Source: Terriglobus aquaticus (GTDB taxonomy: Bacteria > Acidobacteriota > Terriglobia > Terriglobales > Acidobacteriaceae). From it: a stretch of 64,000 nucleotides of DNA. Positions within the stretch are counted from its first letter, which is position 1. Each line of letters begins with the position of its first letter. The position numbers and the translations under genes were made by a program. This document shows, piece by piece, positions 1 to 64,000 of this stretch. Under the pieces are notes generated by a model. The model did not search any database and had not been told where the DNA came from. It was given only the letters and a program-made list of their open reading frames with translations. The stretch is from NCBI RefSeq assembly GCF_025685415.1, contig NZ_JAGSYB010000001.1, positions 1 to 64,000 of the forward strand. The letters run 5' to 3'.

Positions 1-44
1 GACGCACCGTGGGCGCCGGAACCATCACCGAAATCATCAAGTAA
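1..44 (+). CDS. tuf: Elongation factor Tu, C-terminal end (partial)
   Basis: The window opens inside a reading frame (first full codon at 3) whose last 13 residues read RTVGAGTITEIIK before TAA at 42-44. This is the characteristic C-terminus of EF-Tu domain III, where RTVGAG is nearly invariant. EF-Tu is the GTPase that delivers aminoacyl-tRNA to the ribosome. A gene ending here is expected, because tuf normally precedes rpsJ in the str-S10 arrangement, although here rpsJ begins only at 3901. The identification rests on 13 residues plus this context. Confidence 0.9.
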   Translation, partial: RTVGAGTITEIIK

Positions 45-103
45 GCCACTGCATGGAGCAGATGCGCTTCGCGTCTGCCCCATGCAAGCTCACATGCAAC
101 ACC

Positions 104-137
104 GAAGGGCCGCATCGAACGATGCGGCCCTTCTGCT
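104..137 (+). terminator. Intrinsic terminator of tuf
   Basis: A perfect 14-bp inverted repeat (104-117 with 120-133, two unpaired bases between) is followed by a T-containing tract. It lies 60 bp after the tuf stop. A second, imperfect hairpin spans about 51-86. Together they suggest that tuf transcription ends here rather than reading into rpsJ. Confidence 0.8.
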
Positions 138-181
138 TGTGCTTAGAAGTTGTGAGCATCCTGCTTCCAACCAGCAAGTAA

Positions 182-206
182 GCCAGGCTGAGCACCGCGC
201 TCGTCG
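182..206 (+). repeat. 25-bp direct repeat, left copy
   Basis: This 25-bp stretch, starting GCCAGGCTGAG and ending GCGCTCGTCG, matches 3788-3812 at 23 of 25 positions in the same orientation. The pair brackets the three genes inserted between tuf and rpsJ. Confidence 0.75.
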
Positions 207-244
207 AACGCTTTGCTATAGGAGCTACGAGACTTCGCTGTGCC

Positions 245-1018
245 TTAACGAGGGGCTTTAGCCCCTGCCCCTTGCTCGAGGATCAACTGCATCTGGACAG
301 CGTTTGCGGTGGCGTGGCCGAGCGCGGTGTTGTCGAAGATGATCCAGGTCTCCGATGGCTGCTGGGAGTCTTTCGGGGAGAGTACCTCTTCGGCGATTTC
401 GCGAAGCCGGGGTTCTTCGTACTCGGAATAGTAGGTACGCGGTGTGCCGTGCAGGCGCCAGTAGTGGAGGTCCTGCCATCCGCCGGGACGCGCCGCCAAG
501 TCGGAGCCCTTGGGTGGGTCGGCAGCCACGCGGGCGACCTGGAAATCGCGTAGCAGACAATCTGCGGCAGCGGTGAACCAAGTGGCGTTACGGGCTTCCA
601 GGACGATGTTTCCGGTGTGCAGCTCACGGAGCGTGGTCAAGAACTCGTGAGCGATGCCTTCGTCGAAGGAGAGTTTGGGTGGGAGCTGCACGAGGATGGG
701 GCCGAGCTTGTTCCCTAAGCCGCTCACGCCCGCGAAGAAGTCGAGCAGCATCGCACCCGTGTTGATGAGCTTGGCCGTGTGTGTGACGGACTTGGGCGCC
801 TTGACGGCGAAGCGGAAGTCGTCGGGCACGGAGGCGGCCCAGCGCTCCCAGGTAGAGCGACGGTGCGGCCGGTGGAAGCTGGAGTTGATCTCCATGCAAC
901 GGAGGCGGGTTGCATAGCGCTCGAGGTGCGAGAGCTTTCCGCCGTCGGGCGAGGCAGGGAAGAGTGGCAGATGTTGCTTCGGCACGGTCGAACCTGCCGT
1001 GCCGACGAAGCAGCGCAT
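245..1018 (-). CDS. DUF72 (YecE-like) family protein
   Basis: This 257-aa protein has the DUF72 signature: an N-terminal FVGTAGS strand, then EINSSFHR and RFAVKAPKSVTH, a central LVQLPPKL segment and WFTAAADCLL. It ends with LHYWRLHGTPRTYYSEY and WIIFDNTALGHA. The family adopts a TIM-barrel fold and its biochemical role is not settled. The length is normal for the family. The gene starts 42 bp downstream of the end of the disrupted dehydrogenase gene on the same strand, so the two were probably co-transcribed. Both are part of the block that separates tuf from rpsJ. Confidence 0.9.
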   Translation of the reverse strand: MRCFVGTAGSTVPKQHLPLFPASPDGGKLSHLERYATRLRCMEINSSFHRPHRRSTWERWAASVPDDFRFAVKAPKSVTHTAKLINTGAMLLDFFAGVSGLGNKLGPILVQLPPKLSFDEGIAHEFLTTLRELHTGNIVLEARNATWFTAAADCLLRDFQVARVAADPPKGSDLAARPGGWQDLHYWRLHGTPRTYYSEYEEPRLREIAEEVLSPKDSQQPSETWIIFDNTALGHATANAVQMQLILEQGAGAKAPR

Positions 1019-1060
1019 GAGTTACAGGGTACGCGGAAGCGAACGGCGGGAGCTTGCCGG

Positions 1061-2031
1061 CTATTGCATGGTGTAAACGAGGCGCGGCCGTCCCGGGCTG
1101 TTCCACGTTTCCGCGACCTGCGCGAGCGGAACGGCTACGGTTGCCAGATGGAGCTTGCCCTCTGCGGCGAGGTTTAAGGTGTGGCCGATGGCTTCAAGCA
1201 GTTTAGGGAGCGGAACGGATTTTAAGCCGCTGCCCATGATCTGGATAGCGGAGGAGCGCAGGGCGGCGGCGGGAAGCTCGAGCGCTTCGCGGCTGGCCTC
1301 GCCTACCTGGATGAAGCGGACGGGTGGGCGTCTTCAACCGCCCTAGCGATGCTGGTGATGATGGTCCGGGCGCTGGTGCCCCACAGGTAGTCGATGACCA
1401 CGTCGATGCCCTGAGTGAACTCAGCGGCAAGTGCGGCCGCGAACCGGTCAACGCCGTCTGAGTCTCCGGGGCGGAGGTCAAAGGGAAGGATCGCGTCAGC
1501 GCCGAGGGCGCGAAGGGATTCGAGCTCGACGGCGTTGCGACCCGTTGCGATCACCCGCTTTGCGCCAAGCTGCTTTGCGACCTGCACCGCTACATTGCCG
1601 GATGCGCCGGTTGCGCCGTTGACGAGCACGGTCTCACCGGGCTGGAGGTGGGCCCGTTCCACGAGCGCGGCCCAGCAGGACATGCCCGGGTTGGCTATGG
1701 CCGCGGCAAGAACGCTGTTCAACGCGGCGGGGACGGGAATGGTGTGGCGCGGGTCGACCAGGGTTTGCTCTGCCATGGCACCAAAGGGTGCCTCCGGAAG
1801 AACGAAGTACACGCGGCGACCGTCGATGGTGGTGCCTACGCCATCGACGCCGGGAACGAACGGATACACATACTCCGAGCTGTAGTGCGAGCCGGAGGCG
1901 CGGCCCTTCGTGAGATTGCTGAGAGCGGCCGCGTGAACTGTGACCAGGTCCATCTGGTCGCGTAGTGTTGGAGTTGGGAAACTACCAACAACCGGAGTTT
2001 GACCAGGGGATTGGACGACGGCAGCCTTCAT
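1061..2031 (-). pseudogene. Zinc-less MDR alcohol dehydrogenase/quinone reductase, frameshifted
   Basis: From ATG 2029-2031 (MKAAVVQSPG) the frame encodes a medium-chain dehydrogenase with a GroES-like half and the nucleotide-binding motif GATGASGNVAVQVAKQLGA. It then hits a stop at 1303-1305, about 80 residues short. The missing C-terminus continues in another frame from about 1320 (RFIQVGEASREALEL and, later, IQIMGSGLKSVPL) to TAG at 1061-1063, ending RPRLVYTMQ. Adding one base near 1319-1332 restores a roughly 323-residue protein of normal length. The zinc-ligand residues of classical alcohol dehydrogenases are absent, pointing to a quinone-oxidoreductase-like enzyme. This is either a recent single-base deletion or a sequencing error. 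Confidence 0.8.
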
Positions 2032-2242
2032 CGGTCTAGTATGGACCTGCCCGGTTGCATTGCTGTCCGAAGACAGGGTCGGCTTGTCCCGCTCCTTGGC
2101 CGGAGTTCGTGAGACGGTGAAGAGGCGAGTGCTTGGCACACTACGGGAGATCGAAGAGCATGGGATCGCAGTGCAAGTAAAAGGCCGATTTCTGCCCGAA
2201 GCTCCGGAAGCCGCACGGAACGTCGTTCAGGGCAGCGGTGAG

Positions 2243-3775
2243 ATGGCCGATCTGGTCCGCCGCATGGACTGGAGCAGGACACCGCTGGGTCCGATTGCTA
2301 AATGGTCAGAGACGCTGGTCGCGGCCGTTAACTTGATGCTGCTGTCGCCGTTTGCGGGGGCGGTGTATTGGAGCAGCGACCTGATCCTGCTGTACAACGA
2401 CCACTATCGTCCATTCCTGGCTCAGAAGCATCCGTGGGCGCTGGGCTGCACCGGGCCCGAGGTTTGGGCAGAGGCTTGGGAGCAGATTGGGGACCCGATC
2501 CGCTCGGCGTTCCATCCGGGCAAGTCGGTGTCGGCCCGTGCAGAGAAGATTCCGATCCTGGTGGATGGCGTGATGCAGGACCGGTGGTGGACGTACGGTC
2601 TGAACCCGATCTTTGAGAGCGGCAACATCGTGGGTATTGCAAACCCGGTTGTCGACGATACTGCCGCTGTGATCGCTGAACGGGAGTTGAGGCGCAGTCG
2701 CGAAGAGTTCGAGATGGGGATGGAGGCGGCCTCGCTGGGTATGTGGCACTACAACCCCGAGACGAGGCAGGTGATTGCAGACGACCGCATGCACCGCATT
2801 GTTGGGTCGCCGAAGCCAAATGGTGAGGTGGCCTACTGGTTGAACCTGCTGCATCCCGAAGATCAAGAACGAGTTGCGGAGCACTTCCGTGGAGTGCTGG
2901 CGGGCAAGCACGATTACGACATTGAGTACCGCATCCTGCGGGATGGCGAGGTGCGCTGGCTGCGATCGAAAGGAAAGGCATCCCAAGCCGCGGACAGTCC
3001 GCAAGAACTGTTCGCCATTGTGGAGGATGTGACCGAGCGCAAGCTGGCGGAGACGGCGCTGCGGCAGAACGAAAAGCTTGCCGCAGTCGGGCGGCTGGCA
3101 GCTTCGATTGCTCATGAGATCAACAATCCTCTGGAGTCGGTCACGAATCTGCTGTACCTGATCCAGAACAGCGACAGCATGGAAGACGTTCGGACCTATG
3201 TGACAACGGCCGAGCGGGAGTTGCGTCGCGTGTCGCTGATCGCGAACCAGACGTTGCGCTTCCACAAGCAGCAGACCCGACCGGCGATGGCATTTTGTTA
3301 CGACCTGATTGGGGATAGCCTGGCCATGTTCCAGGGGCGCGTCGTCAACAACGGCGTGACGCTGGAAAAGCGCAAGCGGGCGGAGCACCCGGTGGAGTGC
3401 CTGGGTGGAGAGATTCGGCAGGTGCTGAACAACCTGATTGGAAATGCGCTGGATGCCATGCCGAAGGGTGGTCGCCTGTTACTGCGCAGCAGGGAACAGG
3501 TTGACCCCGTAACGGGCGAGCGCGGGCTGGTGATGACCGTGGCGGACACCGGAACTGGAATGTCTCCGCAAGTGAAGGAGCGCATTTTCGACGCGTTCTA
3601 CACGACCAAGGGCATGGGAGGCACCGGCCTGGGCTTGTGGATCAGCAGTGAGATCGTGGCGAGGCACCGGGGCAAGCTGAGGTTCCGGAGTTCTGACCGC
3701 CCAGGAAAGAGCGGAACCGTGTTCACGCTTTTCCTGCCGTTCGGCACATGTTCTGCGACATCCGGACAGCGCTAA
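2243..3775 (+). CDS. PAS-domain sensor histidine kinase
   Basis: Cytoplasmic sensor kinase, about 511 aa. Residues 1 to about 150 form a degenerate PAS/GAF-like region opening with DWSRTPLGP, a motif common at the start of such kinases. A PAS_3 domain follows from about 154 (MWHYN, then LHPEDQERV, ending EDVTERK). The dimerisation helix carries the phospho-acceptor in [11 protein letters not shown] (His291). The ATPase domain shows the N box [11 protein letters not shown] (from Asn396), the G1 box DTGTGMS (from Asp435) and GTGLGLWI. No transmembrane segment is visible and no response regulator is adjacent. The frame is open back to a TTG at 2060. I prefer ATG 2243, just before the first conserved domain, but the start is uncertain. 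Confidence 0.85.
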
Positions 3776-3787
3776 GGGCGGAAACCC

Positions 3788-3812
3788 GCCAGGCTGAGGA
3801 GCGCGCTCGTCG
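3788..3812 (+). repeat. 25-bp direct repeat, right copy
   Basis: This matches 182-206 at 23 of 25 positions, same orientation, and lies between the histidine kinase stop and the rpsJ promoter region. Each copy precedes an AT-richer, promoter-like stretch. Confidence 0.75.
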
Positions 3813-3818
3813 TTTGAG

Positions 3819-3848
3819 TTGTGTTCGAGCCGACTTTTCCGTTATATT
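3819..3848 (+). promoter_or_regulatory. Candidate promoter of the S10 operon
   Basis: A good -10 box, TATATT (3843-3848), lies 18 bp after a weak -35-like TTGTGT (3819-3824), about 50 bp upstream of rpsJ. It is the only clear AT-rich -10 element in this gap. A separate promoter would be needed because tuf ends in a terminator 3.7 kb away. Confidence 0.5.
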
Positions 3849-3900
3849 CGTAGGGTTGGCCGAAATGGCCTGACGCATTTTCGCTCTTTGAGAGAAGAAC

Positions 3901-4221
3901 ATGGCTGGACAGCAAAGGATTCGTATTCGCCTGAAGGCGTATGACTATCGCGTGCTCGACACGTCGACCGGTGAGATTGTGGAGACGGCGAAGCGCACGG
4001 GCGCACAGGTGGCGGGTCCGATTCCGCTCCCGACGATGAAGAACAAGTACTGTGTTCTGCGTTCGCCCCACGTGGACAAGAAGTCGCGCGAGGCGTTCGA
4101 GATCCGCACGCACAAGCGGCTGATCGACATCCTGGAGCCGACGCAGCAGACGGTGGACGCGCTGATGAAGCTCGACCTGCCGGCAGGCGTGGACGTCGAG
4201 ATCAAGACCGTAACCAAGTAA
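3901..4221 (+). CDS. rpsJ: 30S ribosomal protein S10
   Basis: S10 (106 aa, usual length) is a head protein of the small subunit and, as NusE, part of transcription antitermination complexes. Conserved segments are [22 protein letters not shown] and RTHKRLIDI, the last belonging to the tRNA-proximal loop. It is the first gene of the S10-spc-alpha supercluster. A purine-rich GAGAGAAGAAC precedes the ATG. Confidence 0.98.
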
Positions 4222-4364
4222 TCTTCGCAAGCTTCCGCTGCGCGCTGTAGTCCACCAGGTTCGCCCTCAAAGACAGCTCCGCGCAGCACCGCACCACCCA
4301 AGCAGCAAACCAAAATTCAACCGGCAGTGCCCGATGCGAGTCGCGGCATGATGAGGAGTGGCAA

Positions 4365-5108
4365 ATGGCAGTAACAGGTATTCTCGGCCGCAAGGTCGGT
4401 ATGACGCAGGTGTTCGACGATCAGGGTGCGGTGCACCCGATCACGGTCATCAAGGCCGGTCCGTGTGTGATCACACAGCTCAAGACCCAGCTGAAGGACG
4501 GCTACGACGCCGCCCAGATCGGTCTGGTCGAGTTTGTGAAGGCGAGCAAGGTGAACAAGGCCATGACGGGCCACTTCGCCAAGAGCGATGTTCCGCCGGT
4601 CAAGATCATCAAGGAAGTCGCGATCGAAACTTCGACCGGTACGGTCGAGGGTGATGGCAGCGAGGCTGTGAAGGCTGGCGACCGCATCATGGTCGACATC
4701 TTCAACGATGCCAAGTTCGTGGACATTATCGGCACCAGCAAGGGCCGCGGTTTCGCGGGCGTTGTGCGCCGGCACGGCTTCGGCGGCGGTCCCAAGTCGC
4801 ACGGTCACATGTTCCAGATCCAGGGTTCGATCGGTGCATCGTCGTTCCCGTCGCGCGTGTTCCCGGGCCAGCGTATGCCGGGTCACTTCGGCGACGCGCA
4901 GGTCACGGTGCGCAACCTGCGCATCCGCGGCATCGACACTGAGGAGAACCTCCTTATGGTCGAGGGCGCGGTTCCCGGACCTCGTGATGGTGTGGTTCTG
5001 ATCTCGAAGGCGAAGGCTCCGCCGCGTGAGCGTCGTGGATTTGCGGGTTCGGGCACGGTCGATCCGCTGAAGGCTTCGAAGAAGGCTTCGGCAGGCAAGA
5101 AGAAGTAG
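4365..5108 (+). CDS. rplC: 50S ribosomal protein L3
   Basis: L3 (247 aa) starts large-subunit assembly and extends a loop towards the peptidyl-transferase centre. It begins GILGRKVGMTQ and contains GRGFAGVVRRHGF and FPGQRMPGHFG; the glutamine of the latter is the residue methylated by PrmB in other bacteria. Typical L3 is about 210 aa. The excess is a basic Lys/Ala-rich tail ending KKASAGKKK. The ATG follows GAGGAGTGGCAA. Confidence 0.98.
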   Translation: MAVTGILGRKVGMTQVFDDQGAVHPITVIKAGPCVITQLKTQLKDGYDAAQIGLVEFVKASKVNKAMTGHFAKSDVPPVKIIKEVAIETSTGTVEGDGSEAVKAGDRIMVDIFNDAKFVDIIGTSKGRGFAGVVRRHGFGGGPKSHGHMFQIQGSIGASSFPSRVFPGQRMPGHFGDAQVTVRNLRIRGIDTEENLLMVEGAVPGPRDGVVLISKAKAPPRERRGFAGSGTVDPLKASKKASAGKKK

Positions 5109-5312
5109 GGTTGAGCGTCCAGCGGAGACTGCGCCTCTCGGCCATGTCCCGGTGGGCGCAGTGGTTTGCCCCATGCGCATTTGCGTGGCGGGTCGCTCCA
5201 AGGCAGTACAGCAGCACTGCACCGTGCGGTTCCAGTCTTTGGCTCGGAATATCGGCACGGTGACACAACGACAGTACGGCGCCCGCAATGGTACGGGCCC
5301 AAAGGAAGCAAG

Positions 5313-5987
5313 ATGGCAAAGATCAATGTTGTCGATCTCGGCGGAAACACAGTCGGCGAGCTTGAGCTTGCGGACGAGGTGTTTGGCGTCGAAGTGAACG
5401 AGGCATTGCTCTGGGAAGCAGTCAAGCACTACCGTGCAGCGCTGCGCCAGGGTACGGCCGCCACAAAGAACAAGAAGCTTGTGTCGGGTTCCGGCAAGAA
5501 GCTGTGGAAGCAGAAGGGAACTGGCCGCGCCCGTGTGGGTTCGGTGCGTTCGCCAATTTGGCGCCACGGCGGCACGGTGCACGGACCTCAGCCCCGCTCG
5601 TATGAGTACCAGTTCCCCCGCAAGAAGCTGCTGGGCGCGCTGAGCTCGGCATTGGCGAGCAAGCTGGCCGACGGCAAGCTGACTGTGGTTTCGACCCTGG
5701 AAGCGACCGAGCCGAAGACCAAGCTGTACCGCAAGATGCTGGACACCCTGGATGCCAAGAAGACGGCCCTCTTGGTGGAAAGCGGCCAGAAGCTGAGCGA
5801 CAACCTGTTCTACGGTTCGCGCAACCTGGACGGTGTGGAGCTGGTTCTGTCGAGTGAAGTGCACCCGTACGATCTGCTTCGCTACGAGCACGCCATCTTC
5901 TCGCAGGCTGCCATTGAGGCCCTGCAGGAGACGCTGAAGAAGAACGTTTCCAAGCGCAAGCTGGACGCGCAGAAGGAGGCAGCATAA
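5313..5987 (+). CDS. rplD: 50S ribosomal protein L4
   Basis: L4 (224 aa) lines the exit tunnel. It carries the conserved extended loop WKQKGTGRARVGSVRSPIWRHGG. The frame is open upstream to 5166, but ATG 5313 (MAKINVVDLGG) follows a strong AAGGAAGCAAG ribosome-binding site. In enterobacteria L4 represses the S10 operon. Here the 204-bp gap before rplD, rather than the operon leader, is the longer structured region, with a possible 8-bp stem pairing 5128-5135 with 5155-5162. Confidence 0.97.
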   Translation: MAKINVVDLGGNTVGELELADEVFGVEVNEALLWEAVKHYRAALRQGTAATKNKKLVSGSGKKLWKQKGTGRARVGSVRSPIWRHGGTVHGPQPRSYEYQFPRKKLLGALSSALASKLADGKLTVVSTLEATEPKTKLYRKMLDTLDAKKTALLVESGQKLSDNLFYGSRNLDGVELVLSSEVHPYDLLRYEHAIFSQAAIEALQETLKKNVSKRKLDAQKEAA

Positions 5988-6281
5988 ATGCCGACCGTAT
6001 ACCAAGTGATCCGTCGCCCGCTCATCACTGAGAAGAGCATGGGCGTGAAGGAGACCGAGGGCACGCTGGTGTTCGAGGTTGCCGCGAATGCGACCAAGAC
6101 GGAAGTGAAGCAGGCGGTGGAGACGCTCTTCCAGGTGAAGGTGTCCACCATCCGTACGTCGAACGTGCTCGGCAAGGAACGCCGCCGTGGCCGTTTTACG
6201 GGCTTCCGCCCCGACTGGAAGAAGGCCTATGTACGGCTGAAGTCTGGCGAAGAGATGCCGGAGTACGTGAACAGCCTGTAA
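5988..6281 (+). CDS. rplW: 50S ribosomal protein L23
   Basis: L23 (97 aa) sits at the tunnel exit and docks SRP and trigger factor. It has the conserved N-terminal VIRRPLITEKS and the central FEVAANATKTEVKQAVE. Its ATG directly abuts the rplD stop (TAA ATG), implying translational coupling. The usual length and order support the call. Confidence 0.98.
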   Translation: MPTVYQVIRRPLITEKSMGVKETEGTLVFEVAANATKTEVKQAVETLFQVKVSTIRTSNVLGKERRRGRFTGFRPDWKKAYVRLKSGEEMPEYVNSL

Positions 6282-6300
6282 GTCAATAGCCTGTAAGGCA

Positions 6301-6361
6301 GTGGCGAGTCGGCAAACCGGTTTTGTCAGCCGGTTTGCAAGGGCTCCAAAGAGCTCGCCAC
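6301..6361 (+). other. Nested hairpin between rplW and rplB
   Basis: An outer 8-bp stem (6301-6308 with 6354-6361) encloses a 9-bp stem (6312-6320 with 6330-6338, loop TTTTGTCAG). There is no terminal T tract, so RNA processing, protein binding or translational control is more likely than termination. Confidence 0.5.
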
Positions 6362-6424
6362 ACGCTGAATCTGTAACTGCTCCGCGCGCCTGACAAGCTA
6401 TGCGGAAGGCAAGGGAACAAGGCA

Positions 6425-7249
6425 ATGCCGATTAAGACATTCCGACCTGTGACTCCGACGCTGCGCTTCCAGTCGAAGCTGGTGAACTCGGACATCACGA
6501 CGAACGAGCCCTACAAGCCGCTGCTGGAAGTAAAGCAGCGTACCGGTGGCCGTAACAGCACGGGCAAGCTGACGATCCGCCACCATGGTGGTGGCCACAA
6601 GCAGAAGCTCCGCATCATTGACTTCAAGCGCGACAAGTACGGCGTTCCGGGCACCGTGGCGACGATCGAGTACGATCCGAACCGCTCGTCCCGCATTGCG
6701 CTGATCAGCTACCGCGACGGCGAGAAGCGCTACATCCTGCAGCCGGTTGGCCTGAAGGTTGGCCAGCAGGTGATGAGCGGCCCCGACGCCGACATCCTCG
6801 TTGGTAATGCACTGCCGCTCAAGAACATTCCGGCCGGTACCACGGTCCACAACGTTGAGCTTCGTCCCGGCAAGGGTGCACAGATGGTGCGTTCGGCTGG
6901 ATCGAGCGCGCAGCTGGTGGCCAAGGAAGGCGAGTACGCCTTGCTGAAGCTGCCTTCCGGCGAGACCCGCCGCGTTCTGGTGGATTGCATGGCGACCGTT
7001 GGCCAGGTGGGCAACACGGATCACGAAAACATCAGCTACGGTAAGGCCGGCGCCAGCCGCTGGCGTGGCATTCGCCCGGCGAACCGTGGTGTGTCGATGA
7101 ACCCTGTGGATCACCCGCACGGTGGTGGTGAAGGTAAGACCTCCGGTGGCCGTCATCCTGTGACGCCCTGGGGCCAGCCGACTCGCGGATACAAGACCCG
7201 TAACAACAAGCGGACCGATGTGTTCATCGTGAACCGCCGCAGCAAGTAA
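6425..7249 (+). CDS. rplB: 50S ribosomal protein L2
   Basis: L2 (274 aa, normal length) is needed for subunit association and peptidyl-transferase assembly. It shows [12 protein letters not shown] near the N-terminus and the diagnostic [13 protein letters not shown] near residue 220, which contains the functionally critical histidine. It ends with a basic tail, VNRRSK. A GGAAGGCAAGGGAAC stretch precedes the ATG. The 143-bp gap before it carries a nested hairpin. Confidence 0.98.
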
Positions 7250-7265
7250 GAGCTGAGAGGGACAT

Positions 7266-7550
7266 ATGGCACGTTCTACGAAGAAGGGCCCGTTTGTCGA
7301 TACACACCTGATGACCAAGGTTGAAGTGATGAACTCGGCCAGCAAGAAGGATGTCATCAAGACCTGGTCGCGCCGCTCCACCATCTTTCCGGAGTTTGTG
7401 GGCCACACCTTTGCGGTGCACAACGGGAAGAAGTTCATTCCGGTGTATGTGACGGAGAACATGGTCGGTCACAAGCTGGGTGAGTTCTCGTTGACGCGGA
7501 CCTTCAAGGGCCACGCGGCAAAGGCCGAGAGCTCGGCAAAGGGCAAGTAA
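7266..7550 (+). CDS. rpsS: 30S ribosomal protein S19
   Basis: S19 (94 aa) is in the head of the 30S subunit, contacting S13 and the A-site finger. Conserved segments are [22 protein letters not shown] and [16 protein letters not shown]. The 16-bp spacing from rplB and a GAGAGGG ribosome-binding site indicate co-expression. Confidence 0.98.
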
Positions 7551-7603
7551 GGAACCGGGAGCGGGTCTAGACCCGCTCCCCACTTGAGAGTCAGGAAGAC
7601 ACT

Positions 7604-8107
7604 ATGGCGAAGACAGCCGAGAAGAGCACGACCGCGGTTCGCGAGTTTCGCGCCGAGGCGAAGTTCCAGCGGACCAGCCCGCAAAAGGCGAAGCTGGTGC
7701 TGGATACGATCAAGGGGCAGCGCGTGGAGCAGGCGCTGAACACACTCATGTTTACGCGCAAGCGCGTGGCGCCCATCGTCGAAAAGGCGCTGCGTTCCGC
7801 GGTGCAGAACGCGAACTATCTGTCGCAGGAGCAGGGCTTCGACCTGGATGTCGACAACCTGTTCGTGAAACAGGCAGTGGCGAACGAAGGTCCGCGCATG
7901 AAGCGCATCCGCCCTGCACCGATGGGCCGTGCGTACCGCTACCAGCGCCGCATCGCGCACATTATCGTTACGGTTGCCGAGAAGCAGAGCAAGGGCGGCC
8001 AGCAGGGCACCGAGGCAACGAGCAAAGCTGTTGCGACGGGCAAGACGTCTGGCAAGGCGACCACTAAGAAGGCTTCGAACAAGAAGTCGGCAGGCGCTGC
8101 AGCCTAA
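7604..8107 (+). CDS. rplV: 50S ribosomal protein L22, tailed
   Basis: L22 lines the exit tunnel with a long beta-hairpin. The core (to about residue 125) has AKFQRTSPQKAKLVLD and the tunnel-tip region GRAYRYQRRIAHI. At 167 aa it is about 50 residues longer than typical. The extra C-terminus is low-complexity Lys/Ala/Thr/Gly (for example KKASNKKSAGAAA), a kind of tail repeated in several ribosomal proteins here. Confidence 0.97.
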   Translation: MAKTAEKSTTAVREFRAEAKFQRTSPQKAKLVLDTIKGQRVEQALNTLMFTRKRVAPIVEKALRSAVQNANYLSQEQGFDLDVDNLFVKQAVANEGPRMKRIRPAPMGRAYRYQRRIAHIIVTVAEKQSKGGQQGTEATSKAVATGKTSGKATTKKASNKKSAGAAA

Positions 8108-8112
8108 TTTCG

Positions 8113-8132
8113 CACGCCGCTTCGGTGGCGTG
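8113..8132 (+). other. UUCG hairpin between rplV and rpsC
   Basis: An 8-bp stem (8113-8120 with 8125-8132, one G-T pair) is closed by a TTCG tetraloop, a very stable RNA fold. No T tract follows. The purpose is unknown; a processing or spacing role is possible. Confidence 0.5.
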
Positions 8133-8192
8133 TCAGGGTACTGAGTATGTTCGCCGGCACGATCCGGTGGACGCGAAGTGAAGGGATAAGTA

Positions 8193-8861
8193 ATGGGTCA
8201 GAAGGTCCATCCGTATGGGTTCCGCCTCGGCGTAAACAAGCCGTGGAAGTCGCGGTGGTTTGTTGAGAAGGACTACGACAAGCTGCTGGTCGAAGACGTG
8301 AAGCTGAAAGCTGAGCTGCGCGAGAAGCTGAAGGCCGCCGGTGTCTCCTCCGTTGAAGTGGAGCGTCCGGGCAACAAGCTGCGCTTGATTATCCGCACCG
8401 CTCGTCCGGGCATCATCATCGGCCGCAAGGGCGCGGAGATCGACAAGCTGAAGGCCGACATCCAGAAGCGCACGAACCGTGAAGTGTTCGTCGACATCCT
8501 GGAAGTGAACAAGCCCGAGCTGGACGCGCAGCTTGTTGCAGAGAACATCGCTCTGCAGCTTGAGAAGCGCGTGAGCTTCCGCCGCGCGATGCGTAAGAGC
8601 GTGGATTCTGCGCTGCGCTTCGGCTGCAAGGGCATTAAGGTTCGCGTTTCGGGCCGCTTGAACGGCAACGAAATCGCGCGTTCCGAGTGGTATCTGCAGG
8701 GCCGTCTGCCGCTGCACACGCTGCGTGCGGACATCGACTACGGCTTTGCCGAGGCGAAGACCACCTACGGCGTGATCGGCGTGAAGACGTGGATCTACCG
8801 TGGCGACATCTACGAGCAGAAGCGCCGCCGCGATACGAACACGACCACTGGCGTGTTCTAA
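8193..8861 (+). CDS. rpsC: 30S ribosomal protein S3
   Basis: S3 (222 aa) forms part of the mRNA entry tunnel and helicase. It has a KH domain with [15 protein letters not shown] near residue 75 and the C-terminal half with [14 protein letters not shown] and [14 protein letters not shown]. Length and position after rplV are standard. An AAGGGATAAGT stretch precedes the ATG. Confidence 0.98.
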
Positions 8862-8976
8862 ACGAAACACCGATGCGTACTGCCCGGCTCACCTTGCGGG
8901 CAGTACGTACGCAGGAAGAACAGTTGTGGCGCGGAGACTGGCTTAGCTGCCAAGGCCGTGCAGGAGAGATGACATC

Positions 8977-9423
8977 ATGTTGATGCCAAAGAAGGTGAAG
9001 TACCGGAAGCAGCAAAAGGGCAAGATGCGCGGCAAGGCATGGCGCGGGTCCGAGCTGGCTTTCGGCGATTTCGGTCTGAAGGTGGTCGAGTGCGGCTACA
9101 TCACCGACCGCCAGATTGAGGCGAGCCGTATCGCCATGACCCGCTACATCAAGCGTGGTGGCAAGGTTTGGCTGCGGATTTTCCCGGACAAGCCGATCAC
9201 CAAGAAGCCGGCCGAAGTTCGAATGGGTTCCGGTAAGGGTGCGCTCGATCACTGGGTCGCCGTGGTTCGCCCGGGTAAGCTCCTGTTTGAGATGGAGGGC
9301 GTTACGCCCGAGATCGCGAAGGAAGCGATGCGCCTGGCCAGCAACAAGCTGCCGCTGAAGACGATCTTCGTGCAGCGTCCGAACATTGCCGCACCTGCGG
9401 GCAAGACCGAAGCCGCGGCCTAA
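8977..9423 (+). CDS. rplP: 50S ribosomal protein L16
   Basis: L16 (148 aa) contacts the A-site and 5S rRNA region. It begins [19 protein letters not shown] and contains [19 protein letters not shown], including the loop whose arginine is hydroxylated in some bacteria. Two ATGs are possible (8977 and 8983). The first has better spacing to AGGAGAG. Confidence 0.97.
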
Positions 9424-9472
9424 GCCGCCCGAGTTAGCGCGGCGGCTGCTGCGCACATAAGAGAGAAGACCG

Positions 9473-9727
9473 ATGAAGATCGACGAGATCCAGAGCCTGA
9501 CGGCCGAAGAGCTGAAGCAGCAGGAAGCCCAGACGGGCGAGAAGCTGTTCCGCATTCGCTTTCAGAAGAGCCTGGGCCAGAACGAAGGCCTGAAGAACCT
9601 GCGCGAGCTGAAGAAGGACATCGCTCGCATCAAGACCGTGGCGCGTCAGCGCGAGCTCGGTCACGCAACCGCTCCGACCGAGAGCACCAAGCCGGCTAAG
9701 AAGTCGCGCAAGAAGAAGGACGCATAA
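9473..9727 (+). CDS. rpmC: 50S ribosomal protein L29
   Basis: L29 (84 aa) is a two-helix protein at the tunnel exit beside L23. It has the expected LTAEELKQQ, LFRIRFQKSLGQ and RELKKDIARIKTV. The usual length is about 65 aa. A basic tail rich in Lys and Ala (AKKSRKKKDA) accounts for the rest. Confidence 0.97.
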   Translation: MKIDEIQSLTAEELKQQEAQTGEKLFRIRFQKSLGQNEGLKNLRELKKDIARIKTVARQRELGHATAPTESTKPAKKSRKKKDA

Positions 9728-9730
9728 GCC

Positions 9731-10075
9731 ATGGCAGAGACGACGAACACTCCTGCAGTTGAGACCGCCGCGGCGGAGAAGACGGGTCATCGCACCGAGA
9801 AAATCGGCCTGGTGACCTCGACGAAGATGGATAAGACGATCGTGGTTTCGGTGGAGATGCGCAAGGCGCACCCGAAGTACCGCCGCGTGGTCAAGTCCAA
9901 CAAGAAGTTCTACGCGCATGACGAGCAGAACTCGGCACGCGTGGGCGACCAGGTCCGCATTCGCGAGAGCCGTCCGCTGAGCAAGCTGAAGCGCTGGACG
10001 CTCGAAGAGATCGTGCGCCGCTCGTCGCTGTCGCAGCTGGCAGACACCAAGCCTACGACGCCCGCAGCGAAGTAG
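9731..10075 (+). CDS. rpsQ: 30S ribosomal protein S17
   Basis: S17 (114 aa) is an OB-fold primary 16S rRNA binder. Conserved parts are [33 protein letters not shown] and the loop [18 protein letters not shown]. Extra residues at both ends make it longer than the usual 85-90 aa. It starts 3 bp after the rpmC stop, so translation is coupled. Confidence 0.97.
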
Positions 10076-10217
10076 CGGAGACCACAGCGCCTGGATGATG
10101 AACGGAGAGGAAGTTGCTCTTCGTTCCGCTCGGCAGGCGCCGCAAGATTGAGCATCACTGGGACGCGAAGTCCCCGGTTCCGGCGACACGATCGCAGCGG
10201 GATCAGGAGAGAAAACA

Positions 10218-10589
10218 ATGTCCGTTCAAATGAGAACGATCCTCGACGTGGCCGACAACTCGGGCGCGCGCCGGCTGCAGGTAATCCTGCCGTTGGGTGG
10301 CGGCCTGGGCAAGAAGGCCGGTCTGGGTGATGTGGTGACCGCCGCGGTGAAGGAAGCTTCGCCGGACGGCACCGTGAAGAAGGGCAAGGTCGTGAAGGCC
10401 GTGATCGTGCGCACCCGCAAGGAAGCGCGCCGCAAGGATGGCACCTACATCCGCTTCGACCAGAACGCGGCCGTGGTGATCAACGATGCAGGCGAGCCGG
10501 TGGGCACGCGTGTGTTCGGACCCGTCGCCCGTGAGCTGCGCGACAAGAAGTTCCTGAAGATCGTGTCGCTGGCTCCTGAAGTGATCTAA
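10218..10589 (+). CDS. rplN: 50S ribosomal protein L14
   Basis: L14 (123 aa, normal) lies at the subunit interface and bridges to 16S helix 14. It has [28 protein letters not shown] and [13 protein letters not shown]. An AGGAGAG ribosome-binding site precedes the ATG. A 142-bp gap separates it from rpsQ. Confidence 0.98.
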
Positions 10590-10607
10590 GCTTCTCTATC
10601 CTTGCTG

Positions 10608-10642
10608 AAAGCGCAGACTTAGCTTGCTAAGCTGCGCTTTTT
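10608..10642 (+). terminator. Terminator-like hairpin inside the ribosomal cluster (rplN-rplX)
   Basis: AAAGCGCAG (10608-10616) pairs with CTGCGCTTT (10632-10640). An inner 6-bp stem, CTTAGC/GCTAAG, sits inside the loop and the structure ends in TTTTT. It resembles an intrinsic terminator or attenuator 19 bp after rplN, yet the operon continues with rplX. Confidence 0.65.
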
Positions 10643-10745
10643 CGCGTAGAGTAGACAAGTTTGGTCCAAACAGTTGCAACCTTTCCTGCTGAGGCACAGC
10701 AGAGGCCTGTCACCGGGACCACGGTGCGGGACAAGGAGTAAGGAA

Positions 10746-11072
10746 ATGGCAAACATTCTTCGCAACGATCAGGTAATCGTCATCGCTGGCAAGAACAAGG
10801 GCAAGACCGGCCGAGTTCTGCGTGTGATCGCGGATAAGAACCGCGTTCTGGTTGAGGGCGTGGCTATGATCAAGAAGCACGTCAAGCCGAATCCCCAGGC
10901 CAACATCAAGGGGGGCATCGCGGAGCAGGAAGCCCCGATCCACATCTCGAACGTGGCCCTGATGGACTCGAATGGCAAGGCGACCCGCGTGGGCATCCGC
11001 ACCGTGGACGGCAAGCGCGAGCGCTTTGCGAAGTCGACCGGCGAGACGCTGGCACTGCCGAAGCGCAAGTAG
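10746..11072 (+). CDS. rplX: 50S ribosomal protein L24
   Basis: L24 (108 aa) is an assembly-initiator protein with a KOW motif: VIVIAGKNKGKTGRVLRV near the N-terminus. It also has EGVAMIKKHVKPN and HISNVALM. The frame opens earlier (10674), but ATG 10746 after AAGGAGTAAGGAA matches the family start. Confidence 0.97.
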   Translation: MANILRNDQVIVIAGKNKGKTGRVLRVIADKNRVLVEGVAMIKKHVKPNPQANIKGGIAEQEAPIHISNVALMDSNGKATRVGIRTVDGKRERFAKSTGETLALPKRK

Positions 11073-11229
11073 TTTACCGAGCGGCGAACCGTCCCTAGAC
11101 CTCTTCGCATTTTTGAAGCTGAGTAGGATCGGTCATCTAGCAAGCTGAACTTGTACTCGAGGAACACCCCACGAAACGGTATACGGCGCGCGAGCGCTAC
11201 CCCGGAACCGTGGAGAAAGACAGGAAGAA

Positions 11230-11772
11230 ATGGCAGCACGCCTGCGTGAGAAGTATTCGACCGAGCTGAAGGGCGCGGTTCAGAAAGAGCTCGGCATCCA
11301 GAATGTGATGGCCGTGCCAAAGATCGAAAAGATCATCATCAACATGGGCCTGGGCGAGGCCACGCAGAACAACAAGATCCTCGACCCGCTCGTGAGCGAT
11401 CTGGCCCAGATCACCGGCCAGAAGCCGGTGCTGACCAAGGCCAAGAAGTCCATCGCGCAGTTCAAGGTGCGCGCCGGCCAGTCGATCGGCGCCATGGTCA
11501 CCCTGCGTGGCGACGCGATGTACGAGTTCCTGGATCGCCTGATCTCGGTGGCGCTGCCCCGTGTGCGTGACTTCAAGGGTGTTTCCGCCAAGAGCTTCGA
11601 CGGCCGTGGCAACTACACGCTGGGTCTACGCGATCAGCTCATCTTTCCGGAAATCGACTACTCGAAGGTCGAGAAGCTGAAGGGCATGAACGTCACGATC
11701 GTGACCACCTCGCCCGATGACAATGGCGCCCGCGTGCTCTTGAAGCACTTCGGCATGCCCTTCCGCGCATAA
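11230..11772 (+). CDS. rplE: 50S ribosomal protein L5
   Basis: L5 (180 aa, normal) binds 5S rRNA and contacts the P-site tRNA. Conserved segments include [34 protein letters not shown] and [18 protein letters not shown]. The ATG follows AGACAGGAAGAA. A 157-bp gap precedes it. Confidence 0.98.
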
Positions 11773-11799
11773 GCGGCGAACTGAGAGGATTAGAAGAAC

Positions 11800-11985
11800 A
11801 TGTCGACTACCGCAAAAGCAGTCAAGGACGCCAAGAAGCCCAAGTTCAAGAGCCGCCAGCACAACCGCTGCCAGCTGTGCGGTCGCCCCCGGGCGTTTCT
11901 CCGCAAGTTTGGGATCTGCCGCCTGTGCTTCCGTGGCCTCGCTTTGAAGGGCGAGATTCCAGGTGTCGTGAAGTCTAGCTGGTAA
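11800..11985 (+). CDS. rpsN: 30S ribosomal protein S14, zinc-binding (type Z)
   Basis: This 61-aa S14 is the short, zinc-containing form, with cysteines at 24, 27, 40 and 43 in CQLC and CRLC. It also has [27 protein letters not shown], the usual C-terminus of type Z. It binds 16S rRNA in the 30S head. It follows rplE by 27 bp. Confidence 0.98.
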
Positions 11986-12150
11986 GTACTCCGCACGGTT
12001 CCCGGCGCGCGATGCGCGCGCTCGGGGTGACGAGATTGTGTAGCCTGCGCAGAGCGCATCCGCTGCATGCAATGCAAATCCTCTGCAGGTTCTGCCGGCA
12101 TCGCGTTTCAACGTCGCCCGCAGCAAACGAGAGGTAGAGAGAAGAAGACC

Positions 12151-12549
12151 ATGAACTTGACCGATCCAGTCGCAGACTTCCTGACCCGCGTTCGCAACGC
12201 GATCCGTTCCCGCCACCAGAAGATGGATGTTCCTGCCTCGAACCTGAAGGCCGAAATCGCCCGCATTCTGAAGGAAGAGGGCTACATCACCAACTTCAAG
12301 GTGACGGAAGAAGAAGGCAAGCGCGTTCTCCGCGTGTACCTGAAGTACTCCACCGACAACCAGTCGGCGATCACGGACCTGAAGCGCATCTCCAAGCCGG
12401 GCTCGCGCGTGTACCTGGGCAAGGACGACATCCGTCGCGTGCAGGGTGGCCTCGGTATTTCGATCCTGACAACGCCGAAGGGCGTGATGACGGGCCGTCA
12501 GGCCCGCCGCGAGAACGTCGGCGGCGAGATCCTCGCACACGTCTGGTAG
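12151..12549 (+). CDS. rpsH: 30S ribosomal protein S8
   Basis: S8 (132 aa) is a primary 16S rRNA binder of the platform. It begins DPVADFLTRVRNAI and contains LKRISKPGSRVY and GLGISILTTPKGVMTG, ending in GGEILAHVW. In enterobacteria S8 represses the spc operon. ATG 12151 follows AGAGAGAAGAAG, although the frame is open to 12067. Confidence 0.97.
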   Translation: MNLTDPVADFLTRVRNAIRSRHQKMDVPASNLKAEIARILKEEGYITNFKVTEEEGKRVLRVYLKYSTDNQSAITDLKRISKPGSRVYLGKDDIRRVQGGLGISILTTPKGVMTGRQARRENVGGEILAHVW

Positions 12550-12550
12550 G

Positions 12551-12600
12551 CGCTTCGCCCCGTTCTCGACGCCTCACGTGAGGGCGGTGCTAATCGGCTC
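12551..12600 (+). repeat. Repeated intergenic element, copy A (rpsH-rplF)
   Basis: This shares CCGTTCTCGAC (12560-12570) and its general layout (upstream CTTCG, a short palindrome after the shared block, then ATCGGC) with 13293-13342. It looks like a duplicated structured element in two neighbouring gaps. Confidence 0.4.
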
Positions 12601-12752
12601 GATGGCGCGGGCGGCCTAGTGGACCTCCGCGCTGCACTCAGCAAATTGCAAGACAGTAGTGGTACGGCATGTGGTGGCGACATCGCATGGGCTGCAGTGG
12701 AACGGCACGGGATAATCCCGCCGCGACTCGCAAGCCGCAAAGGAACAAAAGC

Positions 12753-13292
12753 ATGTCACGTATTGGTTTGAAGCCGATCCCCAAGCCGGCCGGTGTAAGC
12801 TACACCGTCAACGGCAATACCGTTGAGGTGAAGGGACCCAAGGGCACCACCACCGCTCTGCTGCCCACGGGCATCAAGCTGGTGGAAAAGGACAACAACA
12901 TCGTTGCCGAGCGAGAGAACGACTCGCAGAAGGCAATTCACGGCCTGGCGCGCGCCTTGGTGTTCAACGCAGTCGAGGGCGTGACCAACGGCTGGAAGAA
13001 GGAACTGGACATCGTCGGCATCGGTTACCGCGCCGAGATGAAGGGCAAGGGCCTTGTGGTGTTCACGCTCGGCTACTCGCACCCGATCGAGTTCCCGCTG
13101 CCCACGGGCATCGATGTTGCCATCGATCCCAAGCAGACTCACCTGACGGTCACCGGCATTGACCGGCAGAAGGTTGGCCAGGTTGCCGCGGACATGCGTT
13201 CGCTGCGCAAGCCCGATCCGTACAAGAACAAGGGCGTTCGTTACACCGACGAAAAGCTCAAGAAGAAGGTCGGCAAGACCGGCTCCAAGTAG
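12753..13292 (+). CDS. rplF: 50S ribosomal protein L6
   Basis: L6 (179 aa, normal) has two similar domains near the GTPase-associated region. It begins [15 protein letters not shown] and contains [20 protein letters not shown] and the C-terminal [19 protein letters not shown] 12753 follows AAGGAACAAAAGC. The frame extends upstream to 12669 without support. Confidence 0.97.
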
Positions 13293-13342
13293 CCCTTCGG
13301 GCCGTTCTCGACACGCTTCGCGTGTGGTTGGGATCGGCCCTG
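13293..13342 (+). repeat. Repeated intergenic element, copy B (rplF-rplR)
   Basis: Carries the same CCGTTCTCGAC block (13302-13312), then a small palindrome ACACGCTTCGCGTGT and GGATCGGCC, paralleling copy A at 12551-12600. Confidence 0.4.
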
Positions 13343-13466
13343 AGGATTGGCTGGCTCACTTGAGAGAGTGGCAGCATAAACCGAGGCGACGGACGAGATG
13401 CCGTCGCTCCCCGACTCCGAACGCGGCCGCCCAGGGTGGCTGCGCCTGTAGGAAAGGAAAGACGAG

Positions 13467-13832
13467 ATGATTACACTCACCAAGCGCAATGAGGTCCGCA
13501 AGCGGGTCCACAAGCGCGTCCGGAACAAGGTTTCAGGCACGACCGAGCGTCCCCGCCTGAACGTCTTCCGTTCGCTGAACCATATCTACGCCCAGGTGAT
13601 CGACGACTCGCAGTCTGCGACCCTGGCGGCCGCTTCCACCCTGACGAAGAAGGGCGAAGAGGCCAAGGCCGGCGGCAACATCGAGGCAGCCCAGCAGGTT
13701 GGCAAGCTGATCGCCGAGCGCGCACAGGAAAAGGGCATCAAGAAGGTCGTATTCGACCGCGGCGGCTACCTGTATCACGGCCGCATCAAGGCCCTGGCCG
13801 ACGCTGCACGCGAAGCCGGTCTCGAGTTCTAA
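13467..13832 (+). CDS. rplR: 50S ribosomal protein L18
   Basis: L18 (121 aa) binds 5S rRNA together with L5. It has [31 protein letters not shown] and [28 protein letters not shown]. An AGGAAAGGAAAGACGAG stretch precedes the ATG. Confidence 0.98.
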
Positions 13833-13857
13833 CTCAGGTTCAACGGAAGGATTTCGA

Positions 13858-14364
13858 ATGGCACTCAAGAAGAAGATCGATGCGAATCGCCTGAACCTGA
13901 AGGATCAGGTTGTGGCGATCAACCGCGTGACCAAGGTGGTCAAGGGCGGTAAAAACATGAGCTTTGCGGCGCTGGTTGTCATCGGCGACCCGGCAGAGGG
14001 CGTGGTGGGCTACGGTTCGGGCAAGGCGAAGGAAGTTCCGCAGGCGATCCGCAAGGGTATTGAAGCGGCGAAGAAGAACCTGCACCGCGTGAACCTGACA
14101 GAAACGTCGATTCCGCACCAGGTGTTGGGCCGCTTCGGATCGGGTCATGTGCTGCTGAAGCCGGCGCCGGAAGGTACCGGTGTGATCGCGGGTGGAGCGG
14201 TGCGCGCGGTGATGACGTCGGCCGGCGTGCAGAACGTTCTGACCAAGTCGCTGGGAACGGCAAACCCGCACAACGTGATCAAGGCCACGTTTGACGCGCT
14301 GACGCAGTTGCGTGACAAGGCCGAAGTCGCGGCACTTCGTGGCAAGTCGGTGGAAGAGCTGTAA
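13858..14364 (+). CDS. rpsE: 30S ribosomal protein S5
   Basis: S5 (168 aa) helps form the mRNA entry site and affects fidelity. Conserved parts are [33 protein letters not shown] and [19 protein letters not shown]. Its 25-bp spacing after rplR with AACGGAAGG is typical of the spc operon. Confidence 0.98.
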
Positions 14365-14422
14365 GAACCGGAACAGGGAACAGGGCATCGGCTCTGCTCC
14401 CATTCCTCTTCGGAGAAAAGCA

Positions 14423-14611
14423 ATGGCAGAGAACACGGGCAAGATCAAGATCCAGTACTACCGCTCGAAAATTGCGACCCCGGTGAAGCACAAGCTGGTG
14501 GTCAAGGGCCTCGGCTTCACGCGCCTGAATCAGATCGTGGAGCGCGAGGATTCCCCCTCGATCCGCGGCATGGTGGCAGCGGTGCCGCACTTGGTCCGCA
14601 TCGTCGAGTAG
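14423..14611 (+). CDS. rpmD: 50S ribosomal protein L30
   Basis: L30 (62 aa, normal) is a small large-subunit protein. It has KIQYYRSKIATPVKHK and GLGFTRLNQIVEREDSPSIRGM. ATG 14423 follows CGGAGAAAAGCA; the open frame before it has no family similarity. Confidence 0.97.
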   Translation: MAENTGKIKIQYYRSKIATPVKHKLVVKGLGFTRLNQIVEREDSPSIRGMVAAVPHLVRIVE

Positions 14612-14737
14612 TTCAACACCGCCTGTTTATCAGGCAGTCACCAGGCTGACATAGAACACGAGTCAGCCGCCGTACGTAAGTGCGGCAAAACATGCGAGTC
14701 GACGCTCTTCAGCGCCGGCGTTAGCGAGGAAAGAACA

Positions 14738-15223
14738 ATGGCACTGAATCTTTCGAACCTTGGCGCGCCCAAGGGAGCAAACAGCAACAAGAAGCGCGTG
14801 GGCCGTGGTATGGGCTCGGGCATGGGCAAGACCTCGACCCGCGGTCACAAGGGTCAGCGCTCGCGGTCGGGCTCGCGCATGATGCGTGGCTTCGAAGGCG
14901 GCCAGATGCCGCTGCACCGCCGTCTGCCGAAGCGTGGCTTCACGAACATCTTCCGTCAGGAGTACTTCGTGCTCGGTCTGGACCGCATCGCGCTGATCGC
15001 GGCCACCAGCAACGAGGGCGAGCTGACGCCGGAAGTGCTGTACAAGCTGGGCGTTGTCAAGAAGAAGAACGGTCTGATCAAGATTCTGGCGAATGGTGAG
15101 ATCTCGACGGCAGTGACCGTGCACGCGCACAAGGCAAGCAAGCAGGCGCAGCAGAAGATCGAAGCCGCGGGTGGTAAGGTCGTTCTGCTCGGCGCTCCGG
15201 CAGCCGGAGAAGCACAGGCATAG
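14738..15223 (+). CDS. rplO: 50S ribosomal protein L15
   Basis: L15 (161 aa) is a large-subunit assembly protein with the glycine/arginine-rich N-terminal extension KKRVGRGMGSGMGKTSTRGHKGQ and the conserved GGQMPLHRRLPKRGF. It precedes secY, as in most bacteria. GAGGAAAGAAC precedes the ATG. Confidence 0.98.
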   Translation: MALNLSNLGAPKGANSNKKRVGRGMGSGMGKTSTRGHKGQRSRSGSRMMRGFEGGQMPLHRRLPKRGFTNIFRQEYFVLGLDRIALIAATSNEGELTPEVLYKLGVVKKKNGLIKILANGEISTAVTVHAHKASKQAQQKIEAAGGKVVLLGAPAAGEAQA

Positions 15224-15279
15224 CCTAGCGGTTCTCGTTACAATCGAGGTACACGCTTTGCAAGCCAGGTAAGCGGGTC

Positions 15280-15374
15280 GAGCCAGAACTGGCTCGGCCT
15301 TTGCCTGTATAGCGAAGCCGGCTTCCGACCGAGTCGGGGCAACAGTTTCAGGATGCATTGGAGCGAGCGCTCCA
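15280..15374 (+). other. Hairpins in the rplO-secY gap
   Basis: A 7-bp stem, GAGCCAG/CTGGCTC, spans 15280-15295. A second 7-bp stem, TGGAGCG/CGCTCCA, spans 15359-15374, 18 bp before the secY ATG. Neither has a strong T tract. The second could limit ribosome access to secY, which has no clear Shine-Dalgarno sequence. Confidence 0.4.
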
Positions 15375-15392
15375 GATGGGTGTTTCCGCCGG

Positions 15393-16790
15393 ATGTTTGA
15401 CAAGATCGCGAATATCTTCCGAATCCCGGACCTGCGCAAGCGGGTTCTGTTCACGCTGGGTCTGCTGGCGGTGTACCGCCTCGGCGGGCACATCCCCACG
15501 CCGGGCATCAACGCCGATATGCTGGCGCAGTACTTCCAGCAAAATGCGGGATCGTCGCTGGGCCTGGTGGACCTGTTCACCGGCGGATCGCTGCGTCGCC
15601 TGACCATCTTCGCGCTCGGCATTATGCCGTACATCACGGCGTCGATCATCTTCCAGTTGCTTACGGTGATCTACGAGCCGCTGGCCAAGCTGCAGAAGGA
15701 AGGCGAAGTCGGCCGCCGCAAGATCACTCAGTGGACCCGGTACGTGACGGTTCTGCTGGCCATCGTGCAGTCGTTCGCGATCGCGCTGACGCTGACCAAG
15801 AGCACCACCGGCGGACCGATGGTGACCATGAGCGCCCCGGCGTTCACCGCTCTTTGCGTGCTGACCCTGACGACCGGTACGGCCTTCATCATGTGGCTGG
15901 GTGAGCAGATCACCGAGCGCGGCATTGGCAATGGCATGTCACTGATCATCTTTGCCGGCATCGTTGCGGGCCTGCCAAACGGCATCAACGACCTGCTGGA
16001 AAAGGCACGGGACAGTGCGTGGGGCGGTTTCACGCCGGTCGCAATCGCGCTGCTGCTGGTGGTGATGATCGCGGTCGTGGCGTTCATCGTGTACGTGGAG
16101 CGGTCAGAACGCCGCATTCCCGTGCAGTACGCGAAGCGGATCGTCGGACGCCGCATGATGGGCGGACAAGCGACGCACTTGCCGCTGAAGGTGAACTCGG
16201 GCGGCGTGATGCCGGTGATCTTTGCGAGCTCGATTCTATCGGCGCCGCTATTGTTCGCGAACAACGCGTTTGTGCAGAACAACTCGGTACTGCGCAAGAT
16301 CACGGAAGGTCTGCGACCGGGTGAGCCGTGGTACGAGCTGATCTACGTCGCCGCAATCATCTTCTTTGCATATTTCTACATCTCCATCGTCTTCCGTCCG
16401 GATGACATCGCGGACAACATGCGCAAGTACGGCGGCTTCATCCCGGGCATTCGTCCTGGCCGGCGCACGTCGGACTTCATCAATGACATCCTGACGCGGA
16501 TCACGCTCGTCGGTGCGATCTACCTCATCGTGATCTCGATCATCCCCCAGTTGCTGATTGGCGGCATTCACTTTAACCATCTTTGGCTACTCGGCGGAAT
16601 GTTCGATCGCATGCCGACGTGGGTGAACAACGGCCTGGGCCTGACGTTCTACTTTGGTGGCACGTCGCTGCTGATCGTGGTCGGAGTGGCGATGGATACG
16701 GTGCAGCAGGTGGAATCGCAGTTGATCATGCGTCACTACGAGGGCTTTACGCCGAAGAGCGGCCGCGTTCGTGGCCGGCGGAGCTGGTAA
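15393..16790 (+). CDS. secY: Protein translocase subunit SecY
   Basis: SecY (465 aa) is the channel of the Sec translocase in the inner membrane. Ten transmembrane segments are expected and visible. Marker segments are YRLGGHIPTPGIN near the N-terminus, ALGIMPYITASIIFQLL (TM2/plug region), the RRIPVQYAKRIVG loop and ADNMRKYGGFIPGIRPG. Length is normal for the family (about 435-465 aa). No strong ribosome-binding site precedes ATG 15393, but a short hairpin does. Confidence 0.98.
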   Translation: MFDKIANIFRIPDLRKRVLFTLGLLAVYRLGGHIPTPGINADMLAQYFQQNAGSSLGLVDLFTGGSLRRLTIFALGIMPYITASIIFQLLTVIYEPLAKLQKEGEVGRRKITQWTRYVTVLLAIVQSFAIALTLTKSTTGGPMVTMSAPAFTALCVLTLTTGTAFIMWLGEQITERGIGNGMSLIIFAGIVAGLPNGINDLLEKARDSAWGGFTPVAIALLLVVMIAVVAFIVYVERSERRIPVQYAKRIVGRRMMGGQATHLPLKVNSGGVMPVIFASSILSAPLLFANNAFVQNNSVLRKITEGLRPGEPWYELIYVAAIIFFAYFYISIVFRPDDIADNMRKYGGFIPGIRPGRRTSDFINDILTRITLVGAIYLIVISIIPQLLIGGIHFNHLWLLGGMFDRMPTWVNNGLGLTFYFGGTSLLIVVGVAMDTVQQVESQLIMRHYEGFTPKSGRVRGRRSW

Positions 16791-16810
16791 GCCGGGTGAG
16801 TCAGGACGAG

Positions 16811-17509
16811 ATGGTGCAAGAGATTGGAGCAGGGTTCGTTCCGGGCCCTGTTCTCTTATTGGGCGCGCCCGGCGTCGGCAAAGGAACACAAGCGCAGCGG
16901 CTGATGGAGCTATGGGGAATCCCGCAGATCTCTACCGGGGATCTGATCCGCGACAACATCCGCCTTGGGACGGTCATCGGCAAGCGTTTCAAGGAATTAG
17001 TGGACGCCGGGATCTACGTTCCCGACGAGGTCGTGAACCAGATGGTGGCGGACCGCACCGCAGAACGGGATTGCGAACGCGGCTTCATCCTGGATGGCTA
17101 TCCACGAACTCTTGGACAGGCGGAGTGGCTGGACAGCTTTCTGCTGACGAAGCACGGCGAAGCCGGGTTGCCTCTGGTTGCGGTTTCCGTCCAGGTTCGC
17201 TATGATGAGTTGTTGCGTCGCGTCACGGGGCGGCGGGTAGGCCCGGGTTCGAAACGGATCTACAACATCTACACCAATCCTCCGGTTTCCCCCGGTGTGT
17301 GCGACGTGGATGGCGAGCCGCTGGTTCAGCGGCCGGATGACACCGAAGAGGTCTTTGCCGAGCGCATGCGCGTCTTCGGCGAGCAGACCGCGCCGGTGAT
17401 CGATCATTACCGTGACCTCGGCAGGTTTGAGGAAGTGGATGGAGAGCAGGCCGTCGAGGTTGTGACGGAGCAGATTGTTGCGGCGCTCAGGCGTTTGCGC
17501 ACTAGGTAA
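16811..17509 (+). CDS. adk: Adenylate kinase
   Basis: Catalyses ATP + AMP to 2 ADP. The 232-aa product has the P-loop GAPGVGKGT (residues 18-26), the AMP-binding ISTGDLIRDNI, the DGYPRT motif and the LID domain GRRV to NPP with VQRPDDTEE. The four zinc cysteines found in some adenylate kinases are not all present. ATG 16811 follows AGGACGAG and lies 20 bp after secY. An in-frame GTG at 16796 is an alternative start. Confidence 0.96.
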   Translation: MVQEIGAGFVPGPVLLLGAPGVGKGTQAQRLMELWGIPQISTGDLIRDNIRLGTVIGKRFKELVDAGIYVPDEVVNQMVADRTAERDCERGFILDGYPRTLGQAEWLDSFLLTKHGEAGLPLVAVSVQVRYDELLRRVTGRRVGPGSKRIYNIYTNPPVSPGVCDVDGEPLVQRPDDTEEVFAERMRVFGEQTAPVIDHYRDLGRFEEVDGEQAVEVVTEQIVAALRRLRTR

Positions 17510-17553
17510 GGCGGCGGCCAGTTTCCAAGCCGCAGAAACGATCTTTGAAGTAG

Positions 17554-18303
17554 ATGGCGATTGTACTGAAAACACCGGCGGAGATTGAGCGGATGCGCCG
17601 GAGTGGAGCTCTGCTGCGGCAGGTGCATCACGCAGTTGAGGCTGCGGTAAAGCCTGGCGCGAGCACGATGGACCTGGAACGGGTGGCCGAAGCGAAGATC
17701 CTCGAACTGGGAGCCAAGGCTGCGTTCAAGGGCTACCAGAACTACCCGGCTTGCCTCTGCACCAGCGTGAACGAGGAAGTGATCCACGGGATTCCTTCCG
17801 AGCGCAAGGTCCTGAAGGAAGGCGACGTGGTCAGCGTGGATTGCGGTCTGCTGTTGGATGGCTACTATTCCGACGCGGCGGTGACCTACGCAGTGGGAGC
17901 GCTGAAGCCCGAAGCTGCTAAGTTGCTGGACGTAACGAAAGCTTCGCTGGAACGGGCCATCAGCGTGGCGCAGGTTGGAGCGACACTGGGCGACATCGGC
18001 TTTGCGGTGCAGGAGATGTGCGAGGCCGAAGGCTATGGTGTAGTCCGGGAGTTCGTCGGGCACGGCATCGGTCGCAGCATGCACGAGGAGCCGCAGGTGC
18101 CCAACTACGGTCGCCGGGGCAAGGGCCAGAAGCTGAAGGCCGGCATGGTCCTGGCGATCGAGCCAATGATCAACGCCGGGACGGCTGAAGTGCAGGTGTT
18201 GAAGGATGGTTGGACCGCGGTGACCAAGGACGGAAGCTGGTCGGCTCACTTTGAGCACACGGTTGCAATCACCAAAGATGGACCGCTGGTTCTGACACGA
18301 TAG
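17554..18303 (+). CDS. map: Methionine aminopeptidase, type I
   Basis: Removes the initiator methionine from new proteins using a dinuclear metal centre. In 249 aa it shows the family ligands: Asp in VDCGLLLDGYYSDAA, His in GHGIGRSMHEEP, Glu in LAIEPMIN and Glu in HFEHTVAI. There is no N-terminal zinc-finger extension (type Ia). The position between adk and infA is conserved in many bacteria. Confidence 0.97.
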   Translation: MAIVLKTPAEIERMRRSGALLRQVHHAVEAAVKPGASTMDLERVAEAKILELGAKAAFKGYQNYPACLCTSVNEEVIHGIPSERKVLKEGDVVSVDCGLLLDGYYSDAAVTYAVGALKPEAAKLLDVTKASLERAISVAQVGATLGDIGFAVQEMCEAEGYGVVREFVGHGIGRSMHEEPQVPNYGRRGKGQKLKAGMVLAIEPMINAGTAEVQVLKDGWTAVTKDGSWSAHFEHTVAITKDGPLVLTR

Positions 18304-18372
18304 TCGGGGCGGGCGAGAGCAGGGAACGGTCGCGGCATGGTGCCGCCTCCGCGAAGTGGCGAGGGAGACGGT

Positions 18373-18591
18373 TTGTCGAAGGAAGATGCAATTGAAGCAA
18401 TGGCAGTGGTCGTAGAGACGCTGCCCAATGCGATGTTCAAGGTGGAAATGGAGAACAAGCATCAGGTGCTGGCTCACGTCTCCGGCCGGATGCGCAAGAA
18501 CTTCATTCGTATTCTGCCTGGGGATCGTGTTGCCATCGAGTTGAGCCCGTACGACTTGTCGCGTGGGCGCATTGTGTACCGCTACAAGTAA
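18373..18591 (+). CDS. infA: Translation initiation factor IF-1 (TTG start)
   Basis: IF-1 binds the ribosomal A site during initiation. From TTG 18373 the product is exactly 72 aa, the standard length, reading [20 protein letters not shown] then [17 protein letters not shown] and [15 protein letters not shown]. An upstream ATG at 18337 would add 12 residues unlike any IF-1, while GAGGGAGACG is placed correctly for the TTG. A TTG start on an essential, abundant factor suggests reduced initiation efficiency. Confidence 0.95.
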
Positions 18592-18662
18592 GTAGCGAGT
18601 CAACAAGTCGGCCATCAGTAGCCCTTGGGACTCCTGGGACCGACCGGAAGGAAGCAGTTGCA

Positions 18663-18776
18663 ATGAAGGTACGTGCAAGCGTGAAGCGCATTTGCGACAA
18701 GTGCAAGATCGTTCATCGCCACGGTGTGGTGCGGGTGATCTGCGAAGTCGCGAAGCACAAGCAGCGCCAGGGATAA
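18663..18776 (+). CDS. rpmJ: 50S ribosomal protein L36 (zinc form)
   Basis: This 37-aa protein reads [18 protein letters not shown] and ends KHKQRQG. It has the zinc-ribbon pattern Cys11, Cys14, Cys27 and His32. L36 binds 23S rRNA near the L7/L12 stalk base. It is preceded by GGAAGGAAGCAGTTGCA and sits between infA and rpsM, as in many bacteria. A 155-bp gap follows. Confidence 0.97.
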
Positions 18777-18931
18777 GTTCCCGGGCGTGTAACAGTAACA
18801 GAGCGGAACCCAATGGTCTTCTGGGGCGAGTTCGCCGAAGTCAAGGCGTGCGATGAACCCCGGGCCCTCCGCCTAACCCGCTAGCGGCGACAGCGCCGCG
18901 TGGCACAGGAAGTAAAGAGGAAGACACAGAC

Positions 18932-19312
18932 ATGGCACGTATTGCAGGTGTCGATCTGCCGAACAACAAGCAGGCAAGGGTCGGCCTTACCTACATCTTC
19001 GGCATTGGTCCGAGCCGTGCGTTGAGCATTCTTGCAAAGGCGGAAATCGATCCGCTGCGCAAGCTGCAGACGCTGGACGAGGACGAACTGAATCGCATTC
19101 GTGGTGTGATCGAGCAGGAAGGTGGAATCGAAGGTGACCTCCGCAAGGAAGTCGGCCTGAACATCAAGCGCCTGATCGAAATCCAGAGCTACCGTGGCCT
19201 GCGCCACCGCCGCTCGCTGCCTGTCCGCGGACAGCGCACCCACACCAACGCCCGCACGCGCAAGGGTCCCCGTAAGGGCACGGTTGCCGGCAAGAAGAAA
19301 GCGACGAAGTAA
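18932..19312 (+). CDS. rpsM: 30S ribosomal protein S13
   Basis: S13 (126 aa) is a head protein contacting P-site tRNA and the large subunit. It begins [21 protein letters not shown] and includes [24 protein letters not shown]. Its stop overlaps the rpsK start by one base (TAATG), giving tight coupling. Confidence 0.98.
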
Positions 19313-19743
19313 TGGCCAAGCAGCAGAACAAAGGAAACTCGGGCGCTGCCGGCAAGTCCGGCAAGGGCAAGAAGTTCAAGAAACGGGAACGGAAAAACGT
19401 CCCGTACGGCCTGGTGTTTGTCCAGGCGTCGTTCAACAACACCATCGTGACGATTACGGACCAGCAGGGCAATACTCTGAGCTGGAAGAGCTCGGGTTCG
19501 CTCGGCTTCCGTGGATCGCGCAAGGGCACGCCGTTCGCGGCACAGCAGGCCGCGGTGAATGCCGCCCAGGCTGCTCGCGATCACGGTCTGCGTTCGGTCG
19601 ACGTGCGCGTCTCCGGCCCCGGTTCGGGCCGCGAGTCGGCAGTGCGTGCGCTCGCGGTTGCGGGTCTTGAGGTCCGCTCCATTCGCGACGTTACGCCGAT
19701 CCCGCACAACGGCTGCCGTCCGCCGAAGCGCCGCCGCGTGTAA
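19312..19743 (+). CDS. rpsK: 30S ribosomal protein S11
   Basis: S11 (143 aa) forms the platform near the E site. The core starts around [21 protein letters not shown] and contains [16 protein letters not shown] and the C-terminal [16 protein letters not shown]. About 15 extra residues of Gly/Ser/Lys-rich sequence precede the core. Confidence 0.98.
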
Positions 19744-19760
19744 GTAGAAAGTAAAGGTGG

Positions 19761-19795
19761 GAAGTAGAGGGCAGGCTGGTTGGACCTTCTACTTC
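19761..19795 (+). other. Hairpin in the rpsK-rpsD gap
   Basis: GAAGTAGA (19761-19768) pairs with TCTACTTC (19788-19795) around a 19-nt loop, with further weak pairing outside (GGTGG/CACC). There is no T tract. S4 is the autogenous regulator of the alpha operon in enterobacteria, so an S4-binding structure near here is conceivable, but nothing in the sequence proves it. Confidence 0.35.
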
Positions 19796-19888
19796 TCTCA
19801 CCTTGAACTTTGAACAGCAGTTCGGATCGGGACGACACGCCGCCAGCGCGTAAACCGATCGCCACCTGAAGTACTGGAGAGAAGATTC

Positions 19889-20518
19889 ATGGCACGTTAT
19901 ACCGGAGCTGTCTGCCGCCTTTGCCGGCGCGATGGCGTCAAGCTGTTTCTGAAGGGCTCGCGTTGCTTTAGCGATAAGTGCGCGATTGACAAGCGCAACT
20001 TCCCCCCGGGCCAGCACGGCCAGGCTCGCGCGAAGAAGATCGTTGGCTACGGCTTGCAGCTGCGTGAAAAGCAGAAGGCGAAGCGCTACTACTTCACGCT
20101 GGAAGGCCAGTTCCGCAAGTACTACGAAGAGGCCAGCAACAAGACCGGAGTGACGGGCGAACTGCTACTGCAGCAGTTGGAGCGTCGCCTGGACGCGCTG
20201 TGCTATCGGGTGGGCTTTGCCCTCTCGCGTCGTCAGGCCCGTCAGCTTGTCCGTCATGGCCACGTTCTCGTGAACGGTAAGAAGGTCAACATTCCTTCAT
20301 ACCAGATCAAGGTCGGCGACACGGTCGAGCTTCGCGAAGACGCGAAGAAGCTCGCGATTGTGGAAGGTGCTGAGCAGTTCCATGCGGGTCTGCAGCAGCC
20401 GTCGTGGCTGCAGATCGACCGCGCAAACCGCAGTGCCAAGGTTCTGGCCCTGCCGAAGCGCGAAGAGATCCATCTGCCGGTTAACGAGCAGCTGATCGTC
20501 GAACTTTACTCGAAGTAA
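19889..20518 (+). CDS. rpsD: 30S ribosomal protein S4, zinc-binding form
   Basis: S4 (209 aa) nucleates 30S assembly. Cysteines at 9, 12, 26 and 31 (CRLC and CFSDKC) form the zinc site of the C+ type. The S4 RNA-binding domain appears as [31 protein letters not shown]. Length is standard. A hairpin-rich gap separates it from rpoA. Confidence 0.98.
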
Positions 20519-20534
20519 GCCTGCCAGTTGCTCT

Positions 20535-20578
20535 GTTGTTCGTTCCCTCGGTTATCTGAGGGAACGAACAACGGCTTT
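20535..20578 (+). terminator. Strong terminator-like hairpin between rpsD and rpoA
   Basis: A perfect 15-bp stem (20535-20549 with 20558-20572, 8-nt loop) is followed by GGCTTTTC. It is 17 bp past the rpsD stop and 160 bp before rpoA. It could terminate or attenuate transcription, so rpoA may rely on read-through or its own promoter. Confidence 0.65.
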
Positions 20579-20731
20579 TCAAGAAGCGAGAGCGATGGCA
20601 TACGAGGAACAGCCGCTCGCAACCAGGCTGTTGTCAGTGGCACATCGCCATGGAACCAGCAAGACCGATTCCCGGCACCCGCAAAATGCTTCGCGGCTCC
20701 GCTCGGGAGGAGGGAATGAAGGAGAGTACCC

Positions 20732-21823
20732 ATGTTGTGGAGAGGTTTCCAGAAGCCTAAGCGTCTCGCGGTCGAGCAGGAGTCGCTCACCGAGAAGTAT
20801 GGCAAGTTCAGCGCGCAGCCCTTTGAGCGCGGCTTTGGTACTACCATCGGAAACAGCCTGCGCCGCACGCTGCTGAGCAGCATCGAAGGCGCTGCCGTGA
20901 CGGCGGTGAAGATCGAAGGCGTTCTGCACGAGTTTCAGTCGATCCAGGGCGTGGTGGAAGACGCGACCGACATCATCCTGAACCTGAAGCAGATCCCGTT
21001 CAAGCTGAACGGCGACGGCCCCAAGGCCCTGTATCTGCGCGTGGAAGAGCCGGGCGTTGTGACCAGCGGCATGATTGAGGCCGACGGCGACGTCGAGATC
21101 CTTGATAAGGACGTGTACATCGCGACCGTGTCCGAAGGTGGCAAGCTGGACATGGAAATGCGCTTGAAGCGCGGCCGTGGCTACCAGTCGGCGGACAAGA
21201 ACTACGATCCGGATCTTGGCATCGGCTTCATCCCGGTCGACTCGGTCCACTCGCCCGTGCGTAAGGTCAACTATGCGGTCGAAGCGGCACGTCTGGGTCA
21301 GATCACGGATTATGACAAGCTGACGCTCGAGATCTGGACCAACGGCACGGTTCAGCCGGCCGATGCGCTTGGCCTGGCGGCGAAGCTGCTGAAGGACCAC
21401 ATGACCATCTTCATCAACTTTGAAGAGGAGATGGAAGCGGGTCTGGATGGTGCGCACGATGGTCCCGCGCTGCGGAACGACAATCTGAACCGTTCTGTGG
21501 AAGAGCTGGAGCTGAGTGTTCGCAGCTACAACTGCCTGAAGAACGCGAACATCGCGACTATCGGCGAGCTGATCCAGAAGACCGAAGCCGAGATGCTGAA
21601 GACCAAGAACTTCGGCCGCAAGAGCCTGAACGAGATCAAGGAAATCCTTGCTCAGATGGGTCTCTCGCTTGGCATGAAGATCGACGAAAACGGTCAGCCT
21701 CAGCCTGGTCCGACCTCGGTTCTGCCCGCTGCGACTCTGGCGGCCTCGTTCAACAGCTTCGATGATGAAGAGGACGAGGAAGAGGACGAAGACTTCCGCA
21801 TGCCGGAGACGGAGAACTTCTAA
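20732..21823 (+). CDS. rpoA: RNA polymerase alpha subunit
   Basis: Alpha (363 aa) dimerises to scaffold RNA polymerase. The N-terminal domain has [23 protein letters not shown] and [12 protein letters not shown]. The C-terminal domain (from about 255) has [20 protein letters not shown] and [14 protein letters not shown], which bind UP elements and activators. It is about 30 residues longer than usual because of an acidic tail (about 345-355, [11 protein letters not shown]). ATG 20732 follows GGAGAGTACCC. Confidence 0.97.
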
Positions 21824-21920
21824 GAGCAGGGAACAGGGGTCAGGAGCAGAGGCTATCTGTTCCGCTGATCGCGAGCTCTGCGGCTCTGATTCGGTGAGTC
21901 AGGGTGAAGAAAAAGTAAGA

Positions 21921-21947
21921 GCCGCTCCGGGTAACTTCTGGAGCGGC
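21921..21947 (+). other. Hairpin in the rpoA-rplQ gap
   Basis: GCCGCTCC (21921-21928) pairs with GGAGCGGC (21940-21947), loop 11 nt, no T tract. It lies 75 bp before rplQ in a 198-bp gap. Confidence 0.35.
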
Positions 21948-22021
21948 GGTAGTTCGGAACGACGCACACGGACGCTGTTCCCCGGTGCCGGTTCCCTGAT
22001 CCCTAGTTCAGAGAGAAGACA

Positions 22022-22501
22022 ATGCGCCATCGTAAAGCAGGAAACAAACTTGGACGGAACCACAGCCACCGCCGCGCTCTGCTGCGTAACCTGGTGACCT
22101 CCGTTGTGATCGAAGACCGCGTGGAGACGACCGTGGCGAAGGCAAAGGCCGTTCGTCCTCTGGTCGAGAAGATGATCACGCTGGGTAAGCGCGGCGATAT
22201 TCACTCGCGCCGTCAGGCGGCTGCGTTCCTGCAGACGCCGGAGTCGGTGTCGCGCCTGTTTGCCACGGTAGCTCCGCGCTACGGCGACCGCCAGGGCGGA
22301 TACCTTCGCATCGTTCGCACCGGCTTCCGCCAGGGCGACGGTGGCGAAAAGGCCATGATCGAGCTGCTGGGCGCCGAGCAGGAGCTGGGCGCGAAGCAGC
22401 AGAAGCGCGCTGAGGCGAAGGCCAAGAAGCGCGAAGAGCTGGAGCGCCAGCTTGCCGAGCAGGGTGGCAACGAAGAAGGCGGCTCGGAAGAGAACGCCTA
22501 A
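22022..22501 (+). CDS. rplQ: 50S ribosomal protein L17, tailed
   Basis: L17 is located at the tunnel exit. The core contains [39 protein letters not shown] and [20 protein letters not shown]. At 159 aa it exceeds the usual ~120 by a charged Glu/Lys/Ala tail (after about residue 120) that probably forms a helix. It is the last gene of the supercluster, followed by a terminator. Confidence 0.98.
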
Positions 22502-22538
22502 GTTGCCGGTCTTGCACCACGCACACGGATCGAAACGG

Positions 22539-22577
22539 ACGGGACGCAGAGCGCAAGCTCTTGCGTCCCGTTTGTGT
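22539..22577 (+). terminator. Terminator of the S10-spc-alpha cluster
   Basis: ACGGGACGCA (22539-22548) pairs with TGCGTCCCGT (22562-22571), with an inner GAGC-GCAA-GCTC helix, followed by TTGTGTT. It is 38 bp after rplQ and is the natural end of the operon. Confidence 0.75.
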
Positions 22578-22594
22578 TGCTGGGGACGCAAGAC

Positions 22595-23167
22595 ATGATG
22601 CGGCGGGCTCCAGTGCTGTTGGGCGGCCGAGCTCTGCCGCGGCGGCGCGGTCCCGTCGCACACTTCCTGTTTGTCTGGGCACCTGTGATCGTCATGCTGC
22701 TGGTGATCGCGCGCGAGTCGACCGCCGCGTTCGGCAGCGTGAATACGTCTTCGGTTCTTCGCGTGGTTTACCAGGCCGTGTTCGGCCATGTACCGGATGA
22801 TGCGTGGGAGAGTATCCACCATTACATCCGGAAGACGGGGCACTTCCTCGGATACGGCACTCTGGGCGTCAGCTGGCTTCGTGCGTTCCTGTATTCCTGG
22901 ATGCTACCCTTGCGGCACCGCCCGGCCGGGGTGTGGCGCCGGTGGTGCCTGCAGATGGCGATCTGCTGCACGGCGCTGGTGGCGTCGCTGGATGAGCTGC
23001 ACCAGTCCTATATTCCGGATCGAACCGGGCTCGTCACGGATGTTTTGCTGGACACCACCGGTGCCCTGGTACTGTGCCTATTGGTCGCGCTGTTCTGGCT
23101 CCGCACAAGTGCCCGAAGGGCCCCGTTCACAGGGGCCGTCTCCGTCGTTCCTAAGTCGTTGGTGTAA
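22595..23167 (+). CDS. VanZ-family membrane protein (copy 1)
   Basis: About 190 aa, predicted multi-pass inner-membrane protein. It has the VanZ-like core: an early hydrophobic helix (FVWAPVIVMLLVIA), the conserved IRKTGHFLGYGTLG, then DELHQSYIPDRTGLVTDVLLDTTGA. VanZ itself gives low-level teicoplanin resistance, but most family members are uncharacterised and no vanHAX genes are nearby. The open frame begins at a GTG (22574) inside the preceding terminator; ATG 22595 is preferred. Its stop abuts that of the paralogous gene on the opposite strand. Confidence 0.85.
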   Translation: MMRRAPVLLGGRALPRRRGPVAHFLFVWAPVIVMLLVIARESTAAFGSVNTSSVLRVVYQAVFGHVPDDAWESIHHYIRKTGHFLGYGTLGVSWLRAFLYSWMLPLRHRPAGVWRRWCLQMAICCTALVASLDELHQSYIPDRTGLVTDVLLDTTGALVLCLLVALFWLRTSARRAPFTGAVSVVPKSLV

Positions 23168-23779
23168 TTAGTCGAGCAGAGCCTGCCGAAACAATGCAGT
23201 GCCGGAGCTCCACGAGCGAAGCAGCCGGAATTGGATGCGCTGGTGCAGAGCGCGCCTGCGCTGGAACAGCAGCACTGCTGCCGCAACCGTGAGCATGAGA
23301 AACGCACCCGTGGTGTCCAGCAGAACATCCGAGACACACGCCGTACGGTTCGGCAGGAAGCTTTGGTGAAGCTCGTCCATGCTGGCGACGAATGCCGTGG
23401 AGAGCAGGGCTAGACCGCCCGCCAACATGCGAGTGCGAGCCCAGGTCTGCTGCGTCCAAAGCGACCGACTGCGAGCAAGCAGGAACGTGAGCCAACCCTG
23501 CGCGAAGATGAAGCCGAGCGTGCCGTAGCCAAAGAAGTGGCCGCACTTGCGCATGACATGGTTCAGCTCGGCCATGTCAGAGTTCGCAAGGTGAACCAGC
23601 GGCATGCAGAGACGGCTGAGCCAAACCATCGTATGGTCCGCACCCATAACTCGAGTGGACTCGCCACAGATCACGAGAACTCCCATGAGCGCCGGAAGCC
23701 ACGCCGCCATGAGACGCAGCGGGATTGGCTTTGCAGTGACAGGTTTCAGGTGGGTCGGAGCGTTCTGTGCGTTGGTCAT
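23168..23779 (-). CDS. VanZ-family membrane protein (copy 2)
   Basis: About 203 aa from ATG 23777-23779 (the frame opens earlier at a TTG, 23827). It shares with the convergent neighbour the motifs MRKCGHFFGYGTLGFI and DELHQSFLPNRTACVSDVLLDTTGAF, in the same order, so the two are paralogues. Hydrophobic segments occur near residues 23-40, 80-105, 115-135 and 160-180. Function unknown beyond the VanZ-like fold. Confidence 0.85.
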   Translation of the reverse strand: MTNAQNAPTHLKPVTAKPIPLRLMAAWLPALMGVLVICGESTRVMGADHTMVWLSRLCMPLVHLANSDMAELNHVMRKCGHFFGYGTLGFIFAQGWLTFLLARSRSLWTQQTWARTRMLAGGLALLSTAFVASMDELHQSFLPNRTACVSDVLLDTTGAFLMLTVAAAVLLFQRRRALHQRIQFRLLRSWSSGTALFRQALLD

Positions 23780-24003
23780 CGCAACAGGTGACAGCACGTG
23801 CCGTACCAAACTTGCTGAAGCTTGCAAGGCACTATTGGAGAACGAGTTACGAGGTGAGCGCGAACTAGACGCGTGGGCTAATACCGACGAGGATGCGTGT
23901 AGCTTGCCGCAGTTTTTTCGCAGAAGGCATGTTGAATGTCATGTCAACTACTTGCGTTGCCTTGGTTGCTTCTCCGTACTGAAGTTCGTCAAGCCGCAGA
24001 CTC

Positions 24004-24047
24004 GCATAGAGAAAGGCCGCCTAGTGGCGGCCTTTCTCTATGCTCCA
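24004..24047 (-). terminator. Terminator downstream of superoxide dismutase
   Basis: A perfect 18-bp inverted repeat (24004-24021 with 24026-24043, loop TAGT) with AAAGG/CCTTT inside the stem. It lies 35 bp after the sod stop on the minus strand and could act in both directions. Confidence 0.75.
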
Positions 24048-24077
24048 AACACGATGGTGGTGCATGCACCCACAAGG

Positions 24078-24698
24078 TTACGCCTTGTAGGACTTGGCAA
24101 GTTCAAAGCGCTTGTTCACTTCTTCCCAGTTCACCGTGTTCCACCAGTTGGCCAGGTACTCGGGGCGCTTGTTTTGGTACTTCAGGTAGTAGGCGTGTTC
24201 CCACACATCGTTGCCGAGGATGGGGTAGCTGCCCTGGGTGATGGGATTGTCCTGGTTTGGCGTTGTGACGATCGCGAGCTTGCCGCCCTTGTAGATGAGC
24301 CAGCCCCAGCCGGAACCAAACTGCTTGGCCGTGGTCTCGTTGAACTGCTTCTTGAACGTTTCGAAGTCGCCGAAGTCGGCCTTGATCTGGTCGGCAATCG
24401 CGCCCGTGGGTTCACCGCCGCCGTTTGGCTTCATAAGCTGCCAGAACATGGTGTGGTTTACGTGGCCGCCGCCGTTGTTGCGGACCACCGCACGCACGTC
24501 CTCGGGAATCGCTTCCAGATTCTTGATCAGGTCTTCTGGCGACTTGGAGCCCAGCTCCGTGTGCTTCTCGACGGCGCCATTCAGGTTGGTGACATAGGTG
24601 GCGTGATGCTTGTCGTGGTGCAGCTTCATCGTCGCTTCATCGATGTGCGGCTCGAGCGCGTTGTAGTCATAGGGCAGCGGCGGAAGTTCAAAGGACAC
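24078..24698 (-). CDS. sod: Superoxide dismutase (Fe/Mn family, GTG start)
   Basis: Converts superoxide to H2O2 and O2. From GTG (24696-24698) the product is 206 aa, beginning [19 protein letters not shown]. Metal-ligand segments are [25 protein letters not shown] and [19 protein letters not shown], along with GSGWGWLIY. The GTG is supported by AAGGAGAT six bases upstream. A longer frame to 24758 has no family similarity. No signal peptide, so cytoplasmic. Whether it uses Fe or Mn cannot be read with certainty. Confidence 0.95.
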
Positions 24699-24874
24699 GG
24701 TGATCTCCTTGCTTTGGTAGTACGAAGAGGTTTGGGCAGGCGCAGGCGGGCCCGTCACACACGCTCTCTAGGATGCCTCCGTTGAAACAGCGGATGCAGG
24801 AAGGTGTGCGAACCGTCTCGCCTCGCGGGCGTCTCATCAGCCGTACAAACAATTGTGTTGCAATGGGAAGCGTC

Positions 24875-27310
24875 ATGGATGCTTTGAACGCGCTGTACAA
24901 GTGGCTGCCCGATCAGGGCCCGGCAACCGGCGGCCCGGGCATCATGCCACGTTGGACTTCCAGCAAGAAGGACTCGGTCAGCACGGCGTATTCGGCCGCC
25001 AGTCGCGTCTGGTTCACCATCTCGCATGGCACGCTGAACGAGATCTACTTCCCGACGATCGACCGGCCACAAACGCGTGACATGGAGCTGCTGTTCACCG
25101 ACGGCGAGACGTTTGTGCATGAGGAGAAGCGCGACTTCGAGTATGACTTCCACTACATCGATCCGGACGCGCTGGCGATCCGCGTGGTAGCCAGCGACCT
25201 GGGCGGCCGCTATACGGTGACCAAGGACTTCATCAGTGACCCGCACCACCCTGTGGTGCTGATGCGGGTAAGGCTGGACGGCGACGAAGAGGTTTTGAGC
25301 CGGATGAAGTGCTACGCCCTGCTGGCTCCGCACCTGGACGGTGGTGGTGCCGGCAACAGCGCACGCGCGATCGAGATTGCCGGGCAGCGCGCACTGCTGG
25401 CCTGGAAGAACAACATGCATGTGACCATGGGCGCGGATGTTGGCTTCACGCGAACCTCCTGCGGCTATGCCGGAACGACGGACGGCTTTCGCGACCTGAA
25501 GCAGAACATGCAGATGGACTTTCAGTTCGGCGAGGCGCTGGATGGCAACCTGGCGCTTACCGGTGAGGTCGACCTGTCGCGCACGCGCGAGTTCACCATT
25601 GCGCTGGCTTTTGGCGAGGGGCCGCACGCTGCGCTGTCTGGCATGATGCAGTCGCTGAGTGTGCCCTTCGACCTGCACCTGAAGCGCTTCATCGAGCAGT
25701 GGCATCGCGCCGCCTCGCCCGAGCGGCTGGGTGCCGCCAGCATGGACAAGGGCCGGCTGATGCGCATCAGTCACAACGTGATCCTGGCGCACGAGGACAA
25801 GATCTTCCCCGGTGCGTTCATCGCATCGGCTTCGATTCCGTGGGGCAACGCGAAGAGTGACGACGACCTGGGTGGCTACCACCTGGTGTGGACGCGCGAC
25901 ATGATCCAGTCCGCAACGGCTCTGCTGGCCTGCGGACGCACGGACACGGCGCGGCGGGCGCTGGTGTACCTGGCCTGCACGCAACGGCCGGATGGATCGT
26001 TTGCGCAGAACTTCTGGATTGACGGAACGCCATACTGGACCGGCATTCAGCTCGATGAAGTGGCGTTTCCGATCATGCTGGCGTGGCGGCTATGGAAGGT
26101 CGGCGGGCTGGGTGAGTTCGAGGTCTTTCCGTTCGTCGAGCAGGCTGCGGCGTTCCTGGTGCAGTATGCGCCCATCACACAGCAGGAACGTTGGGAGGAG
26201 GCGGCAGGCTACTCGCCGTCCACGCTTGCCACGGTTATCGCAGCGCTGCTCTGCGCCGCCGACATTGCGCAGGCGCACCCCGCGCCGGAGCTGGCGAAAT
26301 TCCTGCAGAGCTACGCCGACTGGATCGAGGAGCACCTAGACGAGTGGACCACCACAAACGATGGCGTGCTGCTGCCGGAGGTGAAGCGCCACTACGTCCG
26401 TATCAACCCGCCGAAACCGGGCGAGCCGTTCTACAACGCTGAGGCCGGCCCCGGCAGGTACAACATTGCGAACCGCGCCCCGGGCGAGCAGTTCAACTTC
26501 GCCGCGAACGAGATTGTGGACGCCGGGTTTCTGGAACTGGTGCGCTACGGCATTCGCAGGGCAGACGATCCGCTGATCGTGGACTCAATCAAAGTCGTCG
26601 ACCACGTTCTGAAGATCGATACGCCGTATGGACCGTGCTGGCGGCGCTACAACCACGACGGATACGGTCAGCAGAAAGATGGCGAGCCGTTTGTGCACTA
26701 TGGGCAGGGCCGCGCATGGCCGATCCTGACCGGGGAGCGCGCGCATTACGAGCTCGCCGCGAACGGGGCTTACCAGCCGCTGATCCAGGCGATGGAGCGC
26801 TTCTCCAGCTTCGGTGGCATGCTGCCAGAGCAGGTGTGGGATTACAAAGACATGCCTGCGAAGGGCCTCTTCTTCGGCCGTTCCGCGGGATCGGCACAGC
26901 CACTGGTCTGGGCCCATGCGGAATACATAAAGCTGCTGCGCTCCGGTGTGGACGGTAAGGTGTTTGATCGCATCTCGGTAGTGGAGGAGCGCTACGGCGT
27001 TCGCCGCGAAGAGCGCACGTGGAAGAGCGATGTGGAGTTCTTCAAGATTGCGCGTCCGCTGACGGAGATGGCGGCAGGCAAGCGTCTGCAGGTGCTGGAC
27101 CGCGAGTATTTCGAGGTGCTCTGGACGGTGGACGGGTGGGCCACGCACCAGACCACGTCGGCGTCGCTCATCGGCTATCCCGGCTTTGCGGCGGAGCTTC
27201 GCTTGCCGGACAAATTTCAAGGGAAGCTCGAATTGACACTCCATTGGCCGAGTTCGGACCGCTGGGTGGGGCACAACTTTCTGATCGAGGTCGGCGCACC
27301 GCTGACCTGA
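24875..27310 (+). CDS. Glycoside hydrolase family 15 glucoamylase-like protein
   Basis: GH15 enzymes hydrolyse alpha-glucans by inversion to free glucose. The ~811-aa product has an N-terminal beta-rich domain (GGPGIMPRWTSSKKDSVSTA, SRVWFTISHGTLNEIY) and a C-terminal (alpha/alpha)6 barrel. The barrel contains GGYHLVWTRDM (WTRD at 339-342), WTGIQLDE with the likely general acid Glu395, YNHDGYG and WPILTGERAHYEL with the likely base Glu621. No signal peptide, so it probably acts on cytoplasmic glycogen, dextrin or similar. The start is uncertain (frame open to 24773); ATG 24875 follows GGGAAG. It heads the cluster of sugar-phosphate genes and could supply glucose to Glk (34357). Confidence 0.9.
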   Translation: MDALNALYKWLPDQGPATGGPGIMPRWTSSKKDSVSTAYSAASRVWFTISHGTLNEIYFPTIDRPQTRDMELLFTDGETFVHEEKRDFEYDFHYIDPDALAIRVVASDLGGRYTVTKDFISDPHHPVVLMRVRLDGDEEVLSRMKCYALLAPHLDGGGAGNSARAIEIAGQRALLAWKNNMHVTMGADVGFTRTSCGYAGTTDGFRDLKQNMQMDFQFGEALDGNLALTGEVDLSRTREFTIALAFGEGPHAALSGMMQSLSVPFDLHLKRFIEQWHRAASPERLGAASMDKGRLMRISHNVILAHEDKIFPGAFIASASIPWGNAKSDDDLGGYHLVWTRDMIQSATALLACGRTDTARRALVYLACTQRPDGSFAQNFWIDGTPYWTGIQLDEVAFPIMLAWRLWKVGGLGEFEVFPFVEQAAAFLVQYAPITQQERWEEAAGYSPSTLATVIAALLCAADIAQAHPAPELAKFLQSYADWIEEHLDEWTTTNDGVLLPEVKRHYVRINPPKPGEPFYNAEAGPGRYNIANRAPGEQFNFAANEIVDAGFLELVRYGIRRADDPLIVDSIKVVDHVLKIDTPYGPCWRRYNHDGYGQQKDGEPFVHYGQGRAWPILTGERAHYELAANGAYQPLIQAMERFSSFGGMLPEQVWDYKDMPAKGLFFGRSAGSAQPLVWAHAEYIKLLRSGVDGKVFDRISVVEERYGVRREERTWKSDVEFFKIARPLTEMAAGKRLQVLDREYFEVLWTVDGWATHQTTSASLIGYPGFAAELRLPDKFQGKLELTLHWPSSDRWVGHNFLIEVGAPLT

Positions 27311-27458
27311 AGCATCTGATTCATCAGGTTTCCGCGCGTACACTGTCGATAGGGCGCAGAGCTGTAGGCAGGTACAACGAAGCGGCTGCAGTACCCAGAG
27401 ACTTTTCACGGCTGCGCCCAGCGCAGGCGATCTGCACCAGACCACGACTGAGGAAAGA

Positions 27459-29447
27459 ATGAGCGACAAGGATCTCGACAAGCTTTCGATTGATACTCTC
27501 CGCCTGTTGGCGGTGGACGCCATTGAGCGCGCAAAGAACGGCCACCCGGGCGCACCCATGGCGCTGTCGCCGCTGGCGTACCTGCTGTTTACGCGCTACA
27601 TGAAGCACGATCCGGTCGACTTCAAGTGGACCGATCGCGATCGCTTCGTCCTGTCGAACGGCCACGCGTCCATGCTGCAGTACGGCTCGCTCTTTCTGTC
27701 CGGCTATGACGTCTCGCTGGACGACCTGAAGCTATTCCGCGAGTGGCACTCGAAGGCGCCGGGTCACCCGGAGTACGGCTTTACGCCCGGTGTGGAAGTG
27801 ACCACTGGACCGCTTGGCCAGGGCTTCGCCATGGCAGTCGGCCTGGCCATTGCTGAGAAGCACCTTGGCGCTGTGTACAACAAGCCGGACATGCCCATTG
27901 TCGACCACCGCACCTATTGCATCGTGGGTGACGGCTGCCTGATGGAAGGTATCTCGCACGAGGCAGCGTCGCTGGCCGGCACGCTGAAGCTGAATAAGCT
28001 GATTGTGTTCTACGACGACAACCTGATCTCGCTCGACGGCCCCACGGAGCTGAGCTACACCGAGAACGTGACAGAGCGCTTCAATGCGTACGGCTGGCAC
28101 GTGCAGATGGTGGATGACGGCGAAGACCTGAAGAAGCTGGCGCAGGCAATCGAGATTGCCAAGGAAGAGACGCAGAAGCCGTCGTTGATCCGCGTTCGCA
28201 CCATCATCGGCTACGGTTCGCCGAAGGCCGGCACCAAGTCCGTGCACGGCGAGATGCTGGGCAAGGAAAACACCCGCAAGACCAAGGAGTTCTTCGGCTG
28301 GGATCCGGATAAGGATTTCGTGGTTCCGGAAGAGGCGCTGAAGAACTGGCGGCAGGCCCAGACCAAGGGCGCCGAAGCGCACGCGAAGTGGAACGAGCTA
28401 TTCGACAAGTACAAGACGGCGCATCCTGAGGCCGCGGCCGAGTTCGATCGCGTGATCAAGCAGGAACTGCCGAAGGACGCCTTTAAGGACCTGAAACCGT
28501 TCCCGACGGACAAGCCGATTGCGACCCGTACGGCCGGCAATGTCGCGCTGGAAGCCATCGGCAAGAACGTACCGGAGTTGATGGGCGGCGCGGCCGACCT
28601 GACCTCGTCGACCAAGACAATCTTCAAGGCTTCGCCTTCGTTCGCGGATGATCCGAAGGGTCGCAACATCTTCTTTGGCGTGCGCGAGTTCGGCATGTGC
28701 GCGGCGGTCAACGGCATGGCAGCGCACGGCGGCTTTATCCCGTTCGGCTCCACGTTCTTCGTGTTCTCGGACTACGCCCGCAGCGCGATCCGTATGGCCG
28801 CGCTGATGAGCGTGCATTCGCTGTTCGTGTTTACGCACGACTCCATCGGCCTGGGCGCCGACGGACCGACGCACCAGCCCATTGAGCACCTGATGGCGCT
28901 GCGCGCGATCCCGCAGCTCACGGACTTCCGCCCGGCGGATGCGAACGAGACGAACGCCTGCTGGCAGCTCGCAGTGGAGCGCAAATCGGCCTCGTTCATG
29001 GCGCTGTCGCGGCAGGACCTGCCGGTGATCGACGCCGAGAAGTACAACGTGACCGAGGGACCGCGCAAGGGCGCCTACGTTCTTGTCGAGCAGGAAACCC
29101 CCGACGTCATCGTGGTTGCGACTGGATCGGAAGTTTCGCTGGTGCTGCAGACCTTGCCGAAGTTCGAAGAGGCCGGCATCAAGGCGCGCGTCATCTCCAT
29201 GCCTTCGTTCGCCATCTTCGAAGAGCAGGATGAGGAGTACAAGAACTCGATCTTCCCGCATGGCGTGCCAAAGGTCGCGGTGGAAGCCGGTGCCTCGATG
29301 GGCTGGTGGAAGTACGTCGGCCGCGACGGTCAGATCATCGGTGTGGACAAGTTCGGCGCGTCTGCCCCTGGGCCGGAAGTGCTGGCGAAGTACGGCTTCA
29401 CTCCGGAAAACATCGTCAAGGCGGCTCAAACCGCAATGGGGAAGTAA
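27459..29447 (+). CDS. tkt: Transketolase
   Basis: TPP-dependent transfer of two-carbon units in the non-oxidative pentose phosphate pathway. The 662-aa protein has the complete domain set: an N-terminal TPP domain with NGHPGAPMALSPLAY and GDGCLMEGISHEAASLAG, a pyrimidine domain with FGVREFGM and DSIGLGADGPTHQPIEHL, and the C-terminal domain (VATGSEVSL). ATG 27459 follows AGGAAAGA. It is followed 4 bp later by rpiB. Confidence 0.97.
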   Translation: MSDKDLDKLSIDTLRLLAVDAIERAKNGHPGAPMALSPLAYLLFTRYMKHDPVDFKWTDRDRFVLSNGHASMLQYGSLFLSGYDVSLDDLKLFREWHSKAPGHPEYGFTPGVEVTTGPLGQGFAMAVGLAIAEKHLGAVYNKPDMPIVDHRTYCIVGDGCLMEGISHEAASLAGTLKLNKLIVFYDDNLISLDGPTELSYTENVTERFNAYGWHVQMVDDGEDLKKLAQAIEIAKEETQKPSLIRVRTIIGYGSPKAGTKSVHGEMLGKENTRKTKEFFGWDPDKDFVVPEEALKNWRQAQTKGAEAHAKWNELFDKYKTAHPEAAAEFDRVIKQELPKDAFKDLKPFPTDKPIATRTAGNVALEAIGKNVPELMGGAADLTSSTKTIFKASPSFADDPKGRNIFFGVREFGMCAAVNGMAAHGGFIPFGSTFFVFSDYARSAIRMAALMSVHSLFVFTHDSIGLGADGPTHQPIEHLMALRAIPQLTDFRPADANETNACWQLAVERKSASFMALSRQDLPVIDAEKYNVTEGPRKGAYVLVEQETPDVIVVATGSEVSLVLQTLPKFEEAGIKARVISMPSFAIFEEQDEEYKNSIFPHGVPKVAVEAGASMGWWKYVGRDGQIIGVDKFGASAPGPEVLAKYGFTPENIVKAAQTAMGK

Positions 29448-29451
29448 GCTC

Positions 29452-29949
29452 ATGCGCATTGCAATTGCAGCCGATCACGCCGGCTTTCCGTTGAAAGAAC
29501 TCGTTCGCGCATACGTGGCCAAGCTTGGCCACGATGTGCAGGACCTGGGAGCGTATGACACCACGCCTTCGGACTACCCGGACTTCGCTGTCAAGGTCGG
29601 CACTGCTCTGATGCAGGGCGAGGCCGACCGCGGCATCCTGATCTGTGGCTCCGGTGTGGGCGTCTGCATCGCGGCGAACAAGATGCCAGGCGTACGCGCG
29701 GGCATGTGCCACGACACCTACTCCGCGCATCAGGGCGTGGAGCACGATGAGATGAACGTGATCGTGCTGGGCGCTCGCATCATTGGCGAAGAGTTGGCCT
29801 ATGCATGTGTCGAGTCGTACCTGCAGGCGAACTTCATTGCCAAGGAAGAGCGTTTCGTTCGCCGGTTGAACAAGGTGTACGCGATCGAGAAGAAGTACAT
29901 GCCCGATGCGGCTGGAACCAGCTTCGCCGCCGCTGCCTCCAAGAGCTAA
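29452..29949 (+). CDS. rpiB: Ribose-5-phosphate isomerase B
   Basis: Interconverts ribose-5-phosphate and ribulose-5-phosphate. The 165-aa product begins MRIAIAADHAGFPLKEL and contains GILICGSGVGVCIAANKMPGVRAG with the catalytic Cys and the anion hole. It continues with HDEMNVIVLGARIIG. It is about 15 residues longer than typical RpiB at the C-terminus. It starts 4 bp after tkt, so it is probably translationally coupled. Confidence 0.95.
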   Translation: MRIAIAADHAGFPLKELVRAYVAKLGHDVQDLGAYDTTPSDYPDFAVKVGTALMQGEADRGILICGSGVGVCIAANKMPGVRAGMCHDTYSAHQGVEHDEMNVIVLGARIIGEELAYACVESYLQANFIAKEERFVRRLNKVYAIEKKYMPDAAGTSFAAAASKS

Positions 29950-29967
29950 CCAGAGAGAGTGAGCGAG

Positions 29968-30846
29968 ATGGCAGAGCAGGAATCGCCAACCGGCAAAGGC
30001 AAAGTGTGGTTCATCACTGGGTGCTCCACCGGCTTCGGCCGCCTGCTGGCCGAGGCGGCGCTGGAGCGTGGGGATCGCGTAGTCGCCACCGCACGCGATG
30101 AAAGCAAAATCATCGACCTCACGGACAAGTATCCGCAGACCGCCCTGGCACTGACGGTCGACGTAACGGACAAGAACACGATCCTCATCGCCGTGCAGGA
30201 CGCGATGGAGACCTTCGGGCAGATCGACGTGCTGGTCAACAACGCCGGCTACGGTTTGAGCGGAGCGGTGGAGGAGGCCAGCGACGAGGAGATTGAGCAG
30301 GTCATTGCTACCAACGTCTTTGGCGTGGTGGACACGACGCGTGCTGTGTTGCCGCACATGCGCGAACGGCGGTCCGGTCACATCCTGATGTTGTCGTCGG
30401 TGGCGGGCCTGATCGGCACGCAGGGGCTGGCGTACTACAACCTGACCAAGTTTGCGGTAGAGGGCTTTTCCGAGGGCCTGGCCCAGGAGGTCAAGCACCT
30501 CGGGATCCGGGTGTCGATCATCGAGCCAGGTCCGTTCCGCACGGATTTCCTGGGCCGCTCCGGGCAGGTGGCCCAGCAGCAGATCGACGATTACAAGGAG
30601 TCGGCTGGCAAACTGCGGGAGTACTTCAACACGCAGGCCGGGCAGCAGAAGGGTGATCCAGCCAAGGCCGTGGAGGCGATGCTGCAGCTTGCTGACACGC
30701 CCGAGCCGCCGCTGCACCTGTTGCTGGGCCGCAACGCCTACGATCGCCAGTTGGCCAAGCTGGACGAGTGGAAGCAGGGCATCGAAGCGTGGCGGGAAGT
30801 TACGCTGGGTGCAGACTTCCCGGAGGCAAAAACTCCCATCCAGTAA
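29968..30846 (+). CDS. Short-chain dehydrogenase/reductase
   Basis: Classical SDR of about 292 aa with the cofactor motif TGCSTGFGR, the NNAG motif and the YxxxK active site in LAYYNLTKFAVEG preceded by LSSVAG. The residue after the second beta strand (VVATARDESK) leaves NAD versus NADP preference open. The substrate cannot be deduced. It is embedded in the pentose-phosphate cluster between rpiB and gnd. An in-frame GTG (29959) is an alternative start. Confidence 0.88.
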   Translation: MAEQESPTGKGKVWFITGCSTGFGRLLAEAALERGDRVVATARDESKIIDLTDKYPQTALALTVDVTDKNTILIAVQDAMETFGQIDVLVNNAGYGLSGAVEEASDEEIEQVIATNVFGVVDTTRAVLPHMRERRSGHILMLSSVAGLIGTQGLAYYNLTKFAVEGFSEGLAQEVKHLGIRVSIIEPGPFRTDFLGRSGQVAQQQIDDYKESAGKLREYFNTQAGQQKGDPAKAVEAMLQLADTPEPPLHLLLGRNAYDRQLAKLDEWKQGIEAWREVTLGADFPEAKTPIQ

Positions 30847-30948
30847 AGCATTGGATTTTGCCGGGTCCGTGTTGGGCCGGGCATCATCAAGAGACTTGCA
30901 CCACGCTTGCAGCCTGCAAGGCGTGACAACTACGAAAGGGAACGTGCG

Positions 30949-31854
30949 ATGGAACTCGGTCTGATCGGTCTTGGCAAAATGGGCGGCAACATGGCGGAGC
31001 GGCTTCGCCTGGGCGGCCACAAAGTGGTTGGCTTCGACTTCAACAAGGAAGCCACGGCCAAGCTGACGGCAGCCGGCTCCGTAGGCGTGAACTCATTGGA
31101 AGATCTGGTCAAGAACATGCAGTCGCCGCGCGCCATCTGGATCATGGTGCCGGCCGGCGATCCTGTGGACGAGACCATTGCGAAGCTGAAACCCATGATG
31201 CAGAAGGGCGACATCTTCATCGACGGCGGCAACTCGAACTACAAGGATTCCATTCGCCGCCACGACGAGCTGAAGAAGGAAGGCTTTGAATTCATCGATG
31301 TGGGCACCTCGGGCGGCGTGTGGGGCCTGAAAGAGGGTTACTCCATGATGGTCGGCGGCGATGAAGATGTCGTCGAGAAGATTCGTCCCGTGCTGGAGAC
31401 GCTTGCTCCTGCGCCCGATAAGGGCTGGGGCCGCACCGGCCCGGCCGGTGCTGGCCACTTCGTGAAGATGGTGCACAACGGCATCGAGTACGGCATGATG
31501 CAGGCATTTGCAGAGGGCTTCGCGATTTTCGAAGCGAAGAAGGAGCTGAACCTGAACAATGCGCAGATCGCGGAGATCTGGCAGTACGGTTCGGTGGTCC
31601 GGTCCTGGCTGCTGGACCTGACGGCGGCCGCCCTGAAGGCCAATCCGGAGCTGAAGGGCATTGCACCGTACGTGCCGGACTCGGGCGAAGGCCGCTGGAC
31701 GGTCTTCGAGGCGATCGACCTGAATGTGTCCGCGCCCGTAATCACGGAGTCGCTGATTCGCCGCATTCGCTCGCGCGAACAGGACAACCTGACCGACCGC
31801 ATGCTGTCGGTGATGCGCAATGCCTTCGGCGGTCACGCCATGAAGACGGAGTAG
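30949..31854 (+). CDS. gnd: 6-phosphogluconate dehydrogenase, short NAD-type
   Basis: Oxidatively decarboxylates 6-phosphogluconate to ribulose-5-phosphate. The 301-aa product is the short form, not the ~470-aa GndA/GntZ type. It has GLIGLGKMGGNMAERL, DGGNSNYKDS, GTSGGVWGL and the active-site GHFVKMVHNGIEYG (Lys173, Asn177). Asp30 at the end of the second strand (VVGFDFN) predicts NAD rather than NADP use. ATG 30949 follows GAAAGGGAAC. Confidence 0.93.
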   Translation: MELGLIGLGKMGGNMAERLRLGGHKVVGFDFNKEATAKLTAAGSVGVNSLEDLVKNMQSPRAIWIMVPAGDPVDETIAKLKPMMQKGDIFIDGGNSNYKDSIRRHDELKKEGFEFIDVGTSGGVWGLKEGYSMMVGGDEDVVEKIRPVLETLAPAPDKGWGRTGPAGAGHFVKMVHNGIEYGMMQAFAEGFAIFEAKKELNLNNAQIAEIWQYGSVVRSWLLDLTAAALKANPELKGIAPYVPDSGEGRWTVFEAIDLNVSAPVITESLIRRIRSREQDNLTDRMLSVMRNAFGGHAMKTE

Positions 31855-31950
31855 TTCACGGTTCGCGGCGGGTTCTGCCTTGCGTCTTCCTGGCAGCCCG
31901 CTGCATCTGTTCATCAGCCCGGCACCTCAATCCCCGGATAAGGAAAGATC

Positions 31951-33465
31951 ATGGCAACACAGGAAAATAGCGTCTCTCAGGCAGAGGCGAGCCAGACGAA
32001 GCAAAATACGCCCGATCCTTGCATCGTCGTCATCTTTGGCGCGTCGGGCGATCTGACCAAGCGTAAGCTGTTGCCCGCGCTGTACCACCTTGAGCAGCAG
32101 AACCTGCTGCCTGAGAAGTTCGCCGTTGTGGGCGTCGCTCGGCGCGACCTGTCCAAGACGTTTGCGCCCGACATGAAGGACGGCATCGTCAAAGGCGGTG
32201 GCGTCGACCAGGGTGAAGCCAAGCTGGGCAAGTTCATGGAGCGCGTCCATTACTTCGCCACGGAGTTCGACAACGACGAGGGCTATGAAGGCCTGAAGAA
32301 GTATCTGGCCGACCTGGATGGCAAGCTGGGCACGGGCGGTCGCCGCCTGTTCTATCTCGCGGTGGCGCCGGAGTTCTTTGCGGACATTACGCAGCGCATT
32401 GCAAAGCACGGCATGGCCAAGGGCGAGGGCGACGCGTGGGTGCGCTTCATCATCGAGAAGCCCTTCGGCACCGACCTGGCCAGCGCCAAGAAGCTGAACG
32501 ATGACATTCATGCTGTGCTGGAAGAAGACCAGATCTTTCGCATCGACCACTACCTGGGTAAGGAAGTGGTGCAGAACATTCCGATCTTCCGCTTTGCCAA
32601 CTCCATCTTCGAGCCGCTCTGGAACTCGAACTACATCGACCACATCCAGATCACTGGCGCCGAGTCCATCGGCATCGAGGGTCGTGGACCTTTCTATGAA
32701 GGTGCCGGAGCTCTGCGGGACGTGCTGCAGAACCACGTGATGGAGGTGCTCTCCTTCGTCGCAATGGAGCCGCCTACCAGCTTCGAGTCGGCCGCTGTAC
32801 GCATCGAGAAACTGAAGGTTTGGAAGGCGATCCGGCCGGTTCCTATCGAAGACACTGCGCGTGGCCAGTACGGCCCAGGCAAGGTCGACGGCCAGGACGT
32901 GATCGGCTACCGCCAGGAAGACCGCGTCAATCCCGAGTCGCAGCAGGTCACCTACGCAGCCATGAAGCTGTCCATCGACAATCTGCGTTGGGCGGGTGTT
33001 CCGTTTTACATCCGGGCGGGCAAGCGCCTCGCCAGTCGTGTTACCGAGGTGGTGGTTGTGTTCAAGCAGCCACTGCGCAACATCTTTGGGCAAGGGGAGT
33101 TGGAACCGAACGTCCTTACCCTGCGCATTCAGCCGGACGATGGCATCAGTGTGCAGTTCGGCAACAAGGTGCCCGGGCCGACCACGACCATTGACCAGGT
33201 GGCGATGACCTTCAACTATGCGCAGAAGTTCGGCAAGTCCTACGCGAGCGGATACGAGCGCTTGTTGCTGGATGCGATGCTCGGCGACGGTACTCTCTTC
33301 GCCGAGGGAGCGGGCGTAGAAGCCACGTGGACCCTGATGACACCCATTCTGGAAGCGTGGGAAGGTCAAATCAAGGATTTCCCGAACTACGCCGCCGGTA
33401 GCTGGGGTCCGAAGGAAGCGGACGAACTGTTGCAGCGCGACGGCCGCGAGTGGCGCGTTAGCTAG
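31951..33465 (+). CDS. zwf: Glucose-6-phosphate 1-dehydrogenase
   Basis: Oxidises glucose-6-phosphate to 6-phosphogluconolactone, the entry to the oxidative pentose phosphate pathway. The 504-aa protein has the cofactor fingerprint GASGDL (30-35), EKPFGTD and the catalytic FRIDHYLGKE (Asp199, His200, Lys204), plus YIRAGKRL. An N-terminal ~20-residue polar extension precedes the core. GGATAAGGAAAGATC before the ATG is a good ribosome-binding region. Confidence 0.97.
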   Translation: MATQENSVSQAEASQTKQNTPDPCIVVIFGASGDLTKRKLLPALYHLEQQNLLPEKFAVVGVARRDLSKTFAPDMKDGIVKGGGVDQGEAKLGKFMERVHYFATEFDNDEGYEGLKKYLADLDGKLGTGGRRLFYLAVAPEFFADITQRIAKHGMAKGEGDAWVRFIIEKPFGTDLASAKKLNDDIHAVLEEDQIFRIDHYLGKEVVQNIPIFRFANSIFEPLWNSNYIDHIQITGAESIGIEGRGPFYEGAGALRDVLQNHVMEVLSFVAMEPPTSFESAAVRIEKLKVWKAIRPVPIEDTARGQYGPGKVDGQDVIGYRQEDRVNPESQQVTYAAMKLSIDNLRWAGVPFYIRAGKRLASRVTEVVVVFKQPLRNIFGQGELEPNVLTLRIQPDDGISVQFGNKVPGPTTTIDQVAMTFNYAQKFGKSYASGYERLLLDAMLGDGTLFAEGAGVEATWTLMTPILEAWEGQIKDFPNYAAGSWGPKEADELLQRDGREWRVS

Positions 33466-33559
33466 AAACGCTCGACGAACAGGAAACGCCTGGGGACTAC
33501 CTCAGGCGTTTCGTTTTCAGGCTGCTGCGCATCCCAACTGCAGCAGGAAGCAGGTAGGT

Positions 33560-34360
33560 ATGGCTCGCAATTGCATTGCAGATTTTCTGGTGTACGACAC
33601 ACCGGACCGCGTAGCGCAGGCCGCGGCTGAGGTCTTCACCAAGTATGTTGTGGACGCGGTACAGGCCCGGGGCGTTGCGCGCGTTGCTATCTCGGGCGGC
33701 ACCACGCCCAAGCGCATGTTTGCACTGCTAGCCGCAGAGCCCTTTGCGCAGCAGGTGCCGTGGGACAAGCTGGAGCTGTACTGGGTGGACGAGCGCTGCG
33801 TCGGCCCTGACAATGCGGACTCCAACTACCGCATGACGCGCGAGCAGTTGCTGAGCAAGGTACCGCTGCCGGCGGACAAGGTCTTTCGCATGGAAGGCGA
33901 ACTGGACCCAGAGGAAGCTGCGGCCAAATACGAGACCTACCTGCGCAACAACTTTCGACTGGAAGGCGCACAGGCGCCTGCGTTCGACCTGATCTTTCTC
34001 GGTATGGGCGACGATGGACACACCGCATCGTTGTTCCCGCACACGCAGGCGATCAATGAACTCGGCCGCCTGGTGGTTGCCAACCACGTTCCGCAAAAAG
34101 ACACGTGGCGCATCACGCTGACCGCTCCGGTGATCAATCACGGAAAGCGGGTCGTGTTCTTAATTGAAGGCGGTGCCAAAGCCGAGCGCCTGCACGAAGT
34201 GCTGCTTGGCAACTACGATCCTGAGGCGCTACCCTCTCAACTGATTCGTCCTGAGTCGGGCCACGTGTACCTGCTGCTGGATGCAGAGGCTGCCCGGCGT
34301 CTGCCCAAGGTAGGCATGCACGGCGATGCGGAAACCGGGACGCTGGAGCTTTGCCGATGA
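33560..34360 (+). CDS. pgl: 6-phosphogluconolactonase (DevB type)
   Basis: Hydrolyses 6-phosphogluconolactone. The 266-aa product has AISGGTTPKRMFALL, VDERCVGPDNADSNYRM and LGMGDDGHTASLFPHT, the three signature segments. It is placed between zwf and glk, as its function predicts. Its stop overlaps the start of glk (ATGA). Confidence 0.95.
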   Translation: MARNCIADFLVYDTPDRVAQAAAEVFTKYVVDAVQARGVARVAISGGTTPKRMFALLAAEPFAQQVPWDKLELYWVDERCVGPDNADSNYRMTREQLLSKVPLPADKVFRMEGELDPEEAAAKYETYLRNNFRLEGAQAPAFDLIFLGMGDDGHTASLFPHTQAINELGRLVVANHVPQKDTWRITLTAPVINHGKRVVFLIEGGAKAERLHEVLLGNYDPEALPSQLIRPESGHVYLLLDAEAARRLPKVGMHGDAETGTLELCR

Positions 34361-35403
34361 TTTTGGCAGGAGATGTGGGCGGCACCAAGGTCGACTTGGC
34401 GCTGTATGACTTTCAGGGCGGAAGCCTGCGCATGCTGCGGAGCAAGAAGTTTCCCGCGCATGGCTACCCATCGCTGCAAGACGTGGTGAAGGAGTTCCTC
34501 TCCACGGACGACACTGGCGAGAAGGTCACGCACGAGGTGGTTGCCGCCTGCTTTGGCTGCCCCGGCCCGGTGAAGGACGGGCACCTGAAGCTCACGAATC
34601 TGCCGTGGGAACTGGACGCGCGGGACCTGTCGAAGATCCTCGACATCGAGCACATCTTCCTGATCAACGACCTGGAAGCGAATGGCTACGGCATCGCTGA
34701 GCTGGGGCCGGAGCAGATTTTTGAGCTCTACCAGGGTGACAAATCGGCGCTGGGGCATCGCGCCCTGATCTCGGCCGGTACGGGCCTGGGCGAAGCTCTG
34801 CTGATTTGGAACGCAGCGGCACGGCGTCACCTGCCGCTGCCCAGTGAAGGCGGCCACGCGGACTTCGCGGCGCGCAACCCGCTGGAGATCGAGCTGTTGC
34901 AGTATCTGCAAACCAAAGTGGGCGGCCGCGTCAGTTGGGAGCGCGTCGTTAGCGGCATCGGTCTGAAGAACATCTACGAGTTCCTGCGCGACACTGGCAA
35001 GGCTGAGGAGCCAAGCTGGCTGCGCGACCGCATGCAAAGTGAAGATCCCAACTTCGTCATCGGCACCACGGGCGAGGACGGTTCCAGTGAACTGACCCGC
35101 ATGACGCTAGAGGTCTTCGTCTCGGCGTACGGCGCAGAGTGCGGCAACATGGGCCTGAAGCTGCTGGCCAGCGGCGGTGTGTATCTGGGTGGCGGTATAC
35201 CTCCGAAGATCCTGAAGACGCTGCAGAACGGCAAGTTCCGCGACGCGTTCCTCGATAAAGGACGTCTCTCACCGGTCCTGCACAACATCCCGGTGCGCGT
35301 GATCCTGGAGGAGCGCACCGCGTTGATCGGCGCAGCGGCGTATGCTGAAGCGCGCGCCAGTGAACTGACCGGTCACAGCGAACGGATCGCGTCGCAAGTT
35401 TAG
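34357..35403 (+). CDS. glk: Glucokinase
   Basis: Phosphorylates glucose to glucose-6-phosphate. The 348-aa protein begins ILAGDVGGTKVDLALYDF (the phosphate-binding motif) and includes CFGCPGPVKDG, INDLEANGYGI and LISAGTGLGEAL, typical of bacterial Glk. ATG 34357 overlaps the pgl stop as ATGA. Its product feeds Zwf directly. Confidence 0.95.
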   Translation: MILAGDVGGTKVDLALYDFQGGSLRMLRSKKFPAHGYPSLQDVVKEFLSTDDTGEKVTHEVVAACFGCPGPVKDGHLKLTNLPWELDARDLSKILDIEHIFLINDLEANGYGIAELGPEQIFELYQGDKSALGHRALISAGTGLGEALLIWNAAARRHLPLPSEGGHADFAARNPLEIELLQYLQTKVGGRVSWERVVSGIGLKNIYEFLRDTGKAEEPSWLRDRMQSEDPNFVIGTTGEDGSSELTRMTLEVFVSAYGAECGNMGLKLLASGGVYLGGGIPPKILKTLQNGKFRDAFLDKGRLSPVLHNIPVRVILEERTALIGAAAYAEARASELTGHSERIASQV

Positions 35404-35415
35404 AGACACAAGCGG

Positions 35416-35456
35416 AACAAGAAAGAGCTCGTCCAAGACGAGCCTCTTTTCTTGTT
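35416..35456 (+). terminator. Bidirectional terminator after glk
   Basis: An imperfect 18-bp stem with GCTCGTC (35427-35433) pairing GACGAGC (35437-35443) and flanking AACAAGAAAGA pairing TCTTTTCTTGTT with a bulge. It lies between the convergent glk and the 93-aa gene and ends in T-rich sequence on both strands. Confidence 0.75.
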
Positions 35457-35473
35457 CTTAGTCTGCGTCACCC

Positions 35474-35755
35474 TTATTGCAAGCGGAAACGTTCGACCAT
35501 AAGCCGTTGAAACCGCGGCTTCCAGATCAGGTCGTACGCAAGTTCCTTGCCGGGAAACATGGCGAGCGCTGCCTCGCGCGCGTCCGAAATCATGCGAGAC
35601 GCTTCGTCTACTGTGAGGCTGCCGTCCTGCGCGATCACCTGCATGACCATGTTCATCATCATCTGCAGGCGGCGCAGCAGCTTCCGCTCGTCTGCCTCGG
35701 CCTGCTGAGATTGCGGCGTCGATGCGATGTTGTTTTCCGTGCGGATCTCGTCCAT
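35474..35755 (-). CDS. Small hypothetical protein, mostly helical
   Basis: 93 aa with no family I recognise. It is rich in charged and Gln residues, predicted mainly helical, with a Met-rich stretch (QMMMNMVMQVIA, about 31-42) followed by DGSLTVDEASRMISDAREAA, resembling a small helical dimer. No signal peptide or membrane helix. ATG 35753-35755 follows GGGAGGCAAC, a strong ribosome-binding site, which supports it as a real gene. Convergent with glk and 98 bp downstream of comEC on the same strand. Confidence 0.7.
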   Translation of the reverse strand: MDEIRTENNIASTPQSQQAEADERKLLRRLQMMMNMVMQVIAQDGSLTVDEASRMISDAREAALAMFPGKELAYDLIWKPRFQRLMVERFRLQ

Positions 35756-35853
35756 GTTGCCTCCCTCGTGGAAAGGTCACAGGGTGCGTCGACGAACCGC
35801 ATCGCCAAATGGCCCTACTGTTCAGACGCTCTCCGCACAGAATCGATGCGGGG

Positions 35854-38631
35854 TCAGTCAGTCAGCGGTGGCACGGCTGTTGTGACGGAGCCGTCCTCGT
35901 GCAGCGTGTACTCGACGGCACCCATCGTGTCCGTGCGCGACGTGAGCACATGGTGCTCTGACAGGCGCTGCAACACGGGCATTCGCGGATGGCCGAAGTG
36001 GTTACCGCGACCACAGGAGATGACCGCAACGCGCGGTGCCAGTGCGTCCAGAAAGGGTTCGCTGGTGCTGGTCATGCTGCCATGGTGTCCCACCTTCAGC
36101 AGTGTGACCGGCGACAGCAGATGCGCGGCGAGCATAGCGTCCTCGCTCGGCAGCTCTGCATCGCCGGCCAGTAGGGCGGAAGACCGGCCGAACACCGCGC
36201 GAAGCACCAGGGAGTCGTCGTTGGCGGGAGCGCTGCCCGGCTGATAGTCCGTGCGCGGACTCAGGACGTCCATCTCCACCTGCTGCCATTGCTGTCGCTG
36301 ACCTGCGTGGAGCCAACGAACGTCCGTGCCCTGCGCCCGTGCCTGTGCGATCAGGGCGTGCAGCCGGTCGGAGGAGACGTCTTCGCTCAACCAGAGCTCT
36401 CGTGGGCGGAAGTTGCTCAGGACAGCGCTCATGCCGCCCAGGTGATCCATGTGCGCGTGGCTCAAGGCAAGCACGTCGAGTCTTGAGATACCGCGATGCC
36501 ACAGGTAGGGCGAAACGACCTGCTCGCCGATGTCGAAGTCGGCCCCGCGTTGCTGCTGGTGCGCACCTTCTTCGGGGCCCACCTGACCGCCAGCGTCGAT
36601 CAGCATGGTTTTGCCGTTGGGTGCGATCAGCAGCAGGGCATCGCCCTGGCCGACGTCGATCGCTGCCACCTGTAAGGCTCGAGCAGGTAGAAGGTGCCTA
36701 GCGCCCAGGACTGTACCGACCGCAACAGCACAGGCGAGCGCCACGGCCGCCCATCCGGCAACGCGAGGTCGCGATCGTAGCAGCGCGATGCACAGGGCCA
36801 TGCATGCGACGAGCGCCAGGGCGACAGAGGTGGGCGGCCCGGGCGTGCGCAGGTCCGCGACGTGGATCGCTGCCAGCGATCGCACCATCCCGCCTGCAAC
36901 ATGAAGCAGCAGGGCCGCAGGTGCCGCTGCCAGCAGGGCGACGGGATAGCTGATGAGGCTTAGCAGGAAGGCAGGGATGCCGCACACCGTCAACGGCAAG
37001 ATCAGTGGCATGACCAGCAGGTTGGAGGGCAGGGCGAGCGCGGTGAAGCGGTGGAAGTACACCGCCATAGGCAGCGCCATGGTGAGCTCGATCACGGCGG
37101 ACAGGACACTCAAAGACAGCAGTGCCATGCCTGCCCGAACCAGCCCGACCAGCGCCGTGCCCGTCCACGATCCAAAGGTGAGGCCCAGCTCCCGAGCCAT
37201 CCATCGCAGCCGAACGCGGAACTGCGCCACATGGGGTGGCAGCCGACGATCCAGCCGCAACAGGTGCAATCGCCGGCACGCTCGCGCATAGGGAGCAATG
37301 GTGCGGTCGAGCAGCGGGATGGCAATGCCGGCAAGGGTGAGCGCGATGAGCACCGTCATCTGGAAGGCCGTGTCGCGGATGGCTTGTGGCCGCACCAGCA
37401 GCATCGCCAGCACGGCCGCGCCCACCGCATTAAGCGCATTGCGCTCGCGCCCAATGGCCTGCGCTAGCAGAAACGCAAGCGTGACAAACAGCGCACGCTG
37501 GACCGGCTCACCGAAGCCGGTCAGCAGGGCGTAGCCGCACGTTGCCAGCGCGGTCAGCAGAACAGTCAGAAGCCTAGGGCTGCGCAACCGCTCTGCCAGG
37601 GCGAAGACTACCCACGCTACCAGGCCAAGGTGCATGCCAGAGACGACGAACAGATGGAACGTGCCGGTCTGTTCGAAGCTGGCGCGCAGGCTGTGCGTGA
37701 GAGCGCTGCGATCGCCGAAGAGCATGGCGCTCCAGGCTGCCGCATCGGCTTCGCTCCACCTCATCACGCGCGGCAACCACGCTTGCGTGTGCTGCCACGC
37801 GGCAAAGTCGTGCAGCCGCTGCGACGCCGCCCACATCCGAATCTGTTGCACCCGGCACATGAGTGGTGGTGCGCGCATGGCCATCTGGGTGAGTCGGCCA
37901 GGTACCGCGGTGCCTGTGGCGGAGACCTCCTGCGTGGCAAGCCATTCGCCGTACTGCCATACACCGGGGTCGCGGAATTGGCGAGGGCGATACAGCCGCA
38001 GCACGGTGCGAAGCTCCTCGCCGCAGCGCAGGGCGGCTCCATCCGAGCCGGAGAGCGTGACGCGTGCCGTCGCTGTCGTCGGCGTCATGCTCGCCACATC
38101 CGGATTCAGCTCTTCCACCGCACTCAGGCGAAGGTCCGCCGTGTATCGCGTCTGTTCCGGTGCGGAGGGCTCCTGATCGGGCGCCTGTTCCCCAAACCGC
38201 AGTGGGTCCGCAGATTCGGTGCCATCACGTTGCGCAAGAGGCTGCACGGCGAGCACGGTCGCGATCACCTCGCGTCGCATGCCATCGGCATAGGGAAGAA
38301 TCGTGCTGTCGGCGGTGCTCCGGGGATGAAGAACGCCCAGGGTCCAGCCCAGGAGAAACCATGTCACCAGGGTGGTCGCGGTAGCCAAGCGGGGAGCGCA
38401 CCGCAACGCGATGGCTGCAATGGCGATGCATAGCCCGGTGGCGCATACGAGCAGGGCGGCAGGCCGCCACCATTGCGAGGCAGCAACGCCCAGCGACAGC
38501 ATGGCAGCCGTGTACAGCAGCGGCGCGCGTCGCAACTCCAGCGGCAGCACTCGCGAAAAACGCGATGGATGGGCGCGGATCTCGCGCACCAGCATCGAGG
38601 GCAAACCGCGTTCGCCGTGGGTACTTTGCAT
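35854..38631 (-). CDS. comEC: ComEC/Rec2 DNA-uptake channel protein
   Basis: Inner-membrane channel that passes single-stranded DNA during transformation. The 925-aa protein has N-terminal membrane helices (from about 37), an OB-like extracytoplasmic domain, the competence membrane domain (MLFGDRSAL, FVVSGMHLGLVA near 320-340) and a C-terminal metallo-beta-lactamase-like domain with HAHMDHLGG (His725, His727, Asp729, His730) and a later HHGS. All domains are present, so the gene looks complete. It is the last gene of the nadC-comEC operon, 36 bp after the methyltransferase. Confidence 0.93.
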   Translation of the reverse strand: MQSTHGERGLPSMLVREIRAHPSRFSRVLPLELRRAPLLYTAAMLSLGVAASQWWRPAALLVCATGLCIAIAAIALRCAPRLATATTLVTWFLLGWTLGVLHPRSTADSTILPYADGMRREVIATVLAVQPLAQRDGTESADPLRFGEQAPDQEPSAPEQTRYTADLRLSAVEELNPDVASMTPTTATARVTLSGSDGAALRCGEELRTVLRLYRPRQFRDPGVWQYGEWLATQEVSATGTAVPGRLTQMAMRAPPLMCRVQQIRMWAASQRLHDFAAWQHTQAWLPRVMRWSEADAAAWSAMLFGDRSALTHSLRASFEQTGTFHLFVVSGMHLGLVAWVVFALAERLRSPRLLTVLLTALATCGYALLTGFGEPVQRALFVTLAFLLAQAIGRERNALNAVGAAVLAMLLVRPQAIRDTAFQMTVLIALTLAGIAIPLLDRTIAPYARACRRLHLLRLDRRLPPHVAQFRVRLRWMARELGLTFGSWTGTALVGLVRAGMALLSLSVLSAVIELTMALPMAVYFHRFTALALPSNLLVMPLILPLTVCGIPAFLLSLISYPVALLAAAPAALLLHVAGGMVRSLAAIHVADLRTPGPPTSVALALVACMALCIALLRSRPRVAGWAAVALACAVAVGTVLGARHLLPARALQVAAIDVGQGDALLLIAPNGKTMLIDAGGQVGPEEGAHQQQRGADFDIGEQVVSPYLWHRGISRLDVLALSHAHMDHLGGMSAVLSNFRPRELWLSEDVSSDRLHALIAQARAQGTDVRWLHAGQRQQWQQVEMDVLSPRTDYQPGSAPANDDSLVLRAVFGRSSALLAGDAELPSEDAMLAAHLLSPVTLLKVGHHGSMTSTSEPFLDALAPRVAVISCGRGNHFGHPRMPVLQRLSEHHVLTSRTDTMGAVEYTLHEDGSVTTAVPPLTD

Positions 38632-38667
38632 CGCCTGCGCAGGCCTTGGTCGCGGTCGGCCGCGAGG

Positions 38668-39837
38668 TTACCCGCGGCGAAAGACGGCGATCGTTTCCGT
38701 GTGGTTTGTCTGGGGGAAGAGGTCGAGCAGGTGCAGATCTGTAATGGTGTAGCGCGAGTCTACCAGCGCACGAGCGTCGCGCGCGAACGTCGCCGCGTCG
38801 CAGGAAACGTAGACCATCTCCGGTGCGCCGATGCGAATCAGTTCCTGCGTGATGGCGCCGCCAAGACCAGCACGCGGCGGGTCCATGACGATCAGGTCGG
38901 GCGGAGTAGCAAGACGCGCGCGCTTCAGGAAATCCAGCACGGGCTGTGCCATCGCGCGATGTTGCTGCCCGGCGGAACGCAACGCCGCAGCCAGATCCGT
39001 CGCTGCGGGCTGGCCGACCTCCACTGCGGTGACCTGATCGAAACGGTCCGTGAGCGGGACAGAGAACAGGCCGGCGCCGGCAAAAAGATCCCATGCCGCG
39101 CGCCCGCTGCGGCCGTTCAAGACCAACTCCACCATGCGGCCGGTGAGAAAGCGGTTTACCTGGAAAAAAGCGCCACGCGACACGGCGTATGCCTGGCCGT
39201 TTACGCGAAAGGTCAACCCCGGCGCACCCCATCGAGCGACTTCTACCCGCTGCCGCTCCTGTACCCGGCGCGATCCGCTCGCCAGTTCACCCTGCACCAG
39301 CAGGCCCCCACCGGCGGTCTGTGGCACACGTTGCCGCAGACCTTCGCACAGGTCCCGGAACTGGCGCGGCGTGTCACGGTCCAGCGTGACCACTGTTGCG
39401 TCCACGTGCAGCAGTAGCTGCAGCGCTGCTTCATCGCCGTCCGTCATGAGTTCAAGTTCTTTGCTGCCAACGGGCCAGAGATTGGTGGTGGCTGCCAAGT
39501 TATCCAGCGCCGCTGCCGCTTGCCACAAGAGCGGCGACGCGATGGGGCACTCCTGGATCGGCAGGAAGTCATGCGAGTTGAAGCGGCTGTATCCTACGCG
39601 CCCGCCCTCAACGCGCAGCCGGATGCGATTGCGATACTCGTACCCCGCAGCGGTATGCGTTTCGATCGTCGGACTTGGAACGCCCGCTTGCTGCAGCCGA
39701 ATCCGTACCGCGTCGACTTTGCGCAGAGTTTGCGTCTGCTGCGACAGGTGCTGCAGTTGGCATCCGCCGCACACGCCGAAATGGTGGCAGCGGGGCGTGA
39801 CCTCCGCTGTAGCGTTGAGGCCAGCCGCTTCCGGCAT
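38668..39837 (-). CDS. RlmD-like RNA m5U methyltransferase
   Basis: TrmA/RumA-family enzyme, 389 aa. Cysteines at 17, 23, 26 (CHHFGVCGGC) and 97 (IQECP) match the [4Fe-4S] pattern. The SAM-binding fold shows DLFAGAGLFSVPL and VMDPPRAGLG, and the catalytic cysteine is in VSCDAATFARD. It lacks an N-terminal TRAM domain. The frame is open upstream to 39987 but ATG 39835-39837 overlaps the previous stop as TAATG. Target likely a uridine in 23S rRNA or tRNA; not decided by sequence. Confidence 0.88.
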   Translation of the reverse strand: MPEAAGLNATAEVTPRCHHFGVCGGCQLQHLSQQTQTLRKVDAVRIRLQQAGVPSPTIETHTAAGYEYRNRIRLRVEGGRVGYSRFNSHDFLPIQECPIASPLLWQAAAALDNLAATTNLWPVGSKELELMTDGDEAALQLLLHVDATVVTLDRDTPRQFRDLCEGLRQRVPQTAGGGLLVQGELASGSRRVQERQRVEVARWGAPGLTFRVNGQAYAVSRGAFFQVNRFLTGRMVELVLNGRSGRAAWDLFAGAGLFSVPLTDRFDQVTAVEVGQPAATDLAAALRSAGQQHRAMAQPVLDFLKRARLATPPDLIVMDPPRAGLGGAITQELIRIGAPEMVYVSCDAATFARDARALVDSRYTITDLHLLDLFPQTNHTETIAVFRRG

Positions 39838-40541
39838 TACAGGTGCTCCATGTAAAACAGGCTGAGCCGAGGCACGTTGTACCGTTCCAGCAGCCGCTTG
39901 TTCAGGAACTGTTGCGTCACGTGCTTCAACTGTGTCGCGTTCATGCCGCGGCTGCCAGCTAGGCCGCGGGCGGCCTGCTCGCGCCACTCGGTCTGGTGTG
40001 CTTCCGGCGTGGCCAGCAGCAGCATGGCAAAGAGCTTCTCTTCCAGGACTGTCAGCGTGCGTTCCAGGTCTTCGGTGTCGCCCGGAGCTTCCGCCAGAGT
40101 GTGCAGACGCGCCACAATCTCATCGCGCTGGCTCGAGATCGAATCAGGAAGCGAAGCTGCTGCGAGGCGTTCCGCATTGCGCTGGAGGTATGCCCTGACC
40201 GGCTCGGCTTCGAATCCGCTTTGGCGGGGTTCCGCCGTTGTCTGCGCTCCCATGGCGGCGTCTTTCATCTGCTCGGTCGCTGCCATCACAGCCTGCGCTG
40301 CCCAGGCCAGGCCATTTACCTTGCGCAGGCGTTTGCCGGTCTTCTGCGCACGCGCGTCGTACTTGTCGAACGCCTCATCGATGCCGCGCAACACGGCTGC
40401 AAGCGGCACACCGGCCTCGCGCCAGGCGTCGATCAGCGCCCAGTCCAGGGTGCTCAGCAGGGTCAGCGTACCGCGCCGGCGCTGAAACCGGTCTTCGATC
40501 TCCGTGAAGTACTCGAAGTAGTTCTGCTGTGGTGCTTGCAC
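39837..40541 (-). CDS. Unknown 234-aa protein in the cofactor operon
   Basis: No family recognised. The N-terminal part reads YFTEIEDRFQRRRGTLTLLSTLDWALIDAWREAG, followed by VLRGIDEAFDKYDARA. The whole is predicted alpha-helical and soluble, with no signal peptide or cysteine. It starts one base after the coaX stop and overlaps the methyltransferase start by TAATG, so it is certainly part of this operon. The aromatic, Arg-rich N-terminus resembles DNA-replication-initiator-like helical folds, but that is only impression. Confidence 0.8.
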   Translation of the reverse strand: MQAPQQNYFEYFTEIEDRFQRRRGTLTLLSTLDWALIDAWREAGVPLAAVLRGIDEAFDKYDARAQKTGKRLRKVNGLAWAAQAVMAATEQMKDAAMGAQTTAEPRQSGFEAEPVRAYLQRNAERLAAASLPDSISSQRDEIVARLHTLAEAPGDTEDLERTLTVLEEKLFAMLLLATPEAHQTEWREQAARGLAGSRGMNATQLKHVTQQFLNKRLLERYNVPRLSLFYMEHL

Positions 40542-40542
40542 G

Positions 40543-41379
40543 TTAGACGGTGGTTGCGGGCTGAGCTTCTGACCGGGTAGACCGCCGCTTGATCCGGTCC
40601 TGATTGCGCTCGTAGATCAGGCGCACCCCGTCCAGCGTGAGCGTGGGGTCAACCGTTGTCAGGTACTTGGAATCCGGGGAGAGCATTCGAGCAAAGCCGC
40701 CGGTTGCAATAACCTTGGTCTCCGGTCCAAGCTCTGTAATCATGCGCTCGCAAATGCCATCGACCAGGCCGATGTAGCCGTAGTACAGACCGACCTGGAT
40801 GTTGTCGACGGTGCTTGTGCCCACGACTTTGCCCGGCTTGCGAATGTTGACCCGTGCCAGCTTGGCCGCCTTGTCAAACAGCGCATTGGCGCTAATGCCG
40901 AGCCCGGGGGCGATTGCGCCGCCGAGGAATTCGCCCCGGGCGGAGACCACATCAAATGTGGTCGCCGTTCCCAGGTCCACCACGATGCACGGGCCGCCGT
41001 AGCGGTCGAATGCCGCCACCGAGTTCACAATGCGGTCCGCACCCACCTCCGCCGGATTGTCCGTCAGCACCGGGAGGCCCGTTTTCACGCCCGGTTCCAC
41101 AAACAGCGGACGTACGTGGAAGAAGCTCTCCACCACTTCGCGCAACAAGGAATCGACCGGTGGTACCACGCTGGAAACTGCAACTCCGCTGATCCCCTGG
41201 ATATCAACCCCATTCAGGGCAAAGAGGCTGTGAAACGCGATGCGAAGTTCGTCGGGTGTGTGCGTCAGCGGGGTCGCGATGCGCCAACTGTGCAGCAGCT
41301 TCGCGGGTTCCGCTTCGGTCGCCAGCGCGTAAAGCCCCAGCACCATGTTTGTGTTCCCAACCTCGATCGCAAGCAGCAT
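40543..41379 (-). CDS. coaX: Type III pantothenate kinase, D6E variant
   Basis: Phosphorylates pantothenate, the first CoA step. The 278-aa product belongs to the ASKHA fold: the first phosphate motif reads AIEVGNTNMVLGL, then GADRIVNSVAA and VVDLGTATTFDVVS. The usual motif is DxGNT; here residue 6 is Glu. ATG 41377-41379 follows AGGAAAGGGTCAC. It lies 58 bp after birA. Confidence 0.92.
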   Translation of the reverse strand: MLLAIEVGNTNMVLGLYALATEAEPAKLLHSWRIATPLTHTPDELRIAFHSLFALNGVDIQGISGVAVSSVVPPVDSLLREVVESFFHVRPLFVEPGVKTGLPVLTDNPAEVGADRIVNSVAAFDRYGGPCIVVDLGTATTFDVVSARGEFLGGAIAPGLGISANALFDKAAKLARVNIRKPGKVVGTSTVDNIQVGLYYGYIGLVDGICERMITELGPETKVIATGGFARMLSPDSKYLTTVDPTLTLDGVRLIYERNQDRIKRRSTRSEAQPATTV

Positions 41380-41437
41380 GTGACCCTTTCCTGCCTCCGT
41401 AGGCCGGCATGTCTCGCCTGCCCACGCCTTCGCACGG

Positions 41438-42292
41438 TTAGAGCGCCTCGCGCACTCCGCCGTGCCGTACCTCGCGCACCTGCCCAGTGTCGCAACGCAC
41501 ACGCAACAGGCCCGCCGCGGTCAACCCGAGCGTCACGCCAGTATAGCCGTCCTGCTCCGCCACCTGGACGCGTTTGCCCCAGACCCAGCGGCTGTGCTCC
41601 GCGAACCTTTGCCGCACCGCGGCGGGTGATTCCTGGACCGCGAGGAGCTCCAGGTGCAGTTGGCGAAGGAACGCGATCAGGACTGCCTCTCTCGGAACAG
41701 TCTTCCCGGTCCACCGCCGCAGCGATGTGGAGATCGCCTCCAATTCCGGCGGCATCACTGTGTGGTTCAGGTTGATGCCGACGCCGATTGCGGCGTAGCG
41801 AAGCAGGCCGTCGGTTTGCATTGCGGATTCGGTCAGGATGCCGCCAAGCTTCAAGCTGCCGGGACCCGGCGTGACCAGGTCGTTGGGCCAGCGCAGATCA
41901 ATCTCAGCACCCGTCACTTCCCGGATGGCGGCTTGCGCGGCCAGGCCTGCGGCGAACGAGATCGTCAGTGCATCGTCGGCGCGCAGATTCGGCCGTGCGA
42001 GCACCGTCACGTAGAGCCCGGTGCCCGGATTTGAGCTCCAGGTGTGGCCGCCACGGCCGCGACCGGCGGTCTGCTCGTCCGCCACGTACACCTGACCGCC
42101 TTCGGACCCGGCTTGCGCCTCGGCGATGGCGCGCGTTTGCGTGCTGTCGATCGTGACAAAGTGGTGCAGCTTGCCGTGGAAGATCGTGTCTGCCAGCGCA
42201 GCATTCACGCGCGATAGGTCCAGGGCAGGCGACGCTTCCTCGCTCATATGCGGATCGGCCGCCGCGCTGACTTCCCGCTTGTCAGTACACAT
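41438..42292 (-). CDS. birA: Biotin-protein ligase (no HTH domain)
   Basis: Attaches biotin to the biotin carboxyl carrier protein. The 284-aa frame has the catalytic core TIDSTQTRAIAEAQ, the biotinyl-AMP loop AGRGRGGHTWSS, DLRWPNDL and LGGILTE. There is no N-terminal winged helix, so it is not a transcriptional repressor. ATG 42290-42292 overlaps the nadC end by 11 bases; ATG 42245-42247 is an alternative nearer the conserved region. Confidence 0.92.
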   Translation of the reverse strand: MCTDKREVSAAADPHMSEEASPALDLSRVNAALADTIFHGKLHHFVTIDSTQTRAIAEAQAGSEGGQVYVADEQTAGRGRGGHTWSSNPGTGLYVTVLARPNLRADDALTISFAAGLAAQAAIREVTGAEIDLRWPNDLVTPGPGSLKLGGILTESAMQTDGLLRYAAIGVGINLNHTVMPPELEAISTSLRRWTGKTVPREAVLIAFLRQLHLELLAVQESPAAVRQRFAEHSRWVWGKRVQVAEQDGYTGVTLGLTAAGLLRVRCDTGQVREVRHGGVREAL

Positions 42293-43178
42293 CGGCGGTG
42301 ATGCGCATGCTCAGGTCTACGGCCAGGGCACCGCGAGTCAGATTGCCGACGCTCAGGAAGTCCACACCGGTCTCTGCATACTCGCGCACGTTCTCCAGGT
42401 TCAGGTGGTCCGCCACTTCCAGTAGTACGTTCGGATGGTCCGCTCGCATCTGCTCCACGGCCAGGGCCACCTCGCGGGGCGTCATGTGAACGAACAGGAG
42501 CACGTCCGCACCGGCGCGCACCGAGGTCTCGGCGTCTTCCAGGTTGCGGATCTCCACCTCGACCTTTTGCCCCGGCTTGCGCTGCTTGACCACACGCGAC
42601 ACCGCCGCCTCCAGGCCGCCGGCCAGGGCGATGTGGCTCTGCTTCAGCAGGATGCCGTCCTGCAGGTCCAGCCGATGATTCTGCCCGCCACCGCAACACA
42701 CGGCGTACTTATCGAGCAGGCGCAGTCCTGGCATAGTCTTGCGCGTGTCCAGCACCTGGGCGTGGGTGCCTTCCGTGGCGTCGACGAACTCGCGGGTCAG
42801 GGTCGCGATACCGCTCATGCGTTGCAGTAGGTTCAGGATGACGCGCTCGCAGCTGAGGATGGCGGTGGCCGAGTGCCGGATGACCGCAACGGTCTGACCC
42901 TTGCGCACGCGCACGCCGTCGAAAATCTCGGGGTGGCTGATGATTTCGTACCGGCTGCCGCGCTTGCCGCCGGCGCGGGTTTGCAGCGACGCAAACGCGT
43001 CAAAGACGGCTCCGATTGCACCCAGACCGGCGATGACGCAGTCTTGCCGTACCAGGACGGTGGCGCTGGCGCGCTGGTCGGGAGCAATCGCCAGGTTGGT
43101 GGTCACATCGTTGGTCGCTTTGTCCTCGGCCAGCGCGGCTTCCAGCACCGCTGCGACCTTTCTGCTCTTCCAGTCCAT
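42282..43178 (-). CDS. nadC: Nicotinate-nucleotide pyrophosphorylase (carboxylating)
   Basis: Makes nicotinate mononucleotide from quinolinate and PRPP in de novo NAD synthesis. The 298-aa product has the family core: ERVILNLLQRMSGIATLT, DTRKTMPGLRLLDKYAV, GGGQNHRLDL and the lysine-rich VEVEIRNLEDAE. Length is normal. It leads the minus-strand operon nadC-birA-coaX. nadA and nadB are not in the window. Confidence 0.95.
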   Translation of the reverse strand: MDWKSRKVAAVLEAALAEDKATNDVTTNLAIAPDQRASATVLVRQDCVIAGLGAIGAVFDAFASLQTRAGGKRGSRYEIISHPEIFDGVRVRKGQTVAVIRHSATAILSCERVILNLLQRMSGIATLTREFVDATEGTHAQVLDTRKTMPGLRLLDKYAVCCGGGQNHRLDLQDGILLKQSHIALAGGLEAAVSRVVKQRKPGQKVEVEIRNLEDAETSVRAGADVLLFVHMTPREVALAVEQMRADHPNVLLEVADHLNLENVREYAETGVDFLSVGNLTRGALAVDLSMRITADVY

Positions 43179-43253
43179 CGTTCACAATCCTACGGGCGTC
43201 GGTCGCATCCTACGGGAAACGCCTTGTGAAAGGAAAGCCGTCTCACACTGCAC

Positions 43254-43664
43254 ATGAACCCTGTTCTGCTGACGTCCACTCTGATGCACCAAGCCGGGAT
43301 GTTGCTGCTGCTGGCGATTCCGATCGCCTGCATGAGCTGGACGGTCACGCACGAAGAGGTCTTTCGCGAGCCGCGCGAGTTCTGCAAGCGCAAGAGCCAG
43401 GACTGCGGCTCGCTGCCCCAGCGCAAGTTCTTCTACCTGTTTACCTGCGAATATTGCTTTTCGCACTACGTGACGGCGCTGGTGCTCTTCTGTACACATT
43501 TCCAGTTGCTTTACACCAGTTGGCGAGGCTATGTGCTGGCGGAGTTCGCACTGGTGCTGGTCGCCAACGGATACATGAGCCTGTACAACCGGCTGCGGCT
43601 CGACATCAAGCACGAAAACGTCGTGATCGCGGTAGAAGAAAAGCAGGTCACGAAGGATAAGTAG
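43254..43664 (+). CDS. Small membrane protein with a CxxC motif
   Basis: 136 aa. Three hydrophobic stretches are visible: residues ~10-27, ~70-88 and ~92-105. Before the second comes FTCEYCFSHYVTALV, a CxxC next to a membrane segment as in DUF1360-type proteins, although similarity beyond that is weak. C-terminus is charged (HENVVIAVEEKQVTKDK). No good ribosome-binding site precedes ATG 43254. A membrane thiol-redox or metal-binding role is possible but unproven. Confidence 0.7.
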   Translation: MNPVLLTSTLMHQAGMLLLLAIPIACMSWTVTHEEVFREPREFCKRKSQDCGSLPQRKFFYLFTCEYCFSHYVTALVLFCTHFQLLYTSWRGYVLAEFALVLVANGYMSLYNRLRLDIKHENVVIAVEEKQVTKDK

Positions 43665-43814
43665 CTTTTCCACAGGCAACCGGTTATGCTCGTAAGTGAT
43701 CGTCGATCCGATCGGTTCGTTTTGCCCGTCCAGGTACTGCCAGGAAGCAACACACTACCAATTGCGTTCAGCGGTACATCAAGGGTGCGACTCGCTCGCA
43801 CAAAGGAAATACAA

Positions 43815-44015
43815 ATGGAACAGGGCACTGTGAAGTGGTTTAACGACGCCAAGGGTTTCGGCTTTCTGAGCCGCCAGAACGGCGAGGACGTATTCGTCCA
43901 CCACACCGCGATCAAGACCAACGGCTTCCGCACGCTGCAGGAAGGCCAGTCCGTGACCTTTGACGTCGTCAAGGGACCCAAGGGCTTCCAGGCAGAGAAC
44001 GTTCAGCCTGCATAA
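43815..44015 (+). CDS. cspA: Cold-shock protein (CspA family)
   Basis: 66-aa single cold-shock domain that binds single-stranded RNA/DNA. It shows [17 protein letters not shown] (RNP1, KGFGF) and DVFVHHTAI (RNP2, VFVHH). The length is exactly that of CspA-type proteins. ATG 43815 follows AAAGGAAATACA. The 150-bp upstream gap could hold a long structured leader, as in other csp genes, but I saw no clear hairpin. Confidence 0.95.
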
Positions 44016-44040
44016 GCATCCGCATCGCAACCGCGATGCA

Positions 44041-44083
44041 AGCAGAAAGGGCAGCCACCTCGGTGGCTGCCCTTTCTGCTTGT
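44041..44083 (+). terminator. Bidirectional terminator between csp and valS
   Basis: A perfect 19-bp inverted repeat (44041-44059 with 44062-44080) with a two-base TC interruption, effectively a C(CTCG)G loop. AGAAAGG/CCTTTCT at its base gives A- and T-rich runs on both strands. Serves the convergent genes cspA and valS. Confidence 0.85.
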
Positions 44084-44089
44084 CCACGC

Positions 44090-46861
44090 TTAGGCGGGCA
44101 GGGCCGCAAGCGACGCCTTGGCCTTTTCGTACAGCGCAGACGTCTCCGCCTGCTGCTTCTTCAGGCCATCGACCACGGCCTGCGGCGCCTTGGCCAGAAA
44201 GGCTTCGTTGCCGAGCTGACGTTCCGCAGCCTGCAAGCCCTTCTCGAGCTTTGCGATCTCCTTGGTGAGCCGCTCGCGTTCGGCGGCCACATCGATCTGC
44301 CGCTCGTACACCACTGCTACGTCGAAGTTCGCGCCGGAACGTGCTGCCGCACCGGTCAGCGGATCGTTGCTGAAGTCCACATCGCTGACGCGCGCTTGCT
44401 TGGCCAGCATGTCGCGATTCGCGTCGGCCAGCGCAAGCGTGCGGTTGTCCCCGTGCAGCAGGATCGGGGCGGCTTCCTTCTCCGGCACGCCCATGTCCTT
44501 GCGCAGGCCGCGAACGGTGACGATCAGCTCCTGCAGCGTGGTGATTGCGGCGGTGGCGGCGTCGTCGGCAGGGTAGTCCTCCGCCTGCGGGTAGCGGGTC
44601 AGCGCGATCGACTTCGCGGGTGCTGCGTCCTCGTACAGCGCGTGCCAGACCTCTTCAGTCAGGAACGGCATGAACGGCGACAGCAGCCGCAACGACGCTT
44701 CGAAGACACCGACCAGGCCGGCCAGCGAGATCGCCGTTTCCGGGTTCTGGATCGGTTTCTCGTCTTCCGCCGCGCCCTCAGCGGGAGCAGGGAAGTCGAG
44801 CCGCAGCTTCACCAACTCCAGGTACCAGTCGCAGAACTCGCCCCAGAAGAACTGATAGACCGCGTTGGCCGCCTCGTCGAAGCGGTAGTCCGCCAGCGCC
44901 TTGTCCACCGCGCCGCACACCTCGCGCAGACGCGCAAAGATCCAGCGCGTCTCAATCGGCGTGATCTCCGGCAGTGCAGAAACAGCGGCCGCGGGACCCA
45001 TCTTCACGTTGTAGCCGGCAGCCTTGGCGCGCTCCATCTGAAGGAAGAGGAAGCGGGCGGCGTTCCATATCTTGTTCGCAAACGCGCGGTAGCCCTCGGT
45101 ACGCTGCTCGTTGAAGGCGATGTCCGTACCGGGCGACGCCTGCGATGCCAGCGTGAAGCGCACCGCGTCCGTGCCGTACTTCTCGATGATCTGGATCGGA
45201 TCGATCACATTGCCCTTGGTCTTGCTCATCTTCTGCCGGTCGGCATCGCGCACCAGGGCGTGAATGTAGACTTCGCGGAAGGGCACCGCATTCTTCAACT
45301 CGCGCTTCGATCCGTCCGGCATCGGCACGTCCAGCATGAAGTGTGTGCCCAGCATGATCATGCGGGCGACCCAGAAGAAGAGGATGTCAAAGCCCGTGAC
45401 CAGCAGATCGGTGGGATAGAACTTCGCCGAGTCCAGCGACGGCTCAGGCCAGCCGAACACCGTGAAAGGCAGCAGGCCGCTGGAAAACCATGTGTCCAGC
45501 ACGTCCGTTTCCTGCTGCATCTCCGCGTGATCGCAGCAGCCACAGCGCTCCGGCCGGGTGCGGCTCACGCACACGGTCTCGCACTGCGGGCAGTGGTAGG
45601 CCGGAATGCGGTGGCCCCACCACAACTGCCGGCTGATGCACCAGTCGTGGATGTTCCGCATCCACTCGAAATACGTCTTCTCGTACATGCTGGGCGTGAA
45701 CTTGATCGCGCCCTGCTCGACCGCCGCGATGGCCTTGTCTGCCAGCGGCTGAATCTTCACGAACCACTGCGGTGAGAGACGCGGCTCAATCACCGCGCCC
45801 GAACGTTGCGACGTGGCAACGGCCAGGTTGTGGTCCTTGACGTCGACCAGCAGGCCCTGCGCGCGTAAATCTTCGACCACGCGCTCACGCGCTTCGTAGC
45901 GGTCGAGACCGTCGTACGGCGAACCGGGCACGGCGATGTGCGCGGTCTCGTCCATGATGATCAGGTTCTGCAGGTTGTGGCGCTTGCCGATCTCAAAGTC
46001 GTTCGGGTCGTGCGCCGGCGTCACCTTCACCGCGCCTGTGCCGAACTCGGGCTTGGCCCAGTCGTCGGCAAGGATCGGGATTTCTCGGCCGACTAGCGGC
46101 AGCGTGATCGTCTTGCCGACCAGCGCGGTGTAGCGCTCGTCCGCCGGGTTTACCACCACGGCAACGTCGCCCAGCATCGTCTCCGGACGCGTGGTCGCGA
46201 TCGTAATGTCGCCCGAACCGTCCGCCAGCGGATAGCGCACGAAGTACAACTTGCCGACGGTCTCCTTGTGCTCGACCTCCAGGTCGCTCACGGCGGTCTG
46301 CTGCACCGGATCCCAGTTCACGATGTAGCTGCCGCGGTAGATCAGCCCCTGCTCATACAGGCGCACAAACGCCTCGGTCACCGCGTTCGACAGGTTGTCG
46401 TCCATGGTGAAGTACTCGCGACTCCAGTCGACGCTGGCGCCAAGGCGGCGCATCTGGTCAGTGATGGCGCCGCCGTACTGGCTCTTCCACTGCCACACGC
46501 GATCCAGGAAGGCGTCGCGGCCGATCTCCTTCCGGTTCGTGCCTTCACTGGCAAGCTGCCGCTCGACCATCATCTGGGTCGCGATGCCGGCGTGATCGGT
46601 GCCAGGAACCCACACGGCCTCTTCGCCGCGCATGCGGTGCCAGCGGGTGAGGATGTCCATCTCCGTCTGGTTCAGCATGTGACCCATGTGCAGACGGCCG
46701 GTCACATTCGGCGGCGGCAGCAGCATAACGAACGGCTTTGCTGCAGTAGCGCTATCGGCAATGCTGGCGGGCACATCCCAAAGGCGCTCACGCACCCAGA
46801 ACTCGGCCCACTTGGATTCAATCAGGGACGGGTCATACGATTTCGGCAACTCAGTCGGCAT
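44090..46861 (-). CDS. valS: Valyl-tRNA synthetase
   Basis: Class I synthetase charging tRNA-Val, 923 aa. HIGH motif variant HMGH at 58-61, KMSK at 544-547 (KMSKTKGNV). The editing domain follows the Rossmann core. An insertion with CPQCETVC and CGCC suggests a zinc knuckle, then DVLDTWFSSGLLPF. A C-terminal coiled coil (ERERLTKEIAKLEKGL and KKQQAETSALYEKAK) is typical. Start ATG 46859-46861 is well supported by the first conserved residues (ELPKSYDPSLIE), but a terminator-like hairpin lies immediately upstream and no free Shine-Dalgarno sequence is seen. Confidence 0.96.
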   Translation of the reverse strand: MPTELPKSYDPSLIESKWAEFWVRERLWDVPASIADSATAAKPFVMLLPPPNVTGRLHMGHMLNQTEMDILTRWHRMRGEEAVWVPGTDHAGIATQMMVERQLASEGTNRKEIGRDAFLDRVWQWKSQYGGAITDQMRRLGASVDWSREYFTMDDNLSNAVTEAFVRLYEQGLIYRGSYIVNWDPVQQTAVSDLEVEHKETVGKLYFVRYPLADGSGDITIATTRPETMLGDVAVVVNPADERYTALVGKTITLPLVGREIPILADDWAKPEFGTGAVKVTPAHDPNDFEIGKRHNLQNLIIMDETAHIAVPGSPYDGLDRYEARERVVEDLRAQGLLVDVKDHNLAVATSQRSGAVIEPRLSPQWFVKIQPLADKAIAAVEQGAIKFTPSMYEKTYFEWMRNIHDWCISRQLWWGHRIPAYHCPQCETVCVSRTRPERCGCCDHAEMQQETDVLDTWFSSGLLPFTVFGWPEPSLDSAKFYPTDLLVTGFDILFFWVARMIMLGTHFMLDVPMPDGSKRELKNAVPFREVYIHALVRDADRQKMSKTKGNVIDPIQIIEKYGTDAVRFTLASQASPGTDIAFNEQRTEGYRAFANKIWNAARFLFLQMERAKAAGYNVKMGPAAAVSALPEITPIETRWIFARLREVCGAVDKALADYRFDEAANAVYQFFWGEFCDWYLELVKLRLDFPAPAEGAAEDEKPIQNPETAISLAGLVGVFEASLRLLSPFMPFLTEEVWHALYEDAAPAKSIALTRYPQAEDYPADDAATAAITTLQELIVTVRGLRKDMGVPEKEAAPILLHGDNRTLALADANRDMLAKQARVSDVDFSNDPLTGAAARSGANFDVAVVYERQIDVAAERERLTKEIAKLEKGLQAAERQLGNEAFLAKAPQAVVDGLKKQQAETSALYEKAKASLAALPA

Positions 46862-46901
46862 AAATAAAAAGGAGCGAGCCAGCGTGCGGCGTCGCTCCTT
46901 T
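46862..46901 (-). terminator. Terminator-like hairpin directly upstream of valS
   Basis: On the minus strand AAAGGAGCGA (46901-46892) pairs with TCGCTCCTTT (46877-46868), loop 14 nt, then a TTATTT run up to the valS ATG. It fits an intrinsic terminator for the PEP-CTERM gene. It also occludes the only AAGGAG in the area, which lies about 32 nt from the valS start. Confidence 0.7.
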
Positions 46902-46921
46902 CAGTTTACTTGTTCGGTAAG

Positions 46922-47653
46922 TTATGCCGCGCCCATGCGAAGACGGCGGCGCGCCACGCCGAGCAGTCCCGATGTACCCGTAAGGAGCAACGCGAGCGAG
47001 GACGGCTCGGGTGTCACCCCGGTGGTTGGTGGCGGCGGTGGCGTGGCGGGCAGGCCTTCCGCGCCGATGGTAAACGCGTAGTAGCCCTCATAAATCGGCG
47101 TGGTGAAACTGATGGAGGAGTAGCTTCCGCTGAACTGGATGGTGCCGTTGCCCTCCTGGCCAAACGTGTTGCCGCCGGCCTGCGTGATGCAGCTCCCGCC
47201 ATATTGGGCATTCGGACCACACGCCTGAATCGTGAAGGGCTCATCATTGGTAAAGTCGAACTCAGCAGAATAGCCGGGCTGGCCCAGGCTCCAGATCGCC
47301 ATGACCGGGTTCGCGATGGCTTGGGAGAAGGAGACGGTTTCGGTGTACGCGTTCCCGCCTTCCATCTGCACCTCCTGATAGGAGACATCCGGTGCATTGC
47401 TGACCGTTCCGCCCACATAACTGGAGGAAGGGTTCCAATCGGTGCTGATGCCGATGCCACTGAGCTGGCCGCTATAGGTGACGGCAATGCCGCCCGCCAA
47501 GGCGATGGTGCCCGACGCGGTGCCAGGGTTTCCCCCCACGACGCTGTTCCATTGCGTCCAGGTAACAGGGTCGGCGTGGGCCGCAAGGCCACACGCCATC
47601 CCGAGTGCGACCAAAGCCATCGATGCTTTGAACTTGCTTGCAGAAAAAGCCAT
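46922..47653 (-). CDS. PEP-CTERM sorting-domain protein 1
   Basis: 243-aa secreted protein. The N-terminus is a signal peptide (MALVALGMACGLAAHA, likely cleaved after AHA). The middle is Gly/Ser/Thr-rich beta-type sequence. A Pro-rich spacer, ATPPPPPTTG, precedes the PEP-CTERM tail VTPEPSSLALLLTGTSGLLGVARRRLRM: PEP motif, hydrophobic helix, Arg cluster. Such proteins are processed by an exosortase (EpsH), which is not in the window. A GGAGCACAA site lies just before the ATG. Confidence 0.85.
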   Translation of the reverse strand: MAFSASKFKASMALVALGMACGLAAHADPVTWTQWNSVVGGNPGTASGTIALAGGIAVTYSGQLSGIGISTDWNPSSSYVGGTVSNAPDVSYQEVQMEGGNAYTETVSFSQAIANPVMAIWSLGQPGYSAEFDFTNDEPFTIQACGPNAQYGGSCITQAGGNTFGQEGNGTIQFSGSYSSISFTTPIYEGYYAFTIGAEGLPATPPPPPTTGVTPEPSSLALLLTGTSGLLGVARRRLRMGAA

Positions 47654-47811
47654 TTGTGCTCCAAAGGAGAAAAAAATGGCGCATACAGCTTCCCTGCAGG
47701 CTGGTTGCTGTGCCCAGGAAACAGCTCACAAAGAAAGATGAAGGCGCTCTGTTGGGAAAGGCGTCCTCCATCTTTGGAGTGCGGCAGGATCTTTGTCGCT
47801 TGTAGCCGGTA

Positions 47812-49092
47812 TTACTTCCACAGTAGCTGCGAGAACGTGATCAGGTTGTCACGCCACACCAACCAGGTATGCATCCCCGGAGTCTGGTTGATGCTTACGT
47901 TGCCTTTCACGTTCTGCTTGGCCCAGGTGCCGAACTTCTGATTTACCGTGTTCAGCCCATCCTCGGTGCCGCAAGAGAGCCAGAACAACTTGAACGGTGC
48001 TTGCGTTTTCGCATTCGGAACGATGCCCTGAAATGCTGCCTGATAGGTCTCGTCAGAAATGCTGGAGGCGTTCTGCGCATTCGTCGACCCTGGCGCGAGC
48101 GGCGAGACGATCGCGGACGAGAACGCACCCACGTAGCCGAAGACCTCAGGATGGCTAAGCCCTGTGTGGATGGAGTGGCCGCCGCCCATGCTCAGCCCAG
48201 CCAGCGCGCGATGCGCTGAGTCGGTCGCGATGTTGTAGCGGGCCTCCGACATGGGGATGATTTCCTTGAGCATCATCTGCTCGAAGATGTCCTGGTTTTC
48301 AATGGGCAGCTTGTACGGCGCGGTCCAAACACCCCAGCCCTCGGTAATCATGCGCATGGTGCCATAGGCGCGCGGCATGACGACGACCATGGGCTGGATC
48401 TTGCCCTGCTGGATCAGCGAGTCCATGATCCAGTTCGCCTGACCGGCGTCCGTCCATCCAATTGCCGAGTCCGAGTAGCCGTGCAGCAGGTACAGCACCG
48501 GAAACTTCTGCTTGCGCTTCGCGTCGTAGTTCGGCGGCAGGTACACGTACAGGTCGCGGTCGTGCAGGCCGGCTTCGTCCGTGGCCAGCTTGCTGGTGTA
48601 CATCACGTGTTCCACCGTGCCATGCGGAATGTCCTGCAGGTCCCACGGCGCGGGTGACGGCCGGCCCGGGATGTGCACGATGCTCGACGGGTTTTGCAGG
48701 TTCAGGCGGACCATCGGATCCCGAGGATCCATTTCGCGCTCGTCGTCCACTATGACGCGATATCCGTAGTACTCGGGCTTCAGCGGCTCCGTCGTCAGCG
48801 TCCAGGTGCCGTTCGCGTCCTGCTGCAGTGGACGCGGTTCTGCTTCGCCTTCCAGCGTGACGGCAACACTCTTCGCGTTGGGCGCGATCACGTTAAAGGT
48901 CGCGCTTCCGTCCGGGTTTGCGATGGCAGATTTGATCTGCTGCTGTGCCGCACGTGCAGCAGGGTCGATGGAGACAACCCGCTTCGGGTTTGCAGGCCGC
49001 ACCTGAATGGGGGGAGCCGCAGCCTGGGACAGTGCGGATGCGCTGAACGAACCAGCGGCAAGGACGACAGACAAAGCGGTGAGCCGGTGCAT
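47812..49092 (-). CDS. Secreted esterase, CE1 type, with N-terminal E-set domain
   Basis: A 426-aa alpha/beta hydrolase of the feruloyl/acetyl-xylan esterase type. Signal peptide at residues 1-22. A CBM48/E-set-like beta domain covers about 64-125 (ATFNVIAPNAKSVAVTLEG). The catalytic domain follows: GLSMGG with nucleophile Ser301, CGTEDGL with Asp378 and GMHTWLVW with His408. ATG 49090-49092 is preferred over a TTG at 49110. It probably acts on plant-type polysaccharide side groups, but the substrate is not certain. Confidence 0.88.
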   Translation of the reverse strand: MHRLTALSVVLAAGSFSASALSQAAAPPIQVRPANPKRVVSIDPAARAAQQQIKSAIANPDGSATFNVIAPNAKSVAVTLEGEAEPRPLQQDANGTWTLTTEPLKPEYYGYRVIVDDEREMDPRDPMVRLNLQNPSSIVHIPGRPSPAPWDLQDIPHGTVEHVMYTSKLATDEAGLHDRDLYVYLPPNYDAKRKQKFPVLYLLHGYSDSAIGWTDAGQANWIMDSLIQQGKIQPMVVVMPRAYGTMRMITEGWGVWTAPYKLPIENQDIFEQMMLKEIIPMSEARYNIATDSAHRALAGLSMGGGHSIHTGLSHPEVFGYVGAFSSAIVSPLAPGSTNAQNASSISDETYQAAFQGIVPNAKTQAPFKLFWLSCGTEDGLNTVNQKFGTWAKQNVKGNVSINQTPGMHTWLVWRDNLITFSQLLWK

Positions 49093-49197
49093 GATGCCGA
49101 AGTGTACCAAGTGGCGCTGTCTACCGGCTTTACAGGGGTGCTACAGGTCTGAAGCGCGGGTACTGCGGCCGTCTCCGGAGCAGATACTTCAGCAAAG

Positions 49198-49223
49198 GAA
49201 AACGGGCAGCACTCGGCTGCCCG
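49198..49223 (-). terminator. Terminator of the BamD-like gene
   Basis: On the minus strand an 8-bp stem (49223-49216 with 49210-49203, loop 5 nt) is followed by GTTTTCC. It lies 25 bp past the stop at 49248. Confidence 0.65.
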
Positions 49224-49247
49224 CTCTCGCTGGAGCGATCGCGAAGT

Positions 49248-51092
49248 TTAGAACGGGTTCAGCTTCTTCACGCCCTTCTTCTTCTTGTGCTTGCTGCTGC
49301 TTTCCACGTCGCTGTCGTAGTCGGGCTTGGGAGTCTTGACCTTGCCCTTGTCGTCTGCCTGCGGTGTCTGCTGTCCGGCTGGGGTCTTCACACCGGCGGC
49401 GTCGTTGACTGCGTCGGGGATTTCAGCAGCCTTCTCTACCGGCGGCAATGCCGTGTTTGCGGGGCCGGGCTTGGGCAAGCCGTATCCGGCGTCGGTCGTG
49501 GTGCTTGCGCCTGGTGTCAGGATCTCCACGCCAACGCTGCGGTTGCCGGTCGCGGGAGCAACACCAGCCGGCGTAACCGGAACCGTGGTCGTGCTGCCAG
49601 CATCGGCAGCGTCGGTTGGCGCGCCGTTTGCCGGGATATCCGATAGGGTCGCGGGTGCTGAACTTGCTGCGGTTGAGCCTGCCGGCGCTGCCGCGGTGCT
49701 GTCGTCCGCACCGGCCGCCGCTGGCGCGTTCGCTGCGGCCGCGGCCACGGGCTTGTTGCCGACAGCGGCGTTGAACTCGCTCTCAATGCGCTTGGATACC
49801 TGCGGAGCGTACGTCGCATGCGGGTCGGCCAGGCCGGGGTCGCCAATACGGGCAGCTTGCACCACGTCCGGCCCGCGCAGGATCAGGCCCTTGGCGCGGT
49901 TGGCGATGCTGTAGGTCTGGCGGCTGTTCTCCAGCGCCTGGCTGGCGGCAACCTGCTCGGCCGTGGGCTCCGGAATCGGGGCGCCAAGCGCTTCCAGGCG
50001 ATCGCGTGCATCCTCGACGCGCGGCGAAGCGTTGTACACCGTGACCACACGGCCGTACGCCGCTGCTGCCTGATCTTCGTACACCTTCAGGAGGCGGGCG
50101 CGCTGGTCTTCGCTCAGATTCTTCATCGCAGGATTGCTGCGAACGAAGCGAGCCTGCGCAGCGTACGCATCGCCGAGTCCAATCAGCGCGGAGTCGATCT
50201 TGCTGTACAGCGGGTACGTATCGACCACGGTTTGATAGCGGGCGATTGAGGCTGCGTAGTTGTCGTGGCCGGCGTAGAAATCGGCGATGCCGGTCTCACG
50301 TGTGGCGAGCACTTCCTGCACTTCGCGCAGCTTCTGCTTCGCTTCCGGAATCAGCTTGCTGTCCGGGTACTGCGTGAGCATGTTGCGATACTCTTCCTGC
50401 GCGTGAACGGCCTTCGCGTAGTCGCGGTCGGGCTTGTCCATCTGCTTGAAGTAGATGTCGCCGATGCGCATCTGCGCTTCCGCAGCTTCCGGCGCGTTCG
50501 GGAAGAAGACGATGAAGTCCTTGTACTCGGTTTCGGCCTGGGTCAGCGCGGCGGTGCCGCCTTCCTTGTACCAGCTGTCGGCAAAGGCGAGCTTGGCGCG
50601 CATCTGGAACTCGGAATCGGGATAGGTCGCGAGCATGTCCTGCAGCAGGAGGCGGCTTACGTCGTAGTGACCCTTGTTCAGCGCGACCATAGCGCGGTCG
50701 AACAGGAGCTTGTCGGGCTGTGCCGTGTTCACGTTGGCCAGCGGATTGGCCTTGAGCCGCTGCTGCATCCGCTTTTGCTCTTTGATCGTGTCCTTAGTCT
50801 GCTTGACCTTTTCGTCGCGCTTTTCCTGCTTGGTGTCTTCCGTCTTGCGGGTCTTCTTACGCGGCGTGTTGCTCAGAACGGCGGTCGGCGTCTGGTCCGC
50901 AGTGGTCGTTCCGGCCGGCGCATCGGCGGGTGTGCTTGCGGGTGCCTGCGCATCAGTGGCCGCAGGAGCTGTCTGCTGCTGGGCGACGCTGTTAGCGATG
51001 GGAGCGAACAGGAGTCCGGCAAGCAACACGGTCGTGGAACGCCGGACGAAGAACGAGCGCGAGCGGAACTCGCGCGGAGAAGAAAAACGCAT
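49248..51092 (-). CDS. BamD-like TPR protein with a long low-complexity tail
   Basis: About 614 aa from ATG 51090-51092. N-terminal signal sequence (about 20-37, VLLAGLLFAPIANSVAQ), an Ala/Pro/Thr spacer, a charged coiled stretch (KTEDTKQEKRDEKVKQTKDT), then five or so TPR-like units beginning FDRAMVALNKGHYDVSRLLLQDML, as in BamD/YfiO, which assembles outer-membrane beta-barrel proteins. From about 400 the sequence is Ala/Pro/Thr/Ser-rich and ends in a basic KHKKKKGVKKLNPF. BamD is normally about 250 aa and a lipoprotein; here no cysteine is seen, so no lipobox. AAAGAGG precedes the start. Confidence 0.8.
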   Translation of the reverse strand: MRFSSPREFRSRSFFVRRSTTVLLAGLLFAPIANSVAQQQTAPAATDAQAPASTPADAPAGTTTADQTPTAVLSNTPRKKTRKTEDTKQEKRDEKVKQTKDTIKEQKRMQQRLKANPLANVNTAQPDKLLFDRAMVALNKGHYDVSRLLLQDMLATYPDSEFQMRAKLAFADSWYKEGGTAALTQAETEYKDFIVFFPNAPEAAEAQMRIGDIYFKQMDKPDRDYAKAVHAQEEYRNMLTQYPDSKLIPEAKQKLREVQEVLATRETGIADFYAGHDNYAASIARYQTVVDTYPLYSKIDSALIGLGDAYAAQARFVRSNPAMKNLSEDQRARLLKVYEDQAAAAYGRVVTVYNASPRVEDARDRLEALGAPIPEPTAEQVAASQALENSRQTYSIANRAKGLILRGPDVVQAARIGDPGLADPHATYAPQVSKRIESEFNAAVGNKPVAAAAANAPAAAGADDSTAAAPAGSTAASSAPATLSDIPANGAPTDAADAGSTTTVPVTPAGVAPATGNRSVGVEILTPGASTTTDAGYGLPKPGPANTALPPVEKAAEIPDAVNDAAGVKTPAGQQTPQADDKGKVKTPKPDYDSDVESSSKHKKKKGVKKLNPF

Positions 51093-51249
51093 CCGCAAAC
51101 CTCTTTTGAGCAGGACGAGACGCGATGTGCGACCTCAGCCCTACCAGATCATTCTAGCGTTCCGCGGGCGACGGGCCGCGCCGCGAAGTGAGAAGTTTCT
51201 ACACGGTTGGACTGCTACTTTCCGCAACCGTCAACAGCCTGCCGCAGCG

Positions 51250-51924
51250 TCAGGCCGAGACCAACGCCGCGCCCTTTGCGACCTGGAGGAACTCGCGTGC
51301 GTTTTCCTCGGTCTTGCCGGGCTGGAAGATTGCGGAACCGGAAACGAGGAGGTCGGCACCGGCTTCGACGACAGCCGAAACGGTGTCCTTGGCGATACCG
51401 CCGTCAACCTCGATGCGGTAGTTCAGGCCGAGTTCTTTGCGTAGATCGGCGAGATGACGGACCTTTTCGACGCAGCGCGGAATGAAGCTCTGGCCGCCGA
51501 AACCGGGGTTCACGGTCATCACGAGGACGTGGTGCACGAGCGGCAGGACTTCGATGAGAGTCTCCACCGGCGTTGCGGGATTGATTACGACGGCAGGCTG
51601 CATGCCGTGCTCGCGGATTGAGGTGAGCGTCCGGTGCAGGTGCCGGCAAACTTCCTGGTGGACGAGCAGCCAGTCGGCACCGGCTTTTGCGAAATCGGGA
51701 ATATAGCGGTCCGGATCTTCGATCATCAGGTGGCAGTCGAGCGGCAGGCGGGTGACCTTGCGGACGGCGGCCACGACGGGTGGACCGAAGGTGATGTTGG
51801 GGACAAAATGGCCGTCCATCACGTCGACGTGGACGACGGTGCCGCCGCCGCGCTGGGCGGTGGCGATTTCCTCGCCGAGCCGGGTGAAGTCTGCGGCGAG
51901 AATGCTGAAGGCGAGGTCGATCAC
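51250..51924 (-). CDS. rpe: Ribulose-phosphate 3-epimerase (GTG start)
   Basis: Interconverts ribulose-5-phosphate and xylulose-5-phosphate. The 224-aa TIM barrel shows LAFSILAADFTRLGEE, VDVMDGHFVPNITFGP, MTVNPGFGGQSFI and IEVDGGI, including the metal-binding Asp/His residues. The start codon is GTG (51922-51924) because no in-frame ATG precedes the conserved LAFSI. It completes the pathway of the tkt-rpiB-gnd cluster although 16 kb away. A weak ribosome-binding site suggests modest expression. Confidence 0.93.
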   Translation of the reverse strand: MIDLAFSILAADFTRLGEEIATAQRGGGTVVHVDVMDGHFVPNITFGPPVVAAVRKVTRLPLDCHLMIEDPDRYIPDFAKAGADWLLVHQEVCRHLHRTLTSIREHGMQPAVVINPATPVETLIEVLPLVHHVLVMTVNPGFGGQSFIPRCVEKVRHLADLRKELGLNYRIEVDGGIAKDTVSAVVEAGADLLVSGSAIFQPGKTEENAREFLQVAKGAALVSA

Positions 51925-52133
51925 AGGGGCAGTGTATCAACCCTCCCTCGGGGCTACCCGCCCCCTCCCACTCAATGGTAAGTTCCTTAATCTAAGCGGG
52001 TTGCGCTCTGGAGTGCATGTAAGTTCCTCATTTCGCTTGGCTTGCGCGTAAGTTCCTGTTGCCGAGAGGCTTAGCCGGAAGTGCACAGGGGTCGGTGCAG
52101 CTGCTTTTTGGCGGACCGCGCGATACTGGAGGT

Positions 52134-52730
52134 ATGTCGGAAGCTTTGTTGTTGCCGCCTGGCGACTTTCGCGCGTACCTGTTCGACCTGGACGGGACGG
52201 TGGCGGATACGATGCCGCTGCACTTTGTCTGCTGGAACGAGGCCTTGGGCCTGCACGGGTGTTCGCTGGATGAGCGGCAGTTCTACGCGCTGGCGGGCGT
52301 GCCGGTGGAGCGCACGATCGAGATGCTGAATGAGCAGCATGGCTTGCAGATGCCGGCACGCGAGCTGGCCGAGTACAAGGAAGCGTTGTTTCTGAAGCGG
52401 CTTGTGAAGTTGAAACCGGTGGAAGCCGTGGTGGCCCATGTGCACGAGGGGCATGGGCGGATCCCGCTAGCAATCGTTTCAGGGTCCCCGAGGGCGAGTA
52501 TCTTCAACTCGCTGCGATTGCTGGGGCTGACGGACAAGTTCGATGTGATTGTCGGGGCGGAGGATTACGCCCACGGCAAGCCGGATCCGGAGCCGTTTCT
52601 GACGGCGGCGGCACGGCTGGGTGTCCCGCCCGAGCACTGCCTGGTGTTTGAGGATGCGGACTTAGGGATCGAGGCGGCGGTTGCAGCGGGGATGCAGTGG
52701 GTGAAGGTGCCTCAACCTCCGCTGGGGTAG
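52134..52730 (+). CDS. HAD-family hydrolase (beta-phosphoglucomutase-like)
   Basis: About 198 aa. HAD motifs: I, FDLDGTVADTM; II, VSGSPR; III, the Lys of GKPDPEPF; IV, FEDADLGIEAAVAAGM. The cap domain between motifs I and II (helical, with LAGVPVERTIEMLN) is of the beta-phosphoglucomutase/YqaB subtype. ATG 52134 follows GGAGGT with short spacing. Substrate likely a sugar phosphate; not specified further by the sequence. Confidence 0.88.
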   Translation: MSEALLLPPGDFRAYLFDLDGTVADTMPLHFVCWNEALGLHGCSLDERQFYALAGVPVERTIEMLNEQHGLQMPARELAEYKEALFLKRLVKLKPVEAVVAHVHEGHGRIPLAIVSGSPRASIFNSLRLLGLTDKFDVIVGAEDYAHGKPDPEPFLTAAARLGVPPEHCLVFEDADLGIEAAVAAGMQWVKVPQPPLG

Positions 52731-52770
52731 GTTTGGTGAGCCTCGCCACCCTTCCGCTAGTGCGAGCAGA

Positions 52771-52800
52771 AGCAGATCCTTCGCTTCGCTCAGGATGACA
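52771..52800 (+). repeat. Dispersed ~30-bp repeat, copy 1
   Basis: AGCAGATCCTTCGCT followed by TCGCTCAGGATGACA. It matches 53708-53736 over almost the whole length in the same orientation. The two copies flank hisA. No open reading frame is associated with them. Confidence 0.6.
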
Positions 52801-52851
52801 CTGCCTCTACCTGATGACACTGCCTCTATCTCAGGTCACGCTGCCTTTGCT
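52794..52851 (+). repeat. Degenerate 19-bp tandem repeat
   Basis: Two nearly identical units start GATGACACTGCCTCTA (52794-52812 and 52813-52831), with a third diverged unit to 52851. They continue directly from the dispersed repeat and end at the hisA stop codon. Confidence 0.55.
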
Positions 52852-53552
52852 CAGGCGGGCATGAGGCCGGAGTAGACGGCCATTCCGGCTACGGCGTCGA
52901 CACCCATTTGGTCGAGTTCGTCGACTTCGACCTGGGAGCGGATGCCTCCGGCGACGATGAGCTGTTTTGCGGTGCAAGCGCGGAGGATCGCGGCGACGTC
53001 AATGGGGAAGCCAGAGAGGGTGCCTTCGGTGTCGACGTGGGTGTAGAGGAACGCGCCACAGTCGTTTTCGAGCCAAGTGACGGCTTCTTCGGGGGTGAGA
53101 TCGACGGAGTCCTGCCAGCCTTTTACGGCGACGCGGCCGTTCTTTGTGTCGACGCTGAAGACGAGCTGGTCCTCGCCGAGCGCCTTGCGGAGCGATTCAG
53201 CGAAGGCGAGATTGAGGACCGGGTGGCGCTTGCGGTCGGCTTCAGTGTCGCCGCCGAAGAGCGTGGAGCCATAGATGACGCGCTTGGCGCCGAGGTCAAG
53301 CATGCGCTGGCCGTCTTCCGCGGTGCGAAGGCCGCCACCGACCTGGCAGTTCAGTTTGCTGGTGAATTGCTGAATCAGTGGCTCGTTGGATCCCTGGCGC
53401 TTGGCGGCGTCGAGGTCGATGAGCTGGACCAGGGGGTACTTGCTGAAACGCTCGATCCAGTAATCGAAGTCGTCGAAGGCGAGTTTGAGGGTTTCGCCCT
53501 GGACGAGCTGGACGATGCGGCCGCCCATGAGGTCGATGGAGGGGATGAGCAT
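52851..53552 (-). CDS. hisA: HisA-type phosphoribosyl isomerase
   Basis: Isomerises ProFAR in histidine synthesis. The 233-aa beta/alpha barrel has the first catalytic Asp in IPSIDLMGG (Asp7) and the second in FSVDTKNG, plus VGGGLRT and VAGGIRS phosphate loops. Usual length is about 245 aa. No other his gene is in the window. It stands alone, flanked by repeats on both sides. Confidence 0.9.
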   Translation of the reverse strand: MLIPSIDLMGGRIVQLVQGETLKLAFDDFDYWIERFSKYPLVQLIDLDAAKRQGSNEPLIQQFTSKLNCQVGGGLRTAEDGQRMLDLGAKRVIYGSTLFGGDTEADRKRHPVLNLAFAESLRKALGEDQLVFSVDTKNGRVAVKGWQDSVDLTPEEAVTWLENDCGAFLYTHVDTEGTLSGFPIDVAAILRACTAKQLIVAGGIRSQVEVDELDQMGVDAVAGMAVYSGLMPA

Positions 53553-53564
53553 GGGTCTGATTTT

Positions 53565-53636
53565 AGCGAGTCAGCGAGTCAGCGAGTCAGCGGGTCAGCG
53601 AGTCAGCGAGTCAGCGAGTCAGCGAGTCAGCGAGTA
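53565..53636 (+). repeat. 8-bp tandem repeat, 9 units
   Basis: Nine consecutive AGCGAGTC-type units: eight AGCGAGTC or single-base variants (AGCGGGTC at 53589) and a last AGCGAGTA at 53629-53636. It is 12 bp upstream of the hisA start on its coding strand. Confidence 0.9.
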
Positions 53637-53707
53637 GGGATCAGGGAATAGGCAGTAGGGCGACAGCGCTGGAGCGAGCAACTGAGGAAGTCGGGCGCGC
53701 GGAAGAA

Positions 53708-53736
53708 AGCAGATCCTTCGCTGCGCTCAGGTGACA
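53708..53736 (+). repeat. Dispersed ~30-bp repeat, copy 2
   Basis: Same element as 52771-52800 with one base changed in the middle and a small deletion near the end (GCTCAGGTGACA). Confidence 0.6.
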
Positions 53737-53802
53737 CCGCAATCTTCCGAGTTTCCGACCTTCTCGATGGGCCGAGACGCTTCTATGGTGACGCCGAACG
53801 GG

Positions 53803-54894
53803 CTATTCGTACGCCAGGGCGTCGATGGGGTCTTTGCTGGCGGCTTTGAAGGCAGGGTAGAGGGCGCCGAGCAGAGCTCCGGCGAAGGCGAGCAGGATGC
53901 CGCGGATGACCCAGGGCCAGCTTAGCTGGTAGTCGAGGGTGGGCATGGTCTTGTTCAGGATGAGGTTGAGCACCACGCTGAACGCCACGCCGACGACGAT
54001 GCCGAGCGCAGACAGGAGCAGGGTTTCCGCGAGGACGGCCTGCACGATGTAGCCGCGGGAGGCGCCGAGGGATTTGAGAATGCCGATCTCGCGCGTGCGC
54101 TCCATGATGGCGGTGTACATGGACTGGAAGATGACTAGGAAGCCGACCACGACCGCGATGCCGGTGACGGTGTACATGCTGGGCTTGAGCGCCGGCAGCT
54201 TGTCTGGCGTGATCTGCGACAGGTACTCGTCGAGCGTCTGGACGTTGTAGCTTTGCATGCCCTCGGTGGCGTGGATGGCGTCGCGAACCTGGTTCTGGTG
54301 CTTGGGGGCATCGGTCGTCTTCAGGTAGAAGACGGTGCACTTGCCCTCAGTGCCGGTGTACTGGCCCATGGTAGTCAGAGGAACGTACTTGCGGCCGCCG
54401 CGGCCGTGCTCCACGATGCCCGAGATGATGAAGGTGTGCCCGAAGACCTGGTACGGATCGCCGGGGTGCTTGCCCTTACCGACGTAGTCGTCCAGGATGA
54501 TGCTGGTCGGCTGAGTAAAAGGTCCCCCTTCAAGGAACTTGAAGGGGGTGAGGGCATTGAAGCTGGGGAAATCGATGCCATAGATGGAGTCGAGCGAGCT
54601 AGTGAGCTGGATGTTGACGGGGGCGACGACGTCGACGTTGGGGATGCTGTCGAGGATGGGAGCGACCCGGAGGTCGGCGCCGGCGCTGGACAGGGCAACC
54701 ATGCTGTTGACGCTGTTGGGCCGCACGACCATATCCATGCCGATGCCGCTGGTGTGCTGGTGGTATCCGTTGACCTTGCCGATGAGGATGGCGGCAATGG
54801 AGAGGATCATGATGACCTCAACCGCCACGGCGAGGATGGAGATGACCGAGCGCAGGGGGCGGTGGGTCAGATTGCCGACAACCAGCTTATTCAT
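53803..54894 (-). CDS. FtsX-like ABC transporter permease (orphan)
   Basis: 363-aa inner-membrane protein of the MacB/FtsX permease family. An N-terminal transmembrane helix (SILAVAVEVIMILSIAAILIG, about 19-39) is followed by a ~200-residue periplasmic domain and three C-terminal helices (IAVVVGFLVIFQSMYTAIM, then LLLSALGIVVGVAFSVVL and a last near GILLAFAGALLGAL). RTREIGILKSLGASRGYIV is the conserved cytoplasmic loop. No ATPase partner gene is adjacent. Confidence 0.9.
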   Translation of the reverse strand: MNKLVVGNLTHRPLRSVISILAVAVEVIMILSIAAILIGKVNGYHQHTSGIGMDMVVRPNSVNSMVALSSAGADLRVAPILDSIPNVDVVAPVNIQLTSSLDSIYGIDFPSFNALTPFKFLEGGPFTQPTSIILDDYVGKGKHPGDPYQVFGHTFIISGIVEHGRGGRKYVPLTTMGQYTGTEGKCTVFYLKTTDAPKHQNQVRDAIHATEGMQSYNVQTLDEYLSQITPDKLPALKPSMYTVTGIAVVVGFLVIFQSMYTAIMERTREIGILKSLGASRGYIVQAVLAETLLLSALGIVVGVAFSVVLNLILNKTMPTLDYQLSWPWVIRGILLAFAGALLGALYPAFKAASKDPIDALAYE

Positions 54895-54984
54895 GCGGCT
54901 TTGATTCTACCGGTTGGCGGGACCGGGCGGCCGCGGTTCACGCCAGGATTGCCGTGGAGGGCCGCACCAGGGTGAAGCGCCAGG

Positions 54985-56487
54985 CTAGCCCCGTGCCTCT
55001 GCAGCAAAGCGGGTGCGCGCCGGCTGTGCGAAGGACCGTTCGGGTATGGCGTTGCGGCCGGGACCGAGCAGGAGCGAGCCGATCATGGGCGTCAGATAGA
55101 TCATGGCAAAGGCTGTGGCCACGACGGCCTCCATGCCGAACGAGATGATGTAGACCGGGAAGGAGAGCATGCCTTCGGCCGCGATGTGGGCGAAGGCCAT
55201 GACGAAGAAGAGTGCCCAGGGCGCCTCTTCGGTGCTGCCGAGAACGTAGTTCATGGCGACAAACATGAGGAACTGAATGGCAGGCATGACGAGGAGAATG
55301 CCTAACCAGCCGGCCTGATGATAGGCGTCGCCGAAGGGCGAGAAAGAGATGCCGGTGGTGTGATCGGAGGGCGCAAGCATGCCGATCTCGTGGGCGTAGT
55401 CGTTGCCGGCGCGGATCTCCGGCTTATCCGGAAGGATGAAGTGCGGAATGATGTTTTCGAAGTAGTTGAAGGTGTTCTGCAGACCGATGGGGCCCTGGAG
55501 GTCGGTGAGAGCGATGAGGGCGCTGTCGATGGGGACAAGCGTGAGCCGGTCAAAGATGCCGCGCGGCTGGTTGTACCAGTGGTACAAGTCGATGCGTTCC
55601 GCGGCGTCGCGATTGACCTTGTCGCGCAGGGCAAGCGGATGGCGGAGCAGATTGTAGGCGACCTGGGGATTGGCGGCGGTCTCGTCACGGAAGTTTCGGC
55701 CGTACTGCGAGTAGGGGACCAGGATCAGGACGGCAAAGGCGCCAAGCGGGACGAGCGTGATGACCTGGAGAATGCTAAGGCGGAGGCGCGCGGCGGCGGA
55801 GGCGACGACCCAGGCCAGCGAGGGCGCGAACATGGCCTCCTTGGAGTAGGAGAGCAGGCCGACCCAGGTGGAAAAGGCCCAGGCGATGAGCACTGGCCAG
55901 GAGAAGCTGGAACGGCCGCCCGTGGCCTTGACGCGTTGAAACACGCCGATGAGGATGGCCAGCGGAAGTGTGATGTTGAGCTGGCGAGCGATGCTGGCGA
56001 GGCCCGGGGCGAGCAGGTACAACGCGTACGGCAGTCCGATGCCGACGACGAGACAGCCGATGACGACGTTGTTGGTGTTGCCCTGGGTGAGCCTGCCGGC
56101 GAGGAAGGGCTTTTTGGGGCGGAAGCGCAGGCTGAGCAGAGCGGCAAACGTGGTGGCGCAGGTCCCCAGCATGTAAACGAGCAGGGTCTGGTCGGCGTTT
56201 GGAACGTTGGCGACCAGCGGCTCGTTGGTGAGCGCCTTGACGAAGACGCCAAGCAGGCCTGTGAACAGGGTGACGAACAGGATGTAGGCGCCCGCCGGGT
56301 TTCGGAAGCCACCGACGATATTGAAGCCGAAGTTGGTGACCAGCATCCAGCCGAGCACAGTCAGGCAAAGCACAGGCGAATTGCCTTCCGCGATGAGAGC
56401 GGCGACCAGCAGCGCGCCGACCAGCATGGTGCCCTGGTACGGAATCTCTTTGGGAAACGGGATGACCAAGGCTGTTCCGGCTGCCAT
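54985..56487 (-). CDS. Polytopic membrane protein, O-antigen-polymerase-like
   Basis: 500 aa with about ten to twelve hydrophobic helices. No signature I can name with confidence. The arrangement, with a large hydrophilic loop (about 285-395, rich in Arg/Asp, RDKVNRDAAERIDLYHWYNQ), resembles Wzy/O-antigen-ligase-type proteins, which polymerise or transfer polysaccharide. Located 39 bp after the transglutaminase-like gene, on the same strand; the two are probably co-transcribed. Confidence 0.6.
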   Translation of the reverse strand: MAAGTALVIPFPKEIPYQGTMLVGALLVAALIAEGNSPVLCLTVLGWMLVTNFGFNIVGGFRNPAGAYILFVTLFTGLLGVFVKALTNEPLVANVPNADQTLLVYMLGTCATTFAALLSLRFRPKKPFLAGRLTQGNTNNVVIGCLVVGIGLPYALYLLAPGLASIARQLNITLPLAILIGVFQRVKATGGRSSFSWPVLIAWAFSTWVGLLSYSKEAMFAPSLAWVVASAAARLRLSILQVITLVPLGAFAVLILVPYSQYGRNFRDETAANPQVAYNLLRHPLALRDKVNRDAAERIDLYHWYNQPRGIFDRLTLVPIDSALIALTDLQGPIGLQNTFNYFENIIPHFILPDKPEIRAGNDYAHEIGMLAPSDHTTGISFSPFGDAYHQAGWLGILLVMPAIQFLMFVAMNYVLGSTEEAPWALFFVMAFAHIAAEGMLSFPVYIISFGMEAVVATAFAMIYLTPMIGSLLLGPGRNAIPERSFAQPARTRFAAEARG

Positions 56488-56526
56488 GAGTGTAGCAGGC
56501 AGCCGGTTTGGACCCTGCGCCGGAAG

Positions 56527-57408
56527 TTAGGCGGAAACGGGCTGGACGGCGGGGGCGGAGGGCAGCGGAACGCGGTCTCCGGCGGCGGTGACCTCGTTGG
56601 ACTCAACGGAGAAGTGAGTGAGGTTGGCGACGCCAAAGGAGGTGGTGATGGCGACGTCTGCTGCGTCGCGACCGGCGGCCATAAGCAGGCGGCCGAAGCG
56701 AGGCTCGTTGTGACGGGCGTCCATGTTCCACCACTGCCCGCCCAGGTAGACCTGGTACCAGGCGGAGAAATCGCCGGCGCCGCCGTAGGGCACGCGGATG
56801 TCGCCGAGATAGCCGGTGACGTAGCGGGCGGGAATATTCATCGCGCGGGTGAGCGTGACGGCGAGGTGCTGAAAGTCACGGCAGACGCCTTCGCGCTCGG
56901 TGTAGACGTCCATGGCGGTCTTGGTGGAGCGGGCCTTCATGTAGTCGAAGCGGACTTTACCGTGGACCCAGTCGCGAATGCCGGCGGCGAGCTGCCAACC
57001 ACGGGGAAGGTGGCCGAAGAGGTCTGAGGCGATGCCGTTGAAGCGGTCCACCTCGCAGTAGCGGCTCGAGAGCAGGAACTGAAGCACCTCGTGCGGGAGG
57101 TCGGCGATTGGGTGCTGGACCGCGTCGAAGGCCTGCCAGTCCTGCACATCGGAGGCTTCAACCAGGCTGCGGCCGCTGAGGCGCAGGGCACCTGCCGGCG
57201 CGGTGAAGCGGGCGCACCGGTTGCCGAAGCAATCGGTGTAGCTGGTGGGCGTGATGGTGCGGGTGGTGCTGCTGTCCACGTGCTCAATGTTCAGATCGTC
57301 CGAAGAGCGCAAGCTTTCCTGCAACGAGGGATGCAGGTGCAGCAGGGCGATCATGGCCGTTTCGCAGGGCAGGTGGAACTGAATGTCGAACTCGTTCTGG
57401 ATGAGCAT
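56527..57408 (-). CDS. Transglutaminase-like protein
   Basis: 293 aa from ATG 57406-57408. An N-terminal beta domain (about 1-85, FDIQFHLPCETAMIALLHLHP) precedes a transglutaminase-like cysteine-protease fold: REGVCRDFQHLAVTLTRAMNIPARYVTGY carries the nucleophile Cys176, and MDARHN carries the Asp230. The position where the catalytic His is usual (DFxAW) has Ser215. It probably acts on peptides or amide bonds, but activity is not proven. A longer frame to 57624 lacks similarity. Confidence 0.82.
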   Translation of the reverse strand: MLIQNEFDIQFHLPCETAMIALLHLHPSLQESLRSSDDLNIEHVDSSTTRTITPTSYTDCFGNRCARFTAPAGALRLSGRSLVEASDVQDWQAFDAVQHPIADLPHEVLQFLLSSRYCEVDRFNGIASDLFGHLPRGWQLAAGIRDWVHGKVRFDYMKARSTKTAMDVYTEREGVCRDFQHLAVTLTRAMNIPARYVTGYLGDIRVPYGGAGDFSAWYQVYLGGQWWNMDARHNEPRFGRLLMAAGRDAADVAITTSFGVANLTHFSVESNEVTAAGDRVPLPSAPAVQPVSA

Positions 57409-57811
57409 GTTTTCGGACCGTCTGTATTGGATGGGCAGAGGGAAGGTTACGTTGTTTCCTGACGTAGGGGCCTGGCTTGGAGTGCGGCTCTGCCCCGTTT
57501 TCAGCTGCGGGGCTTTTGCATTGAGCAGAACCTGGGAGCTCGTCCAGCGGCTAAAGGACGAGGAGGTGTTCCGTCCGCCGACCAGAAAATTCCTAGTAAT
57601 ACAACCGCCCAGGCATGATGCCAACTGTTTTCAGGCTGGATGGCTGTCGGCTATAAGCACAGTCATCGAATTCCGGCAAGAGCCGACGAATTTTCATGTT
57701 GACGTTTTCAAAAGTTGATCAACACTGTGTCGCGACAGGGAAGTGCGCTGAATCGGCATCTCCAGTCGCTACCAGAAAAATCAGCAAAAAATCCAGCTTG
57801 TGGAGAAACAC
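57409..57811 (+). other. 403-bp intergenic region with possible small RNA
   Basis: No open reading frame of substance. It contains a terminator-like hairpin GCCCCG/CGGGGC (57492-57513) followed by TTTT, a 7-bp hairpin CTCGTCC/GGACGAG (57539-57562), a 10-bp palindrome GTTGATCAAC (57714-57723) and AT-rich promoter-like runs near 57641-57700. The region upstream of the PEP-CTERM gene is thus likely regulatory. Confidence 0.4.
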
Positions 57812-58390
57812 ATGAGAACTCTTTCCATGGTCCTTGCGTTGTTGACCGGGCTCTTCGTTTCGAGCTCAATGCGTGCAGCATCCGTCTGCCCGTCGTTGGG
57901 CTATGCAACTGCCGGTTGCGACCTCATCATCACGGTCACGGACAGCGGTACGACCGTTACACCAGGTCCAAGCTATACCCTGGCGGGCGGCACCTACGAC
58001 GGCTCCGATGACACGCTCATCGGGATCGTGAATAACTCGAGCAGTGCTCTGAGCTCAATCAACCTTAGTTCCTCGACGGACATCTTCGGATTCGATGGCG
58101 ACGGTATCGACGGCTATGGTGCCCCCGGCAACACTATGGACGACAGCGGATACGGTGGCCCGAACACCTACTTTACGAACATCAACGCAAGCTTCACGGG
58201 CGGCACGGCAAACTTCCTTACGCCGCTGGCAGCGGGCGGGGGAAGCACCTACTTCTCCCTGGAGGAGGCACTCGACACCTCAACTCTGACAGCTGGTTCA
58301 GGGGTCACACCCGAACCGAACACGTTCGTGCTCCTTGGGACCGCACTTGCAGGCATGGCCGGGGCGGCACGCCGACGCTTTGCGAGCTAG
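57812..58390 (+). CDS. PEP-CTERM sorting-domain protein 2
   Basis: 192 aa from ATG 57812 (GGAGAAACAC upstream); a GTG at 57800 is in frame. Signal peptide at 1-23 (MVLALLTGLFVSSSMRA). Ser/Gly/Thr-rich body with two cysteines near the mature N-terminus. C-terminal SGVTPEPNTFVLLGTALAGMAGAARRR is a PEP-CTERM tail. The overall architecture matches the 46922-47653 protein, but the body sequences differ. Terminator at 58414-58450. Confidence 0.85.
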   Translation: MRTLSMVLALLTGLFVSSSMRAASVCPSLGYATAGCDLIITVTDSGTTVTPGPSYTLAGGTYDGSDDTLIGIVNNSSSALSSINLSSSTDIFGFDGDGIDGYGAPGNTMDDSGYGGPNTYFTNINASFTGGTANFLTPLAAGGGSTYFSLEEALDTSTLTAGSGVTPEPNTFVLLGTALAGMAGAARRRFAS

Positions 58391-58413
58391 CTCTGCCGGT
58401 CAGTGCACATAAG

Positions 58414-58450
58414 AAAGCGGAGCTCTCGTAAGGAGAGCTCCGCTTTTTCT
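58414..58450 (+). terminator. Terminator after the second PEP-CTERM gene
   Basis: Perfect 14-bp stem (58414-58427 with 58433-58446, loop GTAAG) followed by a T tract. Also serves metK in the opposite direction because of the A run on its left side. Confidence 0.85.
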
Positions 58451-58486
58451 GTGTGCGTCGCCTCGGCTCGAATCCGAGGTTTGTGG

Positions 58487-59668
<1,182 letters not shown>

Positions 59669-59764
59669 ACTTCTACTCCTCCGGGTGATTTCACGGCACG
59701 GGCGCGGGGACGCGGATGTGCGGGAAAGTATCCCTTGAAGTTTACAGGAAGGGGCGGGAACGCG

Positions 59765-59790
59765 ACGGGGAGCGCCGAAGCGCTCCCCGT
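59765..59790 (-). other. GC-rich hairpin between metK and the TonB-dependent receptor
   Basis: ACGGGGAGCG (59765-59774) pairs with CGCTCCCCGT (59781-59790), extended by one C-G pair around a CGAA loop. No T tract on the minus strand. Possible receptor transcript end or metK leader element. Confidence 0.4.
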
Positions 59791-59807
59791 GCGTCGTTTG
59801 GGTGTGG

Positions 59808-62800
59808 TTAGTAGTTGAGCTTGAGCGCGAGCTGCAGGATGCGCGGGTCGCGGGTGGCGGTGACTTGGCCGTAGCTCGTACCAAAGCCAGTCTGGCTCAC
59901 AAAGGCCGAGGTGGCGATGGTGGCCCAGTTGGTGTGATTGAAGGTGTTGAAGCTTTCCGCGCGGAATTGCAGGTCGGTGCGGTGCTTTTCGGTCAGCTTG
60001 AAGTTGCGCATGAAGCCGAGATCCCAGCGCTGGAAGCCTGGTCCCAGGATCGATCCGCGACGAGCATTGCCCGGACGAGCCTGGCCGAGCGGGACGGGTG
60101 CGAACGCAGCCGTGTTGAACCACTGTAGGCGGGTGTGCGGGGCGTTCTTGTTGGGATTCCCGACCTGGTCAGGACGTCCACCGGAGGCGCTGGCACCGAG
60201 GAAGCCGAGGCCCCCAGGATCGAGATTGCTGGTGCTCGCGGTGAAAGGAAGCCCGCTGTTTACCGCGACGATGCCGGAGAACTGCCAGCCGCCCGCGACG
60301 TGACCGAGGAAGCCGTGCTGTTCCCGGAAGAAGGGCAGTTCGTAGACGAAGTCCGCCGTGAAGACGTGACGACGGTCGTACTGAGACGGGCCGTACTCCG
60401 CCCGAGGGTTGGTGCGGTCCTGAATGGAGGTGGAGCGGTCGGTCTGGTTGTCAGTGAGCGCCTTGGAGTAGGTGTAGTTCACATCGACCAGGTTGGCGCC
60501 CTTGAAGCGCTTTTGCACCTGCACCTGGAGCGAGTTGTAGTTGGAACCGAAGACCGTCTGAACCACGTTGATCGCGTTGTAGCCGAGGTATGGACGGATG
60601 CGGTTCAGCACCAACTCCGAGCTGGAGGAGGTGAACCGTTGACCAGTTCCGGCAGCATTCAGAGGAGAGAGGTTCAGCGGCGCCTGCGTGTATGCGCCGG
60701 GTGCGACTTCGTTGATGTCCACCACACCCTGCAGATGAACGCCGTGATTTCCGACGTAGTCCGTGGTCAGGACGAGATCCGGCAGGATTTCGCGCTGGAA
60801 GCCGAGCGAGAACTGCTGGGTGTATGGCGTACGGAAGTTGGGATCGGTGGCACGAAGCGCATTTGGTGCGAAGGTGGTCGCTACGTTGCCGCCGGTGGGG
60901 TTGTTGAATTGCACGTTGTTGTACGTGACAGTCTGCACGTAAGGCGGGTTCTGGAAAGTGCTCTGCTCATAAGTGCCGAAGAGCGTGGAGTCGAAGGCGA
61001 TACCATAGCCGCCGCGCAGGACGGTCTTGCCGTCGCCGCCCAGGTCATATGCGAAGCCAAGGCGCGGAGCGACGTTGGCCCACTTGTTGGGGCTGACGGT
61101 AGCGCCGTAGGGCGACTGGTGATTGCGAGCCGTGGCGTAACCGTTCGTGTTGTAGGAATCGCCGAGGATGATGCCGTTGAGCGGGTCGTAGTTGGCGTTC
61201 GGAGCGGCACCGCCAACGCAGGGTGCCTTGAGGCAGATGTTGCCGTTGGTGTCGATGGTGGGCGCCAGAGCGGCGTTGTAGTTGGCCGGGCTGAAGTTGT
61301 CGAGCAGATTGTTCTGATCGACGGGGTTGCCGAAGTAGCTGTAGCGAACGCCGAAGTTGGCGGTGAAGCGCGAACTGACTTTCCAGTTGTCCTGAAGGAA
61401 GGCTTCGGTGAGATTGGACTTCAGCTTGGGCGTAATGGCCGTGGACGCCTGCGTGTATGAAGCCGCGTAGCCTGAGAGGAAGTTCGCAAACGACTGCTGG
61501 AAGGATTGCGCCGTGGTGCCGGCGGGAGCGTTCGTATTGGTGAAGGCGAAGCTGCCGGCGTTGGAGCCGGTGGCGTTCTCTGTCTTCAGGTAGTTGTGAT
61601 ACGTGGCACCGAAAATGAGAGTGTGACGGCCGATGGTCTTGGTAGCCTGGGCGAACACGTTGTGGTCAACCGAGCGGACGTTGTAGATGCCCGAGCTGGT
61701 GAGCGACGTGGCGCCGGTCATGGTCACGATCGGCACAATGCCAAGGGTTGAGGCAAACGGCAGGATCGGCTTGATATCGGTTGAGACCGCGTTCGAGAGG
61801 TAGCCGTTGGGTGTGGAGAGGATGGCGCCGTAGCTGTAGTCGTAGCCGCCCTCGACGACAAGGGTGGGGCTGACCGTGTAGGTAGCGCGACCGAGATAGT
61901 TATGGCCGGGCGAGTTCGTGCTGCTCTGGTTGACCGTGCTGTTTACACCCGGCAGGCTGGACGCGTTGGTAAAGGCGCCGCCAGGTTCCAGCGTCGGGAT
62001 TTCGTCGTAGATCATGCGACCGGAGAGAACAAGACGCTGCCCGAAGTTGTGATCGATGCGAGCGACTTCCTGGTTCTCGTTGTAGACGGCGCGCTGATTG
62101 GAAACAACGTAGTTGGGACCGAGCGCGGGCGCATTGGGCAAGAGGACGCGGCTGCCGTCGGGAGCGAAGATGTCGCGAACGTATGCAGCGGCGGTGGGAT
62201 CGATCGCCGTAACCCTGTTGCCCGTGGTGGCACAGGTCGCCGTGGTGGCGGTGAAGGTTTCGCGGGTGCAGACGTTGACGTTGAAGATGCCCTGGCGCTC
62301 GAGCGCGGTGGGGACGCCATTCTGTGAGATCGAAGCGTAGTTGATCACGCGGCGATACTCACCCGAGAAGAAGAAGAAGGTGTGGTCCTTCCAGATGGGA
62401 CCGCCAACCGTGCCGCCAAAATCGTTGTAGCGCAGCAGCGGGCGCGCCGTGGGGGTTGCCGTGAGCTTGTTGAAGTAGTTGTTGGCGTTCAGGACGTCGT
62501 TGCGGAAGAACTCGTAGACGGTGCCGTGCAGGCTGTTGGTGCCGGAGCGGATGACGACGTTGACCTGGCCGCCGACGCTGCCGCCGTACTCGGCGGTATA
62601 CGTGTTGCGCAGGGTCTTGATTTCCTGGATGGCGTCGATGGACGGGTAGCTGAGCAGCGTCAGGTTGGAGCCGCGGTCGACGTTGGTGGTGCCGTCGATG
62701 GTCCAGTTGTTCGTGGACGAGCGATTGCCGCTGACGGAGAACGCGACGGTGGCCGTGGTGCCGCCGGGCAGCGAGGAGCCGATGTAGAGCTGGTCGGTGG

Positions 62801-63308
62801 TGCCGCCGTAGACCACGCCGGGCTGCAGGGCGAGCAACTGCTCGTAATTGCGGTTGTTGAGGATTAGCTCTTTGACCTGGGTGCCGTTCAGGAGGCCGGA
62901 GACGGTGGCGTTCTCGCTGTTGAGCTGGAGCTGGTCGGCGGTGACAGAGACTTCCTGATTGGAGGAGCCGGCCTTCAGGTCGCCATTGACGGTCAGGGCG
63001 TCGTAGGCATGCAGAGTGAGGTGGTTGACCACCTGCGTGGTGAAGCCGGGCGCCTCGATCTTGACGGTGTAGTTACCGAAAGCGAGGGTGGTTGCGGTAT
63101 AGACGCCGCTGCCGGAGCTCTTGAAGGTGCGGGAGACGCCGGTGTCTTCATTGGTGATGGTGATCACCGCGCCCGGAACAACGGCTCCGCTGGCGTCTTT
63201 GACTGTTCCGGAGATGCTGCCATTGGTGTTCTGAGCGATGGCGGGCGCGGAGAGGACGGCGGCAGTAGCGAGCAAGCCGAGAAGGCGGGCAGGGTGCTTC
63301 GGGGTCAC
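59808..63308 (-). CDS. Oar-like TonB-dependent receptor (GTG start)
   Basis: 1166-aa outer-membrane protein. Signal peptide at about 1-26 ([18 protein letters not shown]). A carboxypeptidase-regulatory-like beta-sandwich ([29 protein letters not shown]) follows, then a TonB plug-like region (residues ~130-260, with [15 protein letters not shown] and [18 protein letters not shown]) and a long beta-barrel ending NY. GTG 63306-63308 is supported by AGGAGA upstream; the ATG-led frame extends to 63416 without similarity. Such proteins are expanded in acidobacteria and probably import or bind oligosaccharides. Substrate unknown. Confidence 0.9.
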
Positions 63309-63479
63309 GGTGGGTCTCCTAAAGATGACGCGGGGAGCAAGCGGCATGCCGCTCCGCCGGGAATTGCCGGCGGATGCAACTGCTGCGTTGCGGTGCGAAA
63401 TTTCGCGCGATACCACACAGGGTAGAGATGTGAACTGCCCGCGTCAACGAGCAAGCCGAAGGAGATCCGGCTTTGCAGA

Positions 63480-64000
63480 CTATTGCTGATGCGTGTCCGG
63501 CTGGTCGGGGTCGGGCTGGGAGGCTGCGGGGGCGCCGCTGCTGGAGGCCGGGTGCCGTGGGACGAGATGGAGGCGTGATGCGAGCCGGGGAGGCAGGTGG
63601 ACGATGCCACGGCGGGCCAGAAGCGCGGTCACGCCCAGAGCGAGCAGCACCAGCACGAACACCATGGCGATGACGCCGGCCCAGCGGGCGCGGCGGCCTT
63701 CGAAGCGCTCGCTGCGGCTGCGTTTTACGTTCTCCGCGAACTCAGCCCAGTTTTCGTTCTCGTGCTCGGGGTCAACGCCGTGGCGACGGAGAGCATCGAG
63801 GAACGCGGTGATCGTGGCGTCTTCGTCGAGGCCGACGTAGCGAGCGTAGGAGCGGACGATGCCCCGGTTGAAGATGCCGCCGGGAAGCTCGCGGAAGCGC
63901 TCATTTTCGAGGGCGCTGAGGTTGCGCAGAGAAACGCGAGTGCCGACGGATATGTCGTCGAGCGCGATGCCGCGCTCCTCGCGTGCCGACCTGAGACCTT
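63480..64000 (-). CDS. RodZ-like HTH membrane protein (partial)
   Basis: The window cuts this gene; the first complete codon is 63996-63998 and the stop is TAG at 63480-63482. The visible 173 residues start with GLRSAREERGIALDDISVGT, an HTH_25 domain like RodZ, which shapes the cell via MreB. It continues with LENERFRELPGGIFNRGIVRSYARYVGL, a basic segment, one transmembrane helix (AGVIAMVFVLVLLALGVTALL) and a short Pro/Ser-rich C-terminus. The large periplasmic DUF4115 domain of RodZ is absent, so this is a short family member. Confidence 0.8.
   Translation of the reverse strand, partial: GLRSAREERGIALDDISVGTRVSLRNLSALENERFRELPGGIFNRGIVRSYARYVGLDEDATITAFLDALRRHGVDPEHENENWAEFAENVKRSRSERFEGRRARWAGVIAMVFVLVLLALGVTALLARRGIVHLPPRLASRLHLVPRHPASSSGAPAASQPDPDQPDTHQQ

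What the first reader, a model, noticed from the sequence alone, without database searches (positions are those of the whole stretch)
182..3812. Three-gene block between tuf and rpsJ, flanked by 25-bp direct repeats
tuf normally lies next to rpsJ. Here 3.7 kb containing a DUF72 gene, a frameshifted dehydrogenase and a histidine kinase intervene, and near-identical 25-bp direct repeats (23/25) flank the block at 182-206 and 3788-3812. No transposase or integrase is present. This looks like an insertion or a duplication/recombination event at a str-S10 junction, and it puts an unrelated sensor kinase next to the ribosomal genes.
Basis: partly seen in the sequence, partly recalled or inferred. 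Interest (0 to 1): 0.55.

Follow-up and report, generated by a model that had tools for sequence, protein, structure and literature searches.

The report
Gene block separating two ribosomal operons
In one soil-bacterium genome three ordinary genes sit between two ribosomal gene groups that are normally joined; the gap was opened earlier in this branch of the family, holds different genes in related species, and the cut-off ribosomal operon appears to have its own start signal.

Summary
In this Terriglobus-group genome, DUF72, a frameshifted Zn-dehydrogenase and a PAS histidine kinase fill the 3.86 kb between a tuf 3' end and rpsJ. A 23/25 direct repeat flanks them and occurs nowhere else in the genome (up to 3 mismatches). 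In 81 of 98 related loci tuf lies directly before rpsJ, so this is a derived state. It is not an isolated new insertion: all 10 genomes of one supported clade, T. roseus included, have tuf or fusA split from rpsJ (1.3-13.4 kb where measurable), with differing genes. Bryocella and two other genomes show a separate split. The block was seen at this junction in no other locus examined. In a close relative, homologues of two of its genes lie on different contigs. No mobile-element gene, terminal inverted repeat or empty site was found, so the repeat is real but unexplained. A promoter-like element (TAnnnT, then RGTTGG) precedes rpsJ in 13 of 13 split and 0 of 81 joined loci; it resembles the rpsL promoter. 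str-S10 insertions are already described in Gammaproteobacteria and Bacilli (Brandis 2021). This is a new member of a known kind, with one testable extra: a str-like promoter on the detached S10 operon.

The parts
1..44 (+). 3' end of tuf (EF-Tu), cut by the contig start
104..133 (+). 14-bp perfect stem-loop after tuf, possible terminator (no T-run, not called by the terminator scan); identical after both tuf copies
   Evidence: inverted repeat I6; identical tail through 141; not listed
182..206 (.). 25-bp direct repeat, copy 1
245..1018 (-). DUF72 protein gene, open reading frame of 257 aa
   Evidence: PF01904 E 5.7e-50
1064..2031 (-). zinc-type alcohol/quinone dehydrogenase gene, frameshifted near 1321-1324 (pseudogene or sequencing error)
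2060..3775 (+). PAS-HisKA-HATPase_c sensor histidine kinase, no response regulator in the block (start codon uncertain)
3788..3812 (.). 25-bp direct repeat, copy 2 (23/25)
3819..3859 (+). rpsJ promoter-like element TTGTGT-18-TATATT-CGTAG-GGTTGG
   Evidence: prediction, no transcript data; the stricter scan does not list it
3854..3900 (+). predicted S10-operon leader with a 5' stem-loop
   Evidence: z -1.0, weak on its own
3901..4221 (+). rpsJ (S10), first gene of the S10 operon
   Evidence: PF00338

Best explanation
This is a lineage-specific filling of an inherited gap between the str operon (rpsL-rpsG-fusA-tuf) and the S10 operon (rpsJ onwards). Shown: one Terriglobus clade has the tuf-rpsJ junction open throughout, and its members carry different genes there. 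Inferred: once rpsJ had its own promoter the two operons no longer needed to be joined, so genes could come, go and spread the operons further apart. In this genome the present content is DUF72, a decayed dehydrogenase and an orphan sensor kinase. The kinase probably has no special tie to the ribosome. The 25-bp direct repeat is a real footprint of how this stretch was joined (a long target duplication or illegitimate recombination), but which of these is not resolved.
For: Of 98 rows, 81 are joined (tuf stop codon begins 3-187 bp before rpsJ, median 96), 12 split and 5 undecidable at contig ends; the window is a further split locus. On a 72-locus tree of 13 ribosomal proteins the 10 split Terriglobus-group genomes form one clade (support 1.0) next to joined ones. 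Distances to tuf: 1.3 kb (G018), 3.8-3.9 kb (G002, G007, G013), 7.0 kb (G004), 13.4 kb in T. roseus (G011). Content differs: a DUF882 gene is shared by G002/G007/G013/G004/G011 and one gene by G003/G010, while G000, G014 and G018 share no gene (E 1e-6, over 60 aa) with the 13 other segments each was compared with, two of which are cut by contig ends. In the close relative G014, the nearest DUF72 and kinase relatives lie on different contigs beside genes whose G000 counterparts are at 3.135 and 0.985 Mb. GC of the block is 62.7% against 62.1% for the window. A promoter-like element (TAnnnT-N3-6-GGTTGG, one variant admitted for G003) precedes rpsJ in 12 of 12 split rows and the window, against 0 of 81 joined rows.
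Against: tuf is a collapsed repeat at the contig start, so the 37-kb C2 could be inverted and the upstream neighbour exchanged. Some relatives are fragmented MAGs. G018 has an identical 3.8-kb stretch after two tuf copies, perhaps an assembly error. In G003 and G010 no tuf lies between fusA and rpsJ. The promoter is a pattern match only: a -35-like TTG at 16-18 nt joins the full motif in 9 of 13 split loci, and the stricter generic scan found no sigma-70 site in 1-4400. Joined loci have only about 100 bp between the genes, so part of the 300 bp searched there is tuf coding sequence.
Confidence: 0.85

Rival explanations
1. A single recent insertion of a 3.6-kb mobile unit that made a 25-bp target duplication.
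For: Flanking 23/25 direct repeat with no third site in the genome, above shuffles and real-sequence controls; block not seen at this site in relatives.
Against: No transposase or integrase; no inverted pair of 14 nt or more joins the two ends; no further full copy, only kinase-like partial matches; genes of differing orientation and one already decayed; the junction is split throughout the clade; in eight other split loci no flanking direct repeat exceeded the best of 60 shuffles.
Confidence: 0.1
2. The three genes arrived one by one or by rearrangement, and the 25-bp repeat is a local duplication by illegitimate recombination, or a chance survivor.
For: Two of the genes have relatives on separate contigs in G014; another near-identical 25-mer pair lies in the window; content differs among the other split genomes.
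Against: The two copies lie just outside the outermost genes, on both sides, which one event would explain best.
Confidence: 0.5
3. The gap comes from recombination between the duplicated tuf genes: the DNA downstream of each tuf copy is a breakpoint hot spot.
For: The tufB-side flank also varies: about 3.2 kb between tuf and tRNA-Trp in this genome, 0.3-3.4 kb in six others (G010, G006, G001, G003, G011, G004), and tuf with its tRNAs detached from tRNA-Trp-secE in G002. The two tuf copies are identical for 97 bp past the stop codon.
Against: No chimeric tuf or exchanged flank was demonstrated; joined genomes also have two tuf copies (G001, G006); the tufB-side gap is short in the split G010 and G003 too.
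Confidence: 0.25
4. Assembly artefact at the tuf repeat.
For: The contig begins in tuf.
Against: The block to rpsJ is continuous sequence inside the contig, the tuf tail runs into it without a break, and T. roseus, a complete record, is split too.
Confidence: 0.03

Closest known systems
str-S10 gene insertions P38 (bfd-bfr, Gammaproteobacteria) and F72 (ilv-leu, Sporolactobacillaceae), Brandis 2021, PMC8046335 (passages read)
   Same: A few genes invade the space between str and S10, after which the operons are often further separated in descendants.
   Different: Here in Acidobacteriaceae, with other genes, content that differs between related species, and a promoter-like element that tracks the split.
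rpsL (str) promoter-like element of the same family
   Same: TTGnnn-17-TAnnnT followed by GGTT, found within 500 bp of rpsL in 10 of 26 valid rows.
   Different: It continues GGTTCC in 8, GGTTCT in 1 and GGTTGC in this genome, against GGTTGG before rpsJ; 16 of 26 rows show no such element within 500 bp.
Composite transposon or IS-borne block
   Same: Direct repeats outside the block.
   Different: No transposase, no terminal inverted repeats, no other full copy; the repeat is 25 bp and imperfect.

Membership tests
Gene insertion at the str-S10 interoperon junction (Brandis 2021 class) | Operons joined in the ancestor and near relatives | tested here: met
   81 of 98 rows joined, neighbouring Terriglobus-group genomes joined
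Gene insertion at the str-S10 interoperon junction (Brandis 2021 class) | Unrelated genes between tuf and rpsJ | tested here: met
   tufA identity inferred
Gene insertion at the str-S10 interoperon junction (Brandis 2021 class) | Further separation in descendants | tested here: met
   1.3 to 13.4 kb within the clade; direction of change inferred
Transposon or integron insertion | Transposase or integrase gene | tested here: not met
   13 ORFs of the block scanned
Transposon or integron insertion | Target-site duplication | tested here: inconclusive
   25-bp 23/25 repeat present, but no empty site
Transposon or integron insertion | Terminal inverted repeats | tested here: not met
   no inverted pair of 14 nt or more joins the two ends
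str-like ribosomal promoter before rpsJ | TTGnnn, 16-18 nt, TAnnnT, GGTT | tested here: met
   window 3819-3859; 9 of 13 split loci with -35-like part
str-like ribosomal promoter before rpsJ | Transcription start there | not testable with these tools
   no RNA data

The most novel reading that the evidence does not exclude
Whenever the S10 operon is detached from str in Acidobacteriaceae, it converges on the same str-like promoter (TAnnnT-N5-GGTTGG, mostly with a TTG at -35, and a hairpin leader). A promoter switch is then what makes this otherwise frozen junction tolerant of foreign genes, at least twice independently, and the duplicated tuf genes make it a recurrent breakpoint.
Probability: 0.35. 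Interest if true: 0.5.

Novelty: new member of a known kind. Interest (0 to 1): 0.3.

Why it matters
str-S10 is among the best-conserved operon junctions in bacteria. A single genus-level group with both joined and split states, several fillings and a promoter that tracks the split lets one ask in which order operon break-up happens: promoter first, or insertion first.

Tried and rejected
Coupling of the kinase to ribosome genes: no response regulator in the block and a promoter-like element between kinase and rpsJ; nothing supports it. Ancestral arrangement: rejected, the joined state dominates. Generic dispersed repeat: rejected, two sites only. Foreign block: no GC shift, and relatives of all three genes occur elsewhere in the genus. 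A known RNA family in 1-4400: none at E 0.1. Flanking repeats in eight other split loci: none above the best shuffle. Leader hairpins: z-scores from -0.6 to -2.4 for seven leaders, not used as proof. Promoter by a standard consensus scan: none found. Loose promoter pattern by itself: 2 hits in 130 kb of this genome against 0.9 in shuffles, maximum 3, so weak. Kinase origin: the G014 relative sits beside genes matching 0.985 Mb of this genome, where another kinase (47%) already stands, so direct relocation is not proven. IQ-TREE failed (thread setting, after the alignment had been made; time-out), so the tree is FastTree only. Literature: four paper searches; only PMC8046335 was opened, by passages (12 of 23 places shown); the rest were seen as listings with the start of their abstracts.

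Full report
What is there. The window is the first 64 kb of contig C1 (4,126,416 bp) of a two-contig genome; C2 has 36,958 bp. Position 1-44 is the end of tuf and rpsJ starts at 3901. Between them lie DUF72 (-), a dehydrogenase (-) broken near 1321-1324, and a PAS-HisKA-HATPase_c kinase (+). The 25-bp repeats are as described, have no third site in the genome, are absent from 18 of 18 other genus genomes, and are beyond chance.

Assembly caveat. Both ends of C1 are tuf 3' ends, identical through window position 141. C2 starts with about 21 bp of a tuf 5' end, with tRNA-Gly, -Thr, -Tyr and -Thr upstream of it from about 1.3 kb on, and ends in rpsL, rpsG (by eye), fusA and a complete tuf; its end overlaps both C1 ends. 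The order fusA-tuf-block-rpsJ on one side and tRNAs-tuf-3 genes-tRNA-Trp-secE-nusG on the other matches relatives such as T. roseus, but it is inferred.

Relatives. In one search, 33 of 41 genomes had rpsJ at 1e-20; I took junction stretches from 27 of the 32 other than the window's own (not G009, G029, G030, G032, G036). G009's coordinates show tuf about 107 bp before a partial rpsJ, thus joined; G015 and G016 gave no rpsJ. One search gave 80 of 142 loci by L3. The other 98 are 81 joined, 12 split and 5 undecidable at contig ends. On a FastTree of 13 ribosomal proteins (72 of 76 rows kept; alignment, tree) the 10 split Terriglobus-group genomes form one clade with support 1.0, next to joined G005 and G006. 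The window groups with G014 and G018 (0.994), the order within that trio being unresolved (0.114). Bryocella, L154 and L139 are split in another part of the tree. L139 shares one inserted gene with Bryocella and another with L154, so I count at least two splits; a joined genome (L145) is placed next to L139 with weak support (0.485), so the history there is unclear.

Turnover. Gap and content differ: G018 1.3 kb with a methyltransferase-like gene; G014 a phosphoesterase and an unknown gene (cut by the contig end); G002/G007/G013 a DUF882 gene and a GH92 hydrolase; G004 7.0 kb with a pseudouridine synthase, DUF882, epimerase and sulfatase among others; T. roseus 13.4 kb; G003/G010 share a gene that I would call SMP-30-like by eye, and have no tuf beside fusA. 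The window's genes are in none of these gaps. In the 19 genus genomes, own included, DUF72 relatives occur in 12 (1e-20), dehydrogenase relatives in 12 (1e-25) and kinase relatives in 5 (1e-100). In G014, DUF72 and kinase relatives lie on separate contigs.

Promoter. Aligning the region before rpsJ in the ten split Terriglobus-group genomes shows one conserved block, TANNNT-N-RGTTGG. In 300 bp before rpsJ the motif is present in 12 of 12 split rows, Bryocella, L139 and L154 included, and in 0 of 81 joined rows; the window has it. A first search limited to 130 bp found it in 9 of 12, missing those three. Together with a TTG at 16-18 nt it is complete in 8 of 12 rows and the window. L157, whose contig ends 610 bp upstream without tuf, also has it, so I predict it is split. 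The pattern was written after seeing the Terriglobus sequences, and one alternative was added to admit G003; the Bryocella-side hits are the more independent test. The looser pattern (GGTT only) has 37 hits in 59 loci: 8 before rpsJ, 13 of a GGTTCC or GGTTCT kind, 16 others. Within 500 bp of rpsL such an element was found in 10 of 26 valid rows (a 27th, L139, was cut by its contig end and is void). Shuffles of 130 kb of this genome give 0.9 loose hits on average (maximum 3) against 2 observed, before rpsJ and rpsL, so the loose pattern alone is weak and the conservation carries the argument.

Reading. The break-up of str-S10 by gene insertion followed by separation is described for Gammaproteobacteria and Bacilli, where insertion is said to relax selection for operon synteny (PMC8046335, passages). 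This locus is a further case in another phylum. The repeats are real, but their mechanism is open.

Noticed in passing
L071 7212-10394 (end of contig C1): The other tuf copy is also followed by about 3.2 kb of genes (two Ferritin_2-domain proteins, and one unnamed ORF) before tRNA-Trp-secE-nusG; the gap is 0.5-0.6 kb in joined G006 and G001, 0.3-0.9 kb in split G010 and G003.
   Followed up: partly
L283 1-3803 and L284 8028-11832 (G018 C43): An identical 3.8-kb stretch follows two different tuf copies on one contig: recent duplication or assembly error.
   Followed up: partly
window 1-141 and end of C1: The two tuf copies are identical for 97 bp past the stop codon, hairpin included, which suggests gene conversion.
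   Followed up: partly
L076 and L082 (G003, G010); L282 and L259 (G002): In G003 and G010 tuf is missing between fusA and rpsJ, but one tuf lies before tRNA-Trp-secE; in G002 tuf and its tRNAs are detached from tRNA-Trp-secE.
   Followed up: partly
window 53557-53644: Tandem array of an 8-bp unit AGCGAGTC.
   Followed up: no
window 52770-52794 and 53707-53731: Another near-identical 25-bp direct repeat pair (24/25).
   Followed up: no
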